From Anaerolineales bacterium (GTDB taxonomy: Bacteria > Chloroflexota > Anaerolineae > Anaerolineales > E44-bin32): 52,794 bases of DNA. Location: assembly GCA_037382465.1 (NCBI GenBank), contig JARRPX010000044.1:1-52794 (forward strand), in the 5' to 3' direction. A program made the position numbers and the translations under genes. Below are positions 1 through 52,794 of this stretch, one piece after another; the first letter of the stretch is position 1, and the number at the start of each line of letters is the position of its first letter. The notes under the pieces were generated by a model. That model was not told the DNA's origin and did not search any database. It saw nothing but the letters and a program-made list of their open reading frames with translations.

Positions 1-599
1 TCTGGGTGGCCAGGGACGGCGAGGTCATCGGATTCGTAACACTTCGGGATGAACCAATGCCGACCTCGATAGAAGCGGTGAGACGACTGAATAAGAAAGG
101 AATTCGCACGGCGATACTCTCCGGAGATCAAGCACGAACCGTTAAGGCCATCGCCGAAAAATTGGGGATTGAGGTATACATCGGAAATCTAGATTCTATC
201 GAGAAAGTCGAATACATACGCCAATGGCAGAAAATCGGATGGAAAATGGCAATGATCGGCGACGGCATAAATGACGCTCCTGCGCTGGCACAGGCCGACT
301 TGAGCATTACCGTCGCCGCCGGAACGGGCGTGGCTGGAGAGACTTCGGACATTATCCTCACACGACCGGATTTGAATCTCATACCATGGCTGATCCGCAT
401 TTCGACGCGCACACGACGCATCATTCAGGAAAACCTGGGATGGGCATTTGCCTACAATCTACTGGCGGTGCCGCTGGCGGCGTTCGGGGTGGTCAGTCCC
501 GTCATCGCCGCGACAGCCATGGTGACCAGCAGCTTGTTTGTCGTGGTGAATTCCCTGCGATTGCGAAATGAGGCCGTTAACGCACACGCCGAGTCTTGA
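1..599 (+). CDS. P1B-type (probably Cu+) ATPase, C-terminal fragment
   Basis: The reading frame is open to the left edge, so this is the last ~198 residues of a heavy-metal-translocating P-type ATPase; the N-terminal metal-binding, phosphorylation (DKTG) and most membrane parts lie outside the window. Visible parts are the end of the P domain with SGD (family usually TGD), the hinge motif MIGDGINDAP, and the final two membrane helices. The last helices carry YN and MVTSS followed by VVVNSLRLR, close to the YN / MxxSS pattern of Cu+-exporting P1B-1 enzymes. The role would be ATP-driven export of a soft metal across the cytoplasmic membrane. The Cu assignment is an inference because the CPC helix is not visible; the family assignment is firm. 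Confidence 0.93.
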   Translation, partial: WVARDGEVIGFVTLRDEPMPTSIEAVRRLNKKGIRTAILSGDQARTVKAIAEKLGIEVYIGNLDSIEKVEYIRQWQKIGWKMAMIGDGINDAPALAQADLSITVAAGTGVAGETSDIILTRPDLNLIPWLIRISTRTRRIIQENLGWAFAYNLLAVPLAAFGVVSPVIAATAMVTSSLFVVVNSLRLRNEAVNAHAES

Positions 600-654
600 A
601 AACAGTTGCAGAGATCGGATCAAGCGCTTACACGGCCGAGATGTTACATGTCAA

Positions 655-2724
655 TCATTGTGAAGATCGATGGGCTTCGTACGCAAGCGTCTCTTCGATT
701 AATTTCTCGAATTCCTCGGGCGACGAGGTAGGGCGTTTGCAAGTGAACTGCCGGCATAGATAGGCTGCGGGAAGATCATCCAGCATCGAGTGTCCTTCGA
801 GCAGCCTGGGTGCACCTTTTTCGCCGGCTGCTCCTCCGGCGATGACCAATTTCGGCAGGAAGCGCAGGTCCACGACTCCGGTTAATTTCCGGAAACGTTC
901 AGAGGAAGTCGTTCCGACGACAGCGACTTGCATTTGCGGCCCGATGGCGTAATCGAGGTTGCTCAGCCATCCGGAAAGACTCGTCGGATATCGTTGGGCG
1001 AGATCCTGCATCGCTTGCAGGGCTGTTTCTGCGGCAGCCCTGTAACGATTCTGGCCGCTGAAGGAAGCTAATTTCAATAGGAGCGAAACGGCCATCGTGT
1101 TGCCGCTGGGGATCGGGCTGTCTTGAAGCGATTTCGGGCGGGCGATCAAGATCTCATGATCCTGGCGTGTGTCGAAGAAGCCTCCAGCCGGATCGCTAAA
1201 ATTTGCCAGAATTTCCTCCGCCTGCGCGACGGCTGCCCTGTACCAGCGTGGATCGAAGTCGGCTTGATACAGCGCCAGCATTCCTTCTGCAAAGGCTGCG
1301 TGATCCTCTAGGTAGGCGCCGTGGCGTGCGAGACCGCCGCGCCACGTGCGCAATAATCGTCCCTCCTTCAACATGTTGCCAACCAGAAATTCTGCCAGCG
1401 ACCGGGCGGTTTCCAGATAGTCCGGGCGAGAAAGGGCGCGAGCCGCTTCGGCATACGACGTTAGGAGGAGGCCGTTCCAGGCCGTCACCACTTTATCGTC
1501 CGCAGCCGGTGGTATCCGTTCGGTGCGTATTCCCAACAGCTTTTCACGGGCGGCGTCAAGTATCCGAGACACGTCTTCGTCGGTCATTCCGAAGCGGTTG
1601 GAAATTTCATCCAGCGTTTGTGCACGGCGTAAAACGTTTTTCCCTTCGAAGTTGCCCTCTTCTGAAATCCCGTAGGCGGCCGAAACCAGCGTTTTTTCTT
1701 CATCCGTCAAGACGGCGTCGATGTCTGCCTCGCCCCAGAGATAGTATTTCCCCTCTTCGCCCTCTGAATCGGCGTCGAGTGAGGCGTAGAATCCACCTTC
1801 TGCGTGGCGCATTTCCTGATGCAGAAAATCTAGCGTCATTTCGACAACCGTGCGGAACAGCGGTTTCCTACATATCAGCCAGGCATGAAGATAAACCTGA
1901 ACGAGCAGCGCATTATCGTAGAGCATTTTTTCGAAGTGCGGAACGCGCCATTGGGCGTCGACCGAATAGCGATGGAAGCCGCCGGCCAGTTGATCGAAAA
2001 TACCGCCTTGCGCCATACGGTCGAGCGCGTGAACGGCCATCTCCAAAGCCAGGTTGTCCCCATCGCGGTGATGCTTTCGCAGCAAGAATTCGATCACACC
2101 GGCTTGGGGAAACTTCGGTGCTCCGCCCCAGCCGCCGTTTGTCCAATCGTAGGACTTGAACAATATTCCGCTTGCCCGCTCGAGACTCTCAGGATTGAGC
2201 GTTTCTGCAGTGGCGTGGAATGAAAAATGCGAAGCGACGTGTTCCTTCAAACGTGCGCCCGTCTGTTCGATTTGCTCGCGGTTTTCCTGCCACAGATGGG
2301 CCACGTGAAGAAGAACTTCCGGGAAGGAAGGCATGTCGTAGCGCGGGGCAGGCGGGAAATACGTGCCCCCGAAAAAAGGTTCTGCCTGCGGTGTGAGGAA
2401 GACGGATAACGGCCAACCACCCTGACCATTCATGGCGACGACGGCGTCCATGTAGATCGCATCGATGTCCGGTCTTTCCTCGCGGTCTACTTTGATGTTG
2501 ATGAAATTTTCGTTCATGATCGCAGCGATTTTAGGGTCTTCGAAAGACTCGTGTGCCATGACGTGACACCAGTGACACGCGGCGTAGCCGACGCTGAGGA
2601 AAATGGGCTTGTCCGCTTCCTGGGCGGCGCGCAGCGCCTCTTCGCCCCAGGGCCGCCAGTCGACCGGATTTTCGGCATGCTGCAGAAGATACGGGGAAGT
2701 CTCGTTTTTCAGGTGATTGGCCAC
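655..2724 (-). CDS. DUF255 thioredoxin-fold / (alpha/alpha)6-barrel protein (YyaL / SSP411 type)
   Basis: This is a full-length (~689 aa) member of the YyaL/spermatogenesis-associated-20 family. The N-terminal ~160 residues are a thioredoxin-like domain with the family motif [14 protein letters not shown], and the rest is an N-acylglucosamine 2-epimerase-like helical barrel. The frame also offers a TTG start 15 bases upstream (2739). I prefer GTG at 2724 because it follows GGGAGAG at good spacing and gives the conserved family start (M)[16 protein letters not shown]. The biochemical function of the family is not established; redox or glycan roles are only suggested by fold. It is convergent with the P-ATPase fragment and divergent from the VanZ-like gene. 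Confidence 0.93.
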
Positions 2725-2886
2725 GTCGATCTCTCCCAACGCCGCTGCAATCCGTTGCGCCAGGCGTTGAAATCATCATACCGCGTACGCCGTTCGTACG
2801 GATGATTCCAGGCTTTACGTTGGATGTGCGCCGTTTTGTTTCGCATTGGTGACCGGTCCGTCGGATATGGTGGTAGAATTTTCGCC

Positions 2887-3282
2887 ATGTCTACACAGAA
2901 GGCTGGAATGGGTTTGCGTTGGATCCCGGCGGTCATCATGATGGGATTGATCTTCATGTTTTCCTCGATGCCCAATGGTGTCCTGCCGTATTTCGGGCAC
3001 TGGGATTTGCTGATCAAGAAAGGCGGGCATGCGCTGGGGTTTGGCATGCTTGGATTGGCTTATGCGTACGCACTGCCGGCGCGGCTCCCGCGCAAGCAGC
3101 GCTGGCTGTTGAGTCTGCTGATGGTCGTGCTGTTTGCCTTGAGCGATGAGTTCCATCAATCCTTTGTGAACGGCAGACACTCGCGGTTGACGGACGTGTT
3201 GATCGATACTTCGGGGGCCGTGATTATGCTGACTTTCGGATTGGGCTATTCTTCGAATTCGAGTTCGAAATCTACCTCTTGA
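2887..3282 (+). CDS. VanZ-like membrane protein
   Basis: A ~131-residue membrane protein with about four hydrophobic helices and the VanZ-family motif FALSDEFHQSFVNGRHSR followed by LTDVLIDTSGA. VanZ relatives confer low-level teicoplanin tolerance in some bacteria, but for most the role is unknown. A longer frame begins at 2824, but the ATG at 2887 gives a normal N-terminus leading into the first helix (WIPAVIMMGLIFMFSSMP). The last 37 bases overlap the 3' end of the convergent scpA gene, so the Ser/Asn-rich tail (YSSNSSSKSTS) is encoded opposite the acidic C-terminus of ScpA. Confidence 0.85.
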   Translation: MSTQKAGMGLRWIPAVIMMGLIFMFSSMPNGVLPYFGHWDLLIKKGGHALGFGMLGLAYAYALPARLPRKQRWLLSLLMVVLFALSDEFHQSFVNGRHSRLTDVLIDTSGAVIMLTFGLGYSSNSSSKSTS

Positions 3283-4013
3283 TCCTCGCTCCAATTTTCA
3301 CCCCGGGACAAGCTGATCTCGCCGAAGAGCGAATCTTGTTCAACGGATATGCGCCGCTGTTTGATGAGTTCGAGGATGGCGATAAACGAAACCACGATCT
3401 CCAGGCGCGATCGCGCATCTTCGATGATCGCACGGAACGTCGTCCGGTTGGCGTTTGTCAGGTCGTCGATGATGCGGTGGATCTTGTCCCGTATGCGTAC
3501 GTGGTGGGGGATGATGATGTTGGCTTCCGGGCTTTCTTCGATCGACGCCAGTGCATCCATGAACGCCGCACGAAGATCTTCGATACTCACTTCCAGCATG
3601 TCCAATTTGGGTTCAATGGCAGGCGGTGCGACGATGCGGATGTACGAACGATAACCTTCCTCCATGCGCTGCGCCAGGATATTGGCGACTTCCTTGTATT
3701 TCTTGTATTCGATGAGTTGCCGCGCCAGGGCGTCGCCCGGATCTTCTTCCCCCGGTTCGCGCTGCGGAGGCCGAGGAAGAAGCGCTTCGGATTTGATCTG
3801 AATCAAGCGTGCGGCGATGACCAGGAAGGAAGCCAGATCCTCCAATTGATATTCTTGCAAGCGCTGTAGGTAGGAAAGATATTGATCGGCAACCTGTGCC
3901 AGAGCGACTTTGGTGATGTCCAGCTCGGCTTGTTCGATTAATTCCAGGAGCAAGTCCAGCGGACCTTCGTAGACGGGAAGGTGGATGATGTAGGCGTCTG
4001 TTTCGTTCGTCAT
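3246..4013 (-). CDS. scpA: Segregation and condensation protein A (kleisin)
   Basis: A 255-residue ScpA, the kleisin subunit that bridges SMC heads with ScpB in the bacterial condensin and organises the nucleoid. The N-terminus shows the family pattern VYEGPLDLLLELIEQAELDI, then a helical region with LIQIKSEALLPRP, and a C-terminal winged helix (ILELIKQRRISVEQDSLFGEI). The start ATG overlaps the TGA of the upstream zinc-ribbon gene, so the two are probably translationally coupled. No scpB is visible in the window. Length and motifs are normal for the family. Confidence 0.95.
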   Translation of the reverse strand: MTNETDAYIIHLPVYEGPLDLLLELIEQAELDITKVALAQVADQYLSYLQRLQEYQLEDLASFLVIAARLIQIKSEALLPRPPQREPGEEDPGDALARQLIEYKKYKEVANILAQRMEEGYRSYIRIVAPPAIEPKLDMLEVSIEDLRAAFMDALASIEESPEANIIIPHHVRIRDKIHRIIDDLTNANRTTFRAIIEDARSRLEIVVSFIAILELIKQRRISVEQDSLFGEISLSRGENWSEDQEVDFELEFEE

Positions 4014-4465
4014 AGGCCGAGGGCGGATCGAAGCGCTAGAAAGAGGATCAGGAGTAAAAACAGGATCACGATCGCTGCGGAGATCTTCATCAACTGGGAT
4101 TGTTCTTTTCTGCGTGCCCTTTCCGCTTCGAGCGCAGCCTGGATGCGTCTGCGGTCGGTCTCTTCGAGATCGTGGAGGCGTTGCTGAGAGGCGCGTTCTT
4201 CACTCTCTTTGATACGCGCAGCTTGTTCGCGAGCCTGGCGCAGGCGGTAGGGACCAGAATCTGCGTTCGCATGCCGGATGATCACCTGGCTGAACAGTGT
4301 CAACGGCTCGCCACACACTTCGCAGGCTTCCGCCTCGAGCGGATTCGGGCTCTGACAGGAGGGGCAAATCGACATATTGTGGGGCAGCGTACTGCCGCAG
4401 TAGGAGCACTCGAAATGATCTTCAATGATTTTCACGTCGGGCGCGTCGCATACCGGACAGTTCAT
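4010..4465 (-). CDS. Zinc-ribbon protein with coiled coil and C-terminal membrane anchor
   Basis: A 151-residue protein of unknown function. The first ~55 residues hold four CxxC knuckles (CPVC, CSYC, CPSC, CEVC), giving two zinc ribbons. A charged Arg/Glu-rich stretch (about residues 75-125) is probably a coiled coil. Residues ~127-147 are a hydrophobic anchor (ISAAIVILFLLLILFLAL). The predicted topology puts the zinc ribbons in the cytoplasm on a tail anchor. It is the first gene of a two-gene unit overlapping scpA by 4 bases. Two other zinc-ribbon/one-helix proteins occur in this window (14597-15658 and 23807-24874), but they are larger and not obviously close paralogues. Confidence 0.85.
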   Translation of the reverse strand: MNCPVCDAPDVKIIEDHFECSYCGSTLPHNMSICPSCQSPNPLEAEACEVCGEPLTLFSQVIIRHANADSGPYRLRQAREQAARIKESEERASQQRLHDLEETDRRRIQAALEAERARRKEQSQLMKISAAIVILFLLLILFLALRSALGL

Positions 4466-4701
4466 GTCAATCCCAAACCCACAGAAGATCGCCTGAATAA
4501 GATTTCACGATTATACCATCGCCGTCGAGAGATGCTTGCCAGGATGCCTTCCAAATCTTTGTTTACATTTCGAGTACCCGGGGAAAGACGCGACCAAACA
4601 CGACATTATGCATCTATATAAGTAGATTGTGCCGTAACGATTCGCTCATGGTATCATGGCAAGCAGAAACGGCAGTTGAATTAATCAAAATGGAGTAAAA
4701 C

Positions 4702-5055
4702 ATGAAAGGCGAGCCGATCAACGTCACTGACGATAACTTTGAAAAGGTGGTCATGAAGTCCGAACTTCCCGTCGTTGTGGATTTCTGGGCGCCGTGGTGT
4801 GGACCGTGCAAGATGGTGGCACCGATTCTGGAGAAGATCGCCAAAGAATATCAGGATAAGTTACTGGTAGCGAAGGTCAATACGGATGAAAACCCGAAAT
4901 GGGCCATGGATTACGGTGTGCAGGGTATACCGACGATGCTGTTCATCGCAGGCGGAAAAGTGGTGCATCATCAGGTCGGTGCCGTCCCGGAACCCTATCT
5001 ACGCGACATCATCGACACCTTCCTGAGTACGGTGAACGAGAGCGTGAAGTCCTGA
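4702..5055 (+). CDS. trxA: Thioredoxin
   Basis: A 117-residue classical thioredoxin, a cytoplasmic dithiol oxidoreductase. The active site WCGPCK lies in FWAPWCGPCKMVAPIL, and the cis-Pro loop is GIPTMLFIAGG. Length and order of elements fit the family. The gene is preceded by GGAGTAAAAC 8 bases before the ATG. It is monocistronic: the upstream neighbour is divergent, and a strong hairpin terminator follows about 95 bases downstream, before the convergent fabH. Confidence 0.95.
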   Translation: MKGEPINVTDDNFEKVVMKSELPVVVDFWAPWCGPCKMVAPILEKIAKEYQDKLLVAKVNTDENPKWAMDYGVQGIPTMLFIAGGKVVHHQVGAVPEPYLRDIIDTFLSTVNESVKS

Positions 5056-5150
5056 GATCGTGAAATAACCCCCTCAGATACCGACATCATGCCAGTACTC
5101 GATCCCGTTCGAGGTGAACGGACTTCGAATCTGGCGCTGATGTATGAATA

Positions 5151-5196
5151 AAAACCGGAGATGATATTTTTCAATCGTCTCCGGTTTTGGTTTTTT
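5151..5196. terminator. Bidirectional intrinsic terminator between trxA and fabH
   Basis: AAAACCGGAGA (5151-5161) pairs perfectly with TCTCCGGTTTT (5178-5188) and is followed on the + strand by GG and six T. The A-run at the left gives a U-tract on the minus strand, so the hairpin could serve both convergent genes. Confidence 0.85.
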
Positions 5197-5214
5197 CGCC
5201 TGCAGGATTGCTCT

Positions 5215-6339
5215 TTATTTCCTCCTCGAGACTGCACCCCAGATCAGGCCTTCGACGCGCCGAATGATGCGGCGCATGAGGGAGCGCAGCTTCGCCAGGG
5301 AGAACAAGATGTTGCGGCGCATGCGCTGGGTTCGAGTCACCCTGCGCTCTCGCGAAACCCAGCGAATCGTCATTGCGCCCCAGGTCAGACCGCCTCCAAA
5401 GCCGACGAGTACGATGTTGTCGCCAGCCTTGATGCGGCCGCCGTCGACCGCTTCGCAGACCGCCATGGGAATCGAGGCGGTCGATGTGTTTCCATAACGG
5501 TCGAGATTGATCATGAAGCGATCCATCGGTACGCGCAGAATGCGAGCCGCTGTCTCGATGATACGCCGATTGGCTTGATGGGGAACGATGAGCTGGACGT
5601 CGTCCAGGGATATGCCGGCCTTTGCGACGGATTCTCTCGTCGCGGACGCCATGGCTCGCGTGGCGAAGCGAAAGACGTCCCGGCCTTTCATCTGGACGGT
5701 GTGCAAGCCCTGTTCAACGGTCTCTGCGTTTGCGGGATGGCGGCTGCCGCCGCCGGGAAGGATCAGCAATTCTCGTCCCGATCCGTCCGAGCGCATCACG
5801 CCGGAGAGTATGCCACCGGGAGAATCCCGCCCTTCGAGGACGAACGCCCCGGCGCCATCGGCGAAGAGGATGCACGTCCTTCGATCCTGCCAATTCACAA
5901 GCCGACTGAGTGTTTCGGCGCCGATCACGAGAGCGTTCTCGATCGACCCGGACCGGATCGCATCGGCCGCCATGTTGAGGGCAAAAATGAAGCCCGTGCA
6001 GGCGGCCAGCAAATCGAAAGCGCCGGCGCGTGAGGCGCCCAGATTGTCTTGAACGAGGCAGGCCGTGGCAGGGAACAGGTAATCCGGTGATGAAGTGGCG
6101 ACGATGATCAGATCCAAGTCATGTGGGTCCAGACGGCTTCTTTTTAGAGCGTTGAGTGCCGCCTCCGTCGCCATGGTGGACGTCGATTCGTAATCTGCGG
6201 CAATACGGCGTTCGCGGATGCCCGTTCGGCTCACGATCCATTCGTCGTTCGTGTCCACCATTTGTGCCAAATCATCGTTTGTCATTACGTGCTCGGGCGC
6301 GTACATACCCCAAGCTGTAATGTGTGCGTAACGCGACAT
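5215..6339 (-). CDS. fabH: 3-oxoacyl-ACP synthase III with basic C-terminal extension
   Basis: A beta-ketoacyl-ACP synthase III (KASIII), which condenses acyl-CoA with malonyl-ACP to start fatty acid synthesis. The catalytic triad is visible: Cys114 (LLAACTGF), His254 (VPHQANRRI) and Asn284 (RYGNTSTAS). The thiolase-fold body ends near residue 328 (GAMTIRWV). It is followed by ~46 residues very rich in Arg that are not part of the usual family (~320-330 aa). The extension could be a membrane or RNA-binding tail, or translated former intergenic DNA. The gene starts 5 bases after fabF ends, so they form one operon (fabF-fabH). No acpP or fabD is next to it. Confidence 0.94.
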   Translation of the reverse strand: MSRYAHITAWGMYAPEHVMTNDDLAQMVDTNDEWIVSRTGIRERRIAADYESTSTMATEAALNALKRSRLDPHDLDLIIVATSSPDYLFPATACLVQDNLGASRAGAFDLLAACTGFIFALNMAADAIRSGSIENALVIGAETLSRLVNWQDRRTCILFADGAGAFVLEGRDSPGGILSGVMRSDGSGRELLILPGGGSRHPANAETVEQGLHTVQMKGRDVFRFATRAMASATRESVAKAGISLDDVQLIVPHQANRRIIETAARILRVPMDRFMINLDRYGNTSTASIPMAVCEAVDGGRIKAGDNIVLVGFGGGLTWGAMTIRWVSRERRVTRTQRMRRNILFSLAKLRSLMRRIIRRVEGLIWGAVSRRK

Positions 6340-6344
6340 GATGC

Positions 6345-7595
6345 TTATTCAACCCCCGATGGCTTACTCAGAATCAGGCATGCGTTGTGCCCCCCAAATC
6401 CGAAGGAATTGCTCATGGCGTGGGTCAATTCGGATTTTCGCGCTTCGTTGGGGACGTAGTCCAAATCGCATTCCGGATCGGGCGTGGTGTAGTTGATCGT
6501 CGGCGGGATCACTGAATCCTGAATGGCTTTGACGCAGAAGATGGCTTCTACGCCGCCGGCTGCGCCGGTGAGATGGCCGGTCATCGACTTGGTGGAAGAG
6601 ATCGGCACTTCGTACGCCGTTTTGCCGAACGTCGTTTTTATCGCCGCCGTCTCACTGGCATCGTTGAGTTTCGTGCTCGTGCCATGTGCGTTGATGTAAT
6701 CGATGTCCTCGGGTTTCAAGCCCGCGTCTTCCAGCGCCAGGCGCATACAAGCGGCGGCTCCGGCGCCTCCTACAGCGGGCGCGGAAACGTGGAACGCATC
6801 GTTGGTCGCGGCGTATCCCGTGACCTCCGCCAATACGGGCGCGCTGCGAGCCGCGGCATGTTCGAGCGACTCGAGAATCAGGATGCCTGCGCCTTCACCG
6901 ACGACAAACCCATCACGGTCGAGGTCGAAGGGGCGGGAAGCGGCGGTCGGATCATCGTTGCGCGACGAGATGGCATCGATCACGTTGAAGCCAGCCATGG
7001 CGATGTTGATGATGGGCGATTCACTGCCGCCCGATACGATCACGTCCGCTGCGCCGCGGCGGATCATTTCCGTGGCTTCTCCGATCGCGTTCGTCGCCGA
7101 TGCGCATGCGGTGACGATCGCCATGTTCGGTCCGCGCAGGCCGTACGAAATCGCGATCTGACCCACTGCGCTGTCCGGCAGCATCATGGGCACCAGGAAG
7201 GGGCTGATGCGTCTCGGGCCTTGTTCCTTGAATTTATCGTATTCCGCGATGAGGGTGCTTAAACCGCCGATCCCGCAGCCCATGACGACGCCGATACGCT
7301 CGCTCTGTTTTTCGTCGTACTCGAGGCCCGCATGTTTGAGCGCTTCGTCGGTTGCGACGAGTGCGAATTGGGTAAAGCGGTCCGTGTGACGCGCCAGGCG
7401 CCTACCGAGTTGTTCCTCAGGGTCGAAATCTTTCACCTCTGCGGCGATTTGTGTCTTCAGGTCAACGGGGTCGAACAAGGTGATGGGTCCTACGCCGGAA
7501 CGGCCGGCAACGATACCTTCCCACGTTGAATCGGTGTCGTTTCCAAGGGGACTGATACAGCCGAGACCCGTTACCACTACGCGATTTCGTGCCAC
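6345..7595 (-). CDS. fabF: 3-oxoacyl-ACP synthase II
   Basis: A 416-residue KASII, the elongating condensing enzyme of type II fatty acid synthesis. Catalytic residues are Cys164 (VTACASATNA), His304 (NAHGTSTKLND) and His341 (MTGHLTGAAGG). Length and motif spacing are standard. The ATG is preceded by AAGGAGTACATCGTG, a good ribosome site. It is the first gene of the fabF-fabH unit and diverges from the SDR gene at 7742; the 146-base gap must hold both promoters. Confidence 0.96.
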   Translation of the reverse strand: MARNRVVVTGLGCISPLGNDTDSTWEGIVAGRSGVGPITLFDPVDLKTQIAAEVKDFDPEEQLGRRLARHTDRFTQFALVATDEALKHAGLEYDEKQSERIGVVMGCGIGGLSTLIAEYDKFKEQGPRRISPFLVPMMLPDSAVGQIAISYGLRGPNMAIVTACASATNAIGEATEMIRRGAADVIVSGGSESPIINIAMAGFNVIDAISSRNDDPTAASRPFDLDRDGFVVGEGAGILILESLEHAAARSAPVLAEVTGYAATNDAFHVSAPAVGGAGAAACMRLALEDAGLKPEDIDYINAHGTSTKLNDASETAAIKTTFGKTAYEVPISSTKSMTGHLTGAAGGVEAIFCVKAIQDSVIPPTINYTTPDPECDLDYVPNEARKSELTHAMSNSFGFGGHNACLILSKPSGVE

Positions 7596-7741
7596 GATGT
7601 ACTCCTTAGATCTACGAATCAGTTATCTCGCACGGGTATAACACCACGCTTGTTGAGAAGGTGCGGCGACGTTCGCGTACGGCTGTGCTAGAATCGGATG
7701 CAGGCACGCCGGTACGTCCGGCGTTAAGTGGGAATTTCGGC

Positions 7742-8686
7742 ATGATTCTCGTTACGGGTGGTCCCAATTTCATTGGCCGCAGCGTCATCCGTCAACTGAC
7801 GGCGTATGGCTACACGGTACGTAGTCTGCTGCGCCCATCGCAGAAATCTCCCAGCTTGCCGCCGGGCGTTTCGGTGGACGTAACGCTGGCCGCTCTCACC
7901 GACCGGCGCGGTGTGCGCGCCGCGATGGTCGACATCGATACCGTCATCCACTTGAGCGATCACGTCGGTCCGACACACACTTCCCGTCACCTCGACACAG
8001 AAGTGGAGGGAACGCGGAACCTGGCGGAGGCCTGTGCGGATGCGGGCGTCGAGCGGATGATTTACCTCAGCTACCTCGGCGCTGACCGTTCAGCGGCGTA
8101 CCCGGCAATGCGGGCGAAAGCGATTGCCGAGGAGCACCTGCGCGCGAGCGGCGTTCCATACACGATTCTGCGAACGGCGATCTTGTTCGGCCGGGATGAC
8201 TTTTTCACCGTACCGATGGCGGAAATGTTGTCCGTTGCGCCTCTCTTTTTCCCCATGCCGGGCGATGGATCGGTTCTGCTCCAGCCGCTCTGGATCGAGG
8301 ACCTGGCCACGTGCATCACCTGGATTTTGGACGAACGCGAAACGATCGGCGCGACGTTCGAAATCGGCGGTCCCGAGTTTCTCTCTTTCCGGCAGATACT
8401 GGAGTTGATCATGCGAGCAGCGAGCAGCCCGCGGATAGTTTTTTCGACGCGCCCGCCATACCTGCGCATCGCCGCGCGCTTCTTCGAATGGCTGCTGCCG
8501 AAATCGCCGGTGACTCCGCTGTGGGTGGATTACCTGGCCGTCAACCGCACGGCGGATCTCAATACGCTTCCCAGCGTTTTCGGATTGCAGCCTTCCCGTA
8601 TGGAAGGCAATCTCGATTACCTGCACGAACGCAATTGGGGATGGGAACTGCTCGCGCAACAATTTTCGAGAGGTCGTGGTCAATGA
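7742..8686 (+). CDS. NAD(P)-binding epimerase / NmrA-like atypical SDR
   Basis: A ~314-residue atypical short-chain dehydrogenase of the extended or NmrA type. The N-terminal nucleotide-binding loop reads ILVTGGPNFIGRSVIRQL, and the acidic or middle motifs include VIHLSDHVG and LSYLGADRS in place of a clear YxxxK. Such proteins act as complex I assembly-type or NAD(P)H-sensing proteins, or as epimerases; the substrate is unknown. The frame is open from 7661, but the ATG at 7742 leads directly into the first beta strand. Its stop overlaps the start of the acetyltransferase gene (ATGA), giving an SDR-GNAT-enolase operon. Confidence 0.85.
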   Translation: MILVTGGPNFIGRSVIRQLTAYGYTVRSLLRPSQKSPSLPPGVSVDVTLAALTDRRGVRAAMVDIDTVIHLSDHVGPTHTSRHLDTEVEGTRNLAEACADAGVERMIYLSYLGADRSAAYPAMRAKAIAEEHLRASGVPYTILRTAILFGRDDFFTVPMAEMLSVAPLFFPMPGDGSVLLQPLWIEDLATCITWILDERETIGATFEIGGPEFLSFRQILELIMRAASSPRIVFSTRPPYLRIAARFFEWLLPKSPVTPLWVDYLAVNRTADLNTLPSVFGLQPSRMEGNLDYLHERNWGWELLAQQFSRGRGQ

Positions 8687-9567
8687 ACGACGGTGAGGTC
8701 ACGATCCGGCCGCTGCGCTCCGTGGAAGACATGGAACGGGCGGAAGAACTGCAGCTTCTCGTCTGGCCGGGCAGCGAAATAGAGATCACACCCAGTCACC
8801 TGCTGCTCGCCATCGCCCATAACGGAGGTGTCGTCTTGGGGGCATTCGACGGGGATACCCTCGTCGGAATCGTGATGGGCTTTTTGGGTACCGATCCGAT
8901 GAGTCCCGGACGGGTGGCGATGGCGCGCCTCAAACACTGCTCGCATTTGTTGGGCGTGCATCCCCGGTACCGCAACCGTGGCATAGGGTACCGGCTCAAG
9001 CTTGCCCAGCGCCAGGCGGTGATGAAGGATGGGATCAGGCTGATTACCTGGACCTACGATCCGTTGATGAGTACCAATGCGCATCTCAACATCCGCCTGC
9101 TGGCTTCGATTTGCCAGGCTTACCTGCGTGACGTGTACGGCATGCTGCGAGACGAATTGAACCTCGGCATCGCCACCGATCGTTTCCAGGTCGAGTGGTG
9201 GATCACTTCCTCGCGGGTCGATTCCCGCGTCGACAACCAGCGTCCGCCGCTGGATCTGGCGAATTATCTGAGCGCCGGTGCATTGAAGCTCAACCCGAGT
9301 ACGCTGAACGAGCAGGACCTGCTCATCCCTTCCGACGAGTGGTTTACGCCGGATGGGAATCTGCTGCTGGTTGAGATTCCGCCGGATTATCTGCTCATGA
9401 AACAGAAAGACATCGAATTGGCACGCGCCTGGCGACTGCATACGCGCGAGATCTTCGAGCGTGTTTTCTCAGACGGGTACATCGTCACCGATTTTGTGTA
9501 TTTGAAAGGCGAGCAAGTGCCGCGATCGTACTACGTCCTTTCTCACGGTGAAAGCCGCCTGGGTTGA
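8683..9567 (+). CDS. GNAT-family acetyltransferase (COG3375-like)
   Basis: A ~294-residue predicted N-acetyltransferase. The acetyl-CoA-binding part is visible around residues 60-110 as LVGIVMGFLG followed by LLGVHPRYRNRGIGYRLKLAQRQ, where RNRGIG is the pyrophosphate-binding Q/RxxGxG/A loop. The long C-terminal half (DLANYLSAGALKLNP, LLVEIPPDYLLMK) matches the COG3375 type and not small GNATs. In other genomes this family is often next to o-succinylbenzoate synthase-like genes, and here the next gene is one. This supports a joint job in N-acyl amino acid metabolism. The ATG overlaps the SDR stop codon, so I used it although an open frame runs further upstream. Confidence 0.87.
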   Translation: MNDGEVTIRPLRSVEDMERAEELQLLVWPGSEIEITPSHLLLAIAHNGGVVLGAFDGDTLVGIVMGFLGTDPMSPGRVAMARLKHCSHLLGVHPRYRNRGIGYRLKLAQRQAVMKDGIRLITWTYDPLMSTNAHLNIRLLASICQAYLRDVYGMLRDELNLGIATDRFQVEWWITSSRVDSRVDNQRPPLDLANYLSAGALKLNPSTLNEQDLLIPSDEWFTPDGNLLLVEIPPDYLLMKQKDIELARAWRLHTREIFERVFSDGYIVTDFVYLKGEQVPRSYYVLSHGESRLG

Positions 9568-9569
9568 CC

Positions 9570-10676
9570 ATGCACATCGATCGCATCGAAATGCGCCACG
9601 TGCGCATGCGCCTGGTTTCGCCTTTCCGAACGTCCGTTGGGGTCGAGCACGATCGGGATTGCCTCATCTTGCGCCTCTTCAGCGAAGGTCTGCAGAGTTG
9701 GGGGGAATGCGTCGCCGGAAGTTTCCCGGGATATTCGTACGAGACTGCAGACACAGCCTGGCACGTGCTTTCCGAATTCTTCTTCCCGTTGTTATTGAAT
9801 GCCAATTCGATGGACGTGCCGTCGTTTCGCCGAGCGGCGGAGAGCATTCGCGGGCATCCGCTGGCGCGCGCCGCGGTGGAGATGGGATTGTGGGATCTCG
9901 AAGCGAAGCGGCGGAACACGTCTCTCGCCGACCTCTTCGGCGGAGAGAAGGACCGCGTTCCGGTCGGGGTTTCCGTCGGGATCCAACCGGACACGTCGGC
10001 GTTGCTGCAGGTCGTGGCGGAATACGTCGAAGCGGGCTACCGGCGGGTCAAGTTGAAGATCGAGCCCGGCAGCGATATCGGCAGCGTGCAGGCGGTGCGT
10101 AGGGAATATCCGGCGCTGCCGCTGCAGGTGGATGCCAACACGGCCTACGAAATCGAAGATGTCGATATCTTCGAAGCCTTGGACGCGTATCATTTGCTGA
10201 TGATCGAGCAGCCCTTCGCAGCGGACGATCTGCTCGACCACAGCAAGCTGCAAGCCCGTATCGAGACTCCGGTTTGCCTGGATGAAAGCATTCGCGGACT
10301 GCGGCAGGTTCGCCAGGCACTCGAAATCGATGCCTGCCGGATTTTTAACATCAAACAAGCGCGAATGGGCGGGCTGCAGGAAGCGCTTGCGATCCATGCC
10401 TACTGTTCCGGGAAGAACGTGCCGCTGTGGTGCGGTGGAATGTTGGAAACGGGGATCGGGCGTGCCGCGAATCTAGCCCTTGCTTCGCTGCCCGGTTTCA
10501 CGCTCCCCGGGGATATCTCCGCCAGCGATCGTTATTACGTCGACGACATCGCGACGCCGAGATTCACGTTGAATCCGGACAGCACCATCGACGTGCCGCG
10601 GGGCGAAGGTCTTGGCGTGAAGGTCGACATGGGTGCGCTGCAGCGATTTACGCTGCGGAGTCAGTCGTATCCGTAA
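9570..10676 (+). CDS. Enolase-superfamily o-succinylbenzoate synthase / N-succinylamino acid racemase
   Basis: A 368-residue muconate-lactonizing subgroup member of the enolase superfamily. The acid/base lysines are K161 and K163 (VKLKIE) and K262 (NIKQ). The metal ligands are D188 (VDAN), E213 (IEQP) and D238 (LDES). The complete set indicates an active dehydratase or racemase. OSBS (menaquinone synthesis) and N-succinyl/N-acyl-amino acid racemase (NSAR) cannot be separated by motif. The adjacent COG3375 acetyltransferase favours NSAR, while no men genes are seen nearby. The ATG lies 2 bases after the acetyltransferase stop; a TTG at 9564 overlapping that stop is the alternative start. Confidence 0.9.
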   Translation: MHIDRIEMRHVRMRLVSPFRTSVGVEHDRDCLILRLFSEGLQSWGECVAGSFPGYSYETADTAWHVLSEFFFPLLLNANSMDVPSFRRAAESIRGHPLARAAVEMGLWDLEAKRRNTSLADLFGGEKDRVPVGVSVGIQPDTSALLQVVAEYVEAGYRRVKLKIEPGSDIGSVQAVRREYPALPLQVDANTAYEIEDVDIFEALDAYHLLMIEQPFAADDLLDHSKLQARIETPVCLDESIRGLRQVRQALEIDACRIFNIKQARMGGLQEALAIHAYCSGKNVPLWCGGMLETGIGRAANLALASLPGFTLPGDISASDRYYVDDIATPRFTLNPDSTIDVPRGEGLGVKVDMGALQRFTLRSQSYP

Positions 10677-10740
10677 GCGGATCGCGAGTCACTTCCTCTG
10701 AAGGAAAACGGAAGGAAATCTTCGTGTGGGGGTATATTAA

Positions 10741-11310
10741 TTACTTGCTGCCGAAGAAATGAGTAAGCCAGTCGATGGACGCGGCGCCGGAGTAGGCGAT
10801 GATCAGCATCTTCAGCGTTTTCCCGATACTGGCCCAGAAGAGGAAGGATCGAACCGGCATGCGAAGCGCTCCCGCAGCCGCGCCTCCCAGATCGAACAGC
10901 GGATTCGGGATGAAGGCCAGAAGCAGGATCGCCCACCCGCCGTAGCGTTCTGTCCATTTCTCGATGCGTTTATATGCCGGGTTGTCCTCGACGATTCCCC
11001 GGCCGCTGAACCCCGCCAGATATCCCGTGAGTTCACCGATCGCCGCGCCGATACCGGCGGCAATCGCCACGCCGATCGGGTTGAAAACCGCACCCAGGGC
11101 GAAGGTAAAGGCGATCCCCGGAGCGGGCAGGATAACGGTGGCGTTCGCCAGGATGGAAAGCAAGAAAATGCCTGGATAACCGTAGGCTTTCAGTTGTTCG
11201 AGTTGGTCACGCAGAGAGATGATCCATATCGTGATGGCGATGACCAGCAGAAATGCCAGGATGCGGACGAGCGTGAGACGCCATCCGCTGAGTTGTTTCC
11301 GCTCTTTCAC
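10741..11310 (-). CDS. VTT-domain (DedA/SNARE-associated-like) membrane protein
   Basis: A 189-residue integral membrane protein. It has an N-terminal helix ([18 protein letters not shown]), then a VTT domain with the family features [36 protein letters not shown] and [20 protein letters not shown]. Relatives (DedA, TMEM41/VMP1) scramble or flip phospholipids and undecaprenyl phosphate; the substrate here is unknown. The start is GTG at 11310, overlapping the stop of the cyclophilin gene (GTGA), so the two are co-translated. It converges with the racemase gene. Confidence 0.88.
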
Positions 11311-11819
11311 GACTCGTCGATTTCGATCGTTTGGATCGTGACCGCGGGTGCCTGGGTGTTGCGCGGATCCCTCTCGGGGATCGAGAGCAAAACGTCGAGA
11401 CCGCTGCTCACTTTGCCAAACACACTGTGGCGGTCATCCAGGTGGGGCGTGGCCACGTGGGTGATGAAGAACTGGGAGCCGTTGGTCCCCGGGCCGGCGT
11501 TTGCCATCGAAAGCACACCCGGTCCGTCATGGCGCAGGCTGGGATCGAATTCGTCTTCGAACCGATACCCGGGGCCGCCCATTCCGGTCCCCGTCGGATC
11601 GCCGCCCTGGGCCATGAAACCTTTGATCACGCGGTGGAAGATGACCCCGTCGTAAAATCCGTCCCTGGCCAGGAAGACGAAGTTGTTGACCGTCGTGGGG
11701 GCTTTGTCGGCGTACAAATCGATGACGATATCCCCGATATCCGTTTTGATCGTCGCCGTGTAGTTCTTTGTGGTGTCGATCACCATTTTGGGTGGAGAGG
11801 CGTATTGTTTTTCCGGCAT
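11307..11819 (-). CDS. Cyclophilin-type peptidyl-prolyl cis-trans isomerase
   Basis: A 170-residue single-domain cyclophilin that catalyses proline isomerisation during protein folding. Catalytic and binding motifs are present: [19 protein letters not shown] with the key Arg, [12 protein letters not shown], and HSVFGKV. There is no export signal, so it is cytoplasmic. The frame is open upstream to 11879, but the ATG at 11819 has an excellent AAGGAGCG ribosome site 5 bases before it. It is the first gene of a pair with the VTT membrane protein. Confidence 0.94.
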
Positions 11820-11904
11820 TGTTCGCTCCTTGTGAAAACGATTTGTTGGTGATGCAGTCCTTCCCAAATAGAATAACAAAACCGCCGGCCGATGTGATGC
11901 GCAC

Positions 11905-12537
11905 TTACTGATTGGCCAGCATCTCGCCGATGCGCGCGACGACCATGTCCATGGCGACGGTGTTGAGGCCGCCTTCGGGAATGATGACGTCCGCCTGCCG
12001 TTTGGAAGGTTCGACGAACTCCAGATGCATCGGCCGAACGGTGGTCATGTATTGCTGGATGACCGAATCCACCGTGCGGCCGCGTTCGAGCAGATCGCGC
12101 TGCAGGCGCCGTATGAAACGAATGTCGTCCGGCGTATCGACGAAGATTTTCGCGTCGAACAGTTCGAGCAGCGCTTCATCGGCAAAGATCAGGATCCCCT
12201 CGACGAGGATCACGCGCTGCGCTTCGACGTGCATGGTTTGTTCGGTGCGCCGGTGGGTTGTGAAATCGTAGATGGGCACATCGACCGCCTCCCCGCGTTT
12301 CAAAGCAAGGATGTGTTCGATCAACAACTCCGTTTCCAAAGCGTCCGGATGGTCGAAGTTAATGGCAATGCGTTCTTCGAGCGGAATGTCGCCCAAATCC
12401 CTGTAGTATGAATCGTGGGGGAGAAAGGTGATCTTGTCGGTTCCGAGCCGCCGCAGGATCACGTTGGCCACGGTCGTCTTTCCGGATCCGGTACCGCCGG
12501 CGATGCCGATTACGATGGGAGAGGATCGATCGCTCAT
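11905..12537 (-). CDS. udk: Uridine kinase
   Basis: A 210-residue uridine/cytidine kinase of the pyrimidine salvage pathway. The P-loop is GGTGSGKTT (residues 14-22). It is followed by [33 protein letters not shown]-like [17 protein letters not shown], and the lid region [21 protein letters not shown], all in family order. It lies upstream of the cyclophilin gene on the same strand with an ~85-base gap, so co-transcription is possible but not shown. Confidence 0.96.
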
Positions 12538-12652
12538 GGCTTGATTATACGCGTCGAGGGTTGACGCGGAAAGTGATCCCGGCCGAGTTTATCCTCGTTG
12601 CAGCCGCATCGAAGCCGGACGCGCCGTGTTTGAAATCGACGCCGCTGGGCGA

Positions 12653-12868
12653 TCAGACTTCAGGCTGGAATTTGAAGGAAAGCTTCATTTTCGCCCGATA
12701 GGCAATGATCTTATCGTCGTCGATTTGCATGTCGAGAGTGACCACCTCGGCGATGCGCAGGTCACGCAGACTCTGCGAAGCCGTCGAAATGGCGGTCTCG
12801 GCAGCCTTTTCCCAGGAATCTGTGCTCGTACCCACCAATTCGATCACTTTGTATACACTGCTGCTCAT
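12653..12868 (-). CDS. Dodecin family flavin-binding protein
   Basis: A 71-residue dodecin, a small protein forming hollow dodecamers that store or buffer flavins. The sequence begins MSSSVYKVIELVGTSTDSWE and continues AAETAISTASQSLRDLRIAEV with the C-terminal strand AYRAKMKLSFKF, the standard dodecin layout. Dodecins stack flavin between tryptophans; W19 (SWEKA) fits that position. The frame extends upstream to 12928, but AAAGGAGGCC lies immediately before the ATG at 12868, which fixes the start. It is monocistronic. Confidence 0.93.
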   Translation of the reverse strand: MSSSVYKVIELVGTSTDSWEKAAETAISTASQSLRDLRIAEVVTLDMQIDDDKIIAYRAKMKLSFKFQPEV

Positions 12869-13170
12869 TTCGTGGCCTCCTTTTCGGTCATAGCGCGCGA
12901 GCGAGCATAAGCACTGCCATCGTAGCAATTCTCGGCGAGCGATTCAAGTAAGTCATGCTTTTCGGCGGCACGCGCTGGGACGAAGAAATGTCGACCGGCG
13001 TGTCCTTTAGACCTAAATGAACAGAAGTCCGCTCTGCGGGCTTCTCACGGCTTCCTGGGGGGTGCTGGTGAATGGTTTCAATTATTAATAAGGAAACAGA
13101 GATGCAGATTGGGAAGTCTGAAGTGGAAGAAACTCGGGTAAAAGCCACCAATTCGGAAAAGAAGACTTGG
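12869..13170. other. Intergenic region between dodecin gene and tRNA-Thr
   Basis: About 300 bases without a convincing gene. The left ~50 bases must hold the dodecin promoter (minus strand). A hairpin AGAAGTCCGC / GCGGGCTTCT (13022-13045, one G-U-type mismatch) lies downstream of the tRNA when read on the minus strand. It is followed there by GTTCATTTAG, so it may end the tRNA transcript. Nothing else is recognisable. Confidence 0.5.
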
Positions 13171-13243
13171 AGCCAGCGGAGGGACTCGAACCCTCGACCC
13201 ATCGCTTACGAAGCGATTGCTCTGCCATCTGAGCTACGCTGGC
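13171..13243 (-). tRNA. tRNA-Thr (anticodon CGT)
   Basis: The minus strand folds as a 73-base tRNA. The acceptor stem is GCCAGCG / CGCTGGC with discriminator T. The D arm contains GTAGCTCAGATGGCAGAGC, the anticodon stem-loop is ATCGC-TTCGTAA-GCGAT with anticodon CGT, and the T arm contains GGTTCGAGTCC. CCA is not encoded. It reads the ACG threonine codon. Confidence 0.95.
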
Positions 13244-13303
13244 GACGCGGGCGATTATACCAATTTGCATCATCGCTTGGCAAGGCGTCCCCAGTAAGGC
13301 ATA

Positions 13304-14554
13304 ATGTTTCTAATGCGCATCGCGATGCTTTCTTACCACACCTGCCCCTTGGCGACGCTGGGCGGCAAGGACACCGGCGGCATGAACGTCTACGTTCGTG
13401 ATCTGACGCGCGAGTTGGGCAAATGTGGGATCGGCGTCGATGTATTCACTCGTTCCCAGGACGAGCATGTTCCCCACGTGCTGCATGATCTGGGATACGG
13501 CAACCGCATCGTTCACATGCCAGCCGGTCCCGAGCGCATGGTGGATAAAACCCAGCTCATCCATCACGTGGATGAATTCGTAGACGGAATCGTGGGCTTT
13601 GCCAGGCTCAAGCAGATCGAATATCAACTGATCCACAGCCATTACTGGCTGTCGGGATTGGCGGCGATTCAATTACGGAAGAAATGGCACATCCCGTTCA
13701 TCCAGATGTTCCATACACTCGCCGTGATGAAAGATCGCGTAGCGCGTTCCCCCGAGGAGATTTCGTCGAACGAGAGAATAGAAGCGGAGCGACGACTACT
13801 CGATGAAGCCGATTGCGTCGTCGCTTCAACGCCTGCGGAGCTGGCGCAGATCCAGTGGCTGTATCAGGCCGAAACCTCGAAGGTGGTGGTGATCCCGCCA
13901 GGTGTGGACACGAGCCGATTTTATCCCATCGACCAGGATGAGGCGCGGGAATTCATTGGTGTACCTTGCGAGCACCGCATGGTGCTTTTCGTTGGAAGAA
14001 TCGAGCCGCTGAAGGGACTCGATACGCTGATCGAAGCCGTGGCGCTGCTGCGCGAAGAGGCGGCGTTTGACAAGAACCCGTTCTGCCTTGCCGTCATCGG
14101 CGGAGATCCGGACGTCAGCCGTGCAGACATGACGGCCGAAATGGAACGCCTTCAAGCGCTGAGTGAGGCGAAGGGGCTGAACGATCTGGTCCTGTTTCTG
14201 GGAAAACGCGACCAGGACACACTGCAGTATTATTACTCGGCGGCGGAGGTCGTCGTCGTCCCGTCACACTACGAGTCCTTCGGGTTGGTTGCATTGGAAG
14301 CGATGGCTTGCGCCACACCCGTCGTGGCTTCGGAAACCGGTGGCCTGGCTTATCTGGTTCAAGATGGCGAGACGGGTTTCCACGTGCCGACTGCGGAACC
14401 CAAAGCTTTAGCGGAAAAACTCCAACTTGTGCTTCAAGACGATGATCTACGCCACAAACTCGGACAGAACGCGGCGAAATATGCGCAGGCTTACGCCTGG
14501 TCTGTCGTCGTCGATCAAATTATCGATGTTTACAGGTCGTTGATCGAGAAGTGA
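13304..14554 (+). CDS. GT4-family glycosyltransferase (MshA / sucrose-synthase-like clade)
   Basis: A 416-residue GT-B glycosyltransferase of family GT4. The N-terminal acceptor domain begins RIAMLSYHTCPLATLGGKDT with the GG-NVYVRDL motif of the MshA/sucrose-phosphate-synthase clade. The C-terminal nucleotide-sugar domain has FVGRIEPLKGLDTLIEA, and the retaining-GT signature HYESFGLVALEAMACATPVV (E-x7-E). Candidate products are a glycosylated inositol, sucrose-like or lipid sugar, and context does not decide. No mycothiol genes are visible, so a mshA name is not justified. The ATG at 13304 is used; an in-frame ATG at 13313 immediately before RIAMLSY is equally likely. Confidence 0.9.
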   Translation: MFLMRIAMLSYHTCPLATLGGKDTGGMNVYVRDLTRELGKCGIGVDVFTRSQDEHVPHVLHDLGYGNRIVHMPAGPERMVDKTQLIHHVDEFVDGIVGFARLKQIEYQLIHSHYWLSGLAAIQLRKKWHIPFIQMFHTLAVMKDRVARSPEEISSNERIEAERRLLDEADCVVASTPAELAQIQWLYQAETSKVVVIPPGVDTSRFYPIDQDEAREFIGVPCEHRMVLFVGRIEPLKGLDTLIEAVALLREEAAFDKNPFCLAVIGGDPDVSRADMTAEMERLQALSEAKGLNDLVLFLGKRDQDTLQYYYSAAEVVVVPSHYESFGLVALEAMACATPVVASETGGLAYLVQDGETGFHVPTAEPKALAEKLQLVLQDDDLRHKLGQNAAKYAQAYAWSVVVDQIIDVYRSLIEK

Positions 14555-14596
14555 GTAGAATAAATTTCGCCCCCTCGATGTCGGAAGCACGCGGGT

Positions 14597-15658
14597 CTAC
14601 TGCGGCTCTTCCGGGCATTTCTCGACGGCGCCGGTGATGTCGATAAACGGACGCGTGCCGCGCATGATTTCGATCGTGCCGGTGCCGATGATGCAATCGC
14701 CCGGACGAATCTCAGGGTGCCCCGTTTCGTAATCCACGAAAGCAAAAGAACCGTAAGTCTCGCTGAATATGGCCACGAAGGGGATGTCGCCGGAAGCGAA
14801 CCAGCGCCGGATTGGCCCATAGACGCACATCGTTTCGTTGGCATCGGATAGGCTAACCTGATCCCAAAGGACGCAATCCCCGGGACCGACCACGACTTCA
14901 TACGTGGGTGTCTCGGATGCGAGTGGAGGAAGCGTTGCGGCGTGCATTGGGGCCGTAGTCGGGGTTATGGTGTTCGTGGCCGTGGGTTCGGGCGTCAGCA
15001 GCGCGCCGACGAACTTCTTTCCGGGCCCAACGATGAGGGCGATCAATCCCACACCCAACCCGATGACGAGCAGCAACGAAATGATCCGGCGTACGATCGT
15101 GGGCAGCCCCTGAATGGGCGAGTCTGACGCGGCAGCTTCATCATCCGGGATCAACTCCGATATAGGACGGAGACCGCTGACATCTGGATCGAGCCGCCGC
15201 TTTCGAAGGCCGGGCATGCGGCTGCTCGATGACTCCAGGACGGAATGGATGGGCGAAGATTCCACCGACCGCGCCCACTCGTCGTCCATCGATTCGGATG
15301 GAGAGATTCCCGGGATCTCCGGCATTTCCGGCGGAAGCACGATGTCCGGCTCGGGTTCCTCCGCCGGCACGTCCTCGGGATGGGCTTCGCGACGAAGGGA
15401 GGCAATCAACGAATCCGGATCCTTCGGCTGCGGAAAGATGGGCTCGGAGGTCGTGAATACTTCCGCTTCTTTCTTTTCCTCGAGACGTTTGCCGCAAAGG
15501 GGACAATCGTCCAGGCCGATTTCAATCCACTCTGCGCAGAAAGGGCATTTTTGCAGTGTGGACATCCAAATCGGTTGTTCGATATCCCGGCGGCAGAATC
15601 GGCAGAAGATCGCTTCTTCACGAATTTCCTCGCCGCAATGAGGGCATTTACGCGTCAT
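14597..15658 (-). CDS. Zinc-ribbon protein with one membrane helix and extracytoplasmic domain
   Basis: A 353-residue protein of unknown function. Residues 1-60 carry two double-CxxC ribbons (CPHC/CRFC and CPFC/CPLC). An acidic Pro/Glu/Ser-rich linker follows (about 65-185). One membrane helix (RIISLLLVIGLGVGLIALIV, ~190-210) leads to a Thr/Pro stalk (PEPTATNTITPTTAP). The last ~110 residues are probably outside, with four Cys (GDCVLWDQ, ETMCVYG, GDCIIG, EKCPEE) that could form disulfides. It is convergent with the glycosyltransferase gene. The layout, cytoplasmic zinc ribbon to helix to external domain, recurs at 23807-24874. Confidence 0.82.
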   Translation of the reverse strand: MTRKCPHCGEEIREEAIFCRFCRRDIEQPIWMSTLQKCPFCAEWIEIGLDDCPLCGKRLEEKKEAEVFTTSEPIFPQPKDPDSLIASLRREAHPEDVPAEEPEPDIVLPPEMPEIPGISPSESMDDEWARSVESSPIHSVLESSSSRMPGLRKRRLDPDVSGLRPISELIPDDEAAASDSPIQGLPTIVRRIISLLLVIGLGVGLIALIVGPGKKFVGALLTPEPTATNTITPTTAPMHAATLPPLASETPTYEVVVGPGDCVLWDQVSLSDANETMCVYGPIRRWFASGDIPFVAIFSETYGSFAFVDYETGHPEIRPGDCIIGTGTIEIMRGTRPFIDITGAVEKCPEEPQ

Positions 15659-15799
15659 AGGTGATCGCCTTGTTCTACCGTTGTTTGCCTATTGTAGTCG
15701 GCTGCCGGATTCGCGCAATGAGTCTTTGCTACCATGTTCCAACTCGGATGTACGATCGAAGCGAGACCTGCCTGGCACTTCATCGTTTCTTCCCTGCGA

Positions 15800-16816
15800 T
15801 CAATGCAGCAAAAGACTGCAAACGGATACTGTCGAGTGGTGTTCGTCATCCGCAGGGCAGTGTTCGTAGGCGAGGAGGGATCCCTGGAGGGGTGCGAGGA
15901 TTTTCAACGCCAGGTAGATCGGCGCGACGCCGCAAACGTTGTTGCGATCGTTGCTCTGCATGATGATGTCCAGGAACGTTTCGGCATCACCGTGGCAAAT
16001 GCTGTCGATTAACTGCTCGTCTTCGAGCTTCAAGCGCGCATGATCCGGCAGTTCGAGGGCCTTGCCACCGAAGGTCGGTCCGACGTGTGACAGGTCGGCG
16101 GCTGCGACGATCAGGGTCTTTCTTTGGTTCACGATTTCTCGCAGGACTTCGATGGCGTCCGCGAGGAATTCGTCGTCTTCGATGTTCTCTGCGCCGTTCC
16201 AGTAGGGCAGAAAAGAACCGCAGAGGATCGGCAGCATCTCACAGCTTTCTCCCCGGCGGACGTGATGCAGCCAGACGGCGGCTAATTCGCAACCTTGTGC
16301 ATAGACGCGCCAACCGCGCTGGTAATCGATGTGTGGGCTGATCAATCCGCGTATGCTCGCATTCACAGGATCTGTACTGCCTGCTCGATCGATATAGCCA
16401 TCCAGCAACCGACTCAGCTCATCCGACTGCTGGGGATAGGAACTGCCGGCGAGGTTTGCCGGACGGCAGGACGCGCGGCGGAAGTCTTCTAGCTTTTCAG
16501 TCATCGCCGCCTTTGATCTGTCGTTTTCGATTAAATAAGCCGCATCCAGGGTGTCCATCAGTTCGTCGAGGTCCGGCTGTGCGACGTGATAGTTGTATCC
16601 GTCCGCAAGGATATCCTGCATGTCTTTGAATTCGTTCGTGCCGTCAAAGAGGCCCAACGCCGGCGCGAGGTCGGCGGGGACGAGCACGACGCGATCGCTC
16701 AGTTGAAGGGGATCGCGCAGCAACAGAAATGGCTGGTCGTGATGCACCACCGGAAGGGTTTCAACGTATCGTAAACGAGGAAAGCTCGTGCGAGTGATTT
16801 GTTTCATGTCTCTCAT
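15800..16816 (-). CDS. Memo-like (AmmeMemoRadiSam B) protein with N-terminal extension
   Basis: A ~338-residue protein whose C-terminal ~230 residues match the Memo family, a class III extradiol dioxygenase-like fold. The motifs are LISPHIDYQRGWRVYAQ, AAADLSHVGPTFGG and the final VCGVAPIYLAL. The metal-ligand-like His residues (SPHID, LSHVGP) are present. Residues ~1-135 are an extra, mostly helical part (VLVPADLAPALGLFDGTNE) that may be a PqqD-like or winged-helix domain; I cannot identify it. Normally Memo proteins neighbour an AMMECR1 and a radical SAM gene, and neither is adjacent here. ATG at 16816 or, with GAGAGAC before it, at 16807. Confidence 0.82.
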   Translation of the reverse strand: MRDMKQITRTSFPRLRYVETLPVVHHDQPFLLLRDPLQLSDRVVLVPADLAPALGLFDGTNEFKDMQDILADGYNYHVAQPDLDELMDTLDAAYLIENDRSKAAMTEKLEDFRRASCRPANLAGSSYPQQSDELSRLLDGYIDRAGSTDPVNASIRGLISPHIDYQRGWRVYAQGCELAAVWLHHVRRGESCEMLPILCGSFLPYWNGAENIEDDEFLADAIEVLREIVNQRKTLIVAAADLSHVGPTFGGKALELPDHARLKLEDEQLIDSICHGDAETFLDIIMQSNDRNNVCGVAPIYLALKILAPLQGSLLAYEHCPADDEHHSTVSVCSLLLH

Positions 16817-17100
16817 CAGGATATATACCCGTGTTCTCTCCGAACATCAAGTGCTTTATGTCTCGCCTCGGAAGGTAATCCGGGAGGTTGTTGGTCGCCC
16901 TGCACGACGGCCGGAAAAGAAATGGATGGACAGTCGTACCCTTTTTTGATTCCGGGGTTATTCATATGAGGGATCGACGCCGGAATTAACCCTTCACATG
17001 CAAAATAAGAGCGATATAATAAGCGGTTATTATCCCGCGCTCGATCAGAGGATGTTAATTTAGCCGCGAAATTCCCCGAAGCAGGAGAGGAGTTGAGAGT

Positions 17101-18318
17101 ATGAGTATCAGCCAACTTGCCGCATCGATCCGTGAATCTTCCACTCTGGCTTTGAATGAAAAGGCACGTGTGCTGCGAGCGAAAGGCGAGCCGGTGATCC
17201 ACCTCGGCGTCGGAGAGCCGAAAAACCCGGCGCCCATCACGGCGCTTTTGAGTTCTGCGGCGCGCCTCAACACCGGTGAGATCAAATACACACCGACAGA
17301 CGGCCTGCCTTCGTTGAAAAAGGCGATCGTGCGTTACATGGAAGAAAATTACAACAAGGCCGTCGCTCCGGAGAACATCATCGCCTCAACGGGAGCGAAA
17401 CAGAGCCTCTACAACACGCTGTTCACGATCATCGACCCGCAGGATGAAGTCATCCTGCTCGCACCGTACTGGGTCAGCTATCCTGAAATGGTCAAGATGG
17501 TCCACGGTGTGCCCGTCGTTGTGACTCCCGAGGACGGCACATTCACGCCACGTATGGATGACATCGAACAGACGGTAACCAGTTATACCAAAGCGATCAT
17601 CGTCAACAGTCCGTGTAACCCTTCGGGCGCCGTATTCTCGGATGAATTCATCGGTGAGATCGTCGACTTTTGCGAGAAGAAGGGCATTTATCTCATCCTC
17701 GACGATATCTATCAGAAGTTGGTGGAAAACGGGGTGCGGCCGGCGATTGCATACGATTACACCAAAAAAGATCTGGAAAACAGCAGGCTGATCGTGGTCA
17801 ACGGTGTCTCGAAGCTGTACGGCATGACCGGATTCCGCATCGGTTGGGTCGTCGGTCCGCGCAAGCTGGTCGAGGCAATGGCGAAAATCCAGAGCCAGAT
17901 CACGTCCAACCCCTCCGTGGTTTCCCAAGCCGCGGCGGAAGGTGCGCTGCAGGGCGTTCAAAGCGTTGTTGAAAATTTACGCCTGGAAATTCAGAACAAC
18001 CGGACCGTGATGATCCGGGAGTTGGAAGCCTTCAACGGCGTGCGTTTGATCCGGCCGCAAGGGACGTTTTACTGCCTGCCTGATTTTCGCGCGTACGAGA
18101 AGGATTCGCTGAAGCTGTCGAATTTCCTGCTGGAGAAGGCGTTGGTCGTCACTGTTCCCGGTGTGGATTTTGGAATGGAAGGCCATCTGCGTTTGAGCTA
18201 CGCGGGATCCGTCAAAGACGTCACCGGGGGGATCGAGCGGTTGAAGTGGGCTTTGGATCCGAAAGCGCCCAACGAGATCTACATCGGTGATCGTAAACTC
18301 GTGAGGGATTGGCTATGA
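17101..18318 (+). CDS. Class I/II PLP-dependent aminotransferase (aspartate aminotransferase type)
   Basis: A 405-residue fold-type I aminotransferase. The PLP-binding lysine is K238 in NGVSKLYGMTGFRIGW. Other family motifs are HLGVGEPKNPAP, VNSPCNPSGAVF, the Asp of DDIYQK that pairs with the pyridine nitrogen, and LRLSYAGS with the substrate-carboxylate Arg. It probably converts aspartate to oxaloacetate, but related enzymes accept other amino acids. AGGAGAGGAG lies ~10 bases before the ATG. Its stop overlaps the pckA start (ATGA). Making oxaloacetate next to PEP carboxykinase gives a direct aspartate-to-PEP route. Confidence 0.94.
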   Translation: MSISQLAASIRESSTLALNEKARVLRAKGEPVIHLGVGEPKNPAPITALLSSAARLNTGEIKYTPTDGLPSLKKAIVRYMEENYNKAVAPENIIASTGAKQSLYNTLFTIIDPQDEVILLAPYWVSYPEMVKMVHGVPVVVTPEDGTFTPRMDDIEQTVTSYTKAIIVNSPCNPSGAVFSDEFIGEIVDFCEKKGIYLILDDIYQKLVENGVRPAIAYDYTKKDLENSRLIVVNGVSKLYGMTGFRIGWVVGPRKLVEAMAKIQSQITSNPSVVSQAAAEGALQGVQSVVENLRLEIQNNRTVMIRELEAFNGVRLIRPQGTFYCLPDFRAYEKDSLKLSNFLLEKALVVTVPGVDFGMEGHLRLSYAGSVKDVTGGIERLKWALDPKAPNEIYIGDRKLVRDWL

Positions 18319-19961
18319 ACAACATACTGAACATCAAATCACCTGCACAAAAGGAAGCGCAAGTCCTGCGCTCGGATTATGGGCTCGAAAATCACGGCCT
18401 GACCAATTTGAACAACGTGTATTGGAATCTTCCGACCGCAGCGCTGTACGAGGAATTTACCTTCCGCGGTGAAGGCCATATCTCACACGCCGGGCCCTTG
18501 CTGGTCAGATCCGGAAAGCACACCGCGCGCGCGGCCAACGATAAATACGTCGTGCGGGAAGGAACGACGGAAGACAACATCTGGTGGGGGGAATACAACC
18601 GGCCGTACAGTCCGGAAAAGTTCGACGAGCTGTTCTCGCGCTTGCAGGGATTCTTACAAGGCCGGGACGTGTTCGTACAGGATTGTTACGTCGGCGCCGA
18701 TGAGGAATACCGCCTGCCGATTCGCATCATCACCGAGTGGGCCTGGCACAGCGTCTTCGCCCGCAACATGTTCATCTTGCCGGAGAGCGCGGAAGCCTAC
18801 CGCCAGCACGTGCCTCAATTCACGGTGGTCGCCATGCCCTCGTTCAAGGCCAATCGGCCGATCGACAGCACGCGGACCGATACGTTCATCACGCTCAACT
18901 TCGAACAGAAACTGTGCATCATCGGTGGATCGGGGTACGGCGGCGAGATCAAGAAATCCGTCTTCACGCTGATGAATTATCTGCTTCCGTTGAAGGGGGT
19001 CATGACGATGCACTGCTCCGCCAACGTGGATGATGAAGACGATGACGACGTGGCCTTGTTCTTCGGTCTTTCCGGAACGGGAAAAACCACCTTGTCGGCC
19101 GATCCGAATCGACGCTTGATCGGAGACGACGAGCATGGTTGGAATGACAACGGCATCTTCAACTTCGAAGGCGGCTGTTATGCCAAGGTGATCCGCCTCT
19201 CTGCGACCGCAGAACCCGAGATCTATGCCTGCACTTCACGTTTCGGGACGATCCTCGAAAACGTGATCGTCGATCCGGTGACGCGCCTCATCGATCTCGA
19301 TGACGATGAAATCACGGAAAACACGCGGGCTTCCTATCCGCTCGAATACATCGACAACGCCGTGCCGGAAAAATTGGCGGGCCATCCGAACAATATCATT
19401 CTCCTTACTTGTGACGCCTCCGGGGTGATGCCGCCGATCGCTCGTCTCACGACCAACCAGGCGCTGTATCAATTCATTTCCGGCTACACCGCAAAAGTCG
19501 GCGGCACGGAAGTCGGCCTGGGAGAAGAGCCGCAGATCACGTTCAGCACCTGTTTCGGCGCACCCTTCATGGTTCACCATCCCTCGTATTACGCAGAAAT
19601 ACTGCGGCGGAAGATCGAGCACTACGGCGTGAATTGTTGGCTGCTGAACACCGGCTGGGTAGGCGGGCCGTACGGCGTGGGCAAACGTATCAGTATCAGA
19701 TACACGCGCGCCATGCTCACCGCAGCGTTGGAGGGTTCACTGCAGAAGGTGGAGTACACCAAGGATCCCATCTTCGGTTTCGAGGTGCCAAAGTCGTGTC
19801 CGGACGTGCCTTCGGACGTGTTGGATCCGGCTTCTTCCTGGCCGAGCAAAAAGGACTATATGAAGAAATACACGCAGCTCGCCATGCGTTTCGTGGACAA
19901 TTTCAAGCAGTTCGAACCCGATTGCCCTCCGGACATCGTAAAAGCCGGTCCGCAGGTATAA
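18315..19961 (+). CDS. pckA: Phosphoenolpyruvate carboxykinase (ATP)
   Basis: A 548-residue ATP-dependent PEPCK, which interconverts oxaloacetate and PEP in gluconeogenesis. The kinase-1a/P-loop is GLSGTGKTTLSAD; kinase-2 is LIGDDEHGW. The oxaloacetate/Mn-binding parts follow in order: RGEGHISHAGP, PSFKANRPIDSTRTDTFI, and TAKVGGTEVG. The length (~520-550) is normal. The ATG at 18315 overlaps the aminotransferase stop and is preferred over the TTG two codons upstream. The pair is translationally coupled, which suggests coordinated use of aspartate/oxaloacetate carbon. Confidence 0.97.
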   Translation: MNNILNIKSPAQKEAQVLRSDYGLENHGLTNLNNVYWNLPTAALYEEFTFRGEGHISHAGPLLVRSGKHTARAANDKYVVREGTTEDNIWWGEYNRPYSPEKFDELFSRLQGFLQGRDVFVQDCYVGADEEYRLPIRIITEWAWHSVFARNMFILPESAEAYRQHVPQFTVVAMPSFKANRPIDSTRTDTFITLNFEQKLCIIGGSGYGGEIKKSVFTLMNYLLPLKGVMTMHCSANVDDEDDDDVALFFGLSGTGKTTLSADPNRRLIGDDEHGWNDNGIFNFEGGCYAKVIRLSATAEPEIYACTSRFGTILENVIVDPVTRLIDLDDDEITENTRASYPLEYIDNAVPEKLAGHPNNIILLTCDASGVMPPIARLTTNQALYQFISGYTAKVGGTEVGLGEEPQITFSTCFGAPFMVHHPSYYAEILRRKIEHYGVNCWLLNTGWVGGPYGVGKRISIRYTRAMLTAALEGSLQKVEYTKDPIFGFEVPKSCPDVPSDVLDPASSWPSKKDYMKKYTQLAMRFVDNFKQFEPDCPPDIVKAGPQV

Positions 19962-20016
19962 TATGGGCTGATCTTAAAGCCTGAAACCTGCTGGTTTCGT
20001 TCGGAGACAAGCGCAA

Positions 20017-21117
20017 GTGCAAACGAACAATTCAGAGACACGGAAGAATTCAAGCCGGACAGCGCGCGTTCCGTACTACAATCTGGCTGTGCGCTTCCTG
20101 GCGGTTGGGTTTGTCCTCAGCACGCTCGTCGCGGCAGGCGTCCTGTATCAAGTGGTGCGCGATATGACCGCGGGCTACACGGGAATGGGTCTTGATCCGT
20201 TCGAGGCCGTCGGCGGAGATGAGCTGTACACGCCCGAACCGGGCAGCACGCCGACGTTGATCTCCATCCCGGTGCAGCCCAATCCGTGGGACGGGAACGA
20301 GCGCGTTACTATTTTGATCATGGGGGTGGATTATCGTGACTGGCTCGAAGGTCAGGGCGCGCCGCGCAGCGACACGATGATGCTCGTCTCTCTCGACCCG
20401 ATCACCAAACAGGCCAGTCTGCTCTCTATCCCGCGCGACTTGTGGGTCGAGATTCCCGGCTTCGGCTACAACCGTATCAACACGGCTTATCGTTTCGGCG
20501 AGAGCTATAAAGTTCCCGGTGGCGGACCGGCCCTGGCGATGAAAACCGTCGAGAAATGGATCGGCGTCCCCATCGGCTTCTACGCCGTCATCGACTTTCA
20601 TACCTTCGAGAAGATGATCGACGAGATCGGCGGCATCGACATCGTCGTCGAGGAGCGGATCAAGATCTCGCCCATCGACCGCCACCAGCGTTGGCTCGAG
20701 CCCGGCCCGCAGCATCTGGATGGGCCGGATGCGCTGGGGTACGCTCGCGTGCGCAAGAACGCCGGCGGTGACTTCGGACGCGCCGACCGCCAGCAGCAGG
20801 TGGTCGTGGCGGTGCTCAACCGGCTGGTCAGCCTGGATATGCTGCCCAGTTTGATTCAAAAAGCGCCACGCCTTTACCAGGAACTCTCCGAAGGTGTGCG
20901 TACCAATCTTTCGCTGGAGCAGATGGTTCAATTGGCCTGGTCTTCCATACGATTGAAATCTGACGACATCCATCGCGGGGTGATCGGACCGCCGAAGATG
21001 GTCGGCTTTTTCACCCGGCCGGACGGCGCCCAGGTGCTGCGGGCGGTTCCCGATGCGATTCGGGAGCTGCGTGACGAGCTCTTCGTCGAAACGAGCGCAT
21101 TTGGTCCGGTGCCGTGA
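20017..21117 (+). CDS. LCP (LytR-CpsA-Psr) family protein
   Basis: A 366-residue type II membrane protein with an N-terminal helix (LAVRFLAVGFVLSTLVAAGVL, ~24-45). An external LCP domain contains the motifs TILIMGVDYRD, RSDTMMLVSLDP and SLLSIPRDLWVEIPG. It also has RINTAY, YAVIDFHTFEKMIDEIGG and the Arg-rich YARVRKNAGGDFGRADRQQQ. LCP enzymes transfer undecaprenyl-linked glycopolymers onto the cell wall or proteins. Chloroflexota often lack a thick wall, so the acceptor is uncertain. The start is GTG at 20017 with GGAG 11 bases upstream. The following TPR and MATE-like genes probably share its transcript. Confidence 0.93.
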   Translation: MQTNNSETRKNSSRTARVPYYNLAVRFLAVGFVLSTLVAAGVLYQVVRDMTAGYTGMGLDPFEAVGGDELYTPEPGSTPTLISIPVQPNPWDGNERVTILIMGVDYRDWLEGQGAPRSDTMMLVSLDPITKQASLLSIPRDLWVEIPGFGYNRINTAYRFGESYKVPGGGPALAMKTVEKWIGVPIGFYAVIDFHTFEKMIDEIGGIDIVVEERIKISPIDRHQRWLEPGPQHLDGPDALGYARVRKNAGGDFGRADRQQQVVVAVLNRLVSLDMLPSLIQKAPRLYQELSEGVRTNLSLEQMVQLAWSSIRLKSDDIHRGVIGPPKMVGFFTRPDGAQVLRAVPDAIRELRDELFVETSAFGPVP

Positions 21118-21135
21118 AACTCATTGAGAAACGAC

Positions 21136-22374
21136 ATGACTGATCAGACCCGTCCGCACAATACAAATTCCCAGGATACGCAGGCGCACCGGGCGTCGCT
21201 CGGTGAAACGCAGCCCGTCACGCCGCGTCGGTCGACTACGGTCGTGAGGAAATACAGGCCCTGGATCGTCGCCGTTCCGGTCTTCATGATCGTCGTCTTG
21301 GGGTTAGCGGGGATCGCCGGGTACAGCGCAGGAATGAAGCAGCGCGAAGCGTCCGGCCTCGCCAACGTGGAGAAGGTCAGCAAAGAGCAGTTCGACACCG
21401 GTGTGGATGATTACGTCGCCGGCCGGTACGAACTCGCCCGTCAGCGCATCGAGTATGTACTCGAACTCGATCCGGATTACGAGGGGGCGAGTGAAATGCT
21501 GGGCATGATCATGACGGCCCTGAACCAGCCGACACCCACGGTAAAACCGCTGAATTCACCGACGCCCTCCATCACGCCCGATCTGGATTCCCTCGAAGGT
21601 ATTTTCGGCAGCGCACAGGAGGCTTTCAGCCGCGAGGATTATGACAGCGCTTTGAAGTACCTGCTCCTCTTACGGGCGGAGGACCCCGAATATCGCCTGG
21701 CCGAAGTCAACCAGATCATGGCCGTGGCGCTGCGAAACCGGGGTATGGCAAAATTGTATCGCGGCGATCTGGAACAAGGCATCTACGATCTCAACCTGGC
21801 CGAACGATTCGGCCCGCTCGACAATCAAGCGGTCAGCTGGCGCAACTCCGCCGCCTTTTTCATGTTCGCCAACAGCTATTACGGATTGGATTGGGCGCTT
21901 GCCACGGAATACCTGGGCCAGATCTGCGTGGCGCAGATCTGGGGCGCCTGCTACAAGTATGCCGATGCAGCCAGAGAATATGCCCTGCAATTGATCGAAG
22001 ACGGCGATTTCTGCAGCGCAAGCTACTATCTCCACGAGTCCCTGGCGATCCGTGAAGATGCTGCCCTGGCACCGACGGCGACCAAAGTCAACCACGTCTG
22101 CCAGACCGCCACCGTCACCCCGCCAACGAGCACGCCGACGCCGACCGGCAGCGCCACTGCGACCGTTCCCTACGTTTCGCCGACGCCGACCGCAACCCTC
22201 GGCGGAGGTGGCGGTACGACCACTCCGACTTCGACCGCAACCGCAACCGGCTCGCCGACAGCGACGGGGACCTCCGGCGCCTCGCCGACGGGCACATCCA
22301 CTCCGACGGCAACCTCCACGTCGACATCGACGTCTGCGCCTGCTCCAACCGCAACGCCCACTCCCACCCCGTGA
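21136..22374 (+). CDS. Membrane-anchored TPR protein with long Thr/Pro/Ser tail
   Basis: A ~412-residue protein. Residues ~1-40 are cytoplasmic and polar, followed by a membrane helix (WIVAVPVFMIVVLGLAGIAGY). About 230 residues of TPR-like helices come next (YVAGRYELARQRIEYVLELD, FSREDYDSALKYLLLLRAED, AKLYRGDLEQGIYDLNLAER). The final ~85 residues are a low-complexity Thr/Pro/Ser/Ala tail typical of Chloroflexota surface proteins, which is probably extended, extracytoplasmic and possibly O-glycosylated. It sits between the LCP and MATE-like genes, which suggests a scaffold role in envelope glycan handling. Four Cys near residues 290-345 may form disulfides. Start ATG at 21136; a TTG at 21124 is possible. 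Confidence 0.85.
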   Translation: MTDQTRPHNTNSQDTQAHRASLGETQPVTPRRSTTVVRKYRPWIVAVPVFMIVVLGLAGIAGYSAGMKQREASGLANVEKVSKEQFDTGVDDYVAGRYELARQRIEYVLELDPDYEGASEMLGMIMTALNQPTPTVKPLNSPTPSITPDLDSLEGIFGSAQEAFSREDYDSALKYLLLLRAEDPEYRLAEVNQIMAVALRNRGMAKLYRGDLEQGIYDLNLAERFGPLDNQAVSWRNSAAFFMFANSYYGLDWALATEYLGQICVAQIWGACYKYADAAREYALQLIEDGDFCSASYYLHESLAIREDAALAPTATKVNHVCQTATVTPPTSTPTPTGSATATVPYVSPTPTATLGGGGGTTTPTSTATATGSPTATGTSGASPTGTSTPTATSTSTSTSAPAPTATPTPTP

Positions 22375-23732
22375 AGATGACCGGCCGGCACAGCGCTCGG
22401 CGTTCGACGATGTCCATGCGTTTGGTGTTTCGCACCTGGTGGCCTCTGGCGTTGAGCTGGATGCTCATGGCCTTGGAACTGCCGGTCATTGGGGCCGCTA
22501 TCGCTCGCCTGCCGGATCCACAGATCAATCTGGCAGCCTGGGGCGGCATCGTCTATCCACTTGCGTTGATCGTCGAAGCGCCGATCATCATGCTGCTTTC
22601 CGCCTCGACCGCATTGAGCAAGGATTGGGACTCGTACCTGCGTATACGTAAGTACATGCTCTGGATGGCGGGAGGCCTGACCCTGCTTCACGTGCTGGTC
22701 GCCTTCACGCCGCTCTACGACCTGGTGGTGGTGCGCTGGATCGATGCGCCGGCCGAAATCGTGGAACCGGCGCGCCTGGGCCTGCGTTTGTTGCTGCCCT
22801 GGACGGGGGCGATCGCCTACCGGCGTTTTCAACAAGGCGTGCTCATCCGCTGCGGACATTCCGGCGCCGTGGGCACGGGCACGATCGTCCGCCTGGCCGC
22901 CGACGTTTCCGTGATCGCCCTGGGGCTGATCACGAAGCGCGTTTCGGGAATTGCCCTGGCCGGGTTGGCGATGTCTTCGGGCGTGATGAGCGAGGCGCTC
23001 TTCAATGGCCTGCGGGTGCGCCCGGTGCTGCGCGATCAACTCCGCCACGCACCGCCGGCTGCCGAAGCGTTGAGCCTGCGTTCGTTTCTCTCGTTCTACG
23101 TCCCGCTGGCGATGACTTCCTTACTCTTCCTGCTGATTCAACCGCTAGGAAGCGCCGCGTTGAGCCGCATGCCGCAGGCTTTGGAGTCACTCGCCGCCTG
23201 GCCCGTGGTGTCGGGACTCGTGTTCCTGCTGCGCAGCCCGGGCGTGGCTTTCAACGAGGTGGCCGTGGCGCTGCTGGACGAGCCCGATTCCGGCCCGTAC
23301 CTGGTGCGATTTGCGCTGCGCTTGATGGGCGTGATGAGCGTATTGCTGCTGCTGATCGTCCTCACACCGATTTCGATGTTCTGGTTCGAGAAATTGACTT
23401 CCCTCGACGCGGATCTGGCGCGAATGGCGGCCAACGCCCTGTGGTTCACGCTTCCGCTGCCGGCGATCAGCGTGTTGGTCAGCTGGTTTCAAGGCGTGCT
23501 GCTCAATGCCCGGCGGACTCACGCCGTGACCGAGTCCGTGATCTTCGGTTTGATCGTAATCTCGAGCGTGCTGGTGAGCGGTGTGGTCTGGGGGCAGGCG
23601 GTGGGTCTTTACGTCGGGTGGCTGGCGTTCAGCCTGGGCATGACGGCCCAGGTGACCTGGCTCTGGTGGCGCAGCCGCAGGTCCTTGTCCGTACTAATGC
23701 ATTTCAACCTTCAAACTGAGCAGGATTGTTGA
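22371..23732 (+). CDS. MATE-superfamily / ANKH-like multidrug or polymer transporter
   Basis: A ~453-residue polytopic membrane protein with about 12 hydrophobic helices in two halves. Stretches such as ALELPVIGAAIARLPDP, LIVEAPIIMLLSASTALS and IQPLGSAALSRMP resemble the progressive-ankylosis (ANKH)-like branch of the MOP/MATE superfamily. The substrate is unknown. Co-occurrence with an LCP protein suggests export of a lipid-linked or phosphate-containing envelope precursor, which is an inference. GTG at 22371 overlaps the upstream stop (GTGA); the ATG at 22377 is the alternative. A hairpin terminator follows. Confidence 0.78.
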   Translation: MKMTGRHSARRSTMSMRLVFRTWWPLALSWMLMALELPVIGAAIARLPDPQINLAAWGGIVYPLALIVEAPIIMLLSASTALSKDWDSYLRIRKYMLWMAGGLTLLHVLVAFTPLYDLVVVRWIDAPAEIVEPARLGLRLLLPWTGAIAYRRFQQGVLIRCGHSGAVGTGTIVRLAADVSVIALGLITKRVSGIALAGLAMSSGVMSEALFNGLRVRPVLRDQLRHAPPAAEALSLRSFLSFYVPLAMTSLLFLLIQPLGSAALSRMPQALESLAAWPVVSGLVFLLRSPGVAFNEVAVALLDEPDSGPYLVRFALRLMGVMSVLLLLIVLTPISMFWFEKLTSLDADLARMAANALWFTLPLPAISVLVSWFQGVLLNARRTHAVTESVIFGLIVISSVLVSGVVWGQAVGLYVGWLAFSLGMTAQVTWLWWRSRRSLSVLMHFNLQTEQDC

Positions 23733-23742
23733 GATACAAACA

Positions 23743-23777
23743 AGATGCGCCGCGATTTCATCGGCGCATCCTGTTAT
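23743..23777. terminator. Intrinsic terminator after the LCP operon
   Basis: GATGCGCCG (23744-23752) and CGGCGCATC (23762-23770) form a perfect 9-bp stem with the loop CGATTTCAT, followed by CTGTTATTTC. It lies between convergent genes. The U-tract is interrupted, so the efficiency is uncertain. Confidence 0.65.
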
Positions 23778-23806
23778 TTCTGGATGAATTGAAATCCATT
23801 CCGGGA

Positions 23807-24874
23807 TCAGTCTTCGACGGAGACGACCGCACCCAGGGCGTTGACATTCAACGTCCATGTGCTGCCGACTTCGAAACGTTCGAATTCGGCCTCGCTCTCG
23901 GTCGTGTAGGTGTAGCGCTCGTCATCGGCGATGAAAACGATCTCGTACGCCTCGCTTCCCTCGCCTTCCTGCTGACCGGCGAGCAGTGAGACGGCCGGCC
24001 AGTAGGGATCCAGATTCGCGCCGCTGGCGCTGATCGTGTCGATCGTGATCCAGTCCAACACCGTGTAGCTGCAGTAATCCTCGTAAATTTCGTAGACACA
24101 ATCCTGCATAACTTCACCCACGCCGCTGCCGGTGTCCACCGTATACGGTTCACCACATACTTCCTCGGCCCCCGGCACGGGATCGTCGCTCGTATCATAA
24201 AGTTCGGGACGGCAGTTGCCGATCTCGGCATCGGCGGGAATGTCGCTGTAAAAAGCCTCGGCTTCGACTTCGCCCAGGGCCAGAATGGGAACGCTGCGCG
24301 TCCAGGACACGCTCTGCACCCGTCCTTCCAGGGATTCCGTGTGCGTAAAGAGCATGATCAAACCGACGCAGACGACTACGGCGACGAGGGCCAATCCGAT
24401 GACCAGGCCGCGCGACATGGGCTTGCCCGGCGCTTTGGGTTTGTCTTCTTTCTTCGCGCGCGTGGCCGCCAGGCTAGCGCCGCAAGATTTACAACTGCGT
24501 GCGCTGGCGGGATTCTCCGCGTTGCACGACGGACAGCGGACGGTGCCCGCCGGTCCGCTGCGATGGGCGCCGAGGACTTTGCCGGCCTTGCGAACGGCCG
24601 CCTCCGAAAGGTCTCCGCCGCAGCCGCCGCAGAACTTTGCGTCGGCGCGGTTGCGCGCCTGGCAGTAGGGACAATGCCGGTCCGGTCCGGCCTTGGCGCG
24701 GGCGATTTTATCGGCATCCGTGAGGAATTTCTCTTCCAGCGGCTGTTCGAATTCGACGTCCTCGGGCATCGGCCCGCCGCAGCCGTTGCAGAACTCGTGC
24801 GTGCCCGGGTTGCGCGTTTCGCAGCGCGGGCAGGTCCATTCCAATTCCACGTAACCGAGGCGTTTCTTGGTCAT
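23807..24874 (-). CDS. Triple zinc-ribbon protein with one membrane helix
   Basis: A 355-residue protein of unknown function. Residues 1-135 hold three zinc ribbons, each built of two CxxC knuckles: CPRC/CNGC, CPYC/CGGC and CPSC/CKSC. A membrane helix follows (LVIGLALVAVVVCVGLIMLF, ~155-175). The ~180-residue outer domain contains several Cys pairs (GNCRPELYD, EVCGEPY, QDCVYEIYEDYCSY) and ends in a beta-rich part (STWTLNVNALGAVVSVE). The arrangement mirrors the 14597-15658 protein. It diverges from the DUF2807 lipoprotein; the 150-base gap holds both promoters. Confidence 0.82.
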   Translation of the reverse strand: MTKKRLGYVELEWTCPRCETRNPGTHEFCNGCGGPMPEDVEFEQPLEEKFLTDADKIARAKAGPDRHCPYCQARNRADAKFCGGCGGDLSEAAVRKAGKVLGAHRSGPAGTVRCPSCNAENPASARSCKSCGASLAATRAKKEDKPKAPGKPMSRGLVIGLALVAVVVCVGLIMLFTHTESLEGRVQSVSWTRSVPILALGEVEAEAFYSDIPADAEIGNCRPELYDTSDDPVPGAEEVCGEPYTVDTGSGVGEVMQDCVYEIYEDYCSYTVLDWITIDTISASGANLDPYWPAVSLLAGQQEGEGSEAYEIVFIADDERYTYTTESEAEFERFEVGSTWTLNVNALGAVVSVED

Positions 24875-25027
24875 CTGTCGTCTCCTTGTTTTACAATTGC
24901 TGTGTTAGCATACATCGTCCGATGGATTTTTGCCAATCGTTCTATGGTCACGAGACTTTTCGGGCCGGAAGTGCGTATAGTGAAATGGGATCCTTTCACA
25001 AATTAATAGTCGATGAGGAGAGAGGAC

Positions 25028-25774
25028 ATGCGCAAGCTTCTGCGGATTTCAATCATCGCGGCGATATTGTTGGGATCGAGCGCCTGCTATCCCGGTGGTT
25101 TTACCTTCAACAACGAGACGGTGCGCCTGCGCGACTCCGGCAAAGTCGAAGTCATTGATTACGATTTCACCGGTTTCGACGGCGTAGATGCCAGCCATGT
25201 GTTCGACGTTGATATCGAACAGGGGGATGATTACCTCGTCGTCGTGACTGCGGATGAAACTGTCGTCGAATATTTGGACGTTTCCGCCGTAGGCGGCAGC
25301 CTGCGGCTGAGCCTCAAGCCGGGATACAACTACAACTTCAGCGGGCTGACGTTGAAGGCCGAAGTGCGCCTGCCCGATCTGGCCGAAGTGGCGTTGAGCG
25401 GGGCGAGCAGCGCCTATCTCCACGGTTTCGAATCGCCGCAGCCGCTGCGGCTGGATCTCTCCGGAAGCAGCCGTGTCGACGGCGAGGCTGTGGTCGGTGT
25501 GGCGCGTTTCTCTCTGTCTGGCTCGAGCGAGGTCGATCTGCACGGTTCGTGCGCCAGCCTCGATTTGGATATCTCCGGCGGCAGCACGGCCGATCTGGCG
25601 GATTTCTACGCCGAAGACGTGAACGTGAACGCCAGCGGCGCCAGCGAGGCTGTGTTGTGGACCGATGGGACGCTGGACGTCAACGCCAGCGGCGATTCGC
25701 GTATAACGTACGTGAGCGGCGCAGATCTGGGGTCGATCCACACCAGCGGCACTTCCTCAGTGCGGGAGCGCTGA
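25028..25774 (+). CDS. DUF2807 (head-GIN) lipoprotein
   Basis: A ~248-residue secreted lipoprotein. The signal peptide MRKLLRISIIAAILLGSSAC ends in a lipobox with Cys20. The rest is a repetitive right-handed beta-helix of the DUF2807/GIN type, seen as alternating short strands with S/G turns (LSGASSAYLHG, DLSGSSRVDG, SLSGSSEVDLHG, NASGASEAVLW). No catalytic residues are recognisable, and a surface or adhesion role is a guess. A longer frame begins at 25013, but GAGGAGAGAGGAC before the ATG at 25028 sets the start. Confidence 0.88.
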   Translation: MRKLLRISIIAAILLGSSACYPGGFTFNNETVRLRDSGKVEVIDYDFTGFDGVDASHVFDVDIEQGDDYLVVVTADETVVEYLDVSAVGGSLRLSLKPGYNYNFSGLTLKAEVRLPDLAEVALSGASSAYLHGFESPQPLRLDLSGSSRVDGEAVVGVARFSLSGSSEVDLHGSCASLDLDISGGSTADLADFYAEDVNVNASGASEAVLWTDGTLDVNASGDSRITYVSGADLGSIHTSGTSSVRER

Positions 25775-25816
25775 TTTACGGCGCCTGAATCTTTCCCTGA
25801 TGAGGCATTCTTTTTC

Positions 25817-25920
25817 GGGCAACCACGGGGTTGCCCCTACAATGCCATAAAATCACGCGTAGAGACGCCTCGGTGAGGCGTCTATGTGGTTGTAGAGACG
25901 GGTTTCAAACCCGCCCCTAC
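25817..25920. repeat. Cluster of three palindromic intergenic repeats
   Basis: Three adjacent hairpin-forming units occur. GGGCAACC/GGTTGCCC is at 25817-25836. AGACGCCTC/GAGGCGTCT is at 25863-25883. CGGGTTT/AAACCCG is at 25899-25913, inside a longer imperfect palindrome bounded by GTAG and CTAC (25893-25920). The last two share the lead-in GTAGAGACG, and the first and last share the ending CCCCTAC. They look like members of one dispersed small repeat family. They are short, not regularly spaced, and lack spacers, so this is not a CRISPR array. Confidence 0.7.
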
Positions 25921-25975
25921 ATTAATTTCATTTCCCTTACGGGAGAGGGTAAAGGTGGTGTTACCCACTTAGCTC

Positions 25976-26028
25976 TCAATCATACTGAGCGGAAGGCGCA
26001 GCGCAGCGGCGTCTGCAGTCGAAGGACG
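25976..26028. repeat. Copy of a dispersed CTGAGCGG...GTCGAAGGA element
   Basis: The pattern AATCATACTGAGCGG, a G/C-rich core, then GCAGTCGAAGGACGATCA resembles the element at 27270-27307 (CATCCTCAGCGG ... GAAGTCGAAGGATAG). Ends and middle are similar but not identical. It abuts the stop codon of the hydrolase gene at 26030. Confidence 0.5.
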
Positions 26029-26029
26029 A

Positions 26030-27055
26030 TCACGGCGCGAACAGCGCAAACAACTCCTCTGCGAAATCGGCGACCAGACCGTTGAGCCTGCTGCCCGCAC
26101 TGCCGGGGAACACCGGCGGCAAGGGGCTTAGCGCGTAGATCGTGTTGGGGGGATCGTCGTTTAGCCGCACCCAGGGCGGATCACCGTTCAGGGCGGCGTT
26201 GACCATCACCACGCCGTGCTCGGGCGTGTCCTGGGAATGATCGTCCTCGAATTGAATGCGCTGGTAGGGCACCTGGACGCTGGCGATGAACGTCTCGGCC
26301 TCGCGCTCGCGCCAGAAATCGTCGTCCTCGCACGACGCCATGTACGTGGTCGAACCGATGCCGGGCGCGTCGGGAGAGCAATCGTGCGTCGTGTAGACGC
26401 GATTGGCCGGGCCTTCCCAGTCGATGAAGAAGACGATGGGCAGGTCCGGGTAGCGGGCGAGCGTCCCGGAGGCCAACGTGACGCCGAAGGAATAGGAAAC
26501 CAGGCCGATGCGATCGGGATCGACTTCGGGCCGTGCGGCGACGGTGCGTACGATCTCGGCCAGCCCGTCCTGTCCCACGAAGCCGTTCAGATCCTCTTCG
26601 CCGCCGCTGGCGCCGCGTCCTTCCGGATCGAAGATCACGACCGTGAATCCCCGCTCGGCCATGTCCTGCGCCGAACGGCCTGCGCCCGTGAAATCCGAGC
26701 TGTCCCCGATCCCGCCGGGGACGAGGATCAGCGTCGGCAGCGCTGCGCCGTCATAATCCGCCGGGGTGAGGATGTAGACGGCGAGCTGCGAGCCGCTGCT
26801 GGGGTTCTCGACCCAGAGCAGGCCTTCCTGCACGGGCGGCCTGGCTTCGTCCCCGCAGTCCTGCGGGCAGTTGGCTGCGGTCTCCGGCCCGTCGCAGGCG
26901 CCGTCGCCGCAGCGTTTGTCCGCTGCGGATTGCGGCGCCGGCCGCTCGGGGAGATCCGGAGCGGGAGGTTCCGCGGTCAGCGCACTTTCGACTCCGGGGA
27001 AGGAGCAGCCGGACAGGATGCAGAGCACGATCAGCAGGGGCAGGACTCTCTTCAT
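26030..27055 (-). CDS. Alpha/beta-hydrolase lipoprotein
   Basis: A 341-residue secreted lipoprotein. The signal peptide MKRVLPLLIVLCILSGC has a lipobox Cys17. Next is a short Cys-rich segment (CGDGACDGPETAANCPQDC, residues 49-67), a calcium- or disulfide-knot-like motif seen in secreted proteins. The C-terminal ~260 residues are an alpha/beta-hydrolase fold. The oxyanion region is VPGGIGDSSD. The nucleophile is Ser189 in LVSYSFG, written SxSxG and not the usual GxSxG. A His candidate lies in DTPEHGVVM. The substrate is unknown (dienelactone-hydrolase or peptidase-like). The neighbours are repeats and a lipoprotein, so the gene is probably monocistronic. Confidence 0.85.
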   Translation of the reverse strand: MKRVLPLLIVLCILSGCSFPGVESALTAEPPAPDLPERPAPQSAADKRCGDGACDGPETAANCPQDCGDEARPPVQEGLLWVENPSSGSQLAVYILTPADYDGAALPTLILVPGGIGDSSDFTGAGRSAQDMAERGFTVVIFDPEGRGASGGEEDLNGFVGQDGLAEIVRTVAARPEVDPDRIGLVSYSFGVTLASGTLARYPDLPIVFFIDWEGPANRVYTTHDCSPDAPGIGSTTYMASCEDDDFWREREAETFIASVQVPYQRIQFEDDHSQDTPEHGVVMVNAALNGDPPWVRLNDDPPNTIYALSPLPPVFPGSAGSRLNGLVADFAEELFALFAP

Positions 27056-27125
27056 CGCCGTACCTCGATTCGGGATGGACGAATCCTACAGCATTTGGAC
27101 GAGGGGAGAAAGCGAGAGGTTTTTT

Positions 27126-27209
27126 CCTTCTCCCTGTGAGGGAGAGGGTAGGATGAGGGTGATTTTCCAGCCCCTCACCTCCATCCTCTCCCCTTAGGAG
27201 AGAGGAAGC
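27126..27209. repeat. MITE-like long imperfect inverted repeat
   Basis: The left arm CTTCTCCCTGTGAGGGAGAG continues with GGTAGGATGAGGGTGA. The right arm CCCTCACCTCCATCCTCTCC continues with CCTTAGGAGAGAGGAAG and is its imperfect reverse complement, with a short TTTTCCAG centre. This is the widespread CCTCTCCC-type dispersed element, possibly a relic miniature transposon. A half copy, CCCTTACGGGAGAGGGT, lies at 25934-25950. Confidence 0.65.
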
Positions 27210-27269
27210 TTCTTCTGATCCTCTCAAGTGGAACCTACATCCCAATCATCCGGAGCGAGCCCCACATTC

Positions 27270-27307
27270 CATTCATCCTCAGCGGTGTGCAGCGAAGTCG
27301 AAGGATA
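27270..27307. repeat. Second copy of the dispersed CATCCT...GAAGGATAG element
   Basis: CATTCATCCTCAGCGG, then GTGTGCAGCGAAGTCGAAGGATAG. The ends (CATCCT / AGGATAG) are inverted. It is similar to 25976-26028. The region 27056-27355 otherwise holds only the MITE-like element and the tRNA promoter; I see no gene in it. Confidence 0.5.
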
Positions 27308-27338
27308 GGCAATACCGCAGCGATAGGCCAGATGATGT

Positions 27339-27344
27339 TATAAT
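27339..27344 (+). promoter_or_regulatory. Candidate -10 box of the tRNA-Arg promoter
   Basis: A perfect TATAAT lies 11 bases before the mature 5' end of the tRNA. A -35 match at 17-18 bp spacing is poor, so this is a partial promoter call. Confidence 0.45.
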
Positions 27345-27355
27345 CCCCCCGATCC

Positions 27356-27431
27356 GCCCCCGTAGCTCAATGGATAGAGCGCCTGACTTCGAATCAGTAG
27401 GTTGGGAGTTCGAGTCTCTCCGGGGGCGCCA
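27356..27431 (+). tRNA. tRNA-Arg (anticodon TCG)
   Basis: A 76-base tRNA including an encoded CCA. The acceptor stem is GCCCCCG / CGGGGGC with discriminator G. The D arm is GTAGCTCAATGGATAGAGC, the anticodon loop CTTCGAA carries TCG, and the T arm is GGGAGTTCGAGTCTCTC. It reads CGA (and CGN by wobble). Unlike the tRNA-Thr at 13171, the CCA end is encoded. Confidence 0.94.
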
Positions 27432-27562
27432 GCAAACCAGGGCGGCGTTCGTCGCCCTGATTTTGTTCCCATGTCCCGAATTACCTAATTTCGGATCGCC
27501 GCGTGCATGATATCATCGAACGAACATGGGCATTGATCCCGTTCTCGAAACAATCCAGGTCG

Positions 27563-28624
27563 ATGCAGCGCTTGGGAAGGGCAGTCGTGCGGAATTCCAT
27601 TCATGTGTGGATGTTCAATACAGTCGTGAACTTACTGCTCGCGGCGTGTGGTTTTTCGTCCACCCCGTACGCCCCCGCTCGATCCGCCATCGACACGCCG
27701 ATCGCCTACACCCCGTTTCCCGGCGAGACGCCGCTCTCGACGCTCACGCCCACGATCGAATCTCCCATCTTTGGGCCGGCGCAGTCCGCGCCTGAAGACT
27801 GCACGAATGATTCCGAATTCGCGGCCGATCTCGGCGTCCCGGACGGGACCCTGATTCGTCCGGGCGACGACTTCACCAAGACATGGCGCATGCGCAACAG
27901 CGGCACCTGCGCCTGGACTCGGGAATACACCTGGGAGCAGATCGACGCCGCGGGCAACCGCCTGCTTGCACTGGAGCCGGTAACGCCGCTCGACGGCGAA
28001 GTCCCGCCCGGTGGAACCGTCGACGTCAGCGTCGTGTTGGTCCTGGATGAAAATGCGGAATTGGGCCGCGCGCAGGTCGCCCGTTTCCAACTGCGCAGCC
28101 CCGCCGGCGAATACTTTGGATCGAATCTTGACGCGCAGGTGTACGCCGTGAACGGCAGCGGCCGCTGTCCGCCGGAGACAGACGATTTGCGCATCTACAT
28201 CCACCTGCAGGATCGCTACTGCTTCCTGTACCTGCAGACGGGCGAAGCGAGTCTGCGCCAGGACGGTGCGCTCCGCGTCGGTCTCCCGGTGTCCCAAGGT
28301 TCGACGGAAGAACCGCTTCCCGCTGTCGGCATCTACAATATGGGCAGCACCGGCGGACTCGATCTCGATGCCTGGGCCGGGCAGCAGATCAAGGCTGCAC
28401 AAGATCCCACTCATCCGGCGGATGTGGAGCGCATCCGGCTCGGCGCCATCACCGCCTATGCCACGGACGATTTACCGGGACCGAGCCCGGCGCTGCACGT
28501 CTACCTCATGCAGGACGGAGTCGGATTCGAAATCGTCGTCATGCCGATCGAAGGCGGCCGCGCCACAGAGACGCTCGAATTGTGGGAGAATATCCGCACG
28601 TCGTTCACTTTCTACGCGCCATGA
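27563..28624 (+). CDS. Lipoprotein with NBR1-type Ig-like domain
   Basis: A ~353-residue secreted lipoprotein. The N-terminus (MQRLGRAVVRNSIHVWMFNT followed by VVNLLLAAC) fits a signal peptide with a lipobox. About residues 75-195 form the Ig-like domain first seen in NBR1. Signature stretches are IRPGDDFTKTWRMRNSGTCAW, YTWEQI and VPPGGTVDVSVVL. They continue to FQLRSPAGEYFGSNLDAQVYAV. This domain is unusually common in Anaerolineae secreted proteins, often with peptidases. The C-terminal ~150 residues are not recognised. A GTG start at 27503 is possible but would place 20 extra polar residues before the signal peptide. Confidence 0.82.
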   Translation: MQRLGRAVVRNSIHVWMFNTVVNLLLAACGFSSTPYAPARSAIDTPIAYTPFPGETPLSTLTPTIESPIFGPAQSAPEDCTNDSEFAADLGVPDGTLIRPGDDFTKTWRMRNSGTCAWTREYTWEQIDAAGNRLLALEPVTPLDGEVPPGGTVDVSVVLVLDENAELGRAQVARFQLRSPAGEYFGSNLDAQVYAVNGSGRCPPETDDLRIYIHLQDRYCFLYLQTGEASLRQDGALRVGLPVSQGSTEEPLPAVGIYNMGSTGGLDLDAWAGQQIKAAQDPTHPADVERIRLGAITAYATDDLPGPSPALHVYLMQDGVGFEIVVMPIEGGRATETLELWENIRTSFTFYAP

Positions 28625-28682
28625 GGCCCGGCGTTTAATTGCGTGTAGCCAATATATAGAGCAAACAGATGAGGTGAGATGC

Positions 28683-29081
28683 ATGGAAACGATACAGGTG
28701 CGCACCCGCTCGCGCGACGAATTGTTGGAGATCACCGACGAAGTGCGCGCCTGCGTGCGCGACTCGGGGATTTCCGACGGGGTGGTCGAGGTCTACGTGC
28801 CGCACACCACGGCGGGCGTCACGATCAACGAAAACGCCGATCCCACGACCGAAGCCGACATCCTCGCCGACCTCGATCGTCTGATTCCCTGGCGGCAGAG
28901 CTACTACCGCCACATGGAAGGCAACAGCGCCGCACACTTCAAGGCCAGCCTGATGGGGGCCTCGGTGCGCGTGCTCCTGCAGGGTGGCCGGCTGGTGCTG
29001 GGTACCTGGCAGGGGATCTTCTTCTGCGAGTTCGACGGCCCTCGTACTCGCAAAGTCCACGTTCACGTCTCGCCCGGATGA
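28683..29081 (+). CDS. YjbQ / UPF0047 family protein
   Basis: A 132-residue YjbQ-family protein. Motifs are VPHTTAGVTINENADPTTEA, YYRHMEGNSAAHFKASLMG and LGTWQGIFFCEFDGPRTRKV. The conserved His and Glu residues form the presumed active pocket. Members have weak thiamine-phosphate-synthase activity in genetic tests, but the physiological role is unclear. GAGGTGAG lies just before the ATG at 28683; the frame is open much further upstream but overlaps the lipoprotein gene. It is the last ordinary gene before the accessory island. Confidence 0.92.
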   Translation: METIQVRTRSRDELLEITDEVRACVRDSGISDGVVEVYVPHTTAGVTINENADPTTEADILADLDRLIPWRQSYYRHMEGNSAAHFKASLMGASVRVLLQGGRLVLGTWQGIFFCEFDGPRTRKVHVHVSPG

Positions 29082-29513
29082 CCGATGCGGTGGTTGTTGG
29101 AGTGCATTGCTATTAAACCAAGCCGCTCGATATCCGGCCGTTCGTTCACTTGGATTTTGAGAACTAATTTCGAATCGAATATTGCCATATTTTCGTCTCA
29201 ACGACGCTGAAACGGTAAACCGCAATATCGCCTCTTCATTACCACACAAAACCAATGCCCAGGATTGCTGCTGGATCCCCCACTTGACGGGATTCCTTTC
29301 GAAACCTGTGGACATTGTTTTATTTTATTTACCAAAGGACATCTCCCACAGCTCCTTTATTTCGCGCAGTATGGGACCATCTGCCCATATGGATCGAATC
29401 GCCATATGACGAAATATTTCCTATACTGCACGTATGCAGCCCGGTTGAATCCGTGTTTTGATTGGTGTTGGGATATCGGTTTACGGCAATATTCGATTGG
29501 ATGAAAGAAAAAA
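29082..29513. other. AT-rich gap at the left edge of the island, bounded by a 14-bp inverted repeat
   Basis: A stretch of 432 bases without a convincing gene; base composition is clearly more A/T-rich than the neighbours. AATCGAATATTGCC (29173-29186) is repeated in inverse as GGCAATATTCGATT (29485-29498), ending 15 bases before the TIR gene. A shorter inverted repeat CATATGG/CCATATG sits near 29385-29407. The repeats could be operator sites, or ends of a small lost element; I see no target-site duplication. Confidence 0.5.
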
Positions 29514-30230
29514 ATGTCAGATATATTCATTTCTTATTCGCGAAAAGACATCGCCTACGCACGCATCCTCCATGAAGGACTTCAAGCGCAAGACCTGGAA
29601 ACCTGGATAGATTGGCAGGATATCCCCCCCAGTACAGAGTGGATGCAGGAAATTTACACCGCAATCGAAGAGGCGAATACCGTCGTTTTCATTCTCAGCG
29701 CCTCATCCATCCTTTCCGAGGTGTGCAATGAAGAGATCGAGCATGCCAGGGAAAACAACAAGCGCATCATCCCCGTCGTCATCGACGATGTCGATCCCAG
29801 TAAGGTTCATCCAGCGTTAGCGGCGATCAATTGGATCTTTTCCCGTACACAGGACGAGCTGCAGCCGGCCATAGATAGTCTGATCGAAGCGATCCAAACG
29901 GACTACGATTGGGTCAAGGCGCACACCCGATTGCAGGTGAGAGCGTTGGAATGGGAACGCGAACGCCAGGACAGGAGCTATTTACTTCACGGCACCGACC
30001 TGCATCAAGCAGAAGACTGGCTGGCGGAATCCGTCGCGAAAGCGCCGGAACCGACGCTCACCCAAACCCGCTACATTCAGTTCAGCCGCCAGGAGGCGAT
30101 GAAAAGGCAGCGTCGATCGTTGATATCTATCGGCGCGGCGTTAATCATCACTCTCGTTTTGGGAATTATTGCCGTGATCAATGGACAGCGCGCCCAACAA
30201 AACGCGCTCAGCCTGGCGACCCAGGTGGCG

Positions 30231-30293
30231 ATTGCGGAAGAACAGAGAGGGATTGCGGAAGAACAGAAAGGGATTGCGGAAGAACAGAAAGGG
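30231..30293 (+). repeat. Three 21-bp tandem repeats in the TIR-WD40 coiled coil
   Basis: Unit ATTGCGGAAGAACAGA-A/G-AGGG at 30231, 30252 and 30273, with a partial fourth unit at 30294. It encodes three seven-residue units IAEEQ(R/K)G, a perfect heptad. The copies are almost identical at the DNA level, so the number could vary between strains. Confidence 0.9.
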
Positions 30294-31654
30294 ATTGCGG
30301 AGGAAAACGCACATCTCGCCCACATTCGAGAATTAACCGCGATCAGTCAACAGAGCGGAATCCGTTTTGACGTCGCGATGCTGTTGGGTGCAGAAAGTTT
30401 TAACGAGATAGAGAACTTTCAGACCTCGAACAACTTGTTTAAATTGAACCTTCAGTATCCGAAAGTGTCCCGGATCATCATGCATGAAGGCGTACGAAGC
30501 GTCGCGATCAGCCCGGATGGGAAGATCCTGGCTTCCGGATCGGCAGACGGTTCCATCATGCTGTGGGACATGGCCAGCGTTCAACCTCTCAGCGATCTCC
30601 TGCGAGGGCACGATTCCACGGTCTGGACGTTGGATTTCAGTCCGGACGGAAAGTGGCTCGTTTCTGGCAGTGAAGACCAAATGATCATCCTGTGGGACGT
30701 GGACAGCGGGCAAGAGATTGAACGAATAAATACGTCCATGGATATCAGAAACGTCGCTTTCAGCCCAGATGGAAGGACGATCGCTTCTATTGATGCTTCG
30801 GATCAAGGAGGTCATGTCGTCCTTTGGGACGTCGACAGCATGCAAGCCGTCGGAGAACCGCTGGGGGAATTCTGGGGTGGGACAGGTGAGGTAGCCTTCA
30901 GTCCGGATGGGGAAAAATTGGCATGCGGATTTGGAAACGTGATGATCTGGGACCTTTCCGGCGAGCAGCCCATCGCGGAGCCTTTACAGGGAAATCCGGA
31001 ACAGGTAATGACGATCGCCTTCAACCCGGATGGGAAAATCCTGGCTACTGCGGGAGAAGATGTTGATTCACTCATTCTTCTATGGGACGTGGAGAGTAAG
31101 CAGCTCATCGGAGAGCCGTTGGAAGGGCATTCAAGTGAAATCATCTCACTCGCTTTCAGCCCGGACGGAGATACACTGGCTTCTGGAAGTCGGGACAGGA
31201 CGATTGTTTTGTGGAATGCTGCCAGCGGGCAGGCAATCGGCGAGCCGCTGTCGGCGCACATCGCGCGAATCAGCGAAATCGCTTTCGGCCCGGATGGAAC
31301 GACTCTGGCTTCTGCGAGTGAGGACGACACGATCATCCTTTGGAATGTAGAAGGTGCGGCGTATTCAAAGGAAATCGTGCCCTTGGAAAACAGTGGGGTG
31401 ACCCGCGACGGATTGAGCGCCGACGGGAAAATCCTCGCTTCAGTAGACGACGATGGCGCCATCCATCTGATGGACATCGAAAGCGGACAACCCTTCGGGG
31501 AACCGCTGGAACGGCAAGAGGAAGGGAGCGTATCCAGGGTCGCATTCAGTCCCGACATGAGCACCATAGCTTCTATGGAGGAAGAGAACTCGATCAGCCT
31601 GTGGATCGCATCCACCGGGATGCGCATTGCCGGCCCCCTGCGAGGGTTTGGTGC

Positions 31655-31670
31655 TATTCTGATTTAGCTT
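31655..31670 (+). other. Frameshift point in the TIR-WD40 gene
   Basis: GCT ATT CTG ATT TAG ends the first frame. Inserting one G (CTG GAT TTA GCT) joins WD40 repeat 9 to repeat 10 in a typical blade order (DLAFSPDG). The local sequence is not a recognised X-XXY-YYZ slippery site. Confidence 0.8.
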
Positions 31671-32386
31671 TCAGCCCGGATGGGAGATTGCTGGCTTCTA
31701 CTGCGGGAAATGAAGACAGCGAGATTATTTTGCGGGATGCAGCTTCCGGGCAGCCCATCGGCGATCCCCTTGAATCCAACTTATTCTACGTCTTGAGCAT
31801 CACATTCAGCCCGGATGGAAAAACCCTGGCTGCCGTCTACGAGGGCGGCGTGTTGCTGTGGGATGTTGATACTCGACAACGCCTCTATGAACCCCTGCAA
31901 GGTCACACGGATTGGGTTTTAAGTGCTGCCTTCAGTCCGGATGGAAAAATCCTGGCTTCCGGAGGTTGGGATGGCACCGTCATACTCTGGGATACTGCCA
32001 GCGGCCGACGCATCAACGAGCCACTGCGTGGAAGCAATTCAGAAGGGATCGCGATTGTAGCATTTAACCCTACTGGGGATATTTTAGCTTCCGGTTTAAC
32101 CGATGGCACCATCATTTTTTGGGACATTGCCAGCGGTATGCCAATGGGTCCCGTCCTGCAGGCGCACAGCGCAAGGATCCAGAATATCGCTTTCAGTTCG
32201 GACGGGGAAAAGATGATTTCTACGAGCTTTGATGGCAGCGCATATATCTGGGATGTCGACCCGAAATCCTGGATCGAACGAGTTTGTGAAAAAGTTGGCC
32301 GTAATTTCACCCAGGAAGAATGGTCGTACTATTTTCCGGGTGAACCTTATCGCAAGACTTGCGCAATATGGCCGGAAGGTGAATGA

Positions 32387-32614
32387 GGTCTATTTGAAAA
32401 TTGGATGCCGGAAATAGACTCCTCGGGATTCTTCGAAGGAATCTAAACCATCGTAAGCGAGCGGTGCGATGCAATCGCTGCCGGCGGCGCGTTCGCCGGC
32501 GAGATGAAGCCATAAGCAATCGGGACGCGCAAGATTTTCCCGACTTCACTTTCGGCCTATACTTAAAAAGAAAATATTTCTTCCTTCCAACATGAATAAA
32601 AAGGATCCACGTTA
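32387..32614. other. Gap between TIR-WD40 gene and the RyR operon
   Basis: A 228-base gap. It contains a GTCTATTT/AAATAGAC inverted repeat (32388-32419) just after the TIR stop, and a GC-rich hairpin GCCGGCG/CGCCGGC (32480-32500). Either may act as a terminator, but neither has a clear T-run. The last ~60 bases are AT-rich (CTATACTTAAAAAGAAAATA) and probably hold the promoter of the RyR operon. Confidence 0.45.
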
Positions 32615-35094
32615 ATGAATGCCAGAACCAATCAACACAAGATGGTTATCCGGGGCGACGTCGTTATCGATTGGAACATAGCCGAAAACCCTTCCGTGCG
32701 ATCCGACTCATGGTCGCAGGACAAACATGCCTCGATCTCTCGCGCCCGGGGCGGTGCCCTGCTGCTGGCCGACCTACTCCAGGCTTGGATTCGGGTTGAG
32801 AAAGCAGCTTCTCTGTGTTCAGCGAAGATCGATGCCGTAGAGATCGACCTGGAGCAGATCGTCCCTGGAGATATGCGCCACCATCACGCCTACAATCTGC
32901 TGAAGCCCTACCCGACGAAAGCGGGCGAGACATGGCGAGTATCCCGCTTCCTGGGATTCGAGCGGAAATCCAATCCAGAGTCAGTCTTCGTACCCGGCAA
33001 GGCATCCTCCGGCAGCAGCTTGCTGGTGCTGGACGATGCCAATCTGGGTTTCCGTCAGGAAAGCGAAGCATGGCTGCCGCTGTTGGATAGCGCAGGTAAT
33101 GAATCCTGGGTTGGGAACGCACCGCTCAGGACGTCTTCTGGGAACTGACGCACAATCCAGACGTGAACTCACTGACACGCGCTGCGTGCTGCATCATCTC
33201 ACTTAACGCTGCTGGCGCGATCCTGCTTTCGCACAAGCCCGATGAGATCGTGGAAGCGAGGCTGCTTTTCGATCCGCACAATATGGAATGCGATTTCGAA
33301 AACAAGTATCCCGGAACGATGTATGGGAACACCAGCTGCCTGGCTGCCGCCATCAGTGCAGCAATTATCGAAAATCCTCAAAACCCAGATCTCATCGCCG
33401 CGATTCAGTCCGGGGTGCGGGGCCTGCGCAGCCTGTTGATTTCCGGTTTTGAACGGGATGATCTTGAAAACGGCAGAGATGAGTTTCACTTTCCCTTCGA
33501 AACCATCGTGAAGGCGTTCAACCAACCGAGTGACATCCTCTCCGTTGCTCCGGTTCAGAACCCCGTGAAAAATCTGGTCGGTGCGGAACCGACGGGCACT
33601 CCCCGGGTCAGGGCAGGCTACTGGACGCTGCTCGAGGACCGCTACACACGCGACTTGAATCAGGTGGCGCAGCAGATCGTGTTGGGCGGCGTCGACACCG
33701 CGCTGCAGGACGTACCGGTCGGCCAATTCGGTGCGTTAAAAACCGTAGACAGGCGGGAGATCGAAGCCCTGCACAGCGTACGTACCTTGATCGGCGAATA
33801 TCTCTCCCGCCCGCAGGCCAGGCCGCTTTCGATCGCCGTATTTGGTCCTCCCGGATCGGGCAAGTCCTTCGCCGTCAAACAAATTGCCAAATCTTCATCC
33901 GCGGGTTCCGTGCAGGCCATTACCTTCAATATCTCGCAGTTCGATCAACCCTCGGACCTGATCGATGCACTGCACCAGGTGCGCGATATCAGCCTCTCCG
34001 CGGCGACGCCGCTCGTGTTCTGGGATGAATTCGATACTCCGTATGAAGGAAAAGCGCTCGGTTGGCTGCGCTATTTTCTCGCCCCGATGCAGGACGGCGC
34101 CTTCCAGGAGGGGCAGATCACACATCCGATCGGAAAATCTGTTTTCGTTTTCGCCGGTGGAACGAGCCACCGTATGGGAGATTTCGGTGTCGACCTGGAG
34201 GAGCCCGAGCGCAGGGCGGCCAAACTGCCCGATTTCATCAGCCGCTTGAAGGGTTTCCTGGATATTCTCGGCCCGAATCCGATCGCAGGCCTGGACGATC
34301 CCTACTTCATCCTGCGGCGGGCTATCGTGCTTCGTGTCTTGTTCGAGATGCACGTCCCGCAGATTCTCGAAGATGCAAACGGAGAGAAACGGGTGCGCAT
34401 CGATCCGGGGATCCTGCGCGCCTTCCTCGAGACCAAGCACTACAAGCACGGTGTACGCTCGATGGAAACGCTGCTCACCATGAGCACGCTGGCCGAGGCC
34501 GCATCCTTCGACCGCTCCTGCCTGCCCCCGGAGGACCAGCTCAACATACACGTGGATGGAACCGATTTCCTCGCCCGGGTACAGCAATTGGATCTCAAGG
34601 GCGAGACATTGGAACGCCTGGCGCACGCCGCGCACGAAGTCTTCTGCGAAAACCTCACCGAACAGGGATATTCCTACGCTCCGGTGACGGACCGCGAGAA
34701 GAAGACCCATCGGGCGCTGGTGGCTTACGACGAGCTGAACGAGACGTTGAAGGAATCCAACCGGGCGAACGTGCGCGATATTCCCAATAAATTGGCTCGG
34801 GCAGGTTACGTCATGCTGCCCGCCCGCAGCAATGAACCGCCCTTCAACTTCCCCGGGACCGACCTGGAAACGCTCGCACGCATGGAACATGCGCGCTGGG
34901 TGGAATCGATGCGGCAGGCCGGTTGGGTGCATGGCCAAACCCTCGATGAACAAGCCAGGACGCATCCGGCGATCGTCGATTGGGAGGAATTGAACGAGGA
35001 CGAGCGTGAAAAAGATCGCCAGATGGTGCGCTCGATCCCGCTCATCCTCTCCAGGGCCGGATACGCCGTCGTGCACGTTCAGAACGGCGGATGA
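32615..35094 (+). pseudogene. PfkB-like / AAA+ ATPase / double RyR protein, broken near 33100
   Basis: The first frame (32615-33148, 177 aa) and second frame (effective from ~33103; GTG at 33163) form one protein of ~826 residues if a base is restored. The N-terminal part (VIRGDVVIDWNIA, RGGALLLADLL, LLVLDDANLGFR, then QDVFWELTHNPDVN and GTMYGNTSCLAAAISAA) looks like a ribokinase/PfkB-type fold. The middle is an AAA+ ATPase with Walker A FGPPGSGKSF and Walker B LVFWDEFD, and a sensor-like FVFAGGTSHRMGD. The C-terminus has a degenerate RyR domain (YSYAPVTDREKKTHRALVAY) and a good one (MEHARWVESMRQAGWVHGQ then TLDEQARTHPAIVDWEEL). RyR domains are named from the animal ryanodine receptor and also occur in prokaryotic signalling proteins. 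AAAAGGATCC precedes the ATG; the 3' end overlaps the SLOG gene (ATGA). Confidence 0.8.
33085..33125 (+). other. Frameshift region in the PfkB/AAA+ gene
   Basis: Frame 1 runs through AGNESWVGNAPLRTSSGN and stops at 33146. The other frame, closed upstream by TGA at 33100, gives ILGWERTAQDVFWELTHN and continues in register to the AAA+ part. The join is a net -1. From memory of the family I would expect about 40 more residues between LLDSAGNESW and SWERTAQ, so a larger internal deletion could be involved as well as a base loss. Confidence 0.6.
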
Positions 35095-35690
35095 GCGGGC
35101 AAACGGAAACCGAGCTGGTCGTGGCAGTCAGCGGCCATCGAGAGCTCGCCGATCGGGAATCAGTTATCGTCGCGCTCGAGGAAGCAATCTCAGCGATCGA
35201 GCAAGCCTTCCCCAGGCAGACGTACCGCTTACTCTCGCCCCTGGCTGAAGGAGCCGACCGACTCGCCGCAGCGGTGGTGCTGCTGCGGCCGCTTTGGAAA
35301 CTGTGGGCCATCCTGCCGCTGCCGGTCGAAGACTATCAGCGCAGCTTCTCCTCAACTGCCTCCCGGAGCGAGTTCGATGTGCTGTTGAAGAAGACGCAAA
35401 AAACGCTCTTGCTTCGCCCTCCCGTCGATCGGATTGAAGCCTATCGCAAACTGGGCATTTATCTCGTCGACCATTGTCACGTGCTCCTGGCTGTCTGGGA
35501 TGGGCTGCCAGCACGCGGACCGGGCGGCACGGCGGAGATCGTCGGATTTGCCCGCAAGCGCGGGCTGCCGCTTGCCCTGATTCGGCTGAACGGTGGATTG
35601 CCCGAAACGGACGGTCCGATATTCGAGCGCTTCCCGCCGCAGATGCATACACCGCAAGAAGGCCCAAATATAGACGGAAATGATCGATGA
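35091..35690 (+). CDS. SLOG/LSDAT-like Rossmannoid protein
   Basis: A 199-residue cytoplasmic protein resembling the SLOG superfamily of nucleotide-derivative-binding Rossmann folds. It has an N-terminal strand then SGHRELADRE, the central YRLLSPLAEGADRLAAAVVL, and the C-terminal LLAVWDGLPARGPGGTAEIV. The order glycine/His loop, EGADRL helix, DG-GGTAE loop matches the SLOG/DprA-like pattern. SLOG domains bind or hydrolyse NAD- or nucleotide-derived ligands in phage defence (for example ThsA). The ATG overlaps the upstream stop and its own stop overlaps the next start, so all three island proteins are made in coupled fashion. Whether it is sensor or enzyme cannot be told from sequence. Confidence 0.8.
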   Translation: MSGQTETELVVAVSGHRELADRESVIVALEEAISAIEQAFPRQTYRLLSPLAEGADRLAAAVVLLRPLWKLWAILPLPVEDYQRSFSSTASRSEFDVLLKKTQKTLLLRPPVDRIEAYRKLGIYLVDHCHVLLAVWDGLPARGPGGTAEIVGFARKRGLPLALIRLNGGLPETDGPIFERFPPQMHTPQEGPNIDGNDR

Positions 35691-37462
35691 TTGACACCGG
35701 CGATCAAACGAAAACCGAGAAACAACCTACTCGCATCGCGCGAATCAATCCTTGGATTTGGCTGGCGCTGCTTTGGCTGACAGGCATTGCGCTGGGTTAT
35801 TCAGGATTTTCCATCTACGCCGCCTTGAACGGCGAAAATTGGTCCCGACTTGACATCGTCTACCGCCTGCTGCAACTGATAACACTTGAGTCGGGGAGCA
35901 TCCCCCGGCCAATACCCTGGCAGCTAGACGTCGCTCGTTTCGGTTTGCCGCTCATGGCGGCATGGACCGCTGTACGTGCGGTAATGACGTTGTTCCGCGA
36001 GCAAGTAGCCTTCCTCGCGCTTCGTTTCAGGAAGAATCACGTCGTCATCTGTGGGTTAGGACAAAAGGGTTTCTTATTGGCATGCGACTTCCTGAATGCT
36101 GGGTGGAAGGTGGTCGTCATCGAACAGAACCAGGATCATCCACTCATCGACAAGATTCGATGGATGGGAGCCATCGTCCTCTCCAAGGACACCACCGATC
36201 CGCAAACCCTGCTGCGCGCCGGGATTCGGCGAGCGTATGGGTTGATCGCCGTAACCGGGAACGATAGATCGAACGCCGAGGTCGCCGTTCAGGTTGCCCG
36301 AGTACTCGACGGCCGTTCTACGCCCCTGCACTGCCTGATCCATATTGTCGATCTCGATCTATGGGACTTGCTCCACGAGTGGCAGCTGTCCATGGTGCAG
36401 AACCCCGCGCTCCGCATCGAATTGTTCAATATCTATCAGCGGGGTGCCGAGATCTTGCTGGCCCGATACCCGATCGTCGGACGGACTGCAGAAAGCACCC
36501 GTGCGGGGAAATATCTGCTCATCGGTCTCGGTCAATTGGGACGCAACCTGATCGTAACCTGCGCCGAACGCTGGTTCCGGCAGCGTACGGACCCACAGGA
36601 GCGGATACGGCTCATAGCCGTGGACAGACACGCATCCTGCACTGTCGCCGCACTGGCGGCCCGCTTCCCGCAGCTGGAGCAGTCGCTTTCGATCCAAAGT
36701 GTGGATATCGAGCTCGAATCGGCCGACTTTCTTTCCGGCGCCTACCTGAACCTGCAGCGCGATCCAGCGCCATTCGAAACGGTCTTTATTTGCCTCGATG
36801 ACGACGCTCGATCGATACCATCCGCCTTGAACGTACGCCGCCAACTGCGCGGGATGGAAACCGAAATCATCCTGCGCGCTGGAACCCAAGCCGGGTTGGC
36901 TCAGCTCGCCCTGCAGGCTAGCGGAACTTCAACGAACTTTCCCCATCTGAGCGCGTTCATGCTCGTCGAGGAGACCTGCGCCAGGGATATCTTCAGGCTC
37001 GGCACGCATGAACGGCTCGCCCAGGCGTTGCACGAATCGTATCTTTGCTCGCGGCCGCAAGACGAAACAAATGATCCAGCTTTCCGGATATGGGCTGAGC
37101 TGCCCGAGCGCCTGCGTGAAGCCAATCGGCGACAAGCAGACCAGATGGTTCATCTGCTTCACGAATCTGGGTTCTCACTCTCAGTGCTCCGGGATTGGGG
37201 GGATTCTCCTATCGAATTAAGCGCGGCAGAGATAGAGGAGCTGGCATGCCTGGAGCACCAGCGCTGGTGCGTAGAGAAAATCCGGCAGGGTTGGAGATTC
37301 GCCGTAGGACGGAAGGACGAGCAAGCGAGGACTCATCCGGATCTGGTCGATTGGGATCGACTTCCCGAAGCTGAACGTGAGAAAAACCGGCGAGCGGTGA
37401 ATGCATTCCCGCAGTTTCTTCACACTGCGGGATACCGCATCGACAGGGCAAGATCGGATTAA
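35687..37462 (+). CDS. Two-helix membrane protein with two RCK/TrkA-N domains and RyR domains
   Basis: A 591-residue protein. Two membrane helices flank a short external loop: IWLALLWLTGIALGYSGFSI (~residues 23-45) and RFGLPLMAAWTAVRAVMTLF (~85-105). The first NAD-binding RCK/TrkA-N domain starts HVVICGLGQKGFLLACDFL, with the acidic end VVVIEQN. A second starts KYLLIGLGQLGRNLIVTC. The C-terminal third has a degenerate RyR unit (RPQDETNDPAFRIWAELPER) and a clear one (LEHQRWCVEKIRQGWRF then KDEQARTHPDLVDWDRL). No TVGYG-type K+ filter is present between the helices, so it is not a standard potassium channel. It could be a ligand-gated membrane effector or pore. Coupled by ATGA to the SLOG gene. 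Confidence 0.82.
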   Translation: MIDTGDQTKTEKQPTRIARINPWIWLALLWLTGIALGYSGFSIYAALNGENWSRLDIVYRLLQLITLESGSIPRPIPWQLDVARFGLPLMAAWTAVRAVMTLFREQVAFLALRFRKNHVVICGLGQKGFLLACDFLNAGWKVVVIEQNQDHPLIDKIRWMGAIVLSKDTTDPQTLLRAGIRRAYGLIAVTGNDRSNAEVAVQVARVLDGRSTPLHCLIHIVDLDLWDLLHEWQLSMVQNPALRIELFNIYQRGAEILLARYPIVGRTAESTRAGKYLLIGLGQLGRNLIVTCAERWFRQRTDPQERIRLIAVDRHASCTVAALAARFPQLEQSLSIQSVDIELESADFLSGAYLNLQRDPAPFETVFICLDDDARSIPSALNVRRQLRGMETEIILRAGTQAGLAQLALQASGTSTNFPHLSAFMLVEETCARDIFRLGTHERLAQALHESYLCSRPQDETNDPAFRIWAELPERLREANRRQADQMVHLLHESGFSLSVLRDWGDSPIELSAAEIEELACLEHQRWCVEKIRQGWRFAVGRKDEQARTHPDLVDWDRLPEAEREKNRRAVNAFPQFLHTAGYRIDRARSD

Positions 37463-37920
37463 CCTGAACCGTATGACGGTAATTGCTTGGTGAGGCGTGT
37501 TAGTGTTTGAGGGGTAAAAACAAGACGAAATAACAGGGACTTATCGGCCGAATACACGTGAAATGGCCGAGACCAATTGACGTCGCGCCAAATACAATTG
37601 AAAACCTGCAGTTACGGCAATAAAATTCACGCCAGGTTCCTCCGGTTTCTGAGTGAACGGAGCCAAAATTCGACCGCATCCCAATAGGTGTCGGGGGATT
37701 ACAAGTTATCGACCCACATCCTCGATAGAAATTTTCTATACCCTCGAATTGAAAACTTGAAAGCTCATTGTGACAGAATTCACTAACAGGCCTTACGAGC
37801 GCCATATAGACTGTGCCTGGAAGGCTATCCGCGTACAGCGCAGGCACGAGAACCGTGCCCACTGGTTCAAACGAGACGGCAGCGCCGCAGCCAAAAGCGC
37901 GCCGCTCATAGGAGGTCACA
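37463..37920. other. Gap between the island and the Qmo-like operon
   Basis: A 458-base gap without a convincing gene; the minus-strand frame here (37500-38162) runs antisense into the TusA-like gene and shows no domain. An inverted repeat GTGCCTG/CAGGCAC (37813-37847) and a short palindrome ATAGAA-ATT-TTCTAT (near 37723-37737) are present. The right end has a strong ribosome site (AGGAGGTCAC) for the next gene. The operon promoter must lie here, but I cannot place it. Confidence 0.5.
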
Positions 37921-38175
37921 ATGTCGGACTGGAATTTGGATAACGTGGAAGTCGCCAAGGTTGTCGATGCGCGCAGCAGCGCTTGCCCGGGCCCGTTGCT
38001 CGAGGCCAAGAAAGCCATCGGCGCCGTCAAGGTCGACGAAGTGTTGGAGATCTGGTCCGGAGATCCGCGCACCAAAGAGGATATCCCTCGCTGGGCTACG
38101 AAAGTCGGACACGAATTTCTGGGCGTTGCACCAGCCGAGGGGTACGAGCGAATTTTCGTCAAGCGATTGAAGTAA
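37921..38175 (+). CDS. TusA-family sulfur-carrier protein
   Basis: An 84-residue TusA-like protein. The persulfide-forming Cys22 is in the family motif ACPGPLLEAKKAI, followed by DEVLEIWSGDPRTKEDIPRW and the C-terminal strand. TusA proteins carry sulfane sulfur to partners such as DsrE-like or sHdr/Qmo complexes. GGAGG precedes the ATG. It is the first gene of a redox operon that ends with a DsrE-like protein, an arrangement that matches sulfur-shuttling operons. Confidence 0.9.
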   Translation: MSDWNLDNVEVAKVVDARSSACPGPLLEAKKAIGAVKVDEVLEIWSGDPRTKEDIPRWATKVGHEFLGVAPAEGYERIFVKRLK

Positions 38176-38186
38176 AGGTGTCCGCC

Positions 38187-38615
38187 ATGGAGACATCGAC
38201 GAAGCCCAAGATATTGATCTTGGCATCTTTATCGGGCGGCTATGCCGGAGCGGATTCGGTTGGACAGGCGCATCGGGATTACGCCGCGAACACGTATATT
38301 CTGCCCGTGCGATCCCCGGCGATGTTTTCTCCGGATTTTTACCTACAGGCCTTTTCGGAGGGAATCGACGCCATCCTGGTAATGTACAGCGGCACCGATT
38401 GCCCTTACGAGGGGGCGGCGGACGTCACGGCGCAGCGCCTCAACGAAACCTACCCCTTGATGAAGGAGCGCGGCATCGACACGCGGCGCTTGAAGCTCGT
38501 GGCGATCTGCACGGTGTGCACGGATTCCTTCATGCGCGAAATTCAACGCATGAACGACGTGCTCGCCGAGATCGGCCCCGTGGCGAACGAGGTCTCGAAA
38601 CAGCCGGTCCTTTAA
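38187..38615 (+). CDS. MvhD/FlpD-like hydrogenase iron-sulfur subunit
   Basis: A 142-residue protein of the MvhD (FlpD) family, which transfers electrons to HdrA-type flavoproteins. The N-terminus ILILASLSGGYAGADSVGQA and the middle DAILVMYSGTDCPYEGAADV, with RRLKLVAICTVCTDSF at the end, follow the family layout. Fewer Cys than usual remain (CPY, ICTVC), so a [2Fe-2S] cluster is uncertain. In QmoB this domain is normally fused to the C-terminus; here it is separate. I used the ATG at 38187, 7 bases after AAAGGTG; a GTG at 38178 is possible. Confidence 0.85.
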   Translation: METSTKPKILILASLSGGYAGADSVGQAHRDYAANTYILPVRSPAMFSPDFYLQAFSEGIDAILVMYSGTDCPYEGAADVTAQRLNETYPLMKERGIDTRRLKLVAICTVCTDSFMREIQRMNDVLAEIGPVANEVSKQPVL

Positions 38616-38654
38616 TCCGGTTCAATTGCTGCAAGGTGCGGAAAGGGTGTGCGT

Positions 38655-39998
38655 ATGGCCCGAGAAAAAATCAACGTGGACGTCATGGTCGTCGGCGGGG
38701 GGATCGCAGGTATGCAGACGGCGCTGGATCTCGCTGACCAGGGCTTTCAAGTGGCGCTCGTGGAGCAAGAGCCCAGCATCGGCGGGAAGATGATCGCCTT
38801 GAGCAAGGTCTTTCCGACGTTGGACTGCTGCAGCTGTATCACCACCCCGAAAATGTCCGCGGTGGCGCATCACGAGAACATCCGCTTGATGACCTATACC
38901 GAAGTGCAGTCCGTAGCCAGAGAATCGGGACGCTTCCAGGCGCAGCTGCTCAAGCATCCGCGTTACGTGGATGAGGCACTCTGCACCGGATGCCGCCAGT
39001 GTGAATATGCCTGCCCGATCGATCTGCCGGCGGCATTCGATCTGGGCTACGGTGCGCACCGCGCCATCCGGGTTCCATTTTCCACCGCAGTCCCGCAGTA
39101 CGCCGTACTGGACATCGAGCACTGTCTGCTTTGCGGGAAATGCGAGAAGGTCTGTCCCGTGTCGGCGATCGACTTCAGCCAGAGCGAACAATCGATTCAA
39201 GTGGAGGCCGGTGCGGTCGTGCTCGCCACCGGTTTCGAGACCACACCCCGCGACGCCAAGGCGGAGTACGGCGGGGGAACATTCCCCAACGTGATCGACG
39301 CCCTGTTCATGGAACGGCTGCTCGCCCCGACGGGACCCTACGGGCACGTGCTGCGGCCTGGCGACGGCAAGGAGCCGATGTCGATCGGTTACGTGCAGTG
39401 CGCGGGTTCGCGCGACTGCACCCTGGGCGTGGAATACTGTTCCCGGATCTGCTGTATGTATGCCATCAAGCAGGCTCAGTTGCTTTCCGGCGCGCTGCCG
39501 CTGGCGGACATCACCATCTACTACATGGACATCCGCACTTTCGGCAAGGGATACGAGCAGTTCTACAAAAACGCCCAGGCGATGGGCATCGAATTCATCA
39601 AAGGCAAGGTCTCCAAGATTACACAGGACGAAGAGCAGAATCCGATCGTGCACGTGGAAATGGTGGATCTGACTCCGCGCTTGCTCCAGAATACCCACGA
39701 CCTGGTTGTGCTTTCAGTGGGCATGCTGCCCAGATACGATCCCGCCTCGATCTACGGAGTCGCGACGGCGGAGGACGGTTTCGTCGATTCTCCGTTCGCC
39801 AACATGGCTCCCATGCTGACCAACCAGCCCGGAATCTTCGCCACCGGAGCGGCGACTGGCCCGATGGACATCGTCGACAGCATCATGATGGCCAGCGCCT
39901 GCGCGGCGGAAACTTCCGCCTATCTGCGGGGCAATGGACACGAAAATACGTCCGCCTTCGAGCAACGCACTTCGCAAAAGGAAAAGCTCCATGCCTGA
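38655..39998 (+). CDS. QmoA/HdrA-like flavoprotein
   Basis: A 447-residue FAD-containing heterodisulfide reductase A-like protein. The FAD-binding motif is VVGGGIAGMQTALDLADQG (residues 13-31). Next is a CCSC cluster region (58-61). Two [4Fe-4S] motifs follow: C110-x2-C113-x2-C116-x3-C120, and C157/C160/C163/C167 (CLLCGKCEKVCP). The remaining FAD domain ends with ATGAATGPMDIVDSIMMASA. Length and domains match QmoA of the quinone-interacting membrane-bound oxidoreductase. AAAGGGTG precedes the ATG. It overlaps the following HdrA-like gene by 8 bases. No aprAB is in the window. Confidence 0.88.
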   Translation: MAREKINVDVMVVGGGIAGMQTALDLADQGFQVALVEQEPSIGGKMIALSKVFPTLDCCSCITTPKMSAVAHHENIRLMTYTEVQSVARESGRFQAQLLKHPRYVDEALCTGCRQCEYACPIDLPAAFDLGYGAHRAIRVPFSTAVPQYAVLDIEHCLLCGKCEKVCPVSAIDFSQSEQSIQVEAGAVVLATGFETTPRDAKAEYGGGTFPNVIDALFMERLLAPTGPYGHVLRPGDGKEPMSIGYVQCAGSRDCTLGVEYCSRICCMYAIKQAQLLSGALPLADITIYYMDIRTFGKGYEQFYKNAQAMGIEFIKGKVSKITQDEEQNPIVHVEMVDLTPRLLQNTHDLVVLSVGMLPRYDPASIYGVATAEDGFVDSPFANMAPMLTNQPGIFATGAATGPMDIVDSIMMASACAAETSAYLRGNGHENTSAFEQRTSQKEKLHA

Positions 39999-42051
39999 GA
40001 AAACAGAAACGGGACACAAGCGCACGTCAGAAGTCAGAGAGGAAATCCGCATCGGTGTGTACACCTGTTACTGCGGCGGCAACATCAGCGACGTCGTCGA
40101 CTGCGAACGCGTGGCCAGAACGCTCTCCGCTTTGCCCAACGTCGTGGTATCGCGCACGAACATGTCCATGTGCTCCGATGCGGGCCAGGCGCTGATCGAA
40201 GAGGACATCCGCGAGAAGGGCGTCAACCGTGTGGTCATCGGCGCCTGCGCGCCGTCGCTGCACGAACTGACCTTCCGGGGCACGCTCGAGCGCGCCGGCT
40301 TGAATCCCTACCTGTATTATCACGTCGGGCTGCGGGAACAATCCAGTTGGGTGCATCACGACGATCCCGAGAACGCCACGGAGAAGTCCATCCGACTGAT
40401 GGCTTCAGGGATCGCCAAAGCGCGTTTGCTCGATCCGCTGCAGCCCTTCCAGTTGGAAGCCAGACAGCACGCCCTCGTCATCGGCGGCGGTGTGGCGGGA
40501 TTGCGCTGCGCGCTGGACATCGCTCGAAACGGCATTCAGGTCACGTTGATCGAAAAGACCCCGTTCCTGGGTGGACATGCGGCGCAGCTCGAAAACGTGT
40601 TCCCCACCGGCGAGCGCGCACGTGAATTGTTGGATCAACTTATCCGCGAGGCGGCGAGTCACAAGAACATCAGCATTCTCACCCAGGCCAGATTGGTTTC
40701 AGCCAGCGGTTACGTAGGCGATTTTCAGATCCAAGTCGAACAGGATTCCCGCGGTGTCACCGAGAAAAATGCGGACGTCGCCATGCGCGCCTGCGAGCAG
40801 ATGGTTCCCGATCCATATAATTACGGCCTGACCGAGCGCAAATTGGTCTATCGAGCGTATCCCGGTTGCTACCCGTCGATGCCGGCCGTGGATTGGGAGA
40901 ACTGCCCGAACGGCCGACTCGACCTGAATCTCGATGGACAAAGGTTGACCTTGAAGAACGAACCACGCACGATCGAACTCAACGTTGGCGCCATCGTCGT
41001 GGCCACCGGTTTTGACCTGTACGTGCCTCGCCAGGGCGAATACGGGTACGGTGAAATCCCTGAAGTCGTCACTTTACCGCAGTTGATCCGCCACCTGGCT
41101 TTGCTCGAGGATGGGCAGCCGTTTGTCTGGAATGGGCATGCGGTGCGCGATCTCGCATTGATCCACTGCGTCGGCAGCCGTCAAATCGAAGGTGTACACG
41201 AGCCGCAGGCGGACGGCAGCGTCAACAACTACTGCTCGCGCTATTGTTGTACCGCCTCGCTGCATACGTTGGATGAGATTCACGATCGTTATCCGGACGT
41301 CAACGTCTACGACCTTTACCAGGACATCCGCACCTACGGACGCGGCCACGAAGTCTATTACCGCAAAACCCTCGAGAATCTGGTGCGCTTCATCCGCTAT
41401 CGCGGGGATGAAATTCCCGTCGTGAAAGCGGCTGCGGAAGGCGACGGCCATCCTGTGCTGGTGGAGACCGTCGATACGTTGACATGGGGTGAGGCGCTCG
41501 AAATCCCGGTCGACCTCGTCGTCCTGGCGGTGGGCATGATGCCGCGGGACGTCGACGATCTGGTGCAGATGTTGAAGATTTCCAGGGGCACGGACCGCTT
41601 CCTGCTGGAAGTGCACCCCAAGCTGCGGCCGGTCGAAACGGCGGTGCCGGGTGTGGTTTTGGCTGGTACGGCGCAGAGCCCGATGAACATCCAGGAAAGC
41701 TGCGCAGCCGCAAAGGCTGCGGCTGCGAAAGTCGTGGTTCTGCTGGGCAAGGGCAGCGTCGAACTCGAACCTTTCGTCGCCCGTGTCGACGCGGCGCGAT
41801 GCACGGGCAGCGGTCATTGCGTCGAGATCTGTGCCTACGAAGATGCCATCACCCTGGAAGCGTTCTCCGATAACGGGCGTGAGCGAAAAGTCGCCGTTGT
41901 GACGCCGGCGAACTGCGCCGGATGCGGCGCCTGCGTGAGCGCCTGTCCGGAAGGCGCCATCGACGTCCAGGGGTGGACATTGAAGCAGTACCTATCGATG
42001 GTGCAGGCACTCGGCGCGGAATACAGAACGCCGGCGGAGGTGGACGCATGA
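39991..42051 (+). CDS. QmoB/HdrA-like flavoprotein, larger
   Basis: A ~686-residue HdrA-family protein. The N-terminal unit begins IGVYTCYCGGNISDVVD and has RVVIGACAPSLHELTFRG and EQSSWVHHDDPENATEKSIR. The FAD motif is VIGGGVAGLRCALDIARNG (~residues 165-185). The C-terminus has two ferredoxin clusters, CTGSGHCVEICAYEDAI and CAGCGACVSACPEGAI (about residues 604-660). QmoB usually also carries an MvhD domain; that domain is encoded by the gene at 38187, so the subunit seems split. A small HTH gene overlaps its stop codon. Confidence 0.87.
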   Translation: MPEKTETGHKRTSEVREEIRIGVYTCYCGGNISDVVDCERVARTLSALPNVVVSRTNMSMCSDAGQALIEEDIREKGVNRVVIGACAPSLHELTFRGTLERAGLNPYLYYHVGLREQSSWVHHDDPENATEKSIRLMASGIAKARLLDPLQPFQLEARQHALVIGGGVAGLRCALDIARNGIQVTLIEKTPFLGGHAAQLENVFPTGERARELLDQLIREAASHKNISILTQARLVSASGYVGDFQIQVEQDSRGVTEKNADVAMRACEQMVPDPYNYGLTERKLVYRAYPGCYPSMPAVDWENCPNGRLDLNLDGQRLTLKNEPRTIELNVGAIVVATGFDLYVPRQGEYGYGEIPEVVTLPQLIRHLALLEDGQPFVWNGHAVRDLALIHCVGSRQIEGVHEPQADGSVNNYCSRYCCTASLHTLDEIHDRYPDVNVYDLYQDIRTYGRGHEVYYRKTLENLVRFIRYRGDEIPVVKAAAEGDGHPVLVETVDTLTWGEALEIPVDLVVLAVGMMPRDVDDLVQMLKISRGTDRFLLEVHPKLRPVETAVPGVVLAGTAQSPMNIQESCAAAKAAAAKVVVLLGKGSVELEPFVARVDAARCTGSGHCVEICAYEDAITLEAFSDNGRERKVAVVTPANCAGCGACVSACPEGAIDVQGWTLKQYLSMVQALGAEYRTPAEVDA

Positions 42052-42344
42052 GCGACAAGGAAGACAAGAAAGCACGCACGCAGATGTTGAAAGCGCTGCG
42101 CGAGAAACACGAAGCGAACGTAGAAGCGACGCGCGAGATACTGAAAAATCAACAAAATGTGCGGCGTGATATTCAAAAGGCGCTTGCTGCTGAGCCCAAG
42201 ACCGTTCCTCAAACCGCCGAGGAGATTGGCCTGCCGGCGCATGAGGTGCTCTGGCACGTGATGGCGATGAGGAAATACGGGCTGGTCGAGGAAAGCGACA
42301 TGCAGGGCGATTACTACACGTATCAAATGGCGAAGGAGTCGTGA
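42048..42344 (+). CDS. Small winged-helix-like protein in the Qmo-like operon
   Basis: A 98-residue protein of unknown function. The N-terminal half is charged and probably coiled-coil (MLKALREKHEANVEATREIL). The C-terminal half resembles a winged helix: PQTAEEIGLPAHEVLWHVMA followed by MRKYGLVEESDMQGDYYTYQ. It overlaps the QmoB-like stop (ATGA) and is followed directly by the QmoC-like gene. It could be a local regulator or, by position, a small assembly or coupling factor. I do not recognise an exact family. Confidence 0.7.
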   Translation: MSDKEDKKARTQMLKALREKHEANVEATREILKNQQNVRRDIQKALAAEPKTVPQTAEEIGLPAHEVLWHVMAMRKYGLVEESDMQGDYYTYQMAKES

Positions 42345-42346
42345 GC

Positions 42347-43501
42347 ATGAGTCAGCGCGTCGATGCAACGCTTCTGAAAGAGATCAAGCAGTACGGTGCC
42401 GTGGGAATCGAAAAATGCTTCAACTGCGGCAACTGCACGGCCATATGTCCCCTGACGAGCGACGATCATCTGTTCCCGCGGGATATGATCCGCTACGCGC
42501 AACTGGGGTTGAAAGATCGTCTGCTGCAGAGCACCGACCCGTGGCTGTGTTATTACTGCGGCGACTGTACGCGCACCTGCCCGAAAGAGGCGGAGCCTGC
42601 CGAGACGATGATGGCCATGCGCCGCTGGCAGACGGCGAAATACGATCGATCCGGGCACGCGGAAAAAATGTACACCTCCGAGCGGGAGGTAGGGAAAGCC
42701 ATCGTGCGCACGGCGCTGCTGCCGCTCGCCATACTGCTAATTTATCACCTCGTCACGGGCTTTTCCAACGTCATCACCGATCGGGTGGCGCTGAACGCGT
42801 TTGCTCCCGTGATGTGGGTCTGGGCGATCGTGCTGCTGCACTTCGGCCAGTTGGGGCTGCGGCTTTTCCGCAACGCAAGCAACATGTTCCGGCACGTCAT
42901 GCACCTGGACGATGAGGACCAGCCGAAGATCCCCATCGGTATTTACCTCCAGGAATTAAAGAATTTCATCGTCCACGGCCTGACCCAGAAACGCTGGCTC
43001 GAATGTGGTGAAGATCGCAGCCGCTGGCTGAAGCACTTGATCTTGATCAGCGGATACGCCACGATGCTGGTCCTGGTCGTTGGATTGTTATGGTGGTTCC
43101 AGACCGACGAGTTGTACCCGATCTACCATCCACAGCGCTGGATCGGCTACCTGGCGACGATATTCCTGCTCTTCGCTTCGGGAGAAGCCCTGATCGGGCG
43201 GATGCGCAGGCGTGAGGAGATTCACCGCTTTTCCCATCCGACGGACTGGCTTTTTCCGAGCTTTATCTTCGTGGGCGCCGTGACCGGCATTTTGGTCCAT
43301 ATCTTCCGCTATCTGTCCTGGCCGTGGCCGACCTACATCATCTACACCATTCACGTCATGGCGATGGTGGCAATGCTCGATACGGAGGTGGGCATCGGGA
43401 AATGGACGCACTTGATCTACCGGCCGCTCGCCATGTATCTCGAAGCAGTAAAAGCGCGGGCAGCCGAAATGCCAAGTCCGGCGACGGCACCCGCAGCTTG
43501 A
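42347..43501 (+). CDS. QmoC-like subunit: ferredoxin domain fused to heme-b-type membrane domain
   Basis: A 384-residue protein. The N-terminus holds an HdrC-like domain with CFNCGNCTAICP and CYYCGDCTRTCPKEAEP, each a [4Fe-4S] site. The C-terminal ~290 residues have about five to six membrane helices with several His residues (HLVTGFSNV, MHLDD, HILI-like LKHLILISGYA, HVMAMVAML) that may bind heme b, as in QmoC/HdrE. The complex would pass electrons between menaquinone and a cytoplasmic acceptor. ATG at 42347 follows AAGGAG by 8 bases; the alternative GTG at 42341 overlaps the upstream stop. Confidence 0.86.
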   Translation: MSQRVDATLLKEIKQYGAVGIEKCFNCGNCTAICPLTSDDHLFPRDMIRYAQLGLKDRLLQSTDPWLCYYCGDCTRTCPKEAEPAETMMAMRRWQTAKYDRSGHAEKMYTSEREVGKAIVRTALLPLAILLIYHLVTGFSNVITDRVALNAFAPVMWVWAIVLLHFGQLGLRLFRNASNMFRHVMHLDDEDQPKIPIGIYLQELKNFIVHGLTQKRWLECGEDRSRWLKHLILISGYATMLVLVVGLLWWFQTDELYPIYHPQRWIGYLATIFLLFASGEALIGRMRRREEIHRFSHPTDWLFPSFIFVGAVTGILVHIFRYLSWPWPTYIIYTIHVMAMVAMLDTEVGIGKWTHLIYRPLAMYLEAVKARAAEMPSPATAPAA

Positions 43502-43550
43502 AACGGATGCGCAATGTTCAGAATCCATTCTATCGATCAGGAGGTTTTCA

Positions 43551-43913
43551 ATGAGTGAAAAGATGGTGGTCGTTTGTAACCACGCCGACCCACCACACGT
43601 CATGCCGACCCTCATCATGGGGTCGTCCGGCGTGGCGCTGGACAACGAGGTGATCTTGTTCTTCTGCCCCGGCGGTGCTCAAGCGCTGCTCGCGGGTGAG
43701 TTGGAGAAGATCGGTACGCCCAAAGGTTTGCCAAATCCCGTCGACCTGTTCAACACGATTCTCGATCAGGGGGGCGAGATCATCCTGTGCGAACTGGCGC
43801 TCGAGAACAAGGGCATTGATCCCAAGGATTTGCGCGACGAGCGAATCGAAATTAAAAACGCGCCATCTTTCCTGTTGGATGCAGAAGGAGCAAACATTAC
43901 ACTCACTTTCTAG
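43551..43913 (+). CDS. DsrE/DsrF-like sulfur-relay protein
   Basis: A 120-residue DsrE-family protein (MVVVCNHADPPHVMPTLIM, then NEVILFFCPGGAQALLAGE and LDQGGEIILCELALENKGI). The Cys in LFFCPGG and IILCEL are candidates for the persulfide site. Such proteins receive sulfur from TusA. AGGAGG precedes the ATG. It is the last gene of the Qmo-like operon and is followed by a strong terminator, which supports its membership. Confidence 0.87.
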   Translation: MSEKMVVVCNHADPPHVMPTLIMGSSGVALDNEVILFFCPGGAQALLAGELEKIGTPKGLPNPVDLFNTILDQGGEIILCELALENKGIDPKDLRDERIEIKNAPSFLLDAEGANITLTF

Positions 43914-44016
43914 GATCAGAAGTTCTACTGATTCTTGACATCGATTTATTCCTGCGGTCATCTGCTCGAACACCCCCGGAGCTTTGTTTGTAGGACACGA
44001 TGTCAATAATCGATGT

Positions 44017-44049
44017 ACCTGGCTTGATCCAATCAAGCCAGGTTTTTAT
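44017..44049. terminator. Intrinsic terminator after the Qmo-like operon
   Basis: Perfect 12-bp stem ACCTGGCTTGAT (44017-44028) / ATCAAGCCAGGT (44032-44043), loop CCA, then TTTTATT. It lies just before the convergent LysR gene and probably ends the TusA-DsrE transcript. Confidence 0.92.
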
Positions 44050-44057
44050 TGCGCTGG

Positions 44058-44981
44058 TCACGTCTCGGCAATCTGCAGTAAATCCCGGTTGGACGGATCG
44101 TGAACGAAGGCCCAAAACGCTTCCATGGCGCGATTCGGCGGATGGAGCTTGCTGCGGATCATGTACACTCTGCGATGCAGATCGAAGCCGCGAACCGGAA
44201 TTCGCACCACGGTGCCGAGTTCGAGCGCCCACTGTGCGGCTGTGTGAGAAACGAAAGCCAGGCCAAACCCATTTTCAACCGTCTTCACGATAGCTTCGTC
44301 GTTGCCCACTTCGAGAATGACGTTCAATTCTCCAGGATCGATGTCGTGCCGGCCGAGTTCGGTCAGCAATTCCCGGCGGGTTCCAGAGTCTGGCTCGCGC
44401 ATGATGAACGGCACGCCGAGGAAATCGGAGGGGTCGATGGAATCCATCGCCGTCCATGGTTGTTCGGCGGGGCTGATGAGAATGATGTGATCGGAGAAGA
44501 ATTCCTGGCAATCAAGATCGTCGCCGCAGGCATCGAAGCTGACCACGCCCAGGTCGGCTTCGTGTTCGAGCAGCGTCGGCACGACGTTCGTACGCACGCA
44601 GCGGTGGATGAACACGCGTACGCCGGGGTGGCGCTTGATGAAGCGGCCGGCGAACTGCGGCAGGATGTATTTCCCGGTCGTCGTACTGCAGGTGATGCGC
44701 AGAGTGCCGATCACGCGATCTTCCATCGACTGCATCATTTGCTGCACCCCCATCGCATCGCGCAGCAGTTTTCTGGCCTGCGGGACGAGCAGTCGCCCGG
44801 CTTCCGTCAACATGATTTCGTTGCCGGATCGCTTGAAGAGTGGGCTTCCGAACTCTTCCTCCAGCTTCTTGATGTGGTGGCTGACCGTGGGCTGGCTGAG
44901 GTGCAGTCGCTGCGCGGCTTCGGAGAAACTCAGCGTTTCCGCTGCGTGTAGGAACATTTGCAGCCGGGAAAGATCGATCAT
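44058..44981 (-). CDS. LysR-family transcriptional regulator
   Basis: A 307-residue LysR regulator. The N-terminal winged HTH reads FSEAAQRLHLSQPTVSHHIK followed by KLEEEFGSPLFKRSGN. The C-terminal co-inducer domain shows the usual two-lobe pattern (LRITCSTTTGKYILPQFAG, ADLGVVSFDACG, VENGFGLAFVSHTAA). The frame is open to 45074, but the ATG at 44981 gives the standard N-terminus IDLSRLQMFL. It resembles the CysB/CbbR-type LysR group. By position it might control the Qmo-like operon, although LysR regulators usually face their targets and this one converges. Confidence 0.92.
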   Translation of the reverse strand: MIDLSRLQMFLHAAETLSFSEAAQRLHLSQPTVSHHIKKLEEEFGSPLFKRSGNEIMLTEAGRLLVPQARKLLRDAMGVQQMMQSMEDRVIGTLRITCSTTTGKYILPQFAGRFIKRHPGVRVFIHRCVRTNVVPTLLEHEADLGVVSFDACGDDLDCQEFFSDHIILISPAEQPWTAMDSIDPSDFLGVPFIMREPDSGTRRELLTELGRHDIDPGELNVILEVGNDEAIVKTVENGFGLAFVSHTAAQWALELGTVVRIPVRGFDLHRRVYMIRSKLHPPNRAMEAFWAFVHDPSNRDLLQIAET

Positions 44982-45082
44982 CGTGGCGATACGCTCCTTG
45001 TTATCCTGGGTTGACGGTTCGATACTGTCATCTTCATTCCAAGTGTGTTGAAAAGGTAAGATTGCGTCGCGCAACCCTAATT

Positions 45083-46042
45083 CTAGTCTTTTTCGACCTC
45101 AATCACACATCCGGCTCCAGCCCGAATGAAATCCTGCTTATATTCCTTTTCGAACATTTCGATCGCTCGATCTCCCGTGCAATGACTCGGCGCCACTTTG
45201 GTTACACCCAACCGTCGAAAGTCGGCCAGGATCTTCTCGATCTCTGCCGCGCTCTTGTCGCCGAGGTGAAAGCCTCCCATAACCAAATAGACATCTTCCC
45301 CGAACAAGTTCTTGGCGCGCTCGATCACCTGCACCACGCCGGGGTGCGCACAGCCGGTGATCATCACCAACCCTTTCGTCGAGCGAACGACCAGGGCTTG
45401 CTCGGGAATACTGCCGCCGATCTCACCCGTCGTGAAGACACCGGCGGCAAGTGGTTGGCCGGGGGAGACCTCGAGTACGTCTGCGGTTTGAGCAATCCGT
45501 CCTTTCGTGCTTTCCGGGAACGAAGGTAATAGATACACCAACGGATGTGTGCTCAGGGCCAGTAATCCCTGCAGACCGCCTGTATGGTCGTTGTGATTGT
45601 GTGACAGGATCACCCGCTTGATCCGAGTAGGATCGATTTCCAGACTGCGCATGTTGGCGAGCAGGATTGGCGCGTCGCCGCCCGTGTCGAACAGCGAAGT
45701 GCTGCCGCGATATTCCACAAGCGCAGCAAATCCCCATGCAGTTTGTAAATCCGGGTTAAAGGGCCTGTTGTCGAATACGATCGTGATGGTCAGTCGATCG
45801 GAAGTTGCAGCACCGGTCGTTTCCATTGCAAACCCTTCCATCGTGCCGGCTTGTGATTCTGGTTCCTGATTTGCGTCCGGCAGGTTGACTCCGCTTTCAA
45901 CGGATGGCTTGGTCGCGTCGGGCGAGGAATGATCAGGCGCCGTTCCTGCGCCCCGGCTACAGCTACTGAGAAGCAGGATCAGGAAGCCATTCAACCATGC
46001 ATTACGCCTTCTCATTTTTAGATCCAGCTGTCCCGTTTTCAT
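45083..46042 (-). CDS. MBL-fold metallohydrolase lipoprotein
   Basis: A 319-residue exported lipoprotein with Cys28 in the lipobox (LLSSC). The metallo-beta-lactamase motif is SHNHNDHTGG (H148, H150, D152, H153). Further ligands are in ITGCAHPGV and MGGFHLGD, so all metal ligands are present. The layout matches the COG1237-type MBL family (annotated as methyl-dihydropterin-related synthases), though a lipoprotein is unusual for them. The frame is open to 46399, but the upstream part overlaps the deformylase in another frame. The start at 46042 (or 46015) leads straight into the signal peptide. Confidence 0.85.
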   Translation of the reverse strand: MKTGQLDLKMRRRNAWLNGFLILLLSSCSRGAGTAPDHSSPDATKPSVESGVNLPDANQEPESQAGTMEGFAMETTGAATSDRLTITIVFDNRPFNPDLQTAWGFAALVEYRGSTSLFDTGGDAPILLANMRSLEIDPTRIKRVILSHNHNDHTGGLQGLLALSTHPLVYLLPSFPESTKGRIAQTADVLEVSPGQPLAAGVFTTGEIGGSIPEQALVVRSTKGLVMITGCAHPGVVQVIERAKNLFGEDVYLVMGGFHLGDKSAAEIEKILADFRRLGVTKVAPSHCTGDRAIEMFEKEYKQDFIRAGAGCVIEVEKD

Positions 46043-46055
46043 CGAGATGAGACTG

Positions 46056-46717
46056 TCACTCCCGATTAGGATTGATTGGAGTCGAAGATGCTGCATCCCG
46101 GCTGAAATCTTTCGACCCGCTGCTTCGCACCAATCCCGGCTTTCCGGTGTGGCCCGGTTGAATTTCCCTCGACAAAATTGAAGAGACCGGGACGCGGATG
46201 GATTTTCCCGATGGATCTTTTTCGAGGCGATACAAGTCCTGCATGCGTTCGATTCGATCGATGAACAGCACGCCATCCAGGTGGTCGATTTCGTGGTGGA
46301 CGACGACGGCGTCGAAGCCTTCGAAAGTCCGTTCGAACGGTTTGCCTTGCTCGTCCAGCCCCGAAAGGCGTAAGTAGTGCGGGCGAATCGTTTCCCCAAA
46401 CAAGCCCGGGAAGCTGAGGCAGCCGTCGAAATCGCGTCTTTCCTGATCCGCTTCCAGGATCACCGGATTGACAGGGCGGTGAATCTTCTTTGAGTCTCCA
46501 CGGATTGTTCCGCGGATCCCAGTTGGACGATCACGACGCGAAGATGCGCGCCGATCTGGGGTGCGGCCAGTCCAACGCCGTTGGAGTGCGCGGCCAGTGT
46601 GTCCTTGAGATCCCGGATCAGCCGTTTCGCTTTCCGGCCCATCACTTCGACAGGTTCACACTTACGGCGTAATGCGGCTTCGTTTTTTGGGTATTTCAAT
46701 ATTTCTTTTCTTGCCAA
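46056..46717 (-). pseudogene. def: Peptide deformylase, frameshifted
   Basis: Two overlapping frames give one deformylase if a base is restored between about 46470 and 46530. The N-terminal part has motif 1 GVGLAAPQIG. The C-terminal part has motif 2 DGCLSFPG (metal Cys) and motif 3 HHEIDHLDG (two metal His, catalytic Glu). The net loss is one base. The second frame read upstream gives RGDSKKIHRPVNPVILEAD, a natural strand before motif 2, so the gene was recently intact. The C-terminus has a ~40-residue extension beyond the family's core. It removes formyl from nascent Met. Another copy may exist elsewhere in the genome. Confidence 0.85.
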
Positions 46718-46794
46718 CGTTTCATTTTCCCTTGTGTTTGCTGAAAGAGGGTGGGTGGTTTAGAAAATGGTCGATGTGCTTCGATGCCCTCGAT

Positions 46795-47772
46795 TTAATG
46801 TCGTTTGTCCGTTTTGCAGTTCCTGTCTTCTGGGAAGTAGGCCTCTTTGTCGCACCAGAATCGCACACCGTTGCGTTCGACGATCTGAACGCGTCCGCTC
46901 GCCGCGATGTGCTCGAACGTCTGTGAAGCGCTTTCTGGCTGCCAATATGCCAGGGTGTGCTTGACTTCGTCCTCGCGCATTGGATGCCGTTGGATGATGG
47001 CGAGTATGGAACTCAGCGGTCCGCTCTCGCTGCCGCGCTCGTAATTGCCTTCAGCCGGATGGACCACTTGTCCGACGTCCCCCAGAAAAGCCATGGCGCG
47101 CAGGATGCCTTCTCCGTCCGCAGGACGCACCCAGGTTTCTGCAGGCGGTCTCGAAGGGAGGTTGAGGTGGATGCAATCGGGTTTGATTTTTCGGAATGCT
47201 GCGGCGAGATCAGATAAGGCTTCTTCGGAGTCGTTCATACCGCGAATCAGCATGACTTCGGGCCACAAATTCCCTCGATATTCGAGGCTAAAATCGATCA
47301 GGCCCTGCAAATGGAGCTCGAAGGGAATTCGTGCGTGCGGACGGTTGATTTTGCGATAGAGTTCCGCTGTACCCGCATCCAGGCTGGGAAGCACCGCATC
47401 GGCCGCGAGTATCTCCTGTCGTACGTCCGGAATGTGCAGCAGTGCACCGTTGGTGATCACGGCAACGGGAATGTCGCAGCGTGCCTTCAATCCCCGGATC
47501 ATCCAGCCCAGTCCGGCGTTCAACAGTGGTTCGCCGGAACCAACGAAAGTCACCCAGTCGATGTCGGTATGATCGTGTTCGTCCAGAAAACGCATTACCT
47601 GCTCCAGAATCAAATCCGGAGCGATGTATTCTTTTCGCAGATTGACGACCGGCCGGCTGCGTCCGAGCTGGCAGTAGACACAATTCCAGTTGCAGGTTTT
47701 CAACGGAATCGGATCGATGCCGAGCGACCGGCCTAATCTTCGCGAGGGTACAGGACCAAAAATGTGGTTCAA
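46795..47772 (-). CDS. Radical SAM protein (COG0731-like)
   Basis: A 325-residue radical SAM enzyme. The cluster motif is CNWNCVYC (C27-x3-C31-x2-C34), in GIDPIPLKTCNWNCVYCQLG. The SAM-binding region includes VGSGEPLLN (GGE-like) and AVITNGALL. The C-terminal ~80 residues (SILAIIQRHPMREDEVKHTL) look like a winged helix. The family is found next to many metal and cofactor systems, and the substrate is unknown. It diverges from the XRE-cupin regulator; the 200-base gap holds repeats that could be operators. Confidence 0.88.
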   Translation of the reverse strand: MNHIFGPVPSRRLGRSLGIDPIPLKTCNWNCVYCQLGRSRPVVNLRKEYIAPDLILEQVMRFLDEHDHTDIDWVTFVGSGEPLLNAGLGWMIRGLKARCDIPVAVITNGALLHIPDVRQEILAADAVLPSLDAGTAELYRKINRPHARIPFELHLQGLIDFSLEYRGNLWPEVMLIRGMNDSEEALSDLAAAFRKIKPDCIHLNLPSRPPAETWVRPADGEGILRAMAFLGDVGQVVHPAEGNYERGSESGPLSSILAIIQRHPMREDEVKHTLAYWQPESASQTFEHIAASGRVQIVERNGVRFWCDKEAYFPEDRNCKTDKRH

Positions 47773-47853
47773 GTCAGCTTCCGCGTCGACGCAGACGACG
47801 GATCAACAGGTATCTGCATCCAGCTGAACGGTATCAAAGAATCGGGTGAGCGT

Positions 47854-47898
47854 CAACTAAAATGTGACGAACGTACAACTAAAATAGGAAAATGTCAC
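47854..47898. promoter_or_regulatory. Candidate operator repeats between radical SAM and XRE-cupin genes
   Basis: CAACTAAAAT is present twice with a 22-bp period (47854-47863 and 47876-47885). AAAATGTGAC (47859-47868) and AAAATGTCAC (47889-47898) are closely similar. Repeated sites at two-helical-turn spacing in a divergent promoter region fit a regulator binding site, possibly for the XRE-cupin protein next door. Confidence 0.5.
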
Positions 47899-47972
47899 GT
47901 TATGGGACCGGTTGACCTGATATAAGGTATATTCATTGGTCTGATCGCCGGACTTGGGAGAAGGAATCAACC

Positions 47973-48587
47973 ATGAATGATCAAGAGACGTTGGACGTAG
48001 GCACTCGTGTCCGGGAGATCCGTGAGGAACGGCGAATGTCGCTGCGGGCGCTGGCAGAACGATGCGGATTGTCGGTCAACGCCATCAGCCGCATCGAGCG
48101 CGGGGAGAGTTCTCCGACGGTGTCATCGCTGCTCCAACTGGCAACAGGACTCAAGATTCACATCAAGGATTTCTTCGAGACGGGTCCGGAGCAGTCTACG
48201 ATCGTCGTTCGCAAGGACAAACGCCTTCGCTCGCTCGGCGACGGTGCGCGGATGGAGAGTCTGGGCGCTGGTTTACCCGGCCAGATTCTGGAGCCGTTCT
48301 TGATGACCATCGAACCTGGGGCGCTGGGTGTCGAACAGCCCTGTGAGCACGAAGGCGAGGAATTCGTGCACTGTCTCGAGGGGGAGATCGAGTATCAAGT
48401 CGGGGAGCAATGGCTCCGTCTGACAGCGGGCGACAGTCTTCTCTTCCTGGCGAATCAGGCGCACATGTGCCGCAATTCAGGATCGCAGAAGGCGGTCGTC
48501 CTGTTGGTCCTTGCGTCCAACGATCAAGATGCCGGGCTCTCCGGCCAACAACATCTGATGACGATCAGCGGACGGATTCCCGGGTAA
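47973..48587 (+). CDS. XRE-family regulator with C-terminal cupin domain
   Basis: A 204-residue transcriptional regulator. The HTH at ~residues 9-63 reads RVREIREERRMSLRALAERC and then GLSVNAISRIERGESSPTVS. A cupin at ~110-195 reads EQPCEHEGEEFVHCLEGEIE, then LRLTAGDSLLFLANQAHMC. Such proteins sense small ligands (sugars, amino acids or metabolites) through the cupin. GGAGAAGG lies before the ATG. The next genes (NifX-like and MinD-like) lie on the same strand about 85 bases away, so it could regulate them. Confidence 0.92.
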   Translation: MNDQETLDVGTRVREIREERRMSLRALAERCGLSVNAISRIERGESSPTVSSLLQLATGLKIHIKDFFETGPEQSTIVVRKDKRLRSLGDGARMESLGAGLPGQILEPFLMTIEPGALGVEQPCEHEGEEFVHCLEGEIEYQVGEQWLRLTAGDSLLFLANQAHMCRNSGSQKAVVLLVLASNDQDAGLSGQQHLMTISGRIPG

Positions 48588-48671
48588 CGTTACCGGCTGG
48601 ATTTTGTTCATGATGCGCATCGCCGTGCCGGAAACACGTGATGAGAATAATTGGAAAGCGGGGCGTATAAA

Positions 48672-49037
48672 ATGAAATTGGCATTTACATTGAAGACAAG
48701 GGCGGATAATTCGAGTCTCGAGCGTCGTTTTGGGCGCTGCCCGTACTTTCTGATCGTCGACACAGATTCGGGCAAGCGGGGAATTATGGAAAACCCGGCG
48801 CTGCAATCACAGCACGGTGCCGGTACACAGGCGGCGCAATTTCTCGTCGAAGAAGGCGTCGAAGCCGTGATCAGCGGGGATTTTGGTCCGAATGCTTATT
48901 CGGTGTTGGATGCGGCCGGCGTGCGCATGTATTCGGCGACAGAGAAGCCGGTAGAAAACCTGTTGTCGGATTTTCAAGACGGGAACCTCCGGCGTGCCAC
49001 GCCGCGTGGTGGACGGGGTCGCGGCAGGCGGCGATGA
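48672..49037 (+). CDS. NifX/NifB-type dinitrogenase iron-molybdenum cofactor-like protein
   Basis: A ~121-residue protein of the NifX/NafY/MTH1175 family, which binds Fe-S or metal clusters. It starts MKLAFTLKTRADNSSLERRF and has GRCPYFLIVDTDSG, VEEGVEAVISGDFGPNAYSV, and a Gly/Arg-rich tail (ATPRGGRGRGRRR). Family members outside nitrogen fixation are often beside MinD-like ATPases and hydrogenases, as here. The frame is open from 48651; I use the ATG at 48672. Its stop overlaps the next start (ATGA). Confidence 0.88.
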   Translation: MKLAFTLKTRADNSSLERRFGRCPYFLIVDTDSGKRGIMENPALQSQHGAGTQAAQFLVEEGVEAVISGDFGPNAYSVLDAAGVRMYSATEKPVENLLSDFQDGNLRRATPRGGRGRGRRR

Positions 49038-49900
49038 TTCTCACCGTCGCCAGTGGAAAGGGAGGCACCGGGAAAACGACCATCGCTGCGAGCCTGGCGG
49101 TGGCAATTGCCGATGAATTTCCACTCTATCTGGACTGCGATGTAGAAGCGCCGAACGCGCATATTTTTCTCAGTCCGGAATTCACTCAGACCCAGAGGGT
49201 GAATCAACTCGTCCCATCGATCGACGAAACCCGCTGTGATGGCTGCGGACGCTGCGCCGAAGTGTGCCAGTATCACGCCATCGTCGTGCTCGGAGACAAG
49301 GTGCTCGTCTTTCCCGAACTGTGTCACGGCTGCGGAAGCTGCACGCTGCAGTGTCCACAGCGGGCAATCGAGGAGGTTCCCAATGTGCTGGGATTGCTGG
49401 AAGCCGGAACTGCACGGGAGGGAATTCGTTTCGCTCGCGGCGTATTGGAGATCGGTCAGCCCATGGCCGTGCCCATTATTCGGGCGCTCAAACGTTGGGG
49501 ACCGTTCGGGGACATAGATACGGTCATACGCGACGCGCCTCCGGGGGTTTCGTGTCCGGTGGTCGAAACGATGTCGGGTGCGGATTTCGTTCTGCTGGTC
49601 ACAGAGCCGACGCCGTTCGGACTGCACGATTTACATCTTGCCGTACAGCTCGCAGGCGAGCTCGGTCTGCCCGTGGGTGTGGCAGTGAATCGCGAGGGGA
49701 TCGGCGACGGGCGTGTGGATGAATATTGCCGGTCGGTGGACATCCCTGTTTTACTGCGCATTCCCTTTAGCGAACGAATCGGTAGAGCCCTGGCGCGCGG
49801 CGAGAACCTGGTTGAAGCGTTCCCCGAGTATCTCCCGCTATTCCGTGGCTTGTACGTGGACATCCGCAGCCGGTTGATCGAACGAGAAGGGATGAGATGA
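49034..49900 (+). CDS. MinD/Mrp-type ATPase with inserted ferredoxin domain (COG1149), first copy
   Basis: A 288-residue P-loop ATPase with the deviant Walker A KGGTGKTT (TVASGKGGTGKTTIAASLAV). Two [4Fe-4S] sites follow: CDGCGRCAEVCQYHAI and CHGCGSCTLQCPQRAI (around residues 65-115). The C-terminal MinD part includes IRDAPPGVSCPVVETM and VTEPTPFGLHDL. These proteins are thought to assemble or carry Fe-S clusters. The pair with the next gene, flanked by two NifX-like genes, makes a symmetric four-gene unit. ATG at 49034 overlaps the upstream stop. Confidence 0.9.
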   Translation: MILTVASGKGGTGKTTIAASLAVAIADEFPLYLDCDVEAPNAHIFLSPEFTQTQRVNQLVPSIDETRCDGCGRCAEVCQYHAIVVLGDKVLVFPELCHGCGSCTLQCPQRAIEEVPNVLGLLEAGTAREGIRFARGVLEIGQPMAVPIIRALKRWGPFGDIDTVIRDAPPGVSCPVVETMSGADFVLLVTEPTPFGLHDLHLAVQLAGELGLPVGVAVNREGIGDGRVDEYCRSVDIPVLLRIPFSERIGRALARGENLVEAFPEYLPLFRGLYVDIRSRLIEREGMR

Positions 49901-50796
49901 AGCAGCTCGTGATCCTCAGCGGCAAGGGCGGCACGGGCAAGACCAGCATCGCTGGCGCCTTGTCTCATCTGGCCAACGAAAATGGTGGAAGCAAGTCGAT
50001 CGTGATTGCCGACGCCGATGTGGACGCCGCGAACCTGGAATTGATCCTGTCACCCAGGTACACGCAGCGCGAGGACTTCTGGAGTGGCAAAATCGCCGCG
50101 ATCGACCAGGAACTGTGCGAGTCGTGCGGGGAATGTGTGCAAGTGTGCCGCTTCGATGCAATAAACGAAGCGAGTGATGGCTATTCTGTCGACCCGTTTG
50201 CGTGTGAGGGATGCGCTGCTTGTTTTTACGTCTGTCCGTCCGAAGCGGTCACGATGAAAGATCAGCTTGCCGGCGCCTGGTTCCGCTCGGACAGCCGCTA
50301 TGGGTTGCTCTATCATGCTGCGCTGCGTCCGGCGCAGGAAAATTCCGGGAAACTCGTCACGTTGCTCAAGCAGCGCGCGAAACAGCGTGCACTCGATGAA
50401 AAATGCGATCTATTGATCGTCGACGGTCCGCCCGGAATCGGTTGTCCCGTAATTTCAGCCCTCTCAGGTGCAGACGTGGCCCTGATCGTCGCTGAGCCAT
50501 CCAAAGCCGGCGTGCACGACATGCACAGGATCGTAGACACTGCCGATCATTTTGGTCTGCCTTGTGTGGTCTGTGTCAATAAAACGGATTTGTCGGTCGA
50601 GGGTTCGAGAGAGATAGAAGACTACTGCCGGGACAAAGGCGTGAAGCATGTGGGCGCGATTCCGTTCGACATCGATGTGCCTTGTGCCATGGCCCAGGGG
50701 CAGACCGTGATTGCCTACCGGCCGGATGGCCCGGCAAGCCTGGCAATCCGGGAAATGTGGCGGCGAATCGAAGCGGTATTGTGGGGTCCGGAGTAA
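49897..50796 (+). CDS. MinD/Mrp-type ATPase with inserted ferredoxin domain (COG1149), second copy
   Basis: A 299-residue paralogue of the previous protein with the same domain order: Walker A LSGKGGTGKTSIAGALSHL, ferredoxin sites CESCGECVQVCRFDAI and CEGCAACFYVCPSEAV, then VDGPPGIGCPVISALSGAD. The identity with copy one is clearly not high, so the duplication is old. Overlaps the upstream stop by 4 bases. Together they may act as a heterodimer for Fe-S delivery, perhaps to the hydrogenase encoded downstream. Confidence 0.9.
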   Translation: MKQLVILSGKGGTGKTSIAGALSHLANENGGSKSIVIADADVDAANLELILSPRYTQREDFWSGKIAAIDQELCESCGECVQVCRFDAINEASDGYSVDPFACEGCAACFYVCPSEAVTMKDQLAGAWFRSDSRYGLLYHAALRPAQENSGKLVTLLKQRAKQRALDEKCDLLIVDGPPGIGCPVISALSGADVALIVAEPSKAGVHDMHRIVDTADHFGLPCVVCVNKTDLSVEGSREIEDYCRDKGVKHVGAIPFDIDVPCAMAQGQTVIAYRPDGPASLAIREMWRRIEAVLWGPE

Positions 50797-50828
50797 TGCA
50801 TGAGAATTCCAATCAGGAGGTTTGAGCA

Positions 50829-51209
50829 ATGCGTATTGCAATTTCGACGGAAGAGAACAAAGGTCTCGAGAGCAGGGTAAGCCACCATTTTGGACGCTGC
50901 CCCTATTTCGTGATCGTCGATCTTGAGGATAAGAAAGTGGAAAAAGTCGACGTGATCGAAAACCCGTTTTTCGCCCGACACGAGCCGGGCATGGTGCCAG
51001 GTTTCATCAACGAGCAGGGGGTGCAGGTGATGATCAGCGGCGGCATGGGCCGCCGGGCTATCGGTTTTTTTCAGGAGTATGGCATTTCGCCGGCGACGGG
51101 GGCGCACGGCACGGTGCAATCGACGTTGGACAGCTACCTGCGTGGTGAGCTTCAGGAAGCCGCACCCTGCCGGGAAAGCGTCGAACACGCGCACGGTGAC
51201 CCGCATTAA
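50829..51209 (+). CDS. NifX-like protein, second copy
   Basis: A 126-residue NifX/MTH1175-type protein starting MRIAISTEENKGLESRVSHH and containing GRCPYFVIVDLEDKKVEKVD, VQVMISGGMGRRAIGFFQEY. A Cys/His-containing tail (EAAPCRESVEHAHGDPH) could bind metal. AGGAGGTTTGAGCA is before the ATG. It is the last gene before the terminator at 51238, so the unit NifX-MinD-MinD-NifX is probably one transcript. Confidence 0.9.
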   Translation: MRIAISTEENKGLESRVSHHFGRCPYFVIVDLEDKKVEKVDVIENPFFARHEPGMVPGFINEQGVQVMISGGMGRRAIGFFQEYGISPATGAHGTVQSTLDSYLRGELQEAAPCRESVEHAHGDPH

Positions 51210-51237
51210 GTGTCAGCGCGCCGCGCGGCAAATAAAG

Positions 51238-51275
51238 AAACCCGAAAGGTCTATAAACCTTTCGGGTTTGTCCTT
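51238..51275. terminator. Intrinsic terminator after NifX-like gene
   Basis: Perfect 13-bp stem AAACCCGAAAGGT (51238-51250) / ACCTTTCGGGTTT (51257-51269), loop CTATAA, then TGTCCTT. It sits between convergent genes; the leading A run also gives a partial U-tract on the minus strand. Confidence 0.82.
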
Positions 51276-51289
51276 CCATAGTATAAGCG

Positions 51290-51781
51290 TTATTGGCTGA
51301 TCTGGCCGGCGAGTTCGACGCGCGTGTCCAGCAAGCGGTTATGCAGCGCTTTAGCGACGCCCAGCATCAGCCTGTAGCCCAAATCCGTGTTTTCCTCGCA
51401 CAGTTTGCGGAGTCCAGCCGCCTCGATCTGAATCAGCTTACCATCGCTGCGGGCGATTCCCGAGGCGTTGAGTTGATAGGGCGGCAGCAGCGCAGACAAG
51501 GCCATCAGATCGCCGGCGACGACCCTGCCGACGACGACTTTCTTCCCACTGCCAAGCGTGAAAGCGATATCGACTTCACCTTCGATTACTAGATACAGAT
51601 GGGTGGCTTCCTCGCCTTTTTCATAAATCCTCGCAGTAGCTTTGAAGGCCGAACTTTCGTGGAAAATTTCCTCGCCGGCTTTGAAGGACCTTTCTTCACT
51701 GATCATGGCGACGGCTTTGATGCAGCTTTCACTGATGCCGGCAAAATGGGGATAACGTCGTAGGATTTCAGGTGAGATCAT
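51290..51781 (-). CDS. Cyclic-nucleotide-binding-domain protein without DNA-binding domain
   Basis: A 163-residue protein that is almost only a CNB domain (FKAGEEIFHESSAFKATARI, YEKGEEATHLYLVIEGEVDI and VVAGDLMALSALLPP). There is no HTH. The phosphate-binding cassette shows no Arg in GDLMALSALL, so binding of cAMP or cGMP is doubtful. The first half appears to have a short insertion before YEKGEEATHLY. The start overlaps the stop of the hydrogenase protease gene (ATGA), tying it to the hydrogenase operon. Such proteins are often linked with group 3 hydrogenases; the role is unknown. Confidence 0.85.
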   Translation of the reverse strand: MISPEILRRYPHFAGISESCIKAVAMISEERSFKAGEEIFHESSAFKATARIYEKGEEATHLYLVIEGEVDIAFTLGSGKKVVVGRVVAGDLMALSALLPPYQLNASGIARSDGKLIQIEAAGLRKLCEENTDLGYRLMLGVAKALHNRLLDTRVELAGQISQ

Positions 51782-52251
51782 TGGATTTCCCTTTCCATTT
51801 CGAGAGCGAATAAGGCTGCGTCCACTGCGTGTGGAAGCGCAGCTTCGACTTCGGGGGATAGACTTTCGTCAAAGGTTTGCACGTCGGCCGCTTCGATGCC
51901 TATGAGCAGGATGTCCTTCGAATCGGGAAGATACGCACCAGCCTGACGTCCGAGCGCAAGCGCAGTGGGTAGATTCATATCGTGTGCCGAGGCACTGCGC
52001 TGCGTGGGCACGTCGTCCGGTGAGAGAACGTGAATCGTACCGGGCGCAGCTCCGGTCTGGATGGCGTCGATGATCACGGCGCGATCGAAACCGATCATGC
52101 GTTCCATCAGGCGTAGGCCGCCCCAGTAATCCTCGTCGATTTCGATTTGTTCGTTCTGCGGAAGAATCTCGCGCAGCATTTTGGCGACGCGCAATCCGAC
52201 ACTGTCGTCTTTGAGAAGCGGATTTCCGAGTCCAAGTACAAGCGTTTTCAC
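51778..52251 (-). CDS. Hydrogenase maturation protease
   Basis: A 157-residue endopeptidase of the HyaD/HycI/HoxW type that trims the C-terminus of the NiFe-hydrogenase large subunit. The start is VLGLGNPLLKDDSVGLRVAK, with the metal-ligand Asp of the family. Then IDEDYWGGLRLMERMIGFDR and VIIDAIQTGAAPGTIHVL, followed by SAHDMNLPTALAL. It lies about 75 bases downstream of the large-subunit gene and upstream of the CNB gene, on the same strand, which fits a hydrogenase operon. Confidence 0.93.
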   Translation of the reverse strand: MKTLVLGLGNPLLKDDSVGLRVAKMLREILPQNEQIEIDEDYWGGLRLMERMIGFDRAVIIDAIQTGAAPGTIHVLSPDDVPTQRSASAHDMNLPTALALGRQAGAYLPDSKDILLIGIEAADVQTFDESLSPEVEAALPHAVDAALFALEMEREIQ

Positions 52252-52327
52252 TTTTTTATTATACCGGGAAAAATCGGGGGATCAGGAGCGAAAGCGGCCC
52301 TGATCCCCGTTTGGAATTCTATACGGA

Positions 52328-52794
52328 TCAAAGATTTTGGGTCAAGCGTTCGATGACCTCGCCGTCTTTGTCCCGAATGACGACTTCGAGCGGCATCTGG
52401 CCGGGAAGCGTGTGCGTGGCGCAGGCCATGCACGGATCGTAGGCCCGGTAAGCCATCTCGATCGTGTTCAACAAGCCTTCCTTGATCTCAACTCCTTTGG
52501 TGATCAACCCCTGGGCGGCTTTCTTGACCGACATGTTGATGGCGGCGTTGTTGTTGGTCGTTCCGACGATCAGGTTGACCTTAGTGAGCACGCCCCGCTC
52601 ATCGGTCCAGTAGTGATGCGTGAGTGTGCCGCGCGGCGCTTCGACCTCACCGACGCCTTCCGTGGGCGTCTCGGTCGGCAGCACGCGGAATTCTTCACCG
52701 GTGATCTCGGAATCCGTGGCCAATTCCACCCAGTGCTCCGTTGCGTAGAAAAATCTTTTAACATCGGTTTTTGACATAATGTTGCTGCTCTCGT
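52328..52794 (-). CDS. NiFe-hydrogenase large subunit, C-terminal part (cut by window edge)
   Basis: The last ~155 residues of a group 3-type NiFe-hydrogenase large subunit. The C-terminal metal-binding motif is DPCMACATH (YRAYDPCMACATHTLPGQMP), which holds two of the four Cys ligands of the NiFe site. The tail after the His is what the neighbouring protease would remove. The frame stays open past ATG 52777 to the window edge, so the gene continues beyond it; family length is ~430-480. HNSTIEM-type features (NTIEMAYRAYD) and TERGVL-like lead (DERGVLTKVNLIVGTTNNNA) match HoxH/MvhA relatives. Confidence 0.93.
   Translation of the reverse strand, partial: ESSNIMSKTDVKRFFYATEHWVELATDSEITGEEFRVLPTETPTEGVGEVEAPRGTLTHHYWTDERGVLTKVNLIVGTTNNNAAINMSVKKAAQGLITKGVEIKEGLLNTIEMAYRAYDPCMACATHTLPGQMPLEVVIRDKDGEVIERLTQNL

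What the first reader, a model, noticed from the sequence alone, without database searches (positions are those of the whole stretch)
48672..52794. Symmetric NifX-MinD-MinD-NifX unit beside a NiFe hydrogenase operon
The order and paired paralogues suggest a cluster-carrier system (two ferredoxin-MinD ATPases, two NifX-type metal carriers). Convergent to it are hydrogenase large subunit, maturation protease and CNB protein. The XRE-cupin regulator upstream could control the unit. A role in Fe-S or NiFe-cofactor maturation is possible; it is not nif itself because no nifHDK is visible.
Basis: partly seen in the sequence, partly recalled or inferred. Interest (0 to 1): 0.5.

Follow-up and report, generated by a model that had tools for sequence, protein, structure and literature searches.

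The report
Orange-protein-type metal-cluster carrier operon
Four adjacent genes in an uncultured Chloroflexota bacterium encode two ATP-binding iron-sulfur proteins and two small metal-cluster carriers, an ordinary member of a gene set found in many anaerobes and probably not a special partner of the hydrogenase that lies next to it.

Summary
In detail: NifX1-MinD1-MinD2-NifX2 lie at 48672-51209 (+), with convergent genes for a CNB protein, a HycI protease and the end of a NiFe large subunit. The hydrogenase reading is not borne out. Among 41 homologous loci with at least 5 kb on both sides, 38 carry NifX and 40 MinD1, but 1 a NiFe large subunit. Of 33 Chloroflexota genomes with the pair, only this one shows a NiFe gene beside it, and 4 have no NiFe match. 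In two relatives the hdr-mvh-hycI-CNB operon stands with 7 kb and 9.6 kb beyond it and no such unit. The 'symmetry' is superficial: MinD1 and MinD2 are two deeply separated groups found in bacteria and archaea, and NifX2 more often has a His/Cys tail. The closest known system is the Orp3-Orp4-Orp8 core of the Desulfovibrio ORP complex, which co-purifies (PMC6345978); its MrpORP and sigma-54 parts are missing here. Most likely the unit is an ATP- and ferredoxin-dependent heteromeric machine that loads or reduces metal-sulfur clusters on NifX carriers. New member of a known kind; low to moderate interest.

The parts
48672..49037 (+). NifX1: single-domain NifX/ORP-type carrier, 121 aa, pI 9.6, Arg/Gly-rich C-terminal tail; nearest solved structure MTH1175 (1eo1)
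49034..49900 (+). MinD1: P-loop ATPase with inserted two-cluster ferredoxin domain, 288 aa; Cys174 seven residues after Asp167, invariant in 36 aligned homologues
   Evidence: AlphaFold2 pLDDT 96.2
49897..50796 (+). MinD2: second, deeply diverged Fer4-MinD ATPase, 299 aa, 34% identical to MinD1; Cys183 seven residues after Asp176, invariant in 40 aligned homologues
   Evidence: AlphaFold2 pLDDT 95.0
50829..51209 (+). NifX2: single-domain NifX-type carrier, 126 aa, pI 5.6, Cys/His-containing C-terminal tail; nearest solved structures 2yx6 (PH0822), 1t3v and 1o13
51238..51269 (.). stable hairpin between the convergent operons; terminator-like on the - strand, effect on the + strand uncertain
51290..51781 (-). 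CNB (cNMP-binding) protein, last gene of the neighbouring hydrogenase operon; not part of the unit
51778..52251 (-). HycI-type hydrogenase maturation protease of the neighbouring operon; not part of the unit
52328..52792 (-). C-terminal part of an Mvh-type NiFe large subunit (group 3c by gene order, class name recalled); N-terminal part is on contig C19; not part of the unit
47973..48587 (+). XRE-cupin (PuuR-like) regulator upstream; not conserved beside the unit
46795..47772 (-). radical SAM protein; its family was found in 27 of 101 loci (window included), so a recurrent neighbour
45083..46399 (-). metallo-beta-lactamase-fold hydrolase ORF (start uncertain); its family was found in 22 of 101 loci
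   Evidence: family named by eye; no Pfam scan of this gene was completed

Best explanation
The four genes form one operon for a cytosolic metal-sulfur cluster handling complex of the ORP-core type. MinD1 and MinD2 form a heteromeric ATPase; each half carries two [4Fe-4S] clusters in an inserted ferredoxin domain and one further nearly invariant Cys in the switch II loop. Driven by ATP and electrons through the ferredoxin domains, the pair would load, reduce or hand over a polynuclear metal-sulfide cluster to the two NifX carriers. NifX1 would bind an anionic cluster, helped by its basic tail; NifX2, with a Cys/His tail, would bring or take a metal. The adjacent hydrogenase operon is a separate transcription unit that lies there by local rearrangement. 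Shown here: gene content, conservation, deep pairing, motifs, predicted fold, lack of consistent hydrogenase linkage. Inferred: single operon, complex formation (from the Desulfovibrio homologues), direction of cluster transfer, the metal and the client.
For: Domain calls. In chains of at least 250 aa: Walker A in 81 of 84 MinD1 and 98 of 100 MinD2; exactly two Fer4 motifs in 83 of 84 and 97 of 100; D-x-x-PG-xx-C in 83 of 84 and 99 of 100. Two groups at 100/100 support, each with bacteria and archaea (first 40 of 72 eligible loci; unrooted). MinD1 next before MinD2 in 86 of 101 loci; NifX in 38 of 41 well-flanked loci. Recurrent neighbours include Mrp-type (22 of 41, an upper bound) and NifU-type proteins (9 of 41) (labels by eye, MrpORP named by annotation). 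Predicted MinD1 fold: ApbC first (Z 25.0), then MinD, BchL and ATPase-type HypB (about 23) and NifH (22). Literature: Orp3-Orp4-Orp8 co-purify and receive Fe-S from MrpORP in vitro (PMC6345978, introduction and passages).
Against: No MrpORP in this assembly: both PF02579 places are the single-domain NifX genes, and the gene chain around the window's MinD2 holds only X1-D1-D2-X2, no Mrp, so the donor known from Desulfovibrio is missing or unassembled. Metal and client are unknown. ORP was put forward as a cell-division complex (PMC6345978). The fold is about as near MinD as Fe-S carriers. The basic NifX1 tail is not general: pI above 8 in 17 of 56 loci with both NifX.
Confidence: 0.68

Rival explanations
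1. The unit is a dedicated maturation or nickel-handling module of the neighbouring Mvh-type NiFe hydrogenase.
For: Direct neighbourhood in the window. In two genomes of a sister genus the MinD pair directly follows hypABFCDE. A NiFe large subunit lies 7-10 kb from the pair in L139 and L075. MinD1's predicted fold resembles ATPase-type HypB of Thermococcus, Z 23.0. The NifX2 tail carries His and Cys.
Against: NiFe large subunit near the unit in 1 of 41 other well-flanked loci, 2 of all 100. 4 of 33 genomes with the pair have no PF00374 match at E<=1e-3, three of them 98-99% complete. Genome-level co-occurrence not significant: 8 of 17 versus 93 of 333, Fisher p 0.10, with a threshold that misses group 3 enzymes (the two samples of 350 are taken to be the same). 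The operon exists without the unit in relatives. A hyp set is present elsewhere.
Confidence: 0.08
2. The MinD pair is mainly a positioning system (cell division or polar placement), with NifX proteins as its cargo or partner, as first proposed for Desulfovibrio ORP.
For: MinD-like fold; a C-terminal helix in both models; published amphipathic C-terminal helix in Orp3/Orp4 and polar localisation of MrpORP (PMC6345978).
Against: Nearly invariant ferredoxin motifs and an extra conserved Cys are not needed for positioning. The recurrent neighbours counted are Fe-S carriers and scaffolds; division genes were not searched for as a class.
Confidence: 0.1
3. NifX1 stores iron and sulfide as thioferrate (IssA/IssX-like) and the MinD pair mobilises it.
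For: Basic Gly/Arg tail on NifX1 in the window; R, G and K make up at least half of the last 25 residues in 13 of 77 NifX1 and 0 of 63 NifX2. The IssA family shares the domain and a Gly-rich cationic tail (PMC5524996, passages).
Against: The tail is about 14 residues here versus about 70 in IssA. Most NifX1 homologues lack it; pI above 8 in 17 of 56.
Confidence: 0.1

Closest known systems
[quoted passage not shown]
   Same: Two similar proteins with two [4Fe-4S] motifs each and a NifX/ORP-type protein encoded together (PMC6345978). A Candidatus Mailhella MAG (L126; Desulfovibrionaceae by recall) has the same order NifX1-MinD1-MinD2-NifX2 with a divergent Mrp gene.
   Different: Here there is a second NifX, no MrpORP in the assembly, no sigma-54 activator seen beside it, and an XRE-cupin instead. 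The metal (Mo-Cu reported for Orp8-type proteins) is untested. The D. vulgaris sequences themselves were not compared.
Fer4-MinD pair operons of other anaerobes, e.g. Peptoclostridium acidaminophilum megaplasmid (DUF134-NifX-MinD-MinD-MrpORP) and Chloroflexota plasmid plas-ZRK (NifX-MinD-MinD-DUF59)
   Same: Same MinD1-MinD2 pair with NifX
   Different: Other regulators; MrpORP or DUF59 in place of NifX2; no hydrogenase product named in the flanks fetched (10 and 12 kb)
IssA / IssX iron-sulfur storage proteins
   Same: NifX-type domain with a basic Gly/Arg tail (PMC5524996); NifX1's best solved match is MTH1175
   Different: Tail is much shorter in NifX1; a term search of two papers on IssA (PMC5524996, PMC8351635) gives no occurrence of 'MinD'
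NifH plus NifX of nitrogenase cofactor assembly
   Same: ATPase with a Cys seven residues after the switch II Asp, the spacing also seen in two NifH-family proteins fetched here; NifX-domain carrier; related predicted fold
   Different: Inserted ferredoxin domain, two different subunits, no NifH found in the genome; profile alignment with NifH did not cover the Cys

Membership tests
Fer4-MinD pair + NifX units of anaerobes (COG1149-type, label recalled) | Two adjacent P-loop ATPases, each with intact Walker A and an inserted two-cluster ferredoxin domain | tested here: met
   consensus
Fer4-MinD pair + NifX units of anaerobes (COG1149-type, label recalled) | One member in the MinD1 group and one in the MinD2 group | tested here: met
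   window_D1 and window_D2 each fall in a 40-row group with 100/100 support
Fer4-MinD pair + NifX units of anaerobes (COG1149-type, label recalled) | At least one NifX-family (PF02579) gene in the same gene run | tested here: met
ORP complex of Desulfovibrio | Orp3/Orp4-type ATPase pair and Orp8-type NifX protein encoded together | tested here: met
   through loci of sulfate-reducer relatives, not through the D. vulgaris sequences themselves
ORP complex of Desulfovibrio | MrpORP (Mrp fused to a NifX-type domain) as partner | tested here: not met
   only two PF02579 places in the assembly, both single-domain; assembly 95% complete
ORP complex of Desulfovibrio | Divergent operons under sigma-54 and a DVU2106-type activator | tested here: not met
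   one gene run, XRE-cupin upstream; no member of the sigma-54 family beside the unit
ORP complex of Desulfovibrio | Mo-Cu sulfide cluster on the NifX-type subunit; physical complex of the three core proteins | not testable with these tools
   needs purified proteins
NiFe hydrogenase maturation (Hyp) system | Consistent genetic linkage to, or co-occurrence with, NiFe hydrogenases | tested here: not met
   linkage; co-occurrence test weak
Nitrogenase cofactor assembly (nif) | NifH present in the genome | tested here: not met
   no PF00142 match in G000 at E<=1e-30
IssA iron-sulfur storage | NifX-type domain followed by a long Gly-rich cationic tail | tested here: inconclusive
   NifX1 tail is basic but about 14 residues; IssA tail about 70

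The most novel reading that the evidence does not exclude
The MinD1-MinD2 pair is a NifH-like redox heterodimer: besides four ferredoxin clusters it holds a bridging [4Fe-4S] or a metal at the subunit interface, ligated by the switch II Cys of each half (Cys174 and Cys183). It uses ATP to reduce or insert metal into clusters carried by NifX1 and NifX2. This would be a nitrogenase-independent counterpart of NifH-NifX cofactor assembly, present in both bacteria and archaea (by old descent or by transfer of the pair as one), serving several anaerobic metalloenzymes.
Probability: 0.15. Interest if true: 0.6.

Novelty: new member of a known kind. Interest (0 to 1): 0.25.

Why it matters
As a hydrogenase-linked system it matters little: the neighbourhood looks accidental. 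The survey does sharpen an open question about anaerobes. A pair of ATPases with ferredoxin inserts, one from each of two deeply separated groups and mostly with a NifX carrier, is spread over many bacterial and archaeal phyla. In the papers found here only Desulfovibrio members were studied biochemically, and neither the metal's use nor the client is settled. The conserved Cys at the NifH spacing and the His/Cys tail on NifX2 are two concrete features to test.

Tried and rejected
Hydrogenase maturation module: rejected (searches are inconclusive). Recent symmetric duplication: rejected by the tree. Nif system: no NifH; NifD and NifK were not searched. XRE-cupin as conserved regulator: rejected (blastp at 1e-4 against greedy gene calls); inverted-repeat search upstream gave one short palindrome in one of two stretches; promoter scan no better than shuffles (1 found, mean 1.3).

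General pI contrast between NifX1 and NifX2 (9.6 and 5.6 in the window): not general, median 5.47 and 5.43 in 56 loci, X1 higher in 32 of 56. Only tail composition differs: at least 3 H/C in the last 25 residues in 37 of 63 X2 and 10 of 77 X1; Mann-Whitney p 7e-13. Loci are related, so this p value is not a strict probability.

Profile alignment of MinD2 with NifH covered only a C-terminal stretch (two NifH rows), so equivalence of the Cys rests on motif spacing. Alignment A1 contained a wrong stretch from L056 and was replaced by A2. The greedy gene caller missed genes (including NifX2 of the window); counts quoted are from the ORF-wide HMM counts. There, NiFe and Hyp genes were sought with single sequences (phmmer), so very distant ones could be missed. 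The Mrp HMM also rings for CooC-like ATPases (L042-L044), so Mrp counts are upper bounds. The window's NiFe fragment rings as NiFe_g4, probably because the Mvh query lacked its C-terminus. HypE hits in L042 and L047, L051 and L074 and the HypB hit in L108 are weak or isolated and were not counted as hyp operons. Family labels Mrp, NifU, MBL, PadR, DUF134, DUF5320, DUF59, CooC and sigma-54 are by eye, except where searches show annotation. Literature searches by 'COG1149' and by NifX+MinD+ferredoxin+hydrogenase maturation found no papers in the held library.
Full report
What is there. The window is one whole contig (C44) of a 3.73 Mb assembly, 95% complete. The best named matches to its MinD2 are mostly Anaerolineae, Chloroflexota. 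At 48672-51209 four genes follow each other on the + strand with overlaps of 4 bases between the first three and a 32-base gap before the last. Pfam gives PF02579 for the outer two, and a P-loop ATPase with inserted Fer4 motifs for the inner two. MinD1 and MinD2 are 34% identical. No other PF02579 gene and no other match to MinD2 at E<=1e-20 was found in the assembly.

The neighbour. Downstream and convergent are CNB, a HycI-type protease and the last 154 residues of a NiFe large subunit. The contig ends inside that gene. The end of contig C19 carries hdrC, hdrB, hdrA, mvhD, mvhG (named by similarity and order) and the first 324 residues of mvhA. Against a relative's 488-residue MvhA, C19 covers 1-324 at 95% and C44 covers 348-488 at 88%; the last bases of C19, read on the other strand, encode the missing stretch, so the break looks like an assembly hairpin. 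The full order hdrCBA-mvhDGA-hycI-CNB is seen in L172, and parts of it in L173, L176, L180, L183 and L184; L182 has it without CNB, and L179 ends after hycI. L172 has 7 kb and L173 9.6 kb of sequence beyond the CNB gene with no NifX or Fer4-MinD gene there; the other contigs give less. So the operon is complete without the unit. A hairpin at 51238-51269 lies between the converging genes (z -4.4 for the 86-nt stretch); the simple scan sees a terminator on the - strand only.

Is the unit linked to hydrogenases? (1) I examined 101 loci: the window, 17 from unnamed relatives (L042-L058), 3 from annotated plasmids (L059-L061) and the best 80 of 330 confirmed from named genomes (L062-L141). With HMMs or single queries on all ORFs, 97 have MinD1, 101 MinD2, 83 any NifX. 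Flanks vary, so I also took the 41 loci other than the window with at least 5 kb on both sides: NifX 38, MinD1 40, Mrp-type 22, radical SAM 12, MBL 12, DUF134 11, NifU-type 9, NiFe large subunit 1 (L139), hypD and hypF 1 (L055). Outside these 41, L075 also has a NiFe large subunit, 10 kb from MinD2, and L054 a hyp cluster. (2) For 33 Chloroflexota genomes with the pair (18 of 61 and 17 of 350, G000 and G051 shared; in G016 only one MinD was found and in G011 only pieces), I compared places by eye: only the window has PF00374 within 10 kb. G051, G066 and G132 have it on the same contig but hundreds of kilobases away. Some of the other contigs are only a few kilobases long, so this test is censored. 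(3) Four of the 33 (G016, G115, G171, G195) have no PF00374 match at E<=1e-3; the last three are 98-99% complete. (4) At E<=1e-20 in the phylum sample, 8 of 17 pair-positive and 93 of 333 other genomes have PF00374; Fisher p 0.10. That may be one recruitment event.

What is conserved. MinD1 is the next modelled gene before MinD2 in 86 of 101 loci; the order X1-D1-D2-X2, with or without DUF59 before X2, is found in 16 of 101, window included. Many other orders occur, so the mirror symmetry has no special status. A tree of 40 MinD1 and 40 MinD2 (the first 40 of 72 eligible loci, unrooted) separates them into two groups at 100/100, each holding Chloroflexota, Bacillota, Thermodesulfobacteriota, Planctomycetota, Omnitrophota and several archaeal groups. 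The pair is therefore an old couple that has travelled together, by descent or by joint transfer. Walker A is intact in 81 of 84 and 98 of 100, exactly two Fer4 motifs in 83 of 84 and 97 of 100, and a Cys seven residues after the switch II Asp in 83 of 84 and 99 of 100 (MinD1 and MinD2, chains of at least 250 aa). Two NifH-family proteins fetched here have a Cys at the same spacing; that this Cys binds NifH's bridging cluster is recalled, and a profile alignment did not confirm the equivalence.

The two NifX. In the window NifX1 is basic (pI 9.6) with a short Arg/Gly tail and NifX2 acidic (5.6) with a Cys/His tail. Across loci the NifX2 tail is richer in His and Cys (at least three in the last 25 residues in 37 of 63 versus 10 of 77; in 57 loci with both, window included, X2 has more in 49 and fewer in 5). 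The basic tail of NifX1 is a minority trait (R, G and K at least half of the last 25 residues in 13 of 77, versus 0 of 63 for X2), and pI does not differ in general.

Structure. Models of MinD1 (pLDDT 96.2) and MinD2 (95.0) are confident. The nearest solved folds for MinD1 are ApbC (Z 25.0), then archaeal MinD, BchL and the ATPase-type HypB of Thermococcus (about 23) and NifH (about 22). The fold does not choose between cluster carrier, reductase and nickel ATPase. MinD2's model was not searched.

Closest known system. In Desulfovibrio vulgaris the ORP complex contains Orp3 and Orp4, two similar proteins each with two [4Fe-4S] motifs, Orp8, a NifX-type protein, Orp5 and MrpORP. His-tagged Orp3 co-purifies with Orp4 and Orp8, and MrpORP transfers Fe-S to that core in vitro (PMC6345978, introduction and passages read). 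The orp operons need sigma-54, DVU2106 and, in the E. coli reporter assays, IHF (PMC3897727, passages). The window's unit matches the core but lacks MrpORP in the whole assembly and a sigma-54 activator beside it. I therefore file it as a member of the wider Fer4-MinD pair + NifX kind, working like the ORP core, not as an ORP complex in the strict sense. A 2025 survey of NiFe hydrogenase neighbourhoods does not contain the words NifX, MinD or dinitrogenase in its held main text (PMC12727194, term search only).

Mechanism. Shown: gene set, motifs, fold, deep pairing, no consistent hydrogenase linkage. Inferred: that the four proteins form a complex; that ATP and ferredoxin electrons drive cluster loading or reduction on the NifX carriers; and that the two tails serve different metals or clients. 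Unknown: the metal, the source of the cluster (no MrpORP) and the client enzyme.

Verdict.

Noticed in passing
L054:6-7925 and L055:9396-17180 (genomes G010, G017): hypA-B-F-C-D-E directly followed by MinD1-MinD2 in one sister genus, with the NifX1-NifX2 pair on another contig; a possible recruitment of the pair into NiFe maturation.
   Followed up: partly
window 52328-52794 and end of contig C19 (L039): mvhA is split between two contigs; the last bases of C19 are an inverted copy of the missing stretch, probably an assembly artefact.
   Followed up: yes
window 46056-46717 (-): A peptide-deformylase-like gene appears as two pieces in different frames beside the radical SAM gene (named by eye from its motifs).
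   Followed up: no
window 38649-43913: An HdrA-like pair, a QmoC-like membrane protein (NCBIfam qmoC 203 bits, below its cut-off of 300) and a small DsrE-like protein (by eye) form another electron-transfer cluster; homologues of the two HdrA-like genes and the QmoC-like gene lie side by side in L051, about 4-9 kb from its own MinD2.
   Followed up: no
L042-L046: In close relatives a DUF59-type protein follows MinD2, and a CooC-like ATPase and/or the radical SAM gene lie nearby (labels by eye).
   Followed up: partly
window 51290-51781 and L172, L173, L176, L180, L183, L184: A single-domain cNMP-binding protein is the gene after hycI in this hydrogenase operon in these six relatives too, an unusual partner for a hydrogenase.
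   Followed up: no
L126: A Candidatus Mailhella MAG has exactly NifX1-MinD1-MinD2-NifX2 with a divergent Mrp gene.
   Followed up: partly
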